From Oligoflexia bacterium (GTDB lineage Bacteria > Bdellovibrionota > UBA1018): a stretch of 46,660 bases of DNA. The notes beneath the pieces are model-generated. The model had not been told where the DNA came from and ran no database searches. It saw only the letters and a list, made by a program, of their open reading frames with translations. Position 1 is the first letter of the stretch; each line of letters begins with the position of its first letter. Made by a program: the position numbers and the translations under genes. Shown here piece after piece: positions 1 to 46,660 of this stretch. The stretch covers positions 1 to 46,660 of the forward strand of contig CAIRTR010000190.1 in assembly GCA_903881565.1 (NCBI GenBank), given 5' to 3'.

Positions 1-1193
1 TGGTCAGCAGAACTCCATGAAGGAGTGGCATCATCGCCGCTATATTTTTTCACTCGGATTTGATATTCGCCTGCAAACACTTCAGACCAGGCTACATAGA
101 GTTCCGAGTTAAATACAATGACAGCGGGAGTAGCGGTTTGATTCGTAGGAACATAATTAAGTCCCCCTCCATCGACCGAGGTCCATGTACTATCTGAACC
201 ATTATTAACAGACACTTGGATATGGTCAGTTAGAAACTCATCAGTATGCATCCACACCGCATATATCTTCGAATTTAGGGTGGCGAGTTTAGGTAACCCT
301 CCAGTACCCAACCCTGACGGCCCATTTCCGTCGACATTAGTCCAAGTCGAAACAAACGTCGATCCATCGACCGTCGCAGGGGTCGTGGAATAATTTCTGA
401 CTGCATCGTAGGTGTACAGCGAATAGAAGTAGACCGTATTGCTCGCAAGACTGGCGTCGGCTAACGACTGAGAACTGCCTGAATAGGCGATTGTATGATC
501 CCCTTCGACATCACCCGTTGAATAACTCACCCCCGGCGTTGGCACCCAAATCACCGCGCTTGAGGGCCTTCGAACAACCAAATATCCTACCGCATCGCTA
601 GTAGAAGCCCAACTCACCGTCTGCGTTTTGATTCCGCCCAGAGTTGCAAGCCCACTTGGATTTGCGGGAGGAACCGCATCGATCACAATTGTGGCACTCG
701 CAAGAGAGGCAGCAGAATTCGCTGCTGGTAGCGCAAGGGTCGCCTCCGTTCCACCGGCAGTTACAATCGCTCCACCATTGAGCACGAGCCCAGGGGCGGC
801 AAGTAGATCCAACGGAGCAGCTAAATCTCCTGCTGCAACGGTGTAGCTAAAATGAAGCGTGTCGCTTGCAGATCCACTTGCATACGCAGCGTTCGAAAAA
901 GGCGAAGCCGCATTGAGGGCGAGTGTAGGCGTACCGCTCACAACCACAACGGCTGAAAACAAAACACTGACATCTATTGAAGCACCCACGGTATAGGTTC
1001 CGGGATTTGTAATTGAGGAAAGTGATAGAATTACAGGAGCGGATTCAGCAGCACTTGCTGAAGTCTCAGCCGCCGGCGTCCGATTGGGTTTCACGGTGCA
1101 AGCTGACATGCCTGTCGCTGCAACGGCGATCAACGCAATCAAAGCTTGCCAATTCAAACGAAGAATAAAACAACTCTGAAACCCCTTGACCAT
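1..1193 (-). CDS. Lipoprotein with an N-terminal Bdellovibrio-like adhesin/Big-type repeat and a C-terminal repeat region (partial, runs off left edge)
   Basis: Minus-strand frame starting at cat 1191-1193 is open to the window edge: MVKGFQSCFILRLNWQALIALIAVAATGMSACTVKPN... (lipobox MSAC), then SITNPGTYTVGASIDVSVLFSAVVVVSGTPTLALN...ASGSASDTLHFSYTVAAGDLA, then repeats such as WTSVDGGGLNYVPTNQTATPAVIVFNSELYVAWSE. Absent from the ORF track because it has no stop in the window. Confidence 0.8.
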   Translation of the reverse strand, partial: MVKGFQSCFILRLNWQALIALIAVAATGMSACTVKPNRTPAAETSASAAESAPVILSLSSITNPGTYTVGASIDVSVLFSAVVVVSGTPTLALNAASPFSNAAYASGSASDTLHFSYTVAAGDLAAPLDLLAAPGLVLNGGAIVTAGGTEATLALPAANSAASLASATIVIDAVPPANPSGLATLGGIKTQTVSWASTSDAVGYLVVRRPSSAVIWVPTPGVSYSTGDVEGDHTIAYSGSSQSLADASLASNTVYFYSLYTYDAVRNYSTTPATVDGSTFVSTWTNVDGNGPSGLGTGGLPKLATLNSKIYAVWMHTDEFLTDHIQVSVNNGSDSTWTSVDGGGLNYVPTNQTATPAVIVFNSELYVAWSEVFAGEYQIRVKKYSGDDATPSWSSAD

Positions 1194-1400
1194 TACTCAA
1201 AGTATAACACAACAATCCCTTATACTTAACCATAACTATAAATAATTGTTAACACAAAATATCCCCCAACATCAGGCACTTATGACGCCCCACGTGACGA
1301 CACCCGACTTTTGACGAACTTTTCCCATTTTCCACTAGGCCCAAATCCCATCCCTGCGATATCCCTGAAACCAGACAACTTAATAAGGGAAACATTGCCG

Positions 1401-3761
1401 ATGTCAAAAATGAGATGCGTATTGGGGTTGCTCTTCGTCCTCAGCTTTTCCAGCTGCAAACAAACCGTATTCGTCGACGCTGACCACGACGGCTTATCAG
1501 ACGACTGGGAAACCTCCCCCGAAGGACAAGCTCTTGGCGCGAAAGTCGGTCGCAAGGACGTGTTCTTCCATTTCGACTGGTACTACTGCACCACGGGCAA
1601 TAACTTTGATCCCAAGAACGTGCTTGAAAATGACTTCAACACAAACAACATCCCCAGATTTGGGCGAGATGAAGCGAAATTCGTAATCGGATTGTATCGC
1701 GACCGGCTCGACGAGTCCTGGTGCGCCCATATTGATAACGGTGAAACGATCTGGGACTGCGATGATTTATCCGCAGATGAAACAACCCTCACCTTTAACG
1801 AATCAAGAAAAACATTAGCCAAAGCGCGATCCGTCGGACCCATTCCAACCGCGGCAAACTCTGCAACTTTGACCCTCAACGAACTAGAGCTTTTTCATTT
1901 CTACTTTCCTCCTGAGCGCGCCCAGAAGTTTCACTACGCCATCATTGGTTGCTACGGCGGCGGACAAGCAAGCTATAACGACGTCGTCGTTCAAGTCGGC
2001 AACAACGGCAAAGCCCTGGCCCACGAATTCGGCCATAAATTCGGCCTAGGTCATGGCGGCGGAGATCGCGTCAATCACAAGCCTAATTACCCTTCTATCA
2101 TGAACTATTCCGTTTCCTACTCCGTGGATGGCTATAGCCGCTCCAAATACCCGACGCTTAACGAATTTGACGTGTGTGAAGAAAAGGGATTGGGCATTGC
2201 CCTTTCTGGCGAAAAAATCACGGTAGATGATTGGGCCATCGGAAAAAGTTTCGAAATTCCAAAGGAACTTTTCTACCTCGTCCAAGGAGGCCTCGCCCCT
2301 CGTTCGATTGGAACCAATGGCGAAATCGATTGGAACGGGGACGGAGTAATTTCCCCCTGCAATTCGGACCCAAACTCCACCACTCCGACCATTCACGAAA
2401 CGAATCTCGAATTCGATTTCGGGGATTTTCCCATGGTTCGAGACAGCGTGATCAAGACGAACCCGTTTATCACACCGCAACTCATTGAAGCCCAAAATCT
2501 CCTCGCGATGGTTTACGTCGCAAAAGATACCGGCGATTTGAGTTTTGTTTACGGACCCAACGAAGCCCAAGTCGCGGCAATTCGGACGAAACTGGCGGAT
2601 GGCGAAGCCGCTCTCGAAGGCGTTTCCGTATTTAACGGAAAAAGCTTCAAACTCGATTACGGACAGGCCAACTACGGCAAAGTTTCCTCGGGCCTAAGCA
2701 TTGCCAAAAGTTCTCTCAGTGACTTTGTCGGCGTGTTCGTTACCGACCTGGGCTATTTGCTCGAAATCGAATTCACTGTTGGCACAGACGCCATGAAAGC
2801 TGCCTCGGTCAAAGTATTGCGCGCGCCCAGTGCCTCAACGCCAGAGATCTGTGATCCCGTGGTTACCTATGAACCGACCTTGAATCTCCAAGCCCTTGTT
2901 GGACGAATTTGCAGCAGTGGTGAACTCGTCGCGATCGACTCGGATACGGGTTCGACAAAATCGTTAGGCGAAAAAGCCGACTACCGAGTCGCCACGGGCT
3001 TCGACCTTAAGGGCGACTTCTACATCTTCGGCTCCAAACATCCGTCTGCGCAAAGTCCTCATCCTTTTTGCGGACCGAGTGTGAGTGCCTTGTTTTCACA
3101 TCGCTACAACTCGAAGCTCGCGAGCATTGAGAATATTCAGTGGGTCGGAAAAGATCTAGGCACCTGCCCCTACACGCTAGGCGAGATGGGCGCGGTTTTT
3201 GACCCATCCCCTTTGCGCTCACTTGCAGGACGATTCTACGTGTTTCTTCGCGGCGGGAGCGAGGGCATGAAGCGCGACATGTGGACTTACCATTTTGACA
3301 TCGCCGCCCAAGGCAAAGAAAAAATGGCGACAAAAATCGCCCACGTTAACGGCCCTCTTTTTGCCTGGGATCCCCCCGTGGATCAACACGGGGCAGGACG
3401 AGTTGCCACCGGAATTTATTTCAAAGGTCGCACCGTCATGATCGCGCCGACAGATTCTGAAAAAAATGCCGTGCTGAAAACCAAGCATGGGGCCGTACTT
3501 TTCAGCCCCTCTGCTGATGCCGTGAATCGGACGAAAATCGAAGGCAACAACGACATGATTTCGCTGCTTGCGCGGCTCCCGGTTTCCATCCGCGAAATGC
3601 CACTCGTGGACCCGACGATTCGCCAACGAACTCCCGGCGATCGTGATGGCGACGGCACCCTCGATACGCTCGACAACTGCCCCGATCATTACAACAGGCC
3701 TACACAAAAGAATGCGACGGGCAAGTTCATCGGGGACCAAGACGGCCTGCTCTGCAAGTAA
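1401..3761 (+). CDS. Lipoprotein metzincin-like zinc metalloprotease with C-terminal thrombospondin-type-3/Ca-binding repeat
   Basis: ORF 1311..3761; the ATG at 1401 gives MSKMRCVLGLLFVLSFSSCKQ (lipobox). HEFGHKFGLGH matches HEXXHXXGXXH; downstream SIMNY Met-turn-like motif; DADHDGLSDDWE and DRDGDGTLDTLDNCPD Asp-rich repeats. Confidence 0.8.
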   Translation: MSKMRCVLGLLFVLSFSSCKQTVFVDADHDGLSDDWETSPEGQALGAKVGRKDVFFHFDWYYCTTGNNFDPKNVLENDFNTNNIPRFGRDEAKFVIGLYRDRLDESWCAHIDNGETIWDCDDLSADETTLTFNESRKTLAKARSVGPIPTAANSATLTLNELELFHFYFPPERAQKFHYAIIGCYGGGQASYNDVVVQVGNNGKALAHEFGHKFGLGHGGGDRVNHKPNYPSIMNYSVSYSVDGYSRSKYPTLNEFDVCEEKGLGIALSGEKITVDDWAIGKSFEIPKELFYLVQGGLAPRSIGTNGEIDWNGDGVISPCNSDPNSTTPTIHETNLEFDFGDFPMVRDSVIKTNPFITPQLIEAQNLLAMVYVAKDTGDLSFVYGPNEAQVAAIRTKLADGEAALEGVSVFNGKSFKLDYGQANYGKVSSGLSIAKSSLSDFVGVFVTDLGYLLEIEFTVGTDAMKAASVKVLRAPSASTPEICDPVVTYEPTLNLQALVGRICSSGELVAIDSDTGSTKSLGEKADYRVATGFDLKGDFYIFGSKHPSAQSPHPFCGPSVSALFSHRYNSKLASIENIQWVGKDLGTCPYTLGEMGAVFDPSPLRSLAGRFYVFLRGGSEGMKRDMWTYHFDIAAQGKEKMATKIAHVNGPLFAWDPPVDQHGAGRVATGIYFKGRTVMIAPTDSEKNAVLKTKHGAVLFSPSADAVNRTKIEGNNDMISLLARLPVSIREMPLVDPTIRQRTPGDRDGDGTLDTLDNCPDHYNRPTQKNATGKFIGDQDGLLCK

Positions 3762-3780
3762 TGCCGGCAACCCAAATTAG

Positions 3781-4662
3781 ATGAAGAAGAAGCTTCGATT
3801 CACAAAAGTCCATATTGAGATCAGCAACATCTGCAATCTCAAGTGCAGCTTTTGTCCCGAGGTCACACGCCCCAAAGGTCACATCACCGTGGATCTTTTT
3901 CGACGCATCATCGAACAACTTCCCCCGTTAACGGAGATGGTCTGTTTCCACCTGATGGGAGAGCCACTGGTGCACCCCAAGCTCTCCGAGCTCGTCGAGA
4001 TCTGCCATGCACACCAGGTGAAGATTTTTTTTGTCACCAACGGAATTTTATTACGCGAGCCACAAACAGCCCTTCTTTTGCACCCCGCCTTTCGGCAGGT
4101 CAACTTTTCGCTGCATAGCTTTTTAGATAATTTCGCTGGAGCGGATCCCTCTGCGTACTTGAACCGCATCTTCACCTTTACGGAGCGCGCCTTTGAAGAG
4201 CGGCCCGACCTCTACATCAATTATCGACTTTGGAACCTGGAGAGCCTTCGCGGGCATCGCGCTGAAAACCTAGATTTTCTCGCACGAATCAGTGATCGCT
4301 TTGGAGTCGTGATGGACCCTAAGGTTGATTTGACCCAGCAAAAAAGCCGGAACATCAGGGCTCGTCTTTACCTCAACTCGGATGAACAGTTCATCTGGCC
4401 AAGCTTGGATCTCCCCAATCTCGGCGAAACAGGGACGTGTTTCGGGCTCTCCAATCACTTCGGAATTCTGATTGATGGCACGGTCGTTCCTTGCTGCCTG
4501 GATAAAGACGCGTGCATCACTCTAGGCAACGCGCAAGAGCAACCGCTACTGGAAATCGTAAACACTCCGCGCGCGCGGACCATGCTTCGAGGTTTTCAGA
4601 ACAGAAAACTCGTCGAAGACCTGTGCCGCCGCTGCCAATACATCGAACGTTTTGAGAAGTAG
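3781..4662 (+). CDS. Radical SAM protein with SPASM-like C-terminal cysteines
   Basis: 293 aa; EISNICNLKCSFCPEV (CxxxCxxC) near N-terminus; C-terminal CCLDKDAC...LCRRCQ. Confidence 0.85.
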   Translation: MKKKLRFTKVHIEISNICNLKCSFCPEVTRPKGHITVDLFRRIIEQLPPLTEMVCFHLMGEPLVHPKLSELVEICHAHQVKIFFVTNGILLREPQTALLLHPAFRQVNFSLHSFLDNFAGADPSAYLNRIFTFTERAFEERPDLYINYRLWNLESLRGHRAENLDFLARISDRFGVVMDPKVDLTQQKSRNIRARLYLNSDEQFIWPSLDLPNLGETGTCFGLSNHFGILIDGTVVPCCLDKDACITLGNAQEQPLLEIVNTPRARTMLRGFQNRKLVEDLCRRCQYIERFEK

Positions 4663-4664
4663 GC

Positions 4665-5435
4665 TTAGAGAAAATAGAACATGAAGTTCAGGCGACCATA
4701 GGGAAAATCAATGGGTGTGGTGTCATACATTGTTCCACCGATCCCCTGAGTGGTATGCGCACCCAAGACATTGAGTCCGCCTTCAAGGCCCAGTCCAAAC
4801 CAACGTGCGGGTTTCCACTCAACGCCGACTCCGGCGTGAGACATGGAGCCGGTAGCTGCAGCAAGGACCGCGAAAATCACGCCCGTTCCACCACCCAAAG
4901 TTACATAAGGACGAAGTACGTGGTGTCCCATCTCAAAGCTCCAGCCCAAAATTGCACTCGCGGTCATTTCGCTTAAGAAAATAACGGTTCCGATATCGAG
5001 ATCAACGCCCACCACCAGGCCAGGGCCGACGGTTGCGATGAGGCGCGCTTTGCCGCCAGTCGTAAGACCCACGTTCAAGCCAAGACCAATATCCAACATA
5101 TCACGAACGGAGCGAGTTCCATCCTGCGCTTGGGCGACATTCGCCGCTTCTGCCTGCGCAACTTCTTCGGGAACCACGTCGCCGACAACGGGCTCTGCGC
5201 CGTTAGGACCTTCTTTTGCGACAACTTCGTAACCCTCATTAATCATTTGCGCGAGACGTTCTGTATCACTGGTACGCACAAAGGCTGCGCCCTTTGCAGA
5301 ATCGGTGTGCTTCAAAACAAAAACTTTATCAGAGGGGCCCACTTCAATCATGGTTTCATCGCCCGAGGCAAAAGCCGAAAAAGCGAAAACGGTGGAACTC
5401 AATGCCAACAACGAGAAGAGCGCGTTTTGTTTCAT
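4665..5435 (-). CDS. Secreted/outer-membrane beta-barrel-like protein
   Basis: 256 aa; signal peptide MKQNALFSLLALSSTVFAFSAFASGDE; Gly-rich alternating strands and C-terminal aromatic (NFMFYFL). Confidence 0.6.
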   Translation of the reverse strand: MKQNALFSLLALSSTVFAFSAFASGDETMIEVGPSDKVFVLKHTDSAKGAAFVRTSDTERLAQMINEGYEVVAKEGPNGAEPVVGDVVPEEVAQAEAANVAQAQDGTRSVRDMLDIGLGLNVGLTTGGKARLIATVGPGLVVGVDLDIGTVIFLSEMTASAILGWSFEMGHHVLRPYVTLGGGTGVIFAVLAAATGSMSHAGVGVEWKPARWFGLGLEGGLNVLGAHTTQGIGGTMYDTTPIDFPYGRLNFMFYFL

Positions 5436-5553
5436 GGCGGGCTTTTAACGGGGTTTATCGTGAAATTCAAGCCTTTTTACTCAGTGCGGCGACACGATGC
5501 ACTATCTCACACAAAAACTTGCCGGCAAACCTTTAGAATGCATAATCAAATAC

Positions 5554-6315
5554 ATGAACCCACTGCTTCTCGTCACCTTAGCCACCACTCTTTGCATTGC
5601 CCCCCCCGCACTCGCTCTCGAGCGTGCTCTCTCCATCGGAAGTGGAATCTCCACTCCCGCCGACACGACGGCTCTCGAAGAAAACGTCGCCGGTCTTGCG
5701 CAAGTTTTCCGGCCGCAGATTGTGGGAACCTTCACATCCGAGAGTGATCACCTGAACCCCTTTGGTGCAGGAGCTTTTGTTTTTTTTGGAAATGGTATGA
5801 CCGGCGCCGCCTTGGGCCTTCGCCACAATAATGAAACGGCCAATCCCACATTTTTCGATGCGGGCGCGGCCACCACGATTCCACAAATCAACTTTGCATT
5901 GGGATTTAAAGTCTCCAATGAAATCTCTGCAGGCGGTTGGGGCATGAATCTCGGAGGCCTCTACAATCCCTATGGCACCGTGCGAGTCGGCGCCACTGCC
6001 TATGAAGTCTTCGATGGTGTGCACGCGCTGGGATTAGGAATCTCGGCCGATGCCGGTTCCGCCGCCACTTTTTCACTCGACGCGACGTCAACGCCTCGAC
6101 TTAAGGGCTTCATTGTAAAGCCTGGTTTTGGGGTTCGAATCGAAGAATTTAGTTTGGCTGGTGGTTATGGCATCGCGCTTGAGAAGACGGGAGCCTATCA
6201 AATTCGCGAGGGATTCTCTCTGGGCTTAGGAATCAAATTCGACTCGCGCTTTGCGCTCGAGGGCTATTATAACCAGCTGGCGAAGACGTATGTGGGGTTA
6301 GTGGTTTCGATATAG
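5554..6315 (+). CDS. Exported outer-membrane protein-like hypothetical
   Basis: ORF 5497..6315; the ATG at 5554 gives signal peptide MNPLLLVTLATTLCIAPPALALE; Gly/aromatic barrel-like repeats. Confidence 0.6.
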   Translation: MNPLLLVTLATTLCIAPPALALERALSIGSGISTPADTTALEENVAGLAQVFRPQIVGTFTSESDHLNPFGAGAFVFFGNGMTGAALGLRHNNETANPTFFDAGAATTIPQINFALGFKVSNEISAGGWGMNLGGLYNPYGTVRVGATAYEVFDGVHALGLGISADAGSAATFSLDATSTPRLKGFIVKPGFGVRIEEFSLAGGYGIALEKTGAYQIREGFSLGLGIKFDSRFALEGYYNQLAKTYVGLVVSI

Positions 6316-6398
6316 CTGCGACTTCGCAACACCCCTCCTTTGGTCTAATAAAGATAAGCAAGATCAACTAGCTACGTACTACACAACTAAGTTGTGGA

Positions 6399-6711
6399 AT
6401 GAGATTTAGCCGAATTCTCGACATAAATGCAACGCTTAACAGAAAAAGCACCTTCCTTCTTGGCGCGCGATCTACCGGAAAGACCACTCTGCATAGGGAA
6501 ACCGTTAAGCCAATTCGAAGTTGATTTTATTCTGGGCCGGAAACTTGCGATTGAAGTCAAGACCACCGAACACGTAAATGATCGCATGCTCAAGGGACTT
6601 CGCGCCCTTAAAGAGGAACAACTCATTGAACACTATGTGGTCGTCTCGATGGACCCCACTCCTCGAACAATCGACGGAACCGAATGGCGTCAAAACAAAC
6701 GAATAACTTAG
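6399..6711 (+). pseudogene. Remnant of an AAA+ ATPase (DUF4143/AAA_14 family) with the middle deleted and a frame change
   Basis: 6399..6524 reads MRFSRILDINATLNRKSTFLLGARSTGKTTL (N-terminal P-loop GARSTGKT) in one frame; overlapping frame 6427..6711 reads SQFEVDFILGRKLAIEVKTTEHVNDRMLKGLRALKEE, the characteristic C-terminal segment of the same family. Confidence 0.75.
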
Positions 6712-7567
6712 AATGAGCAAGGACTCGTCAGACAACGATAGGAACATAAACCGGGAAGATAGGCTTCGGGAGGTTGCAGGGCATAATTCGTTTCAGAATT
6801 TTGGCTCCAGATCAATGCATCCGCCATATCGACAAGTCCAACTGAACTTCGAAACCGTGATTTCATACGAGACAAAAGAGACGAGGGGTCAAACACCTCT
6901 GAACCGATTTCGGGGAAAAACCCTGCAAAAGAACTTAGTGAGGTTGCAAAATCATTTCCGACTCTCTCTCGCTCCCTGGCAGCAAATCGAGTCGTACCAT
7001 TAGGCGCGTATCCGGTTACGGGGTCTTTTTCATCAAATATTACGACCTGTGAATCGTGCCGAACCTCGGGATGTGCTCCGATAAAAAGTTGAAACCAATT
7101 GAGGGGATGCCACGAAGTTTCCCAGGTATCCCTGCCTTTTAGCCCAGCCTGGCAACTTCTTTATCCTTTTGGAGAGAGAAGAATTGATCCGTAAATGCAA
7201 TCCCGTCGTCTTCAATCCAGGCATTGTTCGCAAAGGGGACAAATTTTCCAATTTGATCGTCGAAGATTGCGCCTCTGGCGTAACGATAAAGTTTGGTCTT
7301 CCCATTTTTTACAATTTTGTTCACGAAATTGGGCAGTCTTTTGGAAAAGGCTTGAAGATAGCTTTGAACTAAATCTTCTTCTTGCGGCGACCACGCATGA
7401 GGAGCAAGAACAAGGCATTCTTCTTGTCTCATTTGGTCGGTAAACGCACAAGGCGCAGAGCTTTGAAATTGGAATGAGTCCAAGGCGTAGGAGGGGGTGC
7501 CTGCAATTATAGCGGCCAGTACCCATACGATTTGAATGGTCCTGATCTTGAATTTTGAAACACTCAT
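6708..7567 (-). pseudogene. Secreted hypothetical protein split by a single-base frameshift
   Basis: 7139..7567 encodes MSVSKFKIRTIQIVWVLAAIIAGTPSYALDSFQF...FSLQKDKEVARLG*; the other frame continues open as GRDTWETSWHPLNWFQLFIGAHPEVRHDSQVVIFDEKDPVTGYAPNGTTRFAARERERVGNDFATSLSSFAGFFPEIGSEVFDPSSLLSRM... to the stop at 6708. Confidence 0.65.
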
Positions 7568-7612
7568 AGGGAGGCAGGATGTATTAGTGACGACAATGGA
7601 TGGCGCAATAGC

Positions 7613-7665
7613 GTAGCTACAGTTATTTAATATTACGTAATTAATACAGTTGAATATGTAGCTAC
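7613..7665. promoter_or_regulatory. Two direct copies of palindrome GTAGCTAC(A) flanking ATTACGTAAT, upstream of the toxin-antitoxin locus
   Basis: GTAGCTACA at 7613..7621 and 7658..7666 (45 bp apart); perfect palindrome ATTACGTAAT at 7632..7641. Confidence 0.4.
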
Positions 7666-7690
7666 ATTCTGTTAGAGTCTCTTACAGACT

Positions 7691-7988
7691 ATGGTGCAGC
7701 CATTCTAAATTTAAATGGCTTGAATTCGAGTGGGACGAACACAATCTTGAGGAGCTTGCTGCCCACCGTCTGCAATTTTGGGAAGCCGAAGAGTGCTTCT
7801 ACAATGCTCACCGTGTTTTTAAGAACAAACGTAAGGCCAAGCGAAGTTATGAAACCTTTAAGCTACTTGGCAAGTCTGAAGGCGGACGTCCAATTTTGCT
7901 TATCTTCTACGTAAAAGGAAAACGCTCGATTGGAATAAAGGGCGCGACTACAGCGCTGATACGAGTCATTACTGGATGGGAGAATTAG
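7691..7988 (+). pseudogene. BrnT/DUF4258-like RelE-superfamily toxin ORF, no in-frame start codon
   Basis: Frame at 7713..7988: KWLEFEWDEHNLEELAAHRLQFWEAEECFYNAHRVFKNKRKAKRSYETFKLLGKSEGGRPILLIFYVKGKRSIGIKGATTALIRVITGWEN*. No ATG/GTG/TTG in frame back to the upstream TAG; nearest ATG (7691, MVQPF*) is out of frame by one base. Confidence 0.55.
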
Positions 7989-7990
7989 TT

Positions 7991-8251
7991 ATGAAGCAAC
8001 CCTCAAAACAAGAACTCGCTCTATTGAAAACCGAAGCTAAGCAGGACAAAGCCTGGGAAGAGGTTGAGCGTTTCAAAGTTACCAAACCAACTTCGATTCG
8101 CCTTTCTCCTCAACTCATTCGGGACTTGGAAAAGATCGCGATTCTTCGTGGGGAAAAAAGTTATCAGGCGTTGCTAAAGCGATGGGTCACGGAGCGGGTC
8201 CAATATGAAATGGAACTGATCGATCTTGCCAAGTCGAAGAGGGCGATCTGA
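7991..8251 (+). CDS. CopG/BrnA-like antitoxin
   Basis: ORF 7976..8251, ATG at 7991 two bases after the toxin stop; TSIRLSPQLIRDLEKIAILRGEKSYQALLKRWVTERV ribbon-helix-helix-like C-terminus. Confidence 0.7.
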   Translation: MKQPSKQELALLKTEAKQDKAWEEVERFKVTKPTSIRLSPQLIRDLEKIAILRGEKSYQALLKRWVTERVQYEMELIDLAKSKRAI

Positions 8252-8439
8252 TCCGCTCATCAAGGGAATATTTAAAACTCACAACAGATCCGATATTACA
8301 GCGCTTTTCTGTGCCCCATCCACCCTTGGTGCGAGCGCCCAGCGGAGAATTCCGCCAGCCTTACCTCCCGAATCCCAATTCCGAACAAACCCGAAAATTA
8401 ACGAATGGAATTGAACCGCTCTTTCCAAAGATGCGCGAC

Positions 8440-9162
8440 TTACTTCTGAACCAGCGCCTTCACCTTCGCAAGGTCACGACGAAACTCCTCAGCCTTCATC
8501 ATCCCCGCAAAAATCTGATCAGCCAACGCCTTGCCCGCTGCGATTTCAGAAGGCCGATGCACACCCGCAATTACCCGATCCTGCGCCACTTCATCCGCAC
8601 GCTTAAGGTAAACCCCTCGTTTACCTGGCTCAATCTCCGAGAGCACCAAAGCAAGCACGCGCGAATTCACTGTGTGACCACTCGGAAAAGCGGGGCTAGG
8701 CGTCTTTTTCACGCACGGCTCGATTGAGGAGTCCACCGTGAAAACCCGGGGCCATTTGTATTCCTGCTTTATGCCATCTGAAACAATACTTAAATCAGAC
8801 CACACGTGAATAAGGAACGCCTTAGCCTCACCACTGAGTGGCGCCGGAAACGGCCCCACTTCGCCAAACATCTCTTGATATGAAGGCGGAACAGTCACCG
8901 CTTCGGCTTGCGCCCGCTTGCAATCCTCACTCGTCCGAGCAGATTGTGCCGCCTTCACAGCTTTGACATCCAACTGATCCTGAGCGGACCCCAGCGCTAC
9001 GGGCGGACCCACATGGATCGTCTTGAGCGATTCGACCGTAAGATAATAGGGATCTTTGGCGGCCTTTATCGGCGAAGCCGTGGAACAAGACAGCGCAGCC
9101 GCGCAAATCAAAACGCCTAGAAACGCCGAATTCAAATTACTGCGCGTAATAGCACGAAACAT
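8440..9162 (-). CDS. PAP2-family acid phosphatase (exported)
   Basis: ORF 8440..9408; likely start 9162 ([29 protein letters not shown]). PAP2 motifs PSGHT and [13 protein letters not shown]. Confidence 0.85.
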
Positions 9163-10141
9163 CGTGAGCGCCTTCGCCCTCAGTTCCAAAATTCTTGCTC
9201 GCTGGAAACTCACCCTGGCAATTATCTTTCGCAATCGGACAACGTGGATGAAAGAAGCATCCTGACGGAGGATTAATCGGCGACGGCACATCTCCGCGCA
9301 GAATAATCCGCTCTTTTTTATACGTCGGATCCGGAATCGGAATCGCAGACAAAAGCGCGCGCGTGTACGGATGCTTGGGATCCGCATAAAGCGCCTCAGC
9401 CGTCGCAAGCTCTGAGATCTTGCCCAGGTACATCACCGCCACGCGGGTCGAGATATGCTCCACGACTTTCAAATCGTGCGCAATAAACAAATAGGTCAAG
9501 CCCAACTCTTTTTGCAGATCCTGCATCAGATTCACAATCTGTGCTTGAATCGACACGTCCAACGCCGACACCGGTTCATCACACACGATAAACTCAGGCG
9601 ACACGGCCAGTGCGCGCGCGATACAAATACGCTGCCGCTGCCCCCCCGAAAATTCATGGGGATAACGTGAAATCGCCTCTCTCCTCAATCCACACAAATC
9701 CAGCAGCTTTATAATTCTCTGCATCCGTTCATGGCGATTAGCGCCGATTTTGTGAATCACCAGCGGCTCCGCCAGAATATCCTCAACCGTCATACGAGGA
9801 TTCAATGAGGCGTAAGGGTCTTGAAAAATAATCTGCATATTGCGACGAAGCTTGCGCATTTCGTTGCCATTGATTTTCGTAATGTCCTGACCCTTGAAAA
9901 AAACCTGACCACTCGAAGGCTCAATCAACCGCAAAATACAACGGCCCAAGGTGGACTTCCCGCACCCTGACTCGCCAACGAGACCCAAAGTCTCGCCCTT
10001 TTTGATATCAAACGAAACATCGGAGACAGCCTTTACACTGGCAACTTCACGAGAGAGAATCCCCCCTTTGATCGGAAAGCGCTTTACGAGGTTGCGAACC
10101 GAGAGCAAGACTTCGCCATTAGGCGTATTTTGAGCTTCCAT
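9137..10141 (-). CDS. oppF: Oligopeptide ABC transporter ATP-binding protein
   Basis: Walker [13 protein letters not shown], signature [15 protein letters not shown], Opp/Dpp C-terminal motif [15 protein letters not shown]. Confidence 0.9.
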
Positions 10142-11170
10142 TTAAATATCCCTCCCGCAACGAATCGAATGAGGCAAGATAGGATCCTGAGCGATTACAC
10201 GCAAATCCGGCTCACGCTCTTTGCAGGCGTCAATGACATAGGTGCATCGTTCCTGAAAACGACATCCCACGGGCAACTCCAGCATGTTGGGCACAATACC
10301 CGGAATCGTCTCCAAGCGCTTCTTCTTCACTTTCCCCGTCGGATCCTTGGTGAGCACCGGGATACTGTTGAGTAGCCCCCGCGTATAAGGCATTTTTGGA
10401 TTCGCAAAAATTTCGCCCACACGCGCCTGCTCGACAACGCGACCGGCGTACATCACGGCCACTTCGTCGGCCATTTCGGCAATCACACCCAGATCATGGG
10501 TAATGAGGATCAAAGCCATCCCGAACTTTTCTTGAAGATGTCTCAACAAGTCTAAGATCTGCGCTTGAATCGTCACATCCAAGGCCGTTGTAGGCTCATC
10601 GGCAATCAGAATCTGTGGATGACAAGACAGGGCCATCGCGATCATCACGCGCTGGCGCATTCCACCCGAAAGCTGATGAGGATAATCATCCACACGCTTT
10701 TCAGGAGAAGGAATTCCAACCAGTTGCAACTGCTCAATCGCCTTGTTGCGAGCATCTTTTCGAGACAAATTCTGATGGAGCATCACAGCTTCCATGATCT
10801 GGTTGCCCACCGTAAATACAGGATTGAGGGAAGTCATGGGTTCTTGGAAAATCATCGAGATCTCGTCGCCCCGAATTTTCCGCATCTCAGAGTCGCTTAA
10901 CTTTAACAGGTCGCGACCTTTATACAGAATTTCACCCCCGACCGTACGCCCTGGAGGATTCGGGATCAAGCGCATGATCGAAAGACTCGTCACGCTCTTT
11001 CCGCAACCTGACTCGCCGACGATCCCGAGGGTTTTTCCGCGATAGACATTGAAGTTCACATCATCAACGGCTTTGACTTCGCCACCTTCAGTGAAAAAAG
11101 AAGTCCGAAGGCCCTTCACTTCCAGCAGTTTTTCGTTTTTATTTACCGATTCCATTGCAGGTACTCCCAT
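10142..11170 (-). CDS. oppD: Oligopeptide ABC transporter ATP-binding protein
   Basis: [42 protein letters not shown]. Confidence 0.9.
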
Positions 11171-11179
11171 TGGACAGCG

Positions 11180-12052
11180 CTACTTAATTTTGGGATCCAA
11201 AGCATCCCGAAGCGCATCCCCTAAAATATTGAAAGCTAAAACCACAAAAAACATCGCAATCGTTGCGCCGGCTAGCTGCCACCATACGCCACGCGCAAGC
11301 TCAAGCTTCGCATCGTCAATCATCACCCCCCAGCTTGGCTGCCCCTGCACGCCCAACCCCAGGAAGGAGAGAATGACTTCGGCCTTGATCGCCGACATAA
11401 ACTGCATCGAAAGATTGATGATCACAAAGTGGGAAACGTTTGGGAAAATATGCTTAAAAATCTTTGAAAAGTGCGAAGCACCCAGGCTCTCAGCCGCCAC
11501 CACATAGTCCCGGGTCTTATGCTTGATAAATTCGCCGCGAATCACACGGGCCAAGCCGACCCACGCCACCACGGAGAGCGCGATATAGATTGAGGTCAAA
11601 CCCTTGCCCAGCGCGTAGGTAATTGCGATCAGAAGCATGAATGAAGGAATCGACGAAAGGGTGGTATAAAACCACACCACAACATCATCAACCCAGCCGC
11701 CAAAATAGCCCGCGATCGCGCCAAAGGTCACACCAATTGGAACGCTGATCAGCGATGAAACCAATCCGACGCTCATCGCAATACGAGTCCCTTGAATCAC
11801 CTTATAGAGAACGCTTCGCCCGAAAATATCGGTTCCGCCCCAAAGTTCAATTTTATCAAAAGAAGGCGGAGCATAAGCCCCTCCCACCACGCGATCCCAG
11901 GGTGAGGCCACCCATTCAAGTTTCGTGGCAATCGCGAGAATCGAATAAAAGATGACAATGGCTAACGAGAGCATCGCGTAGCGATCTCTCTTCAAGCGAA
12001 TCCAGGCATCACTCCAAAGACTTTTACCCTTGGCGGCTATTGCAGTACTCAT
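11180..12052 (-). CDS. oppC: Oligopeptide ABC transporter permease
   Basis: 290 aa; multiple TM segments; EAA-like loop AAESLGASHFSKIFKHIFPN; C-terminal GDALRDALDPKIK. Confidence 0.9.
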   Translation of the reverse strand: MSTAIAAKGKSLWSDAWIRLKRDRYAMLSLAIVIFYSILAIATKLEWVASPWDRVVGGAYAPPSFDKIELWGGTDIFGRSVLYKVIQGTRIAMSVGLVSSLISVPIGVTFGAIAGYFGGWVDDVVVWFYTTLSSIPSFMLLIAITYALGKGLTSIYIALSVVAWVGLARVIRGEFIKHKTRDYVVAAESLGASHFSKIFKHIFPNVSHFVIINLSMQFMSAIKAEVILSFLGLGVQGQPSWGVMIDDAKLELARGVWWQLAGATIAMFFVVLAFNILGDALRDALDPKIK

Positions 12053-12984
12053 TTGAGACTCACTCTCGGGTCAACCAACGAATACAGGACGTCAGTCGCC
12101 AAATTACCAAAAATATACAAAAGTGCTTCGACCGTCGTCATGGCTTTAATCACTGGAAAATCACTGTTGTGAATCGCATCCAGGGTCATGCCGCCCAGGC
12201 CTGGGATTCCAAAAAATCCTTCTAATAGAAACGACCCCAGAATTAGCATCGGGATCTCAATCACGACATTGGTCAAAATCGGAACCATGCCGTTTTTTAA
12301 CACATGAACAAAAAGCACCTTGGACTCACCTAAGCCCTTGGCGCGAGCGGTTCTCACGTAGTCTTGATTGATCTCTTCAAGCAGCGCCGTTCGATAGAAT
12401 CGAACATCATGCCCCAAGCTCAAGACCACCCAAATGATGATCGGCATCGCCACATACGCGAATCGATCCGGCCACTCCGTTTCAAAACCCGCGATTGGAA
12501 ACCAACCCAACTTATAGGCCAAGAAGTACTGACCAAACAGAATGTAGGCAAGTGACGAAAGACTCATCCCAAACACGCACATAATCACCATTAACCGATC
12601 AATCCAGCGTCCTCGGTAGTAAGCCACAAGCAACCCGATGGAGACTGACAATACGGTCGTAAAAAAGAAGGCAGGGATTGCCAGAGTGAGCGACGGCCCA
12701 ATCCCGTTCATGATCATTTGCGTGATCGGCTGCTTGGTCGCGTAGCTGCGTCCAAAATCAAACGTCAGGATCTGTTTCAAATACTCAAAAAACTGCACGT
12801 ACATCGGTTGATCAAACCCATACTCGTGACGAAGTTCTGTGATCTGTTTCGCATTCGCGTGTTTTCCAAGCATTTGAAGGGTTGGATCACCCCCCACGAG
12901 ATTGAACAGGACAAAAATGATCAGCGCGATTCCAAAAATCGTTGGGATCGCGTGAAGCAGTCTTCTTGCAATATATACAAACAT
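12049..12984 (-). CDS. oppB: Oligopeptide ABC transporter permease
   Basis: MFVYIARRLLHAIPTIFGIALIIFVLFNLVGGDP; YVRTARAKGLGESKVLFVHVLKNG; 4-bp overlap with oppC. Confidence 0.9.
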   Translation of the reverse strand: MFVYIARRLLHAIPTIFGIALIIFVLFNLVGGDPTLQMLGKHANAKQITELRHEYGFDQPMYVQFFEYLKQILTFDFGRSYATKQPITQMIMNGIGPSLTLAIPAFFFTTVLSVSIGLLVAYYRGRWIDRLMVIMCVFGMSLSSLAYILFGQYFLAYKLGWFPIAGFETEWPDRFAYVAMPIIIWVVLSLGHDVRFYRTALLEEINQDYVRTARAKGLGESKVLFVHVLKNGMVPILTNVVIEIPMLILGSFLLEGFFGIPGLGGMTLDAIHNSDFPVIKAMTTVEALLYIFGNLATDVLYSLVDPRVSLK

Positions 12985-12991
12985 GAAGCCT

Positions 12992-14764
12992 TCACTTCTT
13001 GAGGAGCGGATCTACTCTATAGTACTTTGCCTTCGCGTGGTCAAACTCATGGTACTTAAAGTTTTTGAGCCACGGATAGGTCAGCGCCATATTCAACCGG
13101 TGAGAACCAAAAATCCAGGGACAATCCTCAACCACGATCTTGACCATTTGTTGATAAATAGCTGTTCTCTCAGGTGAATCCTGAAGCAGCAGCGCCTTCT
13201 CATAGAGTTTATCGAACTCAGGATTCAAGTAATTCGAGTCGTTCGGTCCAGGGGATCCATTCTTGCCATAAAAAAGCTGCAAGAAGTTTTCGGCATCCGG
13301 ATAGTCCGCACCCCAAGCAAAAGACCACATCTGGCCCTTCTTGTTTTTCACCGAAGCCTGAAACTCGGGCCACGAATAGGTGCTGACCTTTAACTGAACT
13401 CCGATGGCCGACATCATCTTCTGCATGTACTCTGTCGACTGCCGGCTCGTGCTGTCAGCCAACGTAATGTATTCCAAAGGAGGCAAGCCTTTGCCTTCAG
13501 GGAACCCCGCCTTAGCCAACAAGTCTTTCGCTTTTGCGACATCATAGACACGATAAGAATTCTTGAATGCCAGATCATAGCCCGTGATCCCAGGAGGGAT
13601 TGGACCTTGAGCCGCAAGCGCCTGACCATTGTAGAAGGTCTCGATATACTGAACGTCATCGTAACCAATACTCAAGGCCTGGCGAAGGAGCTTGTTCTTG
13701 CCCACGAGAGGGTCGGTCATATTAAAAGAGGTGTGCGTAATATCAAGCTGTGGTTCTTTAGCGAATTTAATCCCCTTCGCCGCGAGTTCAGGATTCAACT
13801 GTTTATTGGACCCAATCGCCTGAGAATAATTGTCTTTTGGTATCGGCGAGAGATCCAGCTTACCGGCCAGAAAACTCAACCAAGCGGGCTGAGATTCGAC
13901 CAAAATCTGGTACACCAGCTTATCCGTAAGAGGGAGCGGCTTGCCCGCATCTTCAAGAAGGCCTGATTCTTTATCCTTCGCCTCGCCTTCGCTTGGAAAA
14001 AGTTCTTTGCGATAGGTGGGGTTGCGCACCCAAACTACTTTAGAGTTTGGATCGTATTCCTGAAGTTTAAAGGCTCCCGTTCCCACGGCGTGATTGATGT
14101 ACTCTTGGCCATACATTTCCGGGCCTTCGTGGGGAACGACAAAGGTAAACGGCATCGCAAGGGCATAGAGAATCTGTGCAGAGCGCTGGGTGAGCTTGAC
14201 TTGAAGGGTATACCGATCAAGGATTTTTAGCCCCTCAACTGGCTTTGCGTAATCTGATGTCCCCGCTTTGGCGGATTCATCGTGCCACTCGTTAAGGCCT
14301 ACGATTTTACCATCAAAAACCCACCATCCAGATGATGTGAGTTTGGGATCAGCCAGGCGTTTCCAAGAATACACGATGTCGGAGGCTTCAAATTCGCGCC
14401 CTTTGCCGCCCGTAGCCTTGAAGCAGGGGTCATCTTGAAAAAGGACACCCTTCTTGATTTTGATTGTCAGCGTTTTCCCGTCCGCACTGACTTCAGGCAT
14501 ACTCTCTGCGAGGTTAGGAGTGAGCACATAAGGACGTTTCAAGTAGTGATACTGGAGAAGTCCTTCATAGGCGTGGCTGGATTGAATTCCCGAATACATG
14601 TCATCGGCATTAACCGGGTCCAAGCCCTTGAGTTTAGCCGAAATCGATAGATGAACGGTATTCGGGGGATCCTTCTTCTTGGAAGTACATCCTGCCACTA
14701 GGGAAACCAAAACCAAACATGCCACACCAGTAGTTATGAGTTTTTGAAACATAGGGGTTAGCAT
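12992..14764 (-). CDS. oppA: Oligopeptide ABC transporter substrate-binding lipoprotein
   Basis: ORF 12992..14932; start 14764 or 14752 gives M(LTP)MFQKLITTGVACLVLVSLVAGCTSKKK lipobox; SBP family 5 features. Confidence 0.85.
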   Translation of the reverse strand: MLTPMFQKLITTGVACLVLVSLVAGCTSKKKDPPNTVHLSISAKLKGLDPVNADDMYSGIQSSHAYEGLLQYHYLKRPYVLTPNLAESMPEVSADGKTLTIKIKKGVLFQDDPCFKATGGKGREFEASDIVYSWKRLADPKLTSSGWWVFDGKIVGLNEWHDESAKAGTSDYAKPVEGLKILDRYTLQVKLTQRSAQILYALAMPFTFVVPHEGPEMYGQEYINHAVGTGAFKLQEYDPNSKVVWVRNPTYRKELFPSEGEAKDKESGLLEDAGKPLPLTDKLVYQILVESQPAWLSFLAGKLDLSPIPKDNYSQAIGSNKQLNPELAAKGIKFAKEPQLDITHTSFNMTDPLVGKNKLLRQALSIGYDDVQYIETFYNGQALAAQGPIPPGITGYDLAFKNSYRVYDVAKAKDLLAKAGFPEGKGLPPLEYITLADSTSRQSTEYMQKMMSAIGVQLKVSTYSWPEFQASVKNKKGQMWSFAWGADYPDAENFLQLFYGKNGSPGPNDSNYLNPEFDKLYEKALLLQDSPERTAIYQQMVKIVVEDCPWIFGSHRLNMALTYPWLKNFKYHEFDHAKAKYYRVDPLLKK

Positions 14765-14843
14765 CGCTAAGACTGACACGCGTGTCCATTTTTTTTTCAG
14801 ATCTTGGGAAAAAACTCTCGGGCGGCTTTTACCTCGCCCTGCA

Positions 14844-16157
14844 TTACGGTCTTTTGACTCCAAAGTTATAGTACCCCGTCTCAACCTGAGACTGGTAAGA
14901 TCGCCCATAGTCCCCGTGCATGGACCCTCCATTTACATGAAGGTAACCCATCATGCTGAGCGAGAGCAGAAGCTGTACAAAAACAAAAACCCCAAGCCAT
15001 ATTCGAGCGCGCGAGGCCTTGGGATTCGAAAGCGCCATCCTGGCCAACCAGAGAAACTCCAAAGGGAATGTAATGATGAGATAGAAGCGATGAACCATGA
15101 CTCCTGCCAGGGTTATCAGTAGTCCGTATCCCCAAAGGGCCGCGTTCTGCGTAAAGGCGGATTCGGATTCACGACCAACAAAAACCGACGGCCATTGCCG
15201 GCGCTTTTTCCAAAGCGCCACAAATCCGGGACCGAGCAAAGGGAAACAAAGCGTCAGGCAAACTCCATGAAGAACGGCGACACCATAGGTGCTGACTCCA
15301 AAGACGAGGGGGTAGCGGAAAAAATCTCGAAGTTGATCCAACCAGTAATTCCCGTTAAGGATCCCCAAGGGGTTCCCCAGGTGCAGCCCCAACGGATCCG
15401 TCATCCAAAACACCCAAAACTTAAGCTGCGTGGCCTCCTGTAATCCAAACACGAGTGGCTGACCCGTATTTGCGGTGAAAACGTGTACCAGCCAAGGGAT
15501 CAACGGAAGCGCCCCCAAAGTTGACCCCAAAACCCAAGCACCCCACCGCACCCGCTTGCGATCGAAAAGCAGGGCCCAGGCCGCAAAACCGGCCGCGAAA
15601 AAGAATCCCGTCATGTGGATCTGGCCCAGACAAGCCCCGATAAGCCCGTAAAAGAAGGCCCCTCGGGGGCGATCCCTCCGCCACCAGGCGGTAAAAAACA
15701 GCAGCGTGAAAAAAGGGAGAACGGACTGCGCCCAAATTTTGCGATGATAAAGGATGGCAAAGGGATTTACAGCAGCTAAAGCGGCGGCCCAAAACCAGGG
15801 CTCTCTCTCTGTCTTCTTGATCATTCGATGAATGACATAGATGAGAAAAAACAACGCTCCTACATTGAGTAACTGTACCGCTTGAAGCAAACGAATAGGG
15901 TCAGTAGCGTGAACGAGTTTTCCCAAGGCTAGAAAAACCCAAACACTCAGACCCGGATTGCGGATGAAGACACCTGAAGAAATTCCGAGCCAGGGCCAAG
16001 GCTCCGTGCTGCCGACATTAAGCAGGCGCTGGTACATATAGTCTTCGTCTTCTTTGTATTCCATGTCGCCGGGCCAAATGAGACGCAAAACTGCGCCGAT
16101 TAGAATGACCAAGATAAAAAGATTGCGATAGGAAAAATAGCTGCGGAATTTATTCAC
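14844..16157 (-). CDS. Multi-pass membrane protein, ArnT/PMT-type glycosyltransferase-like
   Basis: 437 aa, many TM helices; N-terminal YRNLFILVILIGAVLRLIWPGDMEYKEDE typical of GT39/ArnT-like proteins. Confidence 0.6.
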   Translation of the reverse strand: MNKFRSYFSYRNLFILVILIGAVLRLIWPGDMEYKEDEDYMYQRLLNVGSTEPWPWLGISSGVFIRNPGLSVWVFLALGKLVHATDPIRLLQAVQLLNVGALFFLIYVIHRMIKKTEREPWFWAAALAAVNPFAILYHRKIWAQSVLPFFTLLFFTAWWRRDRPRGAFFYGLIGACLGQIHMTGFFFAAGFAAWALLFDRKRVRWGAWVLGSTLGALPLIPWLVHVFTANTGQPLVFGLQEATQLKFWVFWMTDPLGLHLGNPLGILNGNYWLDQLRDFFRYPLVFGVSTYGVAVLHGVCLTLCFPLLGPGFVALWKKRRQWPSVFVGRESESAFTQNAALWGYGLLITLAGVMVHRFYLIITFPLEFLWLARMALSNPKASRARIWLGVFVFVQLLLSLSMMGYLHVNGGSMHGDYGRSYQSQVETGYYNFGVKRP

Positions 16158-17569
16158 GATGACTCCTCTAATCTCTGATACTGCCCTACCAGATACAAAG
16201 GGAGCGACAAAAGTCTAAACTTGATGGACTCTCCTCCCGCCGCCGTAATCACCTCCGTTTGAATATTTTGGGTGGATGGGAGGTTTAGATCAAAACGCAG
16301 CGCCTTCTTCATCTTTTGCCTGGCAACAAGTTGAAAGAGAGAACGCAAGGAACCGGAGGCACCACTTTTTACCTCCACAGGGAGAAGGTCGCCACCTGCT
16401 TCGAGTACAAAATCGACCTCGGCATTTTGGGACTTTCCCTCTCTGAGCCAATAGTAGATTTTCAGATCTTGTTTTGATTGCGAAGCTTTCAAGTTTTGAT
16501 AAACGATCTGCTCGGCCTGCACTCCAAGCCATTGCCCCAAAACTGGCGAACGCTGATCGTCCTGGAGAACGCCCTTGCGCATGGGCACCCCTAATTGAGC
16601 GTTCATCAATCCCACATCCAAGTGATACAGTTTGTAAATTGAATCGCTCTGATGAAGTGCAAGCGGAACCCCGTCACAATCCGAATGAGATACTCTCCCC
16701 AGAATCCTTGCTTGGACCAAAAGTTCAATTACTGCTCGAATATCGCGCGAATGATCCTCACGCGAGAGTTGCGCATATTTGATTTTCTGTCCAAGAACCG
16801 CGGACATCCCGTCATAAAGTCTCTGTAAAAGCAGAAGCGTTCTGCCCGAGGCATATTTTCCAAAGTCATCACGATAGGTCGCGAGAATTTCCTCTTGAAT
16901 GCCCCTGACCCGACTGAGATCTGAAGTCGCCAAGTAAGTTTGTACGACTTCAGGCATCCCTCCGACCCTCGCATAGATTTCGAGCTGCTCCAATAGATGA
17001 CGGTGGGCCGTTTCACTGATTTTTTTGTCCCATTCAAACTCCTGAATTTCCCTTAACAGCCTAGGTTTTCCAGCGGCGCTCAAGAACTCTTCAAAGGTCA
17101 TTGGATTTACAAAAGCATAAGATATTCGACCCACAGGCATCGAAACTTTTTCTTCACTGAGTGCAAAATCAAGAAGAGAACCCGCCGCAATAACAGGCAG
17201 CCCAGGATGATCCTCATAGAAATATCGAAGAGAGGTCAAAGCCTTTGGACAGGCTTGAATTTCGTCAATAAAAAGAAGGTCGCGCTTAGGATCGACTGCG
17301 AGATCCAGCTCAATCGACAGATCGCCGAGAATCTGTTCTGCATCAATCTGCTCAAAAATCTTGGCGAGCTTGGGTTTTTTCTCCAGATTCAGTTCAATCA
17401 GCCGACGGCCCTTCTTTTGGGCTAGGATTCTGACGAGAGTCGACTTACCCACTTGCCTCGCTCCCCGCAAAACAAGGGGCTTTTTAGCTTTATTTGAGAG
17501 CCACTCGTCGAGATCCTCTGTAATTTTTCGCTCGAGAGACATCCCAAATGTGGGGTCATTTTTAGGCAT
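16154..17569 (-). CDS. AAA+ ATPase with DUF4143 domain
   Basis: PLVLRGARQVGKSTLVRIL (P-loop), LLFIDEIQACPKALTSLRYFYED, C-terminal NAEVDFVLEAGGDLLPVEVKSG. Confidence 0.9.
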   Translation of the reverse strand: MPKNDPTFGMSLERKITEDLDEWLSNKAKKPLVLRGARQVGKSTLVRILAQKKGRRLIELNLEKKPKLAKIFEQIDAEQILGDLSIELDLAVDPKRDLLFIDEIQACPKALTSLRYFYEDHPGLPVIAAGSLLDFALSEEKVSMPVGRISYAFVNPMTFEEFLSAAGKPRLLREIQEFEWDKKISETAHRHLLEQLEIYARVGGMPEVVQTYLATSDLSRVRGIQEEILATYRDDFGKYASGRTLLLLQRLYDGMSAVLGQKIKYAQLSREDHSRDIRAVIELLVQARILGRVSHSDCDGVPLALHQSDSIYKLYHLDVGLMNAQLGVPMRKGVLQDDQRSPVLGQWLGVQAEQIVYQNLKASQSKQDLKIYYWLREGKSQNAEVDFVLEAGGDLLPVEVKSGASGSLRSLFQLVARQKMKKALRFDLNLPSTQNIQTEVITAAGGESIKFRLLSLPLYLVGQYQRLEESS

Positions 17570-17623
17570 ATTTATCTAAATATACCCCCATTTTTGGGGA
17601 CCGTCAACCCTCTGAGCGGCCAA

Positions 17624-18361
17624 CTATTTAATCTCTCGATCCTTCCAGCGCGCCTTCACTTCGCCCCGAGCCGATTTTGCCTCCCATTTACGCGGAATCC
17701 CGCTGCGATCCTCCGGATCATCAAACGTAAAGTCCACCGTCAACGGGAGCGATCCTTTCCGCTCCCACTTCAGCGCCTCGGGCCATGGTTTGCCCGCCCA
17801 AGATCGATAGGAGTAAACGAAACGCTCCGGATCCGACCCCAAAGTTCTGGGAACCGAAACGACCAGGCGCCCTTGCGCGTCCATCTCGAATTTCGCCTCA
17901 GCAGAACTTCCGGGACATGGGATTCGCCCCATAAAAAGTTCCGTCGCCCAACGAAGTGGGATCCCGCCCCACGAAACTTGCCCTTGCTCCAGGATCTTAT
18001 GTTGCTCCGGAATCTCAATTCGATAGTTTTGATCTTTTACAGAAATGACGGCTTCGGTTCCGCCCAAGAGGTTCGTGACCTCCAGGCGTAGCTCAGCGCC
18101 CTCGGCTGTCGCCTTGGCTTCAACATTGGCTGGAAACTGCCCTGAAGCCTCTTTCGACTTCGCCTTTAGCCAGACTGAGCCCTTAACCTCTTTGGTAGTC
18201 CGACCCAGGCTACACGCGGAATCGAGCCAGACTTTGTATTCTTGTGGGGTTTTGGGCTGCGCTAATTCTTGCGAGCTGCGAACTCCTTTTCCTGCGCAGG
18301 CGGGGAAGAGGACTAGGGACAAACAGAAAACAGTGAGTGGAATAATGTGAAATCGGCTCAT
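17624..18361 (-). CDS. Outer-membrane lipoprotein, possibly LolB-like fold
   Basis: MSRFHIIPLTVFCLSLVLFPACAGKG lipobox; GSVWLKAKSKEASGQFPANVEAKATAEGAELRLEVTNLLGGTEAVISVKD beta-strand pattern. Confidence 0.6.
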   Translation of the reverse strand: MSRFHIIPLTVFCLSLVLFPACAGKGVRSSQELAQPKTPQEYKVWLDSACSLGRTTKEVKGSVWLKAKSKEASGQFPANVEAKATAEGAELRLEVTNLLGGTEAVISVKDQNYRIEIPEQHKILEQGQVSWGGIPLRWATELFMGRIPCPGSSAEAKFEMDAQGRLVVSVPRTLGSDPERFVYSYRSWAGKPWPEALKWERKGSLPLTVDFTFDDPEDRSGIPRKWEAKSARGEVKARWKDREIK

Positions 18362-18381
18362 AACGACCTATCCTCGCGGCA

Positions 18382-19326
18382 TCAATGTAAAGCTGCAAGA
18401 GGTTTTTCTTCTTGATGAATCCAGCCGTGGTGAGCGCGGCAAACAGTGATGAGGTTTTCCAAAGAATTCTCTCCACCTCTACTTACCGGGATTCTGTGAT
18501 GAATTTCCAACCATCGGGTTTGACTGCATTTTCTCCCGTTTTCGTGGGTATAGGTGCACCGCCCTTGGTCCCTAAGCCTGACTTGATGGAGTAGATTCGC
18601 CGGAATCGGGACGCGAGTAGGCCGTAGATTAGTACCATGGGGCGGCGCCGCCTGTAGCGCTACAGGTTTTGCCTGTTTCCCCTTTTTTATAATCTGTCGC
18701 TTTGCGCGCTTCACTGGATCATGACGCTTGAGATACTCCCCAGTCATCTGCGCAATCACTTCTTCAAGTGTCACGGGCTTTCCCCTCGCCTGACTTAAGA
18801 GATCTTGCGCGCGTCTCAAAGCCAGCATGTCCTGCTCCGAAAGACCCACCACCATTTTTACACGCTTTTCTGTGACATAACTCACGCCTTCTTGCGTGGC
18901 GGATTGCGGTCTTACTTTTATGATTTCCTTCTCCAGAGCGCGATGGGATAGGGTTGCCGCTTTTTTCAGCCACTCCCCTTTGTTTTGAGGCGTCATCACT
19001 GGCGCAATTTTTCGCGCATTCGAAAGCGTGATCGTGCCCTGCCCAATGAGGAGGCTGAGTTCGGGCACCTCACGCGCTTTGCGAGTAACCGTGATGAGGT
19101 TGTAAGCGACGCCCTCAGAGAGTCCCAGCTCACGCACGACATAGAGAAAAAGACTCGGATGCCCGTGCTTGAGGTAAACTCGGTGGCGATCAATCTGATC
19201 CAGAATCTCGAGGAGTTCGGATTCCGCCTTTTTGTAGCGAGAACTGATTTCCAAGGCGCGCTGGTGGATTTGCCGGGACAAGGTAACATCTGGGGACATA
19301 GGGGATAATCCTTTCATGAAAAGCAC
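18382..19326 (-). CDS. HNH endonuclease domain protein
   Basis: VRLRDQGRCTYTHENGRKCSQTRWLEIHHRIPVSRGGENSLENLITVCRAHHGWIHQ. Confidence 0.85.
   Translation of the reverse strand: MLFMKGLSPMSPDVTLSRQIHQRALEISSRYKKAESELLEILDQIDRHRVYLKHGHPSLFLYVVRELGLSEGVAYNLITVTRKAREVPELSLLIGQGTITLSNARKIAPVMTPQNKGEWLKKAATLSHRALEKEIIKVRPQSATQEGVSYVTEKRVKMVVGLSEQDMLALRRAQDLLSQARGKPVTLEEVIAQMTGEYLKRHDPVKRAKRQIIKKGKQAKPVALQAAPPHGTNLRPTRVPIPANLLHQVRLRDQGRCTYTHENGRKCSQTRWLEIHHRIPVSRGGENSLENLITVCRAHHGWIHQEEKPLAALH
18651..18666. repeat. Perfect palindrome CCTGTAGCGCTACAGG inside the HNH gene
   Basis: Read directly; shares arms CCTGT...ACAGG with 28185..28200 and 36416..36431. Confidence 0.8.
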
Positions 19327-19532
19327 GGTTGAATTGTAATCATGAAAGTGCGCGGCAGGAGTAAGAAGTTAAAAACAGTGTATAATAAAGAGCGCACTTT
19401 ATTAGCGTAATTGAGGCTTGTTTATAGGGTTTTTCGCAAAATTTTGCAAGCCAATACCGCTATCTTCAACAGAATTTACTTCCAATTCGTTACTCGAGAT
19501 AAAAAAATAGTCAAAACAAACAGGAGTCATAA

Positions 19533-20349
19533 ATGAACTCGTTAAGGACTTTTAAAAACCCTTCAAAAACCGCCAAAAAATGGGGGGGCAGCATTAATTG
19601 CGATTTTCTTTTGCATTCTGTGCTCATCAAGTAATGCCAATGATGAAGTTAGCATAGGATATTTTCGTTCAAATGGAACTGGCGTTGAGGGCGGAAGTGG
19701 GCCGTCCCTTGATTACAGGGGAGTGGGCCCTCTTTCAAAGTCCTCAAAAACTTGGTTCGACTATTTGGAATTTGGTTTAATGCGAAGGGACTGGAGGGCG
19801 AACCATCTTCTGTTCCAAGCAGGCGCTTACCAAGACCAGAGCATAGGCTTCGCAACAGACCTCACCTTTTGGAGTTCGGAAGTCTCCTATTTAAATATCG
19901 GCCTTGGCGCCCGTATAAGAAATGACTTCGGCTTTACCAAAGGAAGTATAACTCTCCTTTTTGATCCAGCTACTTTTGTCTACCCACTTAAAGGGCCACA
20001 GGACCAATCTGGCCTTAATCCTGGAGGCCGGCTTCTTCTTCAGCAAAACCTCTCTAATCGTATAAGTTTCTCTACTTCACTTGGCTTTGCAAAAGTTAAC
20101 CGATTAACGAGTAATAAGTTACCGGGGCAGTACAACGAAGGTGATCAAACTAATCCGACTTGGTTTGCACAACTTAAGGCAGGAGCGCGAGTTCAAATCA
20201 CGAAAAACACTTTCGCAAGATTCGACGGCACCCTTTCAAAGCTGAATTTCGACTATGCAACAAAAGACCCCGACGGAAATACAGGCCCTACTCTTTCGTC
20301 TCAAACTTTAGAGCGAGTGTTTGAATTGAAGTTTGGATTTTCGAATTAG
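19533..20349 (+). pseudogene. Outer-membrane beta-barrel-like protein gene, out of frame at a G7 tract (possibly phase-variable)
   Basis: AGGAG 19522-19526 then ATG 19533 reads MNSLRTFKNPSKTAKKWGG...; removing one G from 19582..19588 yields MNSLRTFKNPSKTAKKWGAALIAIFFCILCSSSNANDEVSIGYF continuous with ORF 19723..20349. Confidence 0.7.
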
Positions 20350-20415
20350 AGAGATTATCGAACTTCGATGTGCCCTCCATGGCGCCTGAGAGCACCGAGA
20401 ACTCCATCTCTCTTT

Positions 20416-20856
20416 TCAACTCATCAACTCCCCACTGAACCCCTCTGCCATAAAAGCGCTGTGCTGCCTTCGATCGGCGGTAAGGTACTCGATCACACCC
20501 GTCCCCAGCTGCGCTTGAACTTCTGCAGCCGACGCCAAATGAAGTGCATCAAGCGTTCTCAGCCCGATCCCCGAGCGATGACGACGAACCAGAGTCCTCG
20601 CATACCCAAGCACAGCGGGCGTGAGCTGAATCAGATGTAAACGACTCAAAACAGCGTTAAGCGCCTTTTCGGCAATCGGAAGCCCACTTGGGGCTGTGGA
20701 ATACTGAAACGATAATCCAGCCTGACATTCTACTGCTGAAAGCTCACTCGTAAAAGCATCACGCGAACCCACAAGAGTCAGCGCCTGGAAACCTCGCGGG
20801 TCTCCCAACGCAATTGAGACAAGCACGGATGAGTCAAGGTAGATCAAGCGAATCAA
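20416..20856 (-). CDS. PIN-domain VapC-like toxin
   Basis: MIRLIYLDSSVLVSIAL; RTLDALHLASA; C-terminal YLTADRRQHSAFMAEGF. Confidence 0.8.
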   Translation of the reverse strand: MIRLIYLDSSVLVSIALGDPRGFQALTLVGSRDAFTSELSAVECQAGLSFQYSTAPSGLPIAEKALNAVLSRLHLIQLTPAVLGYARTLVRRHRSGIGLRTLDALHLASAAEVQAQLGTGVIEYLTADRRQHSAFMAEGFSGELMS

Positions 20857-21143
20857 CCCTCTTCGCGGTCTTTTAAGATGGCGCGAATAGCAGGGGACGC
20901 ATCTTTTGCAAGAGGTTCGAGCTGCAACTCGGATAACGGGCGTGGCTTAGCGCCAGATTTCACAAGCCCCGAAGCGATAAGTCGCTCATAGGGATCGATG
21001 GAAATCGGGACGATTCTGGCGACTTCATGATTGCTCTTCGTGATCGAAATCGCTCGCCCGGTACGTTGAACCGTCGCAATGATTTCGGATGCATGATCCT
21101 TTAATTCCTTGATTCCGACCGACTTATTTTTGTGGCCACTCAT
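20853..21143 (-). CDS. Phd/YefM-type antitoxin
   Basis: VGIKELKDHASEIIATVQRTGRAISITKSNHEVARIVPI; 4-bp overlap with the PIN toxin gene. Confidence 0.8.
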   Translation of the reverse strand: MSGHKNKSVGIKELKDHASEIIATVQRTGRAISITKSNHEVARIVPISIDPYERLIASGLVKSGAKPRPLSELQLEPLAKDASPAIRAILKDREEG

Positions 21144-21155
21144 GGTTACATTATA

Positions 21156-21170
21156 TAGCCATAGTGGCTA
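21156..21170. promoter_or_regulatory. Inverted repeat TAGCCA-TAG-TGGCTA, candidate operator of the toxin-antitoxin operon
   Basis: Perfect 6-bp arms 13 bp upstream of the antitoxin start (21143). Confidence 0.45.
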
Positions 21171-21178
21171 GAAGTCAA

Positions 21179-23023
21179 TTACTGACTCGCGGGCACGCGC
21201 TCGGCATCCGCCCCAGACTTGCCTTTAGCAAGCTCCGTTCGAACGTTCTCCGCCTTGGCTTCGAGTTTGCGCTTGATCGCATCATCGCCACTGATCTTCG
21301 CAGCGTCGCTGTAAAGCTGCATCGCTTTTTCACGAAGATTCGAGCGCAAATAGGCATCCGCCAAATGTTCCAAAATCGTAGGCTCATTGGGCTTAAGCTT
21401 GGCAGCTTTTTCTAATTCCACAACCGCTTCATCCATCCTCCCACGAACATAAAGGTACCAGCCCCAGCTGTCCTGAACAAAACCATTATCAGGCTTGAGC
21501 GAGAGCGCCTTCTTCAATAGCTTTTCGGCATCCGGCAATCGAACTCCTTTAAGAGTCCAGGTGTACCCGATGTAGTTAAGGGCATCCACGTTCTGTGGGT
21601 TGAGCTTCAAAATCTCTTCCATCTGCGCCAAGCCACGATCCGTGTCGCCCTTGCGATCATAGAGCGAGCCTAAGAAGTATCTGATCCGCTCATCTTGGGG
21701 GAAAGTCGAAACCGCTTTTTCCAAAACGGCCACCGCGCCATCCACGTTTTTACCATCTTCTTCAAGCGAAGCCTGGAAAATGTAGAAATTTGCGGTTCGA
21801 GGCGCGCGATTCAACGCCTCCTTTATAAAATCTTTGGCTTCAGCAAAGCGATTGCCTTGCTTTAGGAGATATCCCACGTGCAAAACCGCATCCGTGAAAA
21901 GTTTTGACTCAGGCTTGATCTTCTTGAGCTCCTCAATGGCGAGATCATTTTTCTTCTGCTCTTCATAAACACTCCCTAAATAGTAGTGGATGCGATCTGA
22001 GTCGGGATTCTTAGCCAGAATTCCTTTAAATGAGCCGACCGCTTGATCAAACTGCTTGAGCTCCATCTGCACAAGACCCAGCTTCACACGCGCGTTCATG
22101 TCCTCTGGATCCGTCGCAATGATGGCTTCCAAGAAGGGAACGGCCACTGAGTACTTTTCTTCTTTCAAAAGAATAGTGGTCATCCGATTCGCGGCAGTGA
22201 GATCCTGGTTTGACTCGAAAAGAGATTTGTAGACCGCAATTGCATCTGCGTTCTGACGCTGCTCTTCATAAAGCGCGCCTAAAGCAAGCGCGGCCTGCGC
22301 GAAGTTTGAATGAATATCGAGTGCTTTTTTGAAGGAATTTGCGGCTTCTTTGAAATGTTCTAAACGCACCTCAGCACGTCCTCGGTAGTACCAGCCCACG
22401 TAAGAGTCCGGCATTTTCTTCAGAAACGCGTCGAGACTCTCAACAGCATCCGCACCTCTGTTCTCCTCAATCAATATCTGTGATTTAAAAACAGCGGCCT
22501 CTTCGTGCTTTTGATCTTGTTTCAAAATTCGTTCGTATTCGGTTAACGCAGCCTGTGGTTCTCTCAGAGCTGCATACAATCCCGCGAGCAGGAGACGCGC
22601 ATCGATGTAATTTGGGTCTTTTTGCAATGCTTCCTTGCAGCTTTCCATTGCATCAGAGAGCATTCCCTTCTTAATGTACTCAGCGGCGAGCCGTGCCCTC
22701 ACTAATCCCGAGTTTGGATCAAACATTAGGGTCAGCTTAAATTCTTCGATCGCTCGATCGGGGTTACCTTCAGCAACATAGGCTTGCGCCAGGCTAAAAT
22801 GGTACTCGGCGGTCGCCTCGGCGTTGCGAACCGCCTTTTTGGTGTTCTCCTGGGCATTGGTCAGATGCACGGTCTCTGAGGGAGCAGCATCCGAAGTAGC
22901 TGTTGTTTCAGGGGTTTCCCGAACAATAGCGCGTCCTGAGCAACTAATTCCTCCGACCGCTCCAATCACAATAGAGGCGATCCCAAAGGCCAGCTTACGA
23001 TGAGTAGTATATAAATATTTCAT
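21179..23023 (-). CDS. TPR-repeat lipoprotein
   Basis: ORF 21179..23068; start at 23023 gives MKYLYTTHRKLAFGIASIVIGAVGGISCSGR lipobox; many TPR units. Confidence 0.85.
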   Translation of the reverse strand: MKYLYTTHRKLAFGIASIVIGAVGGISCSGRAIVRETPETTATSDAAPSETVHLTNAQENTKKAVRNAEATAEYHFSLAQAYVAEGNPDRAIEEFKLTLMFDPNSGLVRARLAAEYIKKGMLSDAMESCKEALQKDPNYIDARLLLAGLYAALREPQAALTEYERILKQDQKHEEAAVFKSQILIEENRGADAVESLDAFLKKMPDSYVGWYYRGRAEVRLEHFKEAANSFKKALDIHSNFAQAALALGALYEEQRQNADAIAVYKSLFESNQDLTAANRMTTILLKEEKYSVAVPFLEAIIATDPEDMNARVKLGLVQMELKQFDQAVGSFKGILAKNPDSDRIHYYLGSVYEEQKKNDLAIEELKKIKPESKLFTDAVLHVGYLLKQGNRFAEAKDFIKEALNRAPRTANFYIFQASLEEDGKNVDGAVAVLEKAVSTFPQDERIRYFLGSLYDRKGDTDRGLAQMEEILKLNPQNVDALNYIGYTWTLKGVRLPDAEKLLKKALSLKPDNGFVQDSWGWYLYVRGRMDEAVVELEKAAKLKPNEPTILEHLADAYLRSNLREKAMQLYSDAAKISGDDAIKRKLEAKAENVRTELAKGKSGADAERVPASQ

Positions 23024-23436
23024 GAAACGGCGTCCCTCCGACACCGTACTCATCGTCATTGCTCTCAAAAACTTGTCTAAAAAGTTAACGGCCTATGAAA
23101 AAAAACAATTTGGAACAGCTCGTGCAGACCCGAAAACGCCCGGAACACCCCTTGCGTTTGGGGATGAGGTGTGTTTTACTGGGTGCGTTAGCTGCATAAC
23201 GACATAAATGTCACGGCAGAGTTTATAGGGACACTTGACTTTACCGCGGCGGGTTGTTATTGGGCTAATACAGTTTGCATTGACACGTAGTGACGTATCG
23301 AAGTTTTCCGGCTGTACCCAGTGTAAAGACGGAGTTTGCAGAGATTTCTCACCACAGGTCAGTGTGACTGTGATTGGAACCAATTTGGGGGTCCGTAATT
23401 GGTAAACTCTCAGAACTACCTTAGGGGGAACACGAC

Positions 23437-23805
23437 ATGAAAGAGATGAAAATCATTAAACGGTATCAGAATCGCAAACTCTACGACACACATGAGTCGA
23501 GCTACGTCACCTTGGACGAAATTGCCAAGATGATTAAAGGCGGCGAAGATCTTCGCGTCATTGACAACAAGACGAAGAACGACATCACCGCTTCAACTCT
23601 TACTCAGCTTTTGTATGAGAGCGAGCGCAAAGCAAAGACTCAGCCTTCTGTGGATCTTTTGAAAGAAATCATTCGCCACGGCGATGGTTCCTTCTCTGGC
23701 TTCATTCAAGCCAAGATCAGCACTGAATTGGCTTCTTTCGACAACGACACGAATACGGCTGTGGATGCAAACGCAGCCAGTCGCGCTACAGCTCTTAACC
23801 AGTAA
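23437..23805 (+). CDS. phaR: PHB/PHA accumulation regulator-type DNA-binding protein
   Basis: IIKRYQNRKLYDTHESSYVTLDEIAKMIKGGEDLRVIDNKTKNDIT is the PhaR N-terminal domain signature. Confidence 0.85.
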   Translation: MKEMKIIKRYQNRKLYDTHESSYVTLDEIAKMIKGGEDLRVIDNKTKNDITASTLTQLLYESERKAKTQPSVDLLKEIIRHGDGSFSGFIQAKISTELASFDNDTNTAVDANAASRATALNQ

Positions 23806-23901
23806 GCTGCCGCGCGAAGTTTAGTAGCCAATTTTTTGGCGTAAACACTGTCAAAAAACAGAGTTTGCGCGCCACGAAAAAGGCCGCTACACTAAAGAGG
23901 T

Positions 23902-24621
23902 ATGAACGTAAAACACCTCTTTCAAAGTTGTAGGTTCCAGCGGGTCTCGATCGAAGCGGCGGCACTCATCGCACTATCACTGTGTATTGAGAGCGCCGCT
24001 TCGTCGGCCCAAGGATGGCAGCAACAACCCTCATGGGCTTCTGATACTCCGGTAAAGAAGTCCGTGTCACACGTCAAGTACGACTCACCCAACATATCCC
24101 CCTTCTCTCCGGGGTCGAATAACTTAGGCCTGGATTTAGGCCAAGTTTTCCTCATGGGTGATCTCGACAGCAACTATCAATCCAGCATCGGTTCGCGCCT
24201 CCATTATACTTACGGCGTGAGCGATTTGTTCGGATTCGATTCAAGCATCGGATTCTCTGATCACTCCGAGGGGAAATTTTCGATGACGACGATTCTTTCC
24301 GGCGCACGGATGAATCTCACCTGGTACGACAAAGTTATTCCTTATGTAAATTTTGGCTTTGGCTTTTTTAGGCCCAGTTATGAGCTCTCTTCCAAGGATC
24401 CAAATTCAGACCAAATGAAAACAACTTCCATCTCCCCACTCCTTTTCGGAGTATACATGGGACCGGGAATTGATCTTGAACTCAATCAGCAGGTCTTCTT
24501 TGGTGCCTCTCTGACGTTCCACGATGCCTTTGGGACAACGAAAACATTACCCGGCGGCGGTGTCATGGAAGTCGGCGGAACCTTTACATCTTTGATGCTA
24601 AGGGCTGGAGTTACTTTTTAA
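23902..24621 (+). CDS. Exported outer-membrane beta-barrel-like protein
   Basis: 239 aa; exported-looking N-terminus and repeated aromatic/Gly strand pattern ending LMLRAGVTF. Confidence 0.55.
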   Translation: MNVKHLFQSCRFQRVSIEAAALIALSLCIESAASSAQGWQQQPSWASDTPVKKSVSHVKYDSPNISPFSPGSNNLGLDLGQVFLMGDLDSNYQSSIGSRLHYTYGVSDLFGFDSSIGFSDHSEGKFSMTTILSGARMNLTWYDKVIPYVNFGFGFFRPSYELSSKDPNSDQMKTTSISPLLFGVYMGPGIDLELNQQVFFGASLTFHDAFGTTKTLPGGGVMEVGGTFTSLMLRAGVTF

Positions 24622-24688
24622 GACGCCCCATTCTTGTTGCGCATTGCGTTAAACTAAGGTATGAAGCACTTCGAATAGAGGTGTTTCC

Positions 24689-25555
24689 ATGTCACGAATT
24701 TCAATTATTTCAGCTTTTGTCGCCGCTTTGAGCATCTTTACAGGGGCAATCACGGCCCACGCCTTTGACCTAAAGGAGTGGGAACCGATGATTGAAGTCG
24801 GCACTGAAGGCTCCCTCGAAACAGGAAATGAAATGACGGCGCTTCTTCGTGTCGGCTTCGGCCTCAAACGAAAAGGGGGAGGAGTCACCCCCATCGATAC
24901 CTTAGGACCGGAGAAAATGGTGCTAGCGAAAATCAGCGGGACGTTCGCCGTCGTTTCAACCGAAAATCAAGCACTCCCTTCGATGGATATCGAGTTCGTG
25001 CCCTATGAAGATCAACTCCTCATCGGTGAAGTCGGTGGCGATCCAGAAGGCACAAAAAAAATCAGGGCTATGGGCAATTTACAACTGCTTCCGACGCAGA
25101 TTAGACGCGACCTCAACCTAGATGAGGCCCTCGTTCTGCAAATTTCCATCGTCGGCGTACAACTCAAAGCCGCACAAAAACAAACGGCGCGAACGGAACT
25201 CTATGCGCAAGTCGCCGCCGATCTCCTGGGCGCCAAAATCGCGTCCCACGTCTCTGAGCTATCAACGTTCAGAGGCCTGCACATCATGGAACTGGGCGCT
25301 GAAGCGGGCCTCGGCACGCTGCTTTCAAAATCTCTTTATCTAAGGATTGGAATCGGCGGAAAAGCTGACTTCAATTGGAACTTCTGGTCACGTCTGCAAT
25401 CCGACCAAAAAGCCTACCTGGCCATTCGTCTCGATATCGCGCAACTTGTACAGGTTTACGTCGAAGGCGCCCTCAAAGGAAACTGGGACAGCGGGAGTCC
25501 CTCCTATGAAAGCGGAGCGGAGTTGACGGCAGGCGTGGTTTTTTATTGGAACTAA
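24689..25555 (+). CDS. Exported hypothetical (outer-membrane-like) protein
   Basis: 288 aa; signal peptide MSRISIISAFVAALSIFTGAITAHAFD; C-terminal AELTAGVVFYWN. Confidence 0.6.
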   Translation: MSRISIISAFVAALSIFTGAITAHAFDLKEWEPMIEVGTEGSLETGNEMTALLRVGFGLKRKGGGVTPIDTLGPEKMVLAKISGTFAVVSTENQALPSMDIEFVPYEDQLLIGEVGGDPEGTKKIRAMGNLQLLPTQIRRDLNLDEALVLQISIVGVQLKAAQKQTARTELYAQVAADLLGAKIASHVSELSTFRGLHIMELGAEAGLGTLLSKSLYLRIGIGGKADFNWNFWSRLQSDQKAYLAIRLDIAQLVQVYVEGALKGNWDSGSPSYESGAELTAGVVFYWN

Positions 25556-25560
25556 AAAAA

Positions 25561-25597
25561 ATCCCCGGAAGTGGTTTGACCCACTTCCGGGGATTTT
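25561..25597. terminator. Bidirectional Rho-independent terminator
   Basis: ATCCCCGGAAGTGG-tttgac-CCACTTCCGGGGAT (14-bp perfect stem) followed by TTT and preceded by A-tract; lies between convergent 24689 CDS and groEL. Confidence 0.92.
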
Positions 25598-25655
25598 AAT
25601 TTTGGTTAGCCACTCAAATCAGCGAACTGACTGAGTTGCGCCGACCGATGTAAAA

Positions 25656-27329
<1,674 letters not shown>

Positions 27330-27343
27330 TTAATTAAAATTGA

Positions 27344-27631
27344 TTAGTTGAGAACGCCGAGAATATCTTCCTCACGCATCATGAGGAACTCGTCGCCGTC
27401 GATTTTGATTTCGGTGCCGGAATATTTTCCGAACAACACGCGATCGCCTTTTTTAACATCAAGGGGACGCAGTTTGCCTTCTTCGTTGACGCGGCCTTGG
27501 CCTACGGCAATCACTTCACCCTGAATGGGTTTTTCCTTAGCGGTATCAGGAATAATGATCCCGCCCTTGGACTTTTCTTCTTCATTAAAACGCTTCACCA
27601 ACACGCGATCGTGCAATGGTCTAACTTGCAT
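27344..27631 (-). CDS. groS: Co-chaperonin GroES
   Basis: [35 protein letters not shown]... Confidence 0.98.
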
Positions 27632-27896
27632 ATATTCAGCCTCCTAGTAATTCCCAATAATCGAAACGTTAATGTTCCTTTTTATTTGGGGTCAAAGTCC
27701 GAGGGAACCAACCTTTGCCTACTGGCAACTCAGCCGACCCGCGAAACAAAATTGAAAGTACATCTTTACTACAGGCCGTATATTGGTCACTGCGACCGTG
27801 TTGTCAACTTGCGAAGCCCCGATTTCGGTCAAATGGACCGAAAAAAGGACTAACGCAAGTGGACACATCACAATTTCGATGATATAACGCACTGCG

Positions 27897-28631
27897 ATGA
27901 AAAAATACAATGTTTTCATGATGGTTGCCGCATCCGCTCTGCTTCAGATTGCCGCAAAAAACGCGGGGCCCACCAAGAGCTATTCAGCGGTCGATACGAG
28001 CGTGATCCCGGACGCAGGCATCGTGCTGGATGAAAAAGGCGATTCGATGGATTCGGATACAGGAAGGGCCTCGGTTCCGGTAGAGCCGGCGGAGATTGTG
28101 CCGCCACCTAGGCCGATTGTGAAATCGACTCCCGCTCCGAAGCCAAAACCTGCGGTGCGGAAACAAGCTCCGGTGGCGAGTGCGCCTGTCGCGCGACAGG
28201 CGGAAGCCGCGCCAGCTCCTGCCTTGGCGCCTAAACAAGAAACACGAATTAATTACGACAAAGTTCCTGCAAGCGAAACGGCGCCGCTCATGCAACGTCT
28301 GAAACTCGTCGAACAACTCATTGAACGGCATCATCGCGCTTACGATTATCGCGCGTTCACCGTGAAGCAACTTCAGGAGATTTTGAAGGCGCTGGATGAA
28401 CCTTTTGAGAAAGCGTTTCAGGAGGCGAAGCCGAGTGAGGCGAATGTGCCAGTGCCCGCAGTCCCCACGCAAATTTCCACACCAGCTCCAGCACCGCCCG
28501 CGGAACCTGCGTCTGAAATGCCATCCGCTAGCACTCCCCCGGAACCTCCGGTGCCAACCATGGAGAAGCCCGAGTCTCCCCCAAAAGAAAACAAAGCGGG
28601 GTCACCAGCTCCAGAAATGCCAACGCCATAA
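27897..28631 (+). CDS. Exported Pro/Ala-rich protein
   Basis: 244 aa; MKKYNVFMMVAASALLQIAAKNAG; low-complexity Pro/Ala segments. Confidence 0.65.
   Translation: MKKYNVFMMVAASALLQIAAKNAGPTKSYSAVDTSVIPDAGIVLDEKGDSMDSDTGRASVPVEPAEIVPPPRPIVKSTPAPKPKPAVRKQAPVASAPVARQAEAAPAPALAPKQETRINYDKVPASETAPLMQRLKLVEQLIERHHRAYDYRAFTVKQLQEILKALDEPFEKAFQEAKPSEANVPVPAVPTQISTPAPAPPAEPASEMPSASTPPEPPVPTMEKPESPPKENKAGSPAPEMPTP
28183..28202. repeat. Perfect 20-bp palindrome CGCCTGTCGCGCGACAGGCG inside the Pro/Ala-rich gene
   Basis: Read directly; core CCTGT-CGCGCG-ACAGG. Confidence 0.8.
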
Positions 28632-28646
28632 TAAGGATCCAAGAAG

Positions 28647-29651
28647 ATGCCAAAAACTAAGTTCTCACTTTTTGCTGCCCTCAGCCTCTTATGCCTCACT
28701 TCAACTTCCCTGCATGCGAGCCCCCAAGACATTAACGGGCTTTATGTGAACACCTTTGGGGACTCAGCTCAGCAAGCCCTGCTGTTTGTTCATGGTGGCC
28801 CAGGTGATGAATCTTCAATATTTGAAGCAACTGACGCTCAAAATCTTGCGAATCAAGGATACTTCGTGGTCGTTTACGATCAACGCGGACAAGGCCGAAG
28901 CGACTTCAGCGCCGGACAGACTGCGTACAATTATGGAACTTATTCCGCCGACCTTCTTTCGATCATTCAGACTTTGCAGCTTAAGAACGTTGCTCTCCTC
29001 GCCCACTCACATGGCGGTGCGATTGCGGCGCATTTTGATCAATCCTATCCAGGCGTCACGAAAAAAATCATTCTGATCGATGCGCCCGTTAATCTTTGGC
29101 AAATCTTTATCGACATGAAGGCCAATTGCACGGCACTTTACGAAAAAACTTCAGATACCGCAGGAATTAATAAGTTGAATCAAACTTTTGATATGATTTT
29201 AGCGAGCGCAACCCCCAGCCAAGAGGTTGAGACTTTTTTTGGAATAAGCACCCAATGCGGCGGCCCAGGAGGACTCTACACCGCACCTCACGCAGCGAGC
29301 AGTGCGAAGGGTTTGTATACGACTTGGATGGCGGCTTACCAGAGCAGTGTACTCCCCGCGCTTCTGGCAGCCCCGCAAGAGGCCGACCCAGTTAAAGGAT
29401 TTCTCGAGCGGGAGCAATATATTCACTTCGATTTTTCGCAAACCATTCAATCAAGTTCGTCGCAGTACTACGGAATTTATGGCGATGAAGACGGGCTTTT
29501 TACGCCAAATACTTTAGCGTCGATCGAAAAACTCTTGGGTGCCAAACATGGGGCGACATCATTCGAATTGATTCATGGGGCTTCACACAATGTTTTTGTG
29601 GATCAGCAGGAAGCGTTTAATCGTGCGCTCTTGAAGATGCTTAAGGAATAG
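28647..29651 (+). CDS. Secreted alpha/beta hydrolase (prolyl iminopeptidase-like)
   Basis: Signal peptide; LLFVHGGPGDESS, VVVYDQRGQGRSD, LLAHSHGGAIAAHF, C-terminal GASHNVF. Confidence 0.85.
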   Translation: MPKTKFSLFAALSLLCLTSTSLHASPQDINGLYVNTFGDSAQQALLFVHGGPGDESSIFEATDAQNLANQGYFVVVYDQRGQGRSDFSAGQTAYNYGTYSADLLSIIQTLQLKNVALLAHSHGGAIAAHFDQSYPGVTKKIILIDAPVNLWQIFIDMKANCTALYEKTSDTAGINKLNQTFDMILASATPSQEVETFFGISTQCGGPGGLYTAPHAASSAKGLYTTWMAAYQSSVLPALLAAPQEADPVKGFLEREQYIHFDFSQTIQSSSSQYYGIYGDEDGLFTPNTLASIEKLLGAKHGATSFELIHGASHNVFVDQQEAFNRALLKMLKE

Positions 29652-30198
29652 CGGCCAATCCCCCAAGATCCCGCCAGCCATACGCCACATGCGCAATCGG
29701 CTTGCCACCGATTTCGGGGTGCTTCGTTTCGGGAAGCAGCTCACCCCCGATTTTTTCGTAAAACCGCCGCCAGGGATTTTCGGCCGCTGCCCAAATAATC
29801 AGCGCTTTGTGATTGGTGCCAATTAAAAGACGTGCGGACTCGGCAATCAATGCACGGCCAATGCCCATGCGCTGACGATTGGGATCGATGTAGATCGCCT
29901 TGATTTCGCAATCAAACCCAGGCGGAGGATCAATGGGCTTTACCGCGTCCGAAAAACCAACGATTCGATCACCCATCGTCGCTACCAGAAAAGGATAAGG
30001 AGAATTTTCCAACCGATGTTTCTCAATCGTTTTTAAAAACCGAGGCGCCCCTGCCTCTTCGGACATTACGTCCAACACCGAGTCGGGAATAATCCCTCTG
30101 TATGTGGTTTGCCAGGCACAGGCGTGTACGGCTGCAATTCCTCTGGCGTCTGAAGGCTCGACTTCTCGGATCAAAAAAGGCGCTGGCATGAACTCCAT
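29641..30198 (-). CDS. GNAT-family N-acetyltransferase
   Basis: FLIREVEPSDARGIAAVHACAWQTTYRGIIPDSVLDVM; IYIDPNRQRMGIGRALIAESARLL. Confidence 0.85.
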   Translation of the reverse strand: MEFMPAPFLIREVEPSDARGIAAVHACAWQTTYRGIIPDSVLDVMSEEAGAPRFLKTIEKHRLENSPYPFLVATMGDRIVGFSDAVKPIDPPPGFDCEIKAIYIDPNRQRMGIGRALIAESARLLIGTNHKALIIWAAAENPWRRFYEKIGGELLPETKHPEIGGKPIAHVAYGWRDLGGLAAIP

Positions 30199-30701
30199 GA
30201 TAACACACAAGTTCCTGCTGCACATAGTGGCCAGCACCATAAATGACCATGATGCTCTTATACTCGCCTAGAAGTTTCGCAATCTTTTCGACTGCGGTTT
30301 TGTCTCTTTCCAAACTCGAATGTTCCGAGAGCTTTCCGGGCTCAGCCCCTACGAACGGAATTCCTCTTGAAAGAGCCAATTTATAGGCAAAATAGACTTC
30401 AACGCTCTGATCCTTACCCAGCTTAATCTTATCGTCCCAGTTTCGGGGAGATCGGCCCCAGGATTCGTAAATCCCTTCAATCAATATAATGTCCGGCTTC
30501 TTTTCCTCAATCGCCTTTTCAATGAGCTGAGTCGAACGCCCTCAGTCCTGATGCTGTGTCGCGATAAAGGTCAAAGTCTTTGAGCCTTGGGTAAACTCCA
30601 CTCTTGCAGGAAAAGGCTGAGGGGGGCGTCACGCCGGCATCGCATTCAATGTAGAAAAAAAAGGCGCAAATGATAACAAAGAGTTTTGACGCGAGACCCA
30701 T
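30190..30701 (-). pseudogene. Decayed exported protein, possibly TraB/GumN-like
   Basis: MGLASKLFVIICAFFFYIECDAGVTPP signal peptide, then frame change at C6 (30621..30626) to FPARVEFTQGSKTLTFIATQHQD, TGA (30542-30544), then GRSTQLIEKAIEEKKPDIILIEGIYESWGRSPRNWDDKIKLGKDQSVEVYFAYKLALSRGIPFVGAEPGKLSEHSSLERDKTAVEKIAKLLGEYKSIMVIYGAGHYVQQE. Confidence 0.65.
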
Positions 30702-30783
30702 GCTTTAATTTCGGCAATTTTGCGAGAGATGCTACAATTTCTCCGAATTGACCCATAAATCAAAATCCTCTAGGGTTGCTCCT

Positions 30784-31230
30784 ATGAAACGACACCCTAC
30801 TTTGCACCCGCTTTCCGAGGAACATCACCACGGCTTGGTTTTGTGTTTGCGCCTACGGAAGCTGGCAATTGATGACCCGGCCGCTGCGGAGACGATGCTC
30901 CAAGAAGCGTGGAAGAGCGAACTCCAAGATCATTTTCGCCTCGAAGATGACATACTTCTTCCCGAAATGGCCCTCGCGTCCACTGTGAATCATCCTGACA
31001 TTGTTCGCACCTGCACGGACCACGTAATGCTCCGACTGCTCATTAGAAGAATTGCCCGGGCGCCTTTGAACGAGAAGGCGCCTCTGCTTGTAGCTTTTGC
31101 CGATTGCTTGGAGGAACACATTCGTTTTGAAGAGCGCATTCTTTTTTGTACAGCCGAATCACTGCTAGGCGAGGAAGGCCTCTCGAGGCTCGGATTCGTT
31201 TCTCGATTCGAGGGCGAAAACTCTCACTAG
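30784..31230 (+). CDS. Hemerythrin (HHE cation-binding) domain protein
   Basis: MKRHPTLHPLSEEHHHGLVLCLRLRK; DHFRLEDDILLPEM; LEEHIRFEERILF. Confidence 0.85.
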   Translation: MKRHPTLHPLSEEHHHGLVLCLRLRKLAIDDPAAAETMLQEAWKSELQDHFRLEDDILLPEMALASTVNHPDIVRTCTDHVMLRLLIRRIARAPLNEKAPLLVAFADCLEEHIRFEERILFCTAESLLGEEGLSRLGFVSRFEGENSH

Positions 31231-31589
31231 AGGGGCTTCGCCCTTGCTCGCCACTTTTTGAGCTTCCCCTTCGAGGTCAGTTGATCCCATAGATGCAAAA
31301 TCGCCAAGATCGGGTGGCGGAAAAGCATTTTGGGGCCGGAGAATTTCATAATTTCACGCGCAGCTTCTCGAGGAGCCGGCTTGTAGCAATGGGTTGGACA
31401 TTCAGAGCAAGCGGGCTTCAGCTCTCTGTACCGACATTGTTGAACGCGGTAGAGTGCATAGTCTAAGAACTCCCTACAGATGGGACAAATATTCTGCGAA
31501 AATTCCGCCACGTGGTGGCGATCACAATAGATCTGCACCATGATCTGCAAGGTCTGCTCTTCGCGCTTGAGTCGCGGCAGCGCACTCAC
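31227..31589 (-). CDS. Nitrous oxide-stimulated promoter (NO_stimul) family protein
   Basis: MVQIYCDRHH...CPICREFLDYALYRVQQCRYRELKPACSECPTHCYKPAPREAAREIMKFSGPKMLFRHPILAILHL. Confidence 0.85.
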   Translation of the reverse strand: MSALPRLKREEQTLQIMVQIYCDRHHVAEFSQNICPICREFLDYALYRVQQCRYRELKPACSECPTHCYKPAPREAAREIMKFSGPKMLFRHPILAILHLWDQLTSKGKLKKWRARAKPL

Positions 31590-31828
31590 TGTTTACTCTT
31601 TGGCTTCTTGGCCATTTTTGCCTTACCTGAAACCGCCGAAAGCTGAGCGAGGAATTTGCGCAAGTCCAAGCCGTAGGTTTTAGCGACGTCTGCAAGCGTT
31701 TCCATCGAGGAGACGGGACATTCCAGGCATTTCAAACCGTAATTCTTGAATACAGAAATACAATGGGGCCATCCCAGAAGAACCTCATCTACGGTTGAGC
31801 TGGCGGTTAGCTTTTTGATCGACTTCAT
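31586..31828 (-). CDS. DUF1858-domain protein
   Basis: TVDEVLLGWPHCISVFKNYGLKCLECPVSSMETLADVAKTYGLDLRKFLAQL; 4-bp overlap with the downstream NO_stimul gene. Confidence 0.8.
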   Translation of the reverse strand: MKSIKKLTASSTVDEVLLGWPHCISVFKNYGLKCLECPVSSMETLADVAKTYGLDLRKFLAQLSAVSGKAKMAKKPKSKQ

Positions 31829-31861
31829 AATCCCGAGTATCTCAGAGAATCCAAGAGGTGT

Positions 31862-31879
31862 CCTTGCGCTGGCACAAAC
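31862..31879. promoter_or_regulatory. Imperfect FNR-architecture box CCTTGCG-CTGG-CACAAAC upstream of the DUF1858 operon
   Basis: 14 of 18 positions identical to the box at 32608..32625; about 34 bp upstream of the 31828 start. Confidence 0.4.
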
Positions 31880-32586
31880 TACTTATCTGAAGTTTCAACA
31901 GGCGTTTCTGAAATGAGCAATAACCGATGAGGATTGCGAATCAGGACTCGCTGCCGCCCAATTTCAAGAAATCCTAAAGTCTGCCATTGATTAAGAATGC
32001 GACTCACAGTGAAGAGTGTGGTGCCGGTCATCTCGGCCAAGTCTTGGCGCGAAAGCAGGAGATCCAAAAGTATACCAGAGGCTTGCTTCGATCCCATTTT
32101 ACCAGCCAATCGCAAAAGAATTCGCGCCAGACGCTGTTCAACTCGCTCGGTAGCAAGTTCACGAAACCGGTCCTGGAGCTCCTGCACTCGAGACGAAAGA
32201 ATCTGAAGCCCGTTGATGGCAATCTTAGGGTGTTTGTTCATCAAGGTTAACAGGTCGCGAGCCTCCCAAGCCAGCGCAACCCCACTTCGCTCCGCTTGAG
32301 CCGACACCGGATACCGAGTGTCACCCTTGGTGGCAACGAGTGCAAAAATCTCTCCTGGGCTGATCACTCTGATAAAAACCTGCTGCCCTTGATCGTTTAT
32401 TTGCGTGATTTTGACCCGCCCGCTAATGAGGGCAAATGTCTTCTTAGCTAACTCACCTTGCCGGAAGAAAAATCCGCTCTTTTTTCGCTCCACAACTTGA
32501 GCAGCCTGCCTAACTTCCTCCAATGCCGCCGAATCCAGCCCTGTGAAAAGTGGCATAGCTTTGAGTTGTTCAATATATTCCTTCAT
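31879..32586 (-). CDS. Crp/Fnr-family transcriptional regulator (DNR/HcpR-like)
   Basis: 235 aa; cNMP-fold GFFFRQGELAKKTFALISGRVKI; helix-turn-helix SRQDLAEMTGTTLFTVSRILNQWQ. Confidence 0.9.
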   Translation of the reverse strand: MKEYIEQLKAMPLFTGLDSAALEEVRQAAQVVERKKSGFFFRQGELAKKTFALISGRVKITQINDQGQQVFIRVISPGEIFALVATKGDTRYPVSAQAERSGVALAWEARDLLTLMNKHPKIAINGLQILSSRVQELQDRFRELATERVEQRLARILLRLAGKMGSKQASGILLDLLLSRQDLAEMTGTTLFTVSRILNQWQTLGFLEIGRQRVLIRNPHRLLLISETPVETSDK

Positions 32587-32607
32587 GGCACTCCGTTTCT
32601 ACCCTAT

Positions 32608-32625
32608 CCTTGCGGTGGCGCAAGG
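32608..32625. promoter_or_regulatory. Perfect inverted repeat CCTTGCG-GTGG-CGCAAGG, candidate Crp/Fnr-family site
   Basis: 7-bp arms, 4-bp spacer; TTGCG-N4-CGCAA has the 5-4-5 geometry of FNR boxes; lies between divergent starts 32586 and 32673. Confidence 0.6.
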
Positions 32626-32672
32626 TACACTTTGAACTGTTGGGCTATCTTCTTCATGAAGGAGCCCCCCAC

Positions 32673-34121
32673 ATGAAGCCTACCGTCAAACTTAATGCCG
32701 ATCGCAAAATTCTGGATCTTATCCAAGAATATCCTTTTTTGGAAGAAACGCTCGTTTCGCTCTCCGACAAGTTCAAACTCCTCAAGAATCCGGTCATGCG
32801 AAAAACAGTGGGGCGATTAGCGACTATTAGCGATGCCGCAGGGATGAGTAAAATTCCGCTAGATGTTTTGATGGCTAAGCTCGAAGCGGCGATTCAAAGC
32901 CACAACCCTGCGCAAGCAGCGAAAGAGAATGAACTCAAAAATAGCCGACAAGAACTTCTTAAGGGCATTATTCGTGACCTTCACAGCGGCACATCGATTG
33001 ACGAGGCAAAACGACGCTTCAAATCCCTTGCGCAACAGATTGACGCCTCCGAAATCGCTGCTCTTGAACAAAGTCTCATTGCCGAGGGGATGCCGACCGA
33101 AGAAATCGCCCGCCTTTGCGATGTTCACGCTGAAGTCTTCAAAGAGGGACTCAGCATTGCTGGCCCGATGAAGGTTGGAGACGAGCATCCGATTTATACC
33201 TATATGCGCGAAAATCGAGAGGCAGAGCGCATCTGTTCAAACATCAGTTCGCTTCTGGAGAAGCTGGGCCCCACCCCGGATGAACCCAGTTTTGAAAAAC
33301 GTCGTCTCGATCTCATCGTGTTGCTCAAGAACCTTTCGCTGATCAACCGCCACTACACCCGAAAAGAGAATCAGGTTTTCCCTTTCCTCGAGAAGCACGA
33401 CATCACGGGTCCCTCACGTGTGATGTGGATCGTGCACGACGAAATTCGGCAACAAATGAAAGACTGCATTGTCAGAGTCGAATTAGGTAAAGGGCACGAG
33501 AGTACCGATAAAATTCAAACCTTGCTACGCGCCGTTTTAGACATGATTTACAAAGAAGAGCACATCCTTTTTCCCATGTGCCAAAAAACATTTACCAATG
33601 AAGATTGGCATGGAGTTAAAAAGGGCGAAGACGAAATCGGTTATGCGTGGCTCAGCCCGATTGAGAAAAAGGCTTCATCCGAGCCGACCCTTGATCATAA
33701 AGCTGGAACGTTCAATTTGGATACGGGGGCGCTATCCATTGAGCAGATTCGATTGATTTTTTCGAGTCTCCCTGTTGACCTATCTTTTGTTGATGAGAAC
33801 GACGAAGTGCAGTTTTATAGTTCGGGTGCCGAGCGGATATTCCCTCGCAGCCCCGGAGTCATCGGCCGGAATGTAAAAAACTGTCATCCTCCCAAAAGCC
33901 TACATGCCGTCGAAGAAATCCTCAGCGAGTTTCGAGCAGGGCGAAAAAGTGTTTCGGAGTTTTGGATTACGATGCAGGGCAAGTTTCTGCACATCCGTTA
34001 TTATGCAATTCGCGATGTTCAAGCCACTTACAAGGGCTGCCTTGAAGTGACTCAAGATGTGACTCATATTCGAAGCCTTGAAGGAGAGCGTCGATTACTG
34101 GATTGGAGCCCTTCAGTTTGA
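32673..34121 (+). CDS. DUF1858/DUF438-hemerythrin-PAS sensor protein
   Basis: ORF 32610..34121; ATG 32673 MKPTVKLNADRKILDLIQEYPFLEETL; DUF438-like LKGIIRDLHSGTSIDEAKRRFKSLAQQIDASEIAALEQSLIAEGMPTEEIARLCDVHAEVFKEGL; hemerythrin HYTRKENQVFPFLEKHDITGPSRVMWIVHDEIR; C-terminal PAS. Confidence 0.85.
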   Translation: MKPTVKLNADRKILDLIQEYPFLEETLVSLSDKFKLLKNPVMRKTVGRLATISDAAGMSKIPLDVLMAKLEAAIQSHNPAQAAKENELKNSRQELLKGIIRDLHSGTSIDEAKRRFKSLAQQIDASEIAALEQSLIAEGMPTEEIARLCDVHAEVFKEGLSIAGPMKVGDEHPIYTYMRENREAERICSNISSLLEKLGPTPDEPSFEKRRLDLIVLLKNLSLINRHYTRKENQVFPFLEKHDITGPSRVMWIVHDEIRQQMKDCIVRVELGKGHESTDKIQTLLRAVLDMIYKEEHILFPMCQKTFTNEDWHGVKKGEDEIGYAWLSPIEKKASSEPTLDHKAGTFNLDTGALSIEQIRLIFSSLPVDLSFVDENDEVQFYSSGAERIFPRSPGVIGRNVKNCHPPKSLHAVEEILSEFRAGRKSVSEFWITMQGKFLHIRYYAIRDVQATYKGCLEVTQDVTHIRSLEGERRLLDWSPSV

Positions 34122-35273
34122 GACAACGCAGCGGACAGGTCTCTTGACCGAATAATAGAAAAATCCTGCTGCCTTCTTCAACTGGGGCATGTCCTTCGTC
34201 CAGGTGACCTGGTCGAATTTTGGCATTAAGTTCTGAGCCTCTGATGAACCCTCAACAAAAGCATCACGCATGCGAGAGTGCTCAAACCTCATCGGTAGGC
34301 GTCCTCCCACGTTGGCACAAACATCTTCAGCGTGCTGAAACCCAGAACGTCTCTCCAAAATATCGCTCCAAATCAGCCCCGATGAATCTTTCCAAGCCTC
34401 GCCAAAACCCGCGCGTTCGACACGTTCAAAAGTAGCGACCTGACCCTCGGCGCCCAGCTTCGACAGTCGACATTTAAAACCAGGCTTAGCCGCTCTCAGT
34501 TCGGTGCTCGAAAAAGAGGAACAAAGATTCATGATCGCAATGGGCTCAGTAGGAAAAGGCGCGCTGTAAAGGAATTTATGATCGCTTGCCTCAACAATCA
34601 TTTTGCCCGGGGTCTTCGGATTAAACTCCAGCACCAAAAAGTCTGGCACCAAAATCTTCGTCAAGTTCACTTCTTCAAGGGATCTGCAAACGGTGCCCTC
34701 GCAGACCCTATCATCCGGATACAAGCTCAGCTTCTCAGACGAAGTGGCGAGCGCATAATCTAGACTTGGAAAGCGCACATCGAGATAAAATCGAAAACGA
34801 AAGCGATACCCCCCATCGGCTGTCGCCTGCTCAAATAGGAAATCCGATTGATTTAAACCACCCGACTCACAAGTTTCGGAGTGGCCGTAGGGCGATGTCA
34901 GGTATTGATTCGCATTAAACGAGGAGACGTTTTCACCACGAATCTCTGGCCCAAATGCACTTGCGGCCAATGAGAAGGACCAACCCCTGACTTCTTCACA
35001 GACGTTTTTACTCGCGACACTCCCATAAAGAGAGAGCTGCAGCTTTTGATAAATTTCTCGCGAGCGGGCTGAGCCATCCATCCACTCGATTTCGCGCGAA
35101 AGCCTCCACTCACGGTTGCTGACCAAAGTGTTCAGCACTTCGGATCCCACCTTCGAGAGGGGACCATATCCCTGAGGGAAAACTGTCGGAACGGGCTTCG
35201 CCATGCCAAAAGCCACGGGCGAAGCAAGGCTTGCAAGTAGGCAGAAGGATAAAGGCCAGATTTGTTTTTGCAT
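34113..35273 (-). CDS. Exported hypothetical protein with Lcl/DUF1566-like C-terminus
   Basis: 386 aa; signal peptide; SSGLIWSDILERRSGFQHAEDVCANVGGRLPMRFE resembles Lcl domains. Confidence 0.5.
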   Translation of the reverse strand: MQKQIWPLSFCLLASLASPVAFGMAKPVPTVFPQGYGPLSKVGSEVLNTLVSNREWRLSREIEWMDGSARSREIYQKLQLSLYGSVASKNVCEEVRGWSFSLAASAFGPEIRGENVSSFNANQYLTSPYGHSETCESGGLNQSDFLFEQATADGGYRFRFRFYLDVRFPSLDYALATSSEKLSLYPDDRVCEGTVCRSLEEVNLTKILVPDFLVLEFNPKTPGKMIVEASDHKFLYSAPFPTEPIAIMNLCSSFSSTELRAAKPGFKCRLSKLGAEGQVATFERVERAGFGEAWKDSSGLIWSDILERRSGFQHAEDVCANVGGRLPMRFEHSRMRDAFVEGSSEAQNLMPKFDQVTWTKDMPQLKKAAGFFYYSVKRPVRCVVSN

Positions 35274-35313
35274 AAGAACCCGTCTTTCTAATTTCTTGGG
35301 CTAATTCCTTGGG

Positions 35314-36327
35314 CTAATTCAATCGGCTGTAGTTAGCATTTCCATGGCAAGCGTGAACGCAGGTTCCGCCTTGGGTGTTGACCAGAAACTGAAACTTTCT
35401 CTTTTTGCGCGGCGATTCGTCCGAAGCAATATTATGCGGATTAACTCCGCCATGAACGTCATGGCAGACGGTGCAAGCTCTTCCCTTTTTCACCACATGC
35501 AGAAAGTGCAAATTCTCTCGCACGGTTTTGCCATTGACCACTCCATCTTTGCGGAATCGAGTCTCGGATGGGGAAACGGATTCCGATTTAACCAACGCCT
35601 GGTGACACTGAAGACAAACAGCAACGATATTGGGATTCCAACTTGGCTTTGAATCCCCGGATTGATTGCGGATCAAGGGAGTCAACACACTGGCGTGAGG
35701 CGTGTGGCAAGCAACACATTTGCCTTCTTTTGCAGGCTGATGCGCTAAGGGCAAATCACCGATCTTTTGCTTCATGTTCGGAATCTGACCCTGCTTCTGA
35801 TCATGGCAAGACAGACAATCACCGCCTTGCTTAGTCAAAAGTCGCTGATTCTTGCTAGAATGGGGTGTGTGACAATTCAGACAGCTCCGCTCGAGATCCA
35901 AAGCGCCGTGCTTTGAGCTTCCTGCCGGTATGAGACTCGTGTGGCAAGAGGTGCAAAGCTTAGCCGGCTCGTCTCGAAGAAAACTGTTGAGCGCACTGCC
36001 ATGAGGATTATGGCAAAAAGTGCAGGCGTTCTTATTCTTTAAAGCTCCGTGTACAACGGGATTGCTGTCCATAGGGTCGTGGCAGCTGTAGCAAGTGTCA
36101 CTGGATGGATCGGTAGTAACGAATTCCTTTTTCTGGGTCGTCAAGTGCTCGGGCTGTACTGTGTGACATGAGTCGCAATAATTGTTGGCGACAGGAAAAT
36201 GCACATGGGGAATCTGCGCAACTTTAGCGTGGCAAGGTAGGCAGGCACTCTCTTCTGAATAGGCAGATGATACGGCACCTGCGTAGATGGCAAGTACTCC
36301 GACGAATAGAGACATGAATGAGCGCAT
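35314..36327 (-). CDS. Exported decahaem-type c cytochrome (doubled CXXCH family)
   Basis: Start 36327 MRSFMSLFVGVLAIYAGAVSSAYS; ten CXXCH (CLPCH, CDSCH, CYSCH, CTFCH, CTSCH, CLNCH, CLSCH, CVACH, CLQCH, CTVCH) plus a C-terminal CVHACH. Confidence 0.92.
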   Translation of the reverse strand: MRSFMSLFVGVLAIYAGAVSSAYSEESACLPCHAKVAQIPHVHFPVANNYCDSCHTVQPEHLTTQKKEFVTTDPSSDTCYSCHDPMDSNPVVHGALKNKNACTFCHNPHGSALNSFLRDEPAKLCTSCHTSLIPAGSSKHGALDLERSCLNCHTPHSSKNQRLLTKQGGDCLSCHDQKQGQIPNMKQKIGDLPLAHQPAKEGKCVACHTPHASVLTPLIRNQSGDSKPSWNPNIVAVCLQCHQALVKSESVSPSETRFRKDGVVNGKTVRENLHFLHVVKKGRACTVCHDVHGGVNPHNIASDESPRKKRKFQFLVNTQGGTCVHACHGNANYSRLN

Positions 36328-36415
36328 AGGGTGGTTTCCTTTTTCCTGGTCTGGCGGGCAAAGATATATAACATTACGCGTCACAAATCAACCGGTTTGA
36401 AACACGTGGGTTGGG

Positions 36416-36431
36416 CCTGTATCGATACAGG
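36416..36431. repeat. Perfect palindrome CCTGTATCGATACAGG in the intergenic region
   Basis: Read directly; same arms as 18651..18666 and 28185..28200. Confidence 0.8.
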
Positions 36432-36452
36432 TTAAACGAAAATATACCTGCA

Positions 36453-36470
36453 ATATCAATCTATTGATAT
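36453..36470. promoter_or_regulatory. Perfect inverted repeat ATATCAAT-CT-ATTGATAT
   Basis: 8-bp arms between divergent cytochrome and ABC ATPase genes. Confidence 0.4.
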
Positions 36471-36557
36471 AATTAATGCATTGCGATATTAGCGCAGCAT
36501 GCGACCACAAAAAGCCATCCAAATCTCATGGATTATCGCCACGCCAGGCGCAAACCC

Positions 36558-37385
36558 ATGATTCACGTAGAAAACCTTAAAAAATCATTTAACGGCGTCT
36601 CACTCAAAGTTTCCCCCGGCGAAATTGTCGGACTCGTTGGCGCAAATGGCGCAGGCAAGACAACCTTAGTGAAAATTCTAGCAGGGATTGTTCATCCGAC
36701 TTCCGGCGAAGCCCGCGTTTTAGGGCACGTCCCGTGGGAACGCCATAATGACTTTCGCAAGCAAATCGCATTAGTGATGGGGCAAAAAGCCCAACTCTGG
36801 TGGGACCTTCCGGCTGAGGATTGTTTTCTACTTCTGAAGGAAATTTATCGAATTCCGGAGAAGCGTTATCGGGAGAAACTCGATTCGCTTGTCTACTCAC
36901 TTGGAGTTCAAGGGCAATTAAACACTCAAATTCGGCGCCTGAGCCTAGGCGAGCGGATGAAAATGGAACTCATCGCAACGCTCTTGCATGATCCAAAAGT
37001 CGTATTCTTAGATGAGCCGACCATCGGTCTTGATCTCACCGCTCAAAGAGCGATTCGCGATTTTATCTTGAAATACAGTCAGGAGCATCAGCCCGCGGTG
37101 ATTCTAACCTCTCACTACATGGAGGATATCGAGCGCCTCTGCAAGAGGATCATCATCATGAGGGAGGGCGAATTTGTATATGACGGACCCCTTGCAAAAA
37201 TTTCCGGACACCTGGCCCTTCATAAAGTCGTCACCGCAAAGCTGAATCCAGAGCACAATTCGGGTCAACCCACAGAGCCCTTTCCTCCACGGTATTTTGG
37301 ACTCACTCGCCCGGCGGATTTGGCGAGCTTGTTTGGAGTATGGCTAAGTTTTCCGAGCGGCCCGACGGGATTTTCCGAGGGGTGA
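36558..37385 (+). CDS. ABC-2-type transporter ATP-binding protein, C-terminus probably altered by deletion
   Basis: MIHVENLKKSFNGVSLKVSPGEIVGLVGANGAGKTTLVKIL; LSLGERMKMELIATLLHDPKVVFLDEPTIGLD. Confidence 0.85.
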   Translation: MIHVENLKKSFNGVSLKVSPGEIVGLVGANGAGKTTLVKILAGIVHPTSGEARVLGHVPWERHNDFRKQIALVMGQKAQLWWDLPAEDCFLLLKEIYRIPEKRYREKLDSLVYSLGVQGQLNTQIRRLSLGERMKMELIATLLHDPKVVFLDEPTIGLDLTAQRAIRDFILKYSQEHQPAVILTSHYMEDIERLCKRIIIMREGEFVYDGPLAKISGHLALHKVVTAKLNPEHNSGQPTEPFPPRYFGLTRPADLASLFGVWLSFPSGPTGFSEG

Positions 37386-37570
37386 TCCGAAAAATACTGC
37401 TCTTTGTATTGCCGTTTTCCGTCATCAGCTCTCTTCCCGCTCGCCTGCTATTTGAAGGCATCCACTGGAGTCTTGTCGGGCATATGTTGGGGATTTCAGC
37501 CGGATTTTTGACTCTGCTGATCTTGCTATGGAACTTTGGGCTGAGGAATTACAGTTCAGCTTCTTCATAG
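37340..37570 (+). pseudogene. C-terminal fragment of an ABC-2 family permease (DUF990-like)
   Basis: MAKFSERPDGIFRGVIRKILLFVLPFSVISSLPARLLFEG...LILLWNFGLRNYSSASS, matching only the C-terminus of such permeases and overlapping the ATPase frame. Confidence 0.65.
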
Positions 37571-37621
37571 TTGGTATAATTGGTTTGCTCGGAGGCCTCC
37601 TTCCCGATAAGAATAGACCCA

Positions 37622-37939
37622 ATGAATTTCGTACGACTCTCCACGCTTTTGCTCGTGTCAGCCCTCGCCTTTGCGCAAACTCCGAGCGCTTACCAGGAAT
37701 TTAATCAAGCGTGCACCCACGCATTTTCCCAATCTCAGGAAAGTGCCGACTCTAATTTCTCAAAAGATTTTTGTGCGTGCGTTACCCAAGAAAGCAAAAG
37801 CCAGAAGACAACACTGAAGGCTCTTCGGCTCGAAACCGCACGGATTCAAAAAGACCCAAAAGCCCAGATTCGGGACCCCAGACTGCTTGCGGCTTTCCAC
37901 TATTGTACGATGGAAATTTTAGAATCGACTCAGAAGTAG
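37622..37939 (+). CDS. Small exported hypothetical protein
   Basis: ORF 37580..37939; ATG 37622 MNFVRLSTLLLVSALAFAQTPSAYQEF; conserved-looking Cys residues. Confidence 0.55.
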   Translation: MNFVRLSTLLLVSALAFAQTPSAYQEFNQACTHAFSQSQESADSNFSKDFCACVTQESKSQKTTLKALRLETARIQKDPKAQIRDPRLLAAFHYCTMEILESTQK

Positions 37940-38679
37940 AGTTGGTCGGCAAGTTCGAGAAAATTCTGCACTATAAAATCAAATTCACCTTTACGCGGAG
38001 GGATTGCGGGTGAACCTGCGTAGGGCCGATGAATGTAGGCGGTCTTCATCCCCAGCTTTCGCGGTACCGTGAGATCGCCCGGATGCGCGGCAACCATCAT
38101 GACCTCTTCGGGCTGTAATCCAAAATGCTCGACCGCATAGAGATAAACTTTGGGATCGGGCTTGTAGCGATGGACTTCTTCGGCCGACAAAATGTAGTCC
38201 CAGGGCAAGTGAGCAAATGCCGCGAGATCCGTAAGTAGACTCACGTTGCCGTTGGAGAGCGGTGCGATTTTGAACTTCAAACGCAGGCGATTCAACCCCT
38301 CGACAGAATCAGGCCAGGGACTCAAGCGATGCCAGACCGTGCTGAAATGATTTTTTTCCGCCTCACTCAAACCTGAAACCTCAAACTCATCAAGAAGTGT
38401 TTCGAGAGAACGGCGATGCAATTCATCCAGCGACATCCAGGGCAAAACTCCCCGTCGCACCTGATCGACCGAAGCGCCATACGCCTGACCCCAGGCGTCG
38501 GCAAACTCAGGCCAATCTACTTCGATATTATGGGATTTCCCGAGTGCTTGGCCCTCGGCAATGATGTTGGTTCGCCAATCCACCGTCGTGCCAAAAACAT
38601 CAAAGACAATGGCCTTGATCGACGCCTGCGATGAGAGAGGCGAAAGCAGGATTGCGAGAATGGCGAAGAACTTATTCAT
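37930..38679 (-). CDS. Haloacid dehalogenase type II-like HAD hydrolase with apparent signal peptide
   Basis: MNKFFAILAILLSPLSSQASIKAIVFDVFGTTVDWR; IAPLSNGNVSLL; EVHRYKPDPKVY; MMVAAHPGDL. Confidence 0.85.
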   Translation of the reverse strand: MNKFFAILAILLSPLSSQASIKAIVFDVFGTTVDWRTNIIAEGQALGKSHNIEVDWPEFADAWGQAYGASVDQVRRGVLPWMSLDELHRRSLETLLDEFEVSGLSEAEKNHFSTVWHRLSPWPDSVEGLNRLRLKFKIAPLSNGNVSLLTDLAAFAHLPWDYILSAEEVHRYKPDPKVYLYAVEHFGLQPEEVMMVAAHPGDLTVPRKLGMKTAYIHRPYAGSPAIPPRKGEFDFIVQNFLELADQLYF

Positions 38680-38761
38680 AATCTGAGGCGGTTATAGTGC
38701 AAGGCAACAGTAAGTCAAAGAGTAAATTTCTCATTGACTCCCCCTTACTTCCCGCTAAAAC

Positions 38762-41182
38762 ATGGGGATGCATAAAAACACTGCACTCAAAACTGTCGGA
38801 ATCCTATCCCTTCTCTCCCTATCGCTCGCAGCTCTTTCCTGCAGCCACCCTCCACTGATTCCGGCGGGAAAAATAGCGTTCCCTGAAGAAACTCACTTCA
38901 AAAATATTCGCCAACTCACCGCAGGCGGCACCAACGCCGAAGCGTACTGGTCTTTTAATAGCAAATGGCTCGCTTTTCAGCACAAGGGCCACGGACCCCA
39001 AGGCCCCGCCTGCGATCAAATTTATGTGATGCGCGCAGATGGCTCGGGGCGAGCTGAAATTTCCAACGGCAAAGGGCGCACGACCTGCTCCTACTATCTC
39101 CCGGGCGATGATCGCGTGCTCTACAGCAGCACACACGCCTCTGATGAGAAATGCCCCCCCGTCCCCGACATGAGCAAAGGCTACGTCTGGCCAATTTATG
39201 AGACGTTTCAAATTTATTCGGCCAAAACCGATGGCTCTGACCTGCGCCTCATGGAACCCGGCGCACCGCGGGCGTACAACGCCGAAGCCACCGTTTGCAA
39301 AGACGGCAGCGTGATCTTCACCAGTGATCGCGATGGAGATCTTGACCTTTATACAGGCAAGCTCGATTCGATGGGCACGATGTCTCAGGTCAAACGAATC
39401 ACCAAGGGTCTCGGTTACGACGGCGGCGCCTTCTTCTCAACCGACTGCTCGAAAATCGTGTGGCGTGCATCACGGCCTCGCAAGGGCAAAGAGGCAGATG
39501 ACTACCTGGCCCTTCTAAAGCAACACCTTGTGAAACCCTCCCAACTTGAAATCTATGTCGCAAACGCCGACGGCTCACACGCCCGCCAAATCTCACGAAT
39601 GGGTTCCGCCAGTTTTGCACCCTACTTCACGCCTGATAACAAATCCGTACTGTTTGCCTCAAATCCTCGCGATCCCCGCGGGCGAAAATTTGAGATCTAC
39701 AAAATCAATGTCGATGGAACGGGACTTGAGCGCGTGAGCTTTGCAGACACGTTTGAGAGCTTCCCGATGTTTTCCCCAGACGGGAAGCAAATCGCATTTT
39801 CGTCAAATCGCAATGCAACCGAGCCACACGAGACCAACGTGTTTGTCGCTGATTGGGTTGCGGGCCCCGAGCAGACTTTTAGCATCGATGATGCGCGCGC
39901 AGAAAACAGGCTCTTTGCGACGATTCAAAAATTGAGCACGGACGAAATGGAAGGTCGCGGATTAGGGACGCCCGGACTTGAAAAGGCTGAGAAATTCGTC
40001 GCCGAGCGCTTCGCCACCATTGGACTCAAACCCCTTTATGAAACTTATCCCAAAGCCACTGATGGAACAGGATTTTTTCACAATGTCGATGTTAAGATGG
40101 TGAATTCAAAAACCCCAGAAAACCGTGACCGCATCGAAAAAGGCCACAACATTGTCGGAACCTTTGGCGCAGGCTGCGGCAAAGTAGGGCCCGTTGTGAT
40201 TGGGGCGCACCTGGATCATTTGGGGCATGGGGCAGAGAATTCCCTAGAACCCTCCAAGAGCGGAATCCATCACGGCGCCGACGACAATGCCTCCGGCGTG
40301 GCGGCGGTTATGGAAGCGGCGAGATTGATCGTGGCTGATCCTAAATTTACAGACGCAAAATCCAAAGACGCCAAATCCGCGTGTTTCGTCTTCACAGCCT
40401 TCACGGGCGAGGAAAGCGGAATCGCAGGCTCCTCGCGCCTAGCCGAGCTTTTCAAATCGATGAAAGTTCAACCCAAAGCCATGCTGAATCTCGACATGGT
40501 GGGGCGCATGGAAAATAATCAACTCATAGTATTCGGCAGCGATTCGGCCAAAGAGTGGAACGGCATGGTCCAAGAAGAATGTGGCGCAAGACAACTCACC
40601 TGCCCGGGTGGCGGAGATGGTTACGGCCCAAGCGATCACATGGCGTTTTTCATCAACCATGCGCCGGTACTTCACTTCTTCACCGGACCCCACGGCGACT
40701 ATCACCGGGTAAGCGACACGTTTGAAAAGATCAATGCGACGGGTGCGGTTCAAACAGCCGTGACAGTCGCCGCGCTTGCAATTCGCGCGATGGATCCAAA
40801 AATGCATTTCACTTATCAAAGAGCGCCGAAGGCTCCCATGTTTGGAGAGCACCCCGGAGGCCAGGGCGAAAAAAAGGGACGCAAAGTCTACTTAGGCACA
40901 ATCCCCGACTACTCAAGCCTGTCGTCACCCCACGGACCCTCTGGAGGAGGCGTTGAAGGCGGCGGAATCAAATTAGCCGGCGCGCGCCAAGGCAGCCCCG
41001 CGGAAAAAGCAGGAATCAAAGAAGGCGATATTTTAATGGGCATTGATGCTGCGAAAATCAATTCGTTAGAGGATTTTATGAAGGTTCTGGGCACGCTTTC
41101 GCCCGATCAGAAAATCACGCTAATGGTGCGCCGGGAAGGCAAAGAATTGAAGCTTCCCGCGGTGGTTGAGAAAAAGGACTAA
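38762..41182 (+). CDS. Lipoprotein with TolB/PD40 beta-propeller repeats, M28 metallopeptidase and C-terminal PDZ
   Basis: LSLAALSCSHPP lipobox; FSPDGKQIAFSSNRNATEPHETNVFV; GAHLDHLG, HHGADDNASGVAAVMEAARL, FTGEESGIAGS; PDZ GSPAEKAGIKEGDILMGIDAAKINSLEDF. Confidence 0.9.
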   Translation: MGMHKNTALKTVGILSLLSLSLAALSCSHPPLIPAGKIAFPEETHFKNIRQLTAGGTNAEAYWSFNSKWLAFQHKGHGPQGPACDQIYVMRADGSGRAEISNGKGRTTCSYYLPGDDRVLYSSTHASDEKCPPVPDMSKGYVWPIYETFQIYSAKTDGSDLRLMEPGAPRAYNAEATVCKDGSVIFTSDRDGDLDLYTGKLDSMGTMSQVKRITKGLGYDGGAFFSTDCSKIVWRASRPRKGKEADDYLALLKQHLVKPSQLEIYVANADGSHARQISRMGSASFAPYFTPDNKSVLFASNPRDPRGRKFEIYKINVDGTGLERVSFADTFESFPMFSPDGKQIAFSSNRNATEPHETNVFVADWVAGPEQTFSIDDARAENRLFATIQKLSTDEMEGRGLGTPGLEKAEKFVAERFATIGLKPLYETYPKATDGTGFFHNVDVKMVNSKTPENRDRIEKGHNIVGTFGAGCGKVGPVVIGAHLDHLGHGAENSLEPSKSGIHHGADDNASGVAAVMEAARLIVADPKFTDAKSKDAKSACFVFTAFTGEESGIAGSSRLAELFKSMKVQPKAMLNLDMVGRMENNQLIVFGSDSAKEWNGMVQEECGARQLTCPGGGDGYGPSDHMAFFINHAPVLHFFTGPHGDYHRVSDTFEKINATGAVQTAVTVAALAIRAMDPKMHFTYQRAPKAPMFGEHPGGQGEKKGRKVYLGTIPDYSSLSSPHGPSGGGVEGGGIKLAGARQGSPAEKAGIKEGDILMGIDAAKINSLEDFMKVLGTLSPDQKITLMVRREGKELKLPAVVEKKD

Positions 41183-41263
41183 ATAACTCGTCGCACCACT
41201 TATTACGGAACTTGCGTTTTGGGTAATTTTCGCTTAAATCCATTATCTACCTATTTTGATAAT

Positions 41264-41339
41264 GGCCTGGTAGCTCAGTCGGTAGAGCAGCGCCCTGAAA
41301 AGGCGTGTGTCGGCGGTTCGATTCCGTCCCAGGCCACCA
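41264..41339 (+). tRNA. tRNA-Phe (anticodon GAA), CCA encoded
   Basis: Acceptor GGCCTGG/CCAGGCC, D-arm TAGCTCAGTCGGTAGAGCA, anticodon loop CTGAAAA, T-loop TTCGATT, 3' ACCA. Confidence 0.95.
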
Positions 41340-41361
41340 AAAGGTGGTCCCCACCTTTTGG
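41337..41361 (+). terminator. Hairpin directly after tRNA-Phe
   Basis: CCAAAAGGTGG-tcc-CCACCTTTTGG, 11-bp perfect stem overlapping the encoded CCA end. Confidence 0.7.
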
Positions 41362-41434
41362 TTAAGGTTCGCGTCAAAAACCTAAATATCCAGTTTGAGA
41401 ATTTGCATTCCCCCCTGTACTCTGATCCCCGACC

Positions 41435-42499
41435 ATGGCGATAAATCTCCTACTCACGACGACTTTCCTATTCCTGGGCCTCAGCCTTTGCACATTTGCC
41501 CAGGCTGAAGAAAAGCGCATCGACTGGTACGGATACGCGCAAACGGATCTCTCGACGACTGACGAACCCGAACAAGCCAAAGGGTTTCGCTTAAGTCGCG
41601 TCAACCTCATCGGAGATTTTGTACCGGCTTCGCGCGTGCGCTTCTTAGGCGACATTGAATTTGAAGACGGGGCAGACCACTCGGTGGATCGCCTGCAAGG
41701 AACCATCAAACTCTCCCGCGCTTTTTTGGAGTACACCTTCTTTTCACAGCTTCGCCTGCGGGCCGGAAAAATTTTGACCCCCTTTGGCCTTTATAATGAA
41801 GTCCATGATTTCACGGCCACCTATTTTTCGCTCGAAGTCCCTCGCATCTACAAACCTCATGCGTTCTTCAACGGCCTTCAGAAGCAGCGCATATTTGCAA
41901 AATACAGTACGGGGGTCGAAGGTTTCGGCACTTTCGATTTAGGCTCCGATGGAGCGCAACTTGATTATGCGGTCACGATCTCCAATGGTCGGGGCGAAAC
42001 CCTCAGTGGCGGTGACATTAATGGCACGCCTGGGACCTCACTTCGCGCCGTGTATCGACCGGGTGGAGGCTCGCCCTGGCAATTCGGCGCATCCGCATAT
42101 CAGGATCGCAATCATGAAGGAATCGGAGGCACAAGCGATGACCCTGAGCAGACTTACGCGCTGGATGTGCAATTTGAAACAAGCAAGCTTCAGATTCAAT
42201 GCGAGTCGGCCTTAGGTCGGTTTTCAGCCCCAAGTGGCAGGCGACATACGGCACTCTTAAGCTACGGACAAGTGGCTTATACATTTTTTGACGTCCTGAC
42301 TCCGTACATTCAACATTCGGTTGAGCGCTATGACCTCAGGGACTCAGAAGGCCAACATCAGGAAACCCGTGTGGGTACTGCCTGGAATTTCGCCCCGGGA
42401 TTTTTCCTAAAAGGCGAAGCACGGTTTTTTGCAGGCGAGCTTCAGGAGCAGGACATTAACTATCATGCTTATTTTTTAAGCGCGGCGATCGCATTTTGA
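41435..42499 (+). CDS. OprO/P-like outer-membrane porin
   Basis: Signal peptide; IDWYGYAQTDLSTTDEPEQAKGFRLSRVNLIGDF..RFLGDIEFEDG; LRAGKILTPFGLYNEVHDFTATYFSLEVPRIYKPH; C-terminal F. Confidence 0.75.
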   Translation: MAINLLLTTTFLFLGLSLCTFAQAEEKRIDWYGYAQTDLSTTDEPEQAKGFRLSRVNLIGDFVPASRVRFLGDIEFEDGADHSVDRLQGTIKLSRAFLEYTFFSQLRLRAGKILTPFGLYNEVHDFTATYFSLEVPRIYKPHAFFNGLQKQRIFAKYSTGVEGFGTFDLGSDGAQLDYAVTISNGRGETLSGGDINGTPGTSLRAVYRPGGGSPWQFGASAYQDRNHEGIGGTSDDPEQTYALDVQFETSKLQIQCESALGRFSAPSGRRHTALLSYGQVAYTFFDVLTPYIQHSVERYDLRDSEGQHQETRVGTAWNFAPGFFLKGEARFFAGELQEQDINYHAYFLSAAIAF

Positions 42500-42513
42500 A
42501 CGGGGAGAGAAGA

Positions 42514-42942
42514 GTGAAGTCATTTTCTCTTAAAAAATGGATAGTCCTTTTGAGCCTCGGACCGTGCCTCACGGCAGGCGCCCAGTCCGTGATCGTCCAC
42601 GAGTCAAACCCCATGCACAAAGTGAGTCGCGGATTTGTCCGGAACGCCTTCTTGGGAAATTCTGTTGATTGGCCCAACCAAGCAAAAATTCAAATTGCCG
42701 ATTATACCTCAGGGTTTCCGTTGCGCGCCAAATTCAGTGAAGAGTGGCTAGGATTGAGTCCCAATAAAGTCTACATGCTTTGGATCAAGGTTTCATTAAG
42801 CGGGCGCGCAGCGCCCCCCCGCGTTTTCAAAAATGAAGACGAGGTCAAACGATTCGTCTTAGATAACCCCGATGCGATCGCTTATATCTCAAACACCGCA
42901 GGACTTCCGAAGGGACTCAGGGCAATTGAGGTCGAGCCGTGA
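42514..42942 (+). CDS. Small exported PBP-like (phosphate-type substrate-binding-like) protein
   Basis: GTG start 42514 after a GGGGAGAGAAGA purine-rich site; VKSFSLKKWIVLLSLGPCLTAGAQSVIVHESNPMHKVSRGFVRNAFLGNSVDWPN...NPDAIAYIS. Confidence 0.7.
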   Translation: MKSFSLKKWIVLLSLGPCLTAGAQSVIVHESNPMHKVSRGFVRNAFLGNSVDWPNQAKIQIADYTSGFPLRAKFSEEWLGLSPNKVYMLWIKVSLSGRAAPPRVFKNEDEVKRFVLDNPDAIAYISNTAGLPKGLRAIEVEP

Positions 42943-44273
42943 GTCTTCACGGTTTCCGCTTCTGGGGACGTTTGCGCCTTGGCAATCAACTCGGGATCCT
43001 TTTGGCTACCGGCGCGGTGATTCTGGGAATCATCTTCTATCTTTATACTTCCCGTCTCCAACGTAAACTTTTTCTAGAGGGCTTTGAGGCCCATACCACG
43101 GCACTTTTTGAAACAGTCCAGCTTGGACTCGAAGTCGGCCTTGCGGATGAGAATTTTGGCGCCATCCATACTGTTTTTAACTGGGTGAAGAAAAAAGACT
43201 CACTCTCTTGGATTGTTTTGACCGATGCTACGGGGCAAATATTCGCGCAGTATCCCGAAGCCTCTTTTGCAACCATTGAGGATCTCCAAAAACATGCTGC
43301 AACCGCCTCTATCGAAAGTCGAGACATCGTTCGAAGCGGCAAGTGGAGCGCCGGAACGCTAAAGGGCGAACTTTTTTTAGGCTTTTCGACCCAAGCACTT
43401 CGGGAGCATGAGCGGAGGATTATTCGAGACACGGGTTTGTCGATTTCGATTCTCCTCGCGGGCATCCTCTCCCTTGTCTTCTTATTCTCCAAAGGACTCA
43501 CCGGACCCTTGGAGCGTCTGCGACTTGCAACCCAGCGAATCACCGCAGGCGATTTGCGGGCACGTGCCGATGAAAACCAAAGCGGCAGCATTGAGGTTCA
43601 ATCCGTCGCCCACTCCGTGAATGTGATGGTTGGAAAATTGGTTGCCGAACAAGAGAAATCAGACTCCCTACTCCTCAACATTCTCCCACCGGCCATCGCG
43701 AAACGCCTTAAGGATGGAGAATCTCAAATTGTCGATGCCTACGAATCCGTCACCGTTTTGTTCGCGGACATTGTGGGCTTTACGGTTCTCGCGTCCCAAG
43801 TGAGTCCCGAACGGCTAGTCGAAATTTTGAATCGGGTTTTCACTTCTTTTGATCTGCTGGCAGAACAGCTTAAAGTTGAGAAAGTAAAAACCATCGGCGA
43901 TTGCTACATGGCCGTCTGCGGTTTGCCAGAGCGAATTGAGCACCACGCGGAAACCATGGTGAAAATGGCTCAGCAGATGCAGCATGCTCTTAATGAAGTG
44001 AATCGGATCGAAGGGACTGCTCTGCAAATCAGAACAGGAATTCATTCTGGCCGCGTCGTCGCTGGGGTCATTGGAAAAAAGAAGTTTGCCTACGACCTCT
44101 GGGGCGACACGGTCAATACCGCTTCTCGCATGGAATTCCACGGAGGTGCGGGCCGAATTCATCTCAGCGCTGCTACGGCGGAACTGCTGGCAGGAAAATT
44201 CAAGCTTGAGGACCGCGGCGAAGTCGAAATTAAGGGAAAAGGACCGATGTCCTGCTATTTCTTATCGTCTTAA
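42939..44273 (+). CDS. Membrane-bound class III adenylate/guanylate cyclase with HAMP domain
   Basis: Two TM segments, HAMP (FSKGLTGPLERLRLATQRITAGDLRARADENQSGSIEVQSVAHSVNVM), catalytic VTVLFADIVGFTVLASQVSPERLVEILNRVF...KTIGDCYMAV...LWGDTVNTASRME; GTGA overlap with the preceding gene. Confidence 0.9.
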   Translation: MSLHGFRFWGRLRLGNQLGILLATGAVILGIIFYLYTSRLQRKLFLEGFEAHTTALFETVQLGLEVGLADENFGAIHTVFNWVKKKDSLSWIVLTDATGQIFAQYPEASFATIEDLQKHAATASIESRDIVRSGKWSAGTLKGELFLGFSTQALREHERRIIRDTGLSISILLAGILSLVFLFSKGLTGPLERLRLATQRITAGDLRARADENQSGSIEVQSVAHSVNVMVGKLVAEQEKSDSLLLNILPPAIAKRLKDGESQIVDAYESVTVLFADIVGFTVLASQVSPERLVEILNRVFTSFDLLAEQLKVEKVKTIGDCYMAVCGLPERIEHHAETMVKMAQQMQHALNEVNRIEGTALQIRTGIHSGRVVAGVIGKKKFAYDLWGDTVNTASRMEFHGGAGRIHLSAATAELLAGKFKLEDRGEVEIKGKGPMSCYFLSS

Positions 44274-44296
44274 CTTAACGTTAACTGAATAATGCT

Positions 44297-44878
44297 CTAG
44301 TGATTGAGCGATTCGCCCACTTTACCCAAAGCCGACAGCGTCAGAGGCGAAAGTGCGTTACGATACTCCGCCCAACGCGCTTGAGAGAATTCTGCAATCT
44401 GCTCGTTCGAAACTCCGATGTTTCGTGCGGCATATTCATTCACGTCCGAAGCCAGACTTTGAACGACCGTATTCACTTCAATGAGTTCAGCATCATAGGC
44501 CTGGCGCTCATCGCGCGTGAGTAGCAGCTTCTCAGCCGAGGCATCAGTCAACGGCACGAAACTCATCGACTGCGTTTGCTCATCAAGCAGGAACACTCCG
44601 GCCGCTGCAATCGCAACCCCGAGAGCCACGTAGCCGGTACGAGTCCAGAAACCCTGATGGTTTGAAAAACCGTGAGAACCGGTCTTGGCTCCGATCAAGA
44701 AGGTCTCTACTCCAATGAGCCCTAGCACGGGCCCAAGAATATAGCCTGGCCCACCGGTGAACAGGGCCTGACCAAACAACACGACCCCGAGACCCGCTTG
44801 CGCGGACTGAGGGTTAGCAAAGCCCTGCGAAAACAGAAGGGACAATGCCATCAATAAAGCGATTGAAACTCTTTTCAT
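44297..44878 (-). CDS. Hypothetical membrane protein
   Basis: 193 aa; signal peptide MKRVSIALLMALSLLFSQGFANPQ plus TM segments. Confidence 0.55.
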   Translation of the reverse strand: MKRVSIALLMALSLLFSQGFANPQSAQAGLGVVLFGQALFTGGPGYILGPVLGLIGVETFLIGAKTGSHGFSNHQGFWTRTGYVALGVAIAAAGVFLLDEQTQSMSFVPLTDASAEKLLLTRDERQAYDAELIEVNTVVQSLASDVNEYAARNIGVSNEQIAEFSQARWAEYRNALSPLTLSALGKVGESLNH

Positions 44879-45134
44879 ATTGCATAGCGTTATCTTACAT
44901 TACTCCATAATGCAATACCAAATAGGCAGAATCCAACAAATTGGATTTACCAAGGGGGCCCACGGGTGCTCTGCGGTCAGATACGGAAAAGAGTGCGCTC
45001 AAGCCCTTACCCCTAGTGGTGAGTTCTTGCACGAACTGTTGAAGCGCAACCTCCGGCTTTTAGTTCGGTCCTCAATTTGCACCCACAGTAAGGATGAACG
45101 GACAAGTGCGCCCCACGCTATGCGGGGCCTTGAT

Positions 45135-46660
45135 ATGAAAGAGCCCATGCGCCCTATACTGGTCGGGCTGCTTGCCGCAAGTCTTGCTGCCTATTTACAG
45201 TGGACATTTTGGTTTTGGCTCGAGCCAAATCGATTCATTCTATTTTACCCGGCGGTTATTCTTTCATCGCTTCTTGCCGGTCTATACGGCGGCCTTTCGG
45301 CCACCGTAGTCAGCACAATCTTAGCGGCTTACATCTTTTTTGAACCAGCGTTTAGCTTTGACACCGATAAACATGCGTTTATGTTTCCCACTCTCCTATT
45401 CTTGGCGGTCGGGTGTGGGATTGCCAATATTGTTAATATCATGCAGCGGCGATTGGTCGAACTCACCACTGAAAAAACCCAGCGGATCGCCGAACACAAG
45501 CGCCTCGGTATTGTTGAAAACATGCTTGTCGGATACGCTCAATGCGAGATGATATTTGATGACCGCGGTCATCCAGTAGATTTTGTGTGTCACTATGTCA
45601 ATCCTGCGTTTGAAAAGTTAACGGGACTGCACGACGCCACAGGAAAGAAAATCTGCGACCTGATCCCCGGTCTTAATGAGTCAAACCCCGAATTGTTCGA
45701 GTTGTACGGCAGAGTCGCAAGGGGCGGCGCGCCCGAAGTTACCGAAACCTACCTTCATCAGTTAGCAAGTTGGTTTACCGTTTCAGCTTATTACCCCGGG
45801 GAAGAAAACCGCTTTGCAATTACATTTGATAATATTACCCGCCGCAAGCAAGCAGAAGAAGAACGGGAAAGACTGGCGGCAATCGTCGAGTATTCGGACG
45901 ATGCGATCATCTCCAAGGACCTTAATGGCATTATCGAGACTTGGAACCGAGGTGCAGAGGAGTTATTCGGCTACACAGCCCAGGAAGCCATTGGCCGCTC
46001 GATCTCCATACTGATCCCGCCGGAGTTGCAAAGCGAAGAGCAAAGCCTCTTGCGTCGACTGGAGGATGGCGAGCGTGTCGCTCATTTCGAGACAGTGCGG
46101 CTAACTAAAGGTCAGCTGCGGGTCGACGTTTCGGTGACTTCGTCACCCTTGCGTGATGCCCACGGGCGGGTGGTCGGGGTCGCGAAGATCGTGCGGGATA
46201 TTCGTGAGAGCAAGCGACAGCAAGCAGAGTATATTACTAGCAAAGAAGTCGCTGAAAACGCTCTGCGCATTAAATCCCGGTTCCTCGACATTGCTGCTCA
46301 CGAACTACGTACGCCGGTGACCGCATTTTCACTCCTATTGCAATTTACGCAAATGCAGCTCGAAAAGAAGGGCAAGCCCGTCGATGTTCCGATTTTGATG
46401 CGCCTTCGAGCGCAAGCGGACCGTCTTTCCCGCCTTTCAGTTGATCTTCTGGATATATCTCGCCTGGAGCGCGGCGTGCTCAGTCTCAAGCGGGTACCCA
46501 CAAATCTGCTTTCGGTTATTTCGGAGTGTCTGGACATCTGCAGACTCCGCGCCCCGGATCGACGCTTCACTTTGGCAGCACCCGCCGGGCCCATCGAAAT
46601 CACGCTAGACCACGACCGAATATTTCAGGTTCTGTCAAACCTTCTCGACAACGCCATCAA
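45135..46660 (+). CDS. PAS-domain sensor histidine kinase with DUF4118-like N-terminal membrane region (partial, runs off right edge)
   Basis: MKEPMRPILVGLLAASLAAYLQWTFWFWLEPNRFILFYPAVILSSLLAGLYGGLSATVVS; PAS ERERLAAIVEYSDDAIISKDLNGIIETWNRGAEELFGYTAQEAIG; H-box FLDIAAHELRTPVTAF; N-box QVLSNLLDNAI. Same frame is open back to ATG 44910. Confidence 0.9.
   Translation, partial: MKEPMRPILVGLLAASLAAYLQWTFWFWLEPNRFILFYPAVILSSLLAGLYGGLSATVVSTILAAYIFFEPAFSFDTDKHAFMFPTLLFLAVGCGIANIVNIMQRRLVELTTEKTQRIAEHKRLGIVENMLVGYAQCEMIFDDRGHPVDFVCHYVNPAFEKLTGLHDATGKKICDLIPGLNESNPELFELYGRVARGGAPEVTETYLHQLASWFTVSAYYPGEENRFAITFDNITRRKQAEEERERLAAIVEYSDDAIISKDLNGIIETWNRGAEELFGYTAQEAIGRSISILIPPELQSEEQSLLRRLEDGERVAHFETVRLTKGQLRVDVSVTSSPLRDAHGRVVGVAKIVRDIRESKRQQAEYITSKEVAENALRIKSRFLDIAAHELRTPVTAFSLLLQFTQMQLEKKGKPVDVPILMRLRAQADRLSRLSVDLLDISRLERGVLSLKRVPTNLLSVISECLDICRLRAPDRRFTLAAPAGPIEITLDHDRIFQVLSNLLDNAI

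Follow-up and report, generated by a model that had tools for sequence, protein, structure and literature searches.

A C/G-centred palindrome in the linker of a multicopy HNH gene family, a candidate recognition site of the encoded protein

The stretch of DNA analysed here (the window, 46,660 nucleotides from the genome of an Oligoflexia bacterium) contains, on its minus strand, a gene of the HNH family and, within this gene and at two other places, three 16-bp palindromes of the form CCTGTN6ACAGG. The features discussed below are the following, where a slash marks the dyad of a palindrome.

18382-19326, minus strand: HNH-family gene P0001, 314 aa; the start is possibly an internal ATG, e.g., 19317 or 19299
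18412-18576, minus strand: HNH nuclease domain (PF01844), residues 251-305, profile match
18607-18678, minus strand: hypervariable linker with the palindrome, residues 217-240; AlphaFold pLDDT below 50 at residues 217-234
18651-18666: palindrome copy 1, CCTGTAGC/GCTACAGG, in the linker of the HNH gene, minus-strand codons P-V-A-L-Q
18892-19287, minus strand: N-terminal domain, residues 14-145, all-helical, modelled as a ParB/Noc/KorB-like DNA-binding fold
19386-19401: a second, different near-palindrome, TAAAGAGC/GCACTTTA, in the conserved promoter region of HNH paralogues
28185-28200: palindrome copy 2, CCTGTCGC/GCGACAGG, in a Pro/Ala-rich stretch of the ORF at 27897-28631 (plus strand)
36416-36431: palindrome copy 3, CCTGTATC/GATACAGG, in the gap between divergent genes

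The three palindromes are present exactly as claimed by the initial annotation and lie far above chance, since shuffled sequences held a mean of 0.02 and never three. Its placement of copy 1 in the linker of the HNH gene was likewise borne out, the minus strand reading AAA CCT GTA GCG CTA CAG GCG for K-P-V-A-L-Q-A, and both the neighbouring GGCGGCGCCGCC and the ACAGG-CAAAA-CCTGT inverted pair that it described beside this copy were found. Copy 2 is read in the frame P-V-A-R-Q, which is the frame of the HNH linker in a paralogue (L152), and copy 3 is flanked by genes for a multihaem cytochrome (minus strand) and an ABC ATPase (plus strand).

The nuclease domain of P0001 matches PF01844 with 31.5 bits against a curated cut-off of 21.4, and the family has 43 matches in the genome of the window and up to 70 in relatives, the genomes being draft MAGs in which repeated genes at contig ends cannot be counted with certainty. 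The AlphaFold model comprises a confident helical N-terminal domain and disorder at residues 217-234, the stretch in which the palindrome is encoded. In the model, the N-terminal domain takes a DNA-binding fold of the ParB/Noc/KorB type: its top five PDB matches in Foldseek were Noc, ParB, Spo0J, Noc, and KorB, with poor E values (best 0.34). Matches of family members to the Pfam ParB HTH model PF17762 were weak (best E 1.4e-3, below cut-off), and 6 of the 15 sub-threshold matches to this model in the whole genome were HNH genes. Comparison with the genome's own ParB by hhalign gave no significant match, and the N-terminal CTPase (ParB/Srx) domain is absent from the model, in which a long helix alone precedes the HTH region. 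DUF222 (PF02720) matched 3 of 8 family members, best 5.8e-7 and among distant members, with the window gene below threshold. A second ParA/ParB-like pair was also observed in addition to the chromosomal one (L301, G000:C42).

Across the genome of the window (4,556,104 bases, or 4.556 Mb, in 323 contigs), CCTGTN6ACAGG (CCTGTNNNNNNACAGG) occurs 38 times compared to 2 for the reversed control, and with the central CG fixed (CCTGTNNCGNNACAGG) there are 35 sites compared to 0. These counts are clearly not at chance, and the proposal in the initial annotation of a genuine dispersed family, enriched genome-wide, is upheld. Allowing one mismatch surfaced a second half-site, CCTGACTC, with 19 sites of the form CCTGACTCGNNNCAGG compared to 0 in the control; the overall form CCTGNNNCGNNNCAGG occurs 61 times, compared to 1. 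All 54 of the 35 + 19 sites are centred on C/G. The six central bases, described initially as variable and self-complementary, proved so only in part: 35 of the 38 CCTGTN6ACAGG sites share the same CG centre, and the remaining positions of the halves are filled by a few words (TAT 37, ACT 22, TCG 19, TAG 18, TAA 10, TCA 1, and TCT 1) that also pair asymmetrically, in 31 of the 54 sites. Symmetric sites nevertheless number 23 of 54, against 12.2 expected with independent halves, and such symmetric changes between the halves indicate recognition by a dimer, as had been suggested.

Turning to the HNH genes as a family, a near-palindrome (7 or 8 of 8 pairs) was present in the linker of 36 of 58 non-identical Bdellovibrionota genes, compared to 2.6 after codon shuffling and 3.7 when the same number of positions was taken from other parts of these genes, with a CG centre in 32 of the 36; in about 22 of the 58 a strong linker palindrome is missing. 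Among 13 paralogues from the genome of the window, whose linker palindromes include CCTGTAGCGCTACAGG, CCTGTAACGTTACAGG, CCTGTCGCGCGACAGA, GCTGACTCGAGTCAGG, and CTTGTATCGATACAAG as well as others, 87 of 104 pair cells match; the shuffle mean was 75.9 and 10 of 20,000 shuffles reached 87, a comparison uncorrected for relatedness. None of 11 Cloacimonadota HNH genes had a strong linker palindrome, and one Cloacimonadota MAG, BROCD023 (L236-L252), was observed to carry many related HNH gene copies without one. Where the palindrome occurs, it is still present despite differences in linker length and sequence between HNH copies, and it differs from clade to clade, the G-numbered genomes below being those of other genera:

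CCTGTAGC: window gene
CTCGTCAC/GCGACGAG: genomes G021 and G022
CTCGCGCC/GGCGCGAG and CTCTTCCC/GGGAAGAG: genome G001
CCTGCCCC/GGGGCAGG: genome G025
CTGTTCAC/GTGAACAG: genome G023
ACTCCGAC/GTCGGAGT: distant subfamily in the genome of the window

The same linker is palindromic, with different sequences, in HNH genes just 25-30% identical, a clade-specific co-variation in which the linker sequence shifts while palindromicity stays. The prospect that orthologues would keep the same codons as ordinary conserved sequence is not what was found, as orthologous linkers preserve palindromicity and not codons. Furthermore, because the same linker holds palindromes of other sequence in relatives, copy 1 is not one inserted element, and the comparison drawn initially to in-frame Rickettsia palindromic elements is not supported: those are inserts of roughly 100-150 bp, and the unit here is 16 bp and always placed in this one linker, across homologous HNH genes. 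The parS and Noc sites are likewise centred on C/G. ParB and Noc bind palindromes two-fold symmetrically, with a specificity that is switched by a small number of residues at the interface (PMC7383237). Given the predicted ParB-type fold of the HNH proteins, these binding habits fit a clade-variable, C/G-centred palindrome.

The linker palindrome also recurs upstream of its own gene in 9 of 36 cases, mostly 215-270 bp ahead of the aligned start, compared to 0 of 1138 for mismatched palindromes. In the relative G001, where the upstream and intragenic palindromes are about 800 bp apart, the homology between HNH copies begins at the upstream palindrome, two copies (L227 and L229) starting at its first base, so that left end and linker are paired; a second repeat family in this genome starts at the same palindrome. 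Most left ends of HNH copies in the genome of the window are without a palindrome, and only L149 carries one.

In the latter genome, some 45 sites lie away from any HNH gene, and these could be copies that have spread, or else remnants or sites with another use. About 19 copies constitute family A, in which the palindrome is accompanied by AGTGnnTGCGTCAT...TGAAATTATTAAG and the other side is unrelated or weakly similar, while family B has the form CAG-CCTGTATCGAGTCAGG-CGATT and also matches the linker of an HNH paralogue (L059). Most copies outside these two families have only the 16 bp in common. The non-HNH genes that contain the palindrome (valyl-tRNA synthetase, a BaiN-like oxidoreductase, and a PemK-like toxin) have it within seemingly ordinary conserved motifs with no obvious insertion, as judged by eye. 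The idea that family A provides a promoter for downstream genes was rejected, as its orientation is near random. Separately, we noticed a small toxin-antitoxin-like gene array (L041, G000:C183, 1-6210) with 3 palindromes inside, the genes of which are spaced by repeated fragments resembling pieces of a GDP-L-fucose synthase gene.

In G001 the palindrome is also an insertion hotspot. CTCGNNNCGNNNCGAG occurs 30 times there, about 24 times as CTCGCGCCGGCGCGAG, compared to 5 occurrences of the control, and a 125-bp MITE with AGTGTGTTTGGAAAGTCC ends is present in 12 copies (L267 1005-1129 and 1935-2059; L179, L261, L263, L264, and L266). All 12 are inserted at the exact palindrome centre, CTCGCGCCGG^CCGGCGCGAG, with a CCGG duplication, in both orientations, and in HNH linkers, left ends, and intergenic DNA. 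Central insertion with a 4-bp duplication suggests a staggered cut about the dyad; however, it could be a transposase of the MITE itself, and not the HNH nuclease, that selects this target, much as REPs are selected by some insertion sequences. A search for insertions at the palindrome centre in the genome of the window found none. The only genuine internal truncations of HNH genes in G001 are in copies adjoining the MITE; HNH-domain-only fragments in this genome were considered as cut products and rejected, most being contig ends. In two 5'-truncated HNH genes (L261 and L264), the upstream side stops at the palindrome and MITE, a layout that recombination between two copies of the MITE would be expected to leave. 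Searches of viral and plasmid sequences recovered neither the HNH gene nor the MITE, the sole plasmid match being to an HNH domain in Deinococcus.

Based on the data presented above, we favour, with some reserve, the interpretation of the palindrome as a cognate site that the nuclease binds and probably cleaves and that has also become a dispersed repeat and insertion hotspot. That it is the protein's own site is the simplest account of palindromicity without sequence conservation, of the matching upstream and linker sites, and of the predicted fold. A protein composed of an N-terminal ParB/Noc-like helix-turn-helix, a flexible linker, and an HNH nuclease domain would bind as a dimer to a two-fold symmetric site of 16 bp with C/G at its centre, this being the cognate site of the HNH family whose gene bears the palindrome. 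Each clade's own site would be kept in the linker of its own gene, where the protein tolerates a palindrome, and often recurs at the left boundary of the gene unit; in the genome of the window it is also found at about 50 further loci, most of them extragenic. The nuclease would presumably cut or nick there, staggered by 4 nt around the dyad, which could turn the site into a junction and insertion hotspot, and such cleavage might drive the spread of the HNH gene. An extension of this interpretation, which we regard as tentative and appreciably less probable, is that of a selfish nuclease: an HNH gene with its own cleavage site in the linker and at the left end that spreads by cutting copies elsewhere, shifts its specificity while gene and site evolve together, and opens a landing pad for other small elements.

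In some bacterial genomes, HNH genes of this type rank with the most highly repeated genes, and we know of no account of how they multiply. A co-evolving site inside the gene would allow the target of each family member to be predicted from its own DNA. If the palindrome is the recognition spot of the nuclease, the nuclease and its linked repeats would represent a system of a new type. Such a system would offer a natural series of ParB-like specificities paired with sites, useful for studying specificity change, and might yield new sequence-specific nucleases.

It is also conceivable, but rather unlikely, that the palindrome functions only as an autoregulatory operator, with the HNH protein or its N-terminal domain repressing its own gene from the upstream and intragenic copies, e.g., by looping, and with the dispersed copies acting as other operators, all without cutting or mobility. 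The nine genes with the same palindrome upstream and within, the spacing of ~800 bp in G001, and the location of several dispersed sites between divergent genes are consistent with such a role. However, the dispersed sites fall into 11 convergent, 16 codirectional, and 14 divergent gaps, much like the background of gaps and unlike operators. Moreover, most HNH promoters in the genome of the window carry a different palindrome, TAAAGTGC/GCACTTTA, and the palindromes at repeat junctions and the MITE insertions would be left unexplained. The promoter palindrome, which looks operator-like, is conserved together with GCACTTTCATG...CATGAAAG upstream of HNH paralogues (window 19386-19401 and other HNH promoters). 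Two specific kinds of operator were considered and rejected: a LexA-like one, as the E. coli spacing CTGT-N8-ACAG misfits and the site positions are not promoter-like, and one of a sigma-70 regulon, as the sites are not confined upstream and occupy all three gap types.

Slightly less probable again is that these are REP-like extragenic palindromes spread by other machinery, with the HNH linkers merely tolerant and the MITEs and repeats using the palindrome as an insertion target. Indeed, ~80% of sites (43 of 54) are extragenic though the sampled DNA is ~85% coding, a split that is approximate because the simple script used to call genes missed one HNH ORF (L090/L059); one of the 43 actually lies in an HNH gene overlooked in this way. 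Repeat families start at the palindrome, and REPs are a known target of insertion sequences (PMC1525189). What this explanation leaves out is the occurrence of palindromes of differing sequence in the same linker of genes 25-30% identical, the match between upstream and linker palindromes within one gene, and a subfamily (II) in the genome of the window with 8 of its 10 sites in HNH linkers and hardly any elsewhere. A RAYT/REP link was also rejected, since none of the 11 Y1 (PF01797) transposase genes in the genome is flanked by the palindrome; these eleven RAYT-type genes (L108-L118, G000) are unusually many for one genome. The system that we favour, a nuclease with its own palindromic site, does resemble REP/RAYT systems (REPINs, BIMEs) in its dispersed extragenic palindromes of lineage-specific sequence (PMC2817692, PMC3116915, PMC1525189), in a putative DNA-processing cognate protein whose gene bears palindromes, and in serving as an insertion sequence target. 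It differs in that the cognate protein would be an HNH nuclease with a ParB-like domain instead of a Y1/HuH transposase, one palindrome copy lies in a coding linker, the nuclease gene is highly multicopy, and the conserved GTAG/GGAG head is not seen.

A hairpin in RNA or single-stranded DNA (a terminator, processing signal, or in-frame palindromic element), the other option raised initially alongside a dimer, is very improbable even though perfect palindromes are able to fold and many sites follow genes, because the central CG, which would have to form the loop, varies least of all and the halves mix asymmetrically; in addition, no T run follows the sites, and the 16-bp unit is not an insert relative to homologues. 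A search of Rfam for known RNAs gave tRNAs only, and integron attC sites were rejected, their GTTRRRY/RYYYAAC ends not being seen by eye.

Compared to ParB-parS and Noc-NBS, the HNH system shares the predicted DNA-binding fold, 14-16-bp C/G-centred palindromes, and (as for NBS) dispersed sites, and a site within the gene of the binding protein has a precedent in the parS of spo0J. It is unlike them in the fusion to an HNH nuclease, the absence of the CTPase domain from the model, the multicopy genes outside a parAB operon, and a site that changes with each gene clade. DUF222/13E12-type HNH genes (REP13E12 of mycobacteria) are also repeated in many copies, and distant members of the present family match DUF222; to our knowledge, no palindrome has been described for such proteins. 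With I-PpoI-like dimeric HNH/beta-beta-alpha-metal homing endonucleases it would share a palindromic target, and their 4-nt stagger would fit the 4-bp duplication; unlike them, it has no intron or intein, and the gene keeps an intact candidate target inside itself.

Finally, CCTGTCCCGGGACAGG is repeated in the relatives G002, G042, G044, and G072 (L034, L037-L039), with 4, 1, 13, and 6 copies, respectively, some of these genomes being related at the same-phylum level only. Among the copies read, only one, in G002, has an HNH gene nearby, 244 bp downstream of it.
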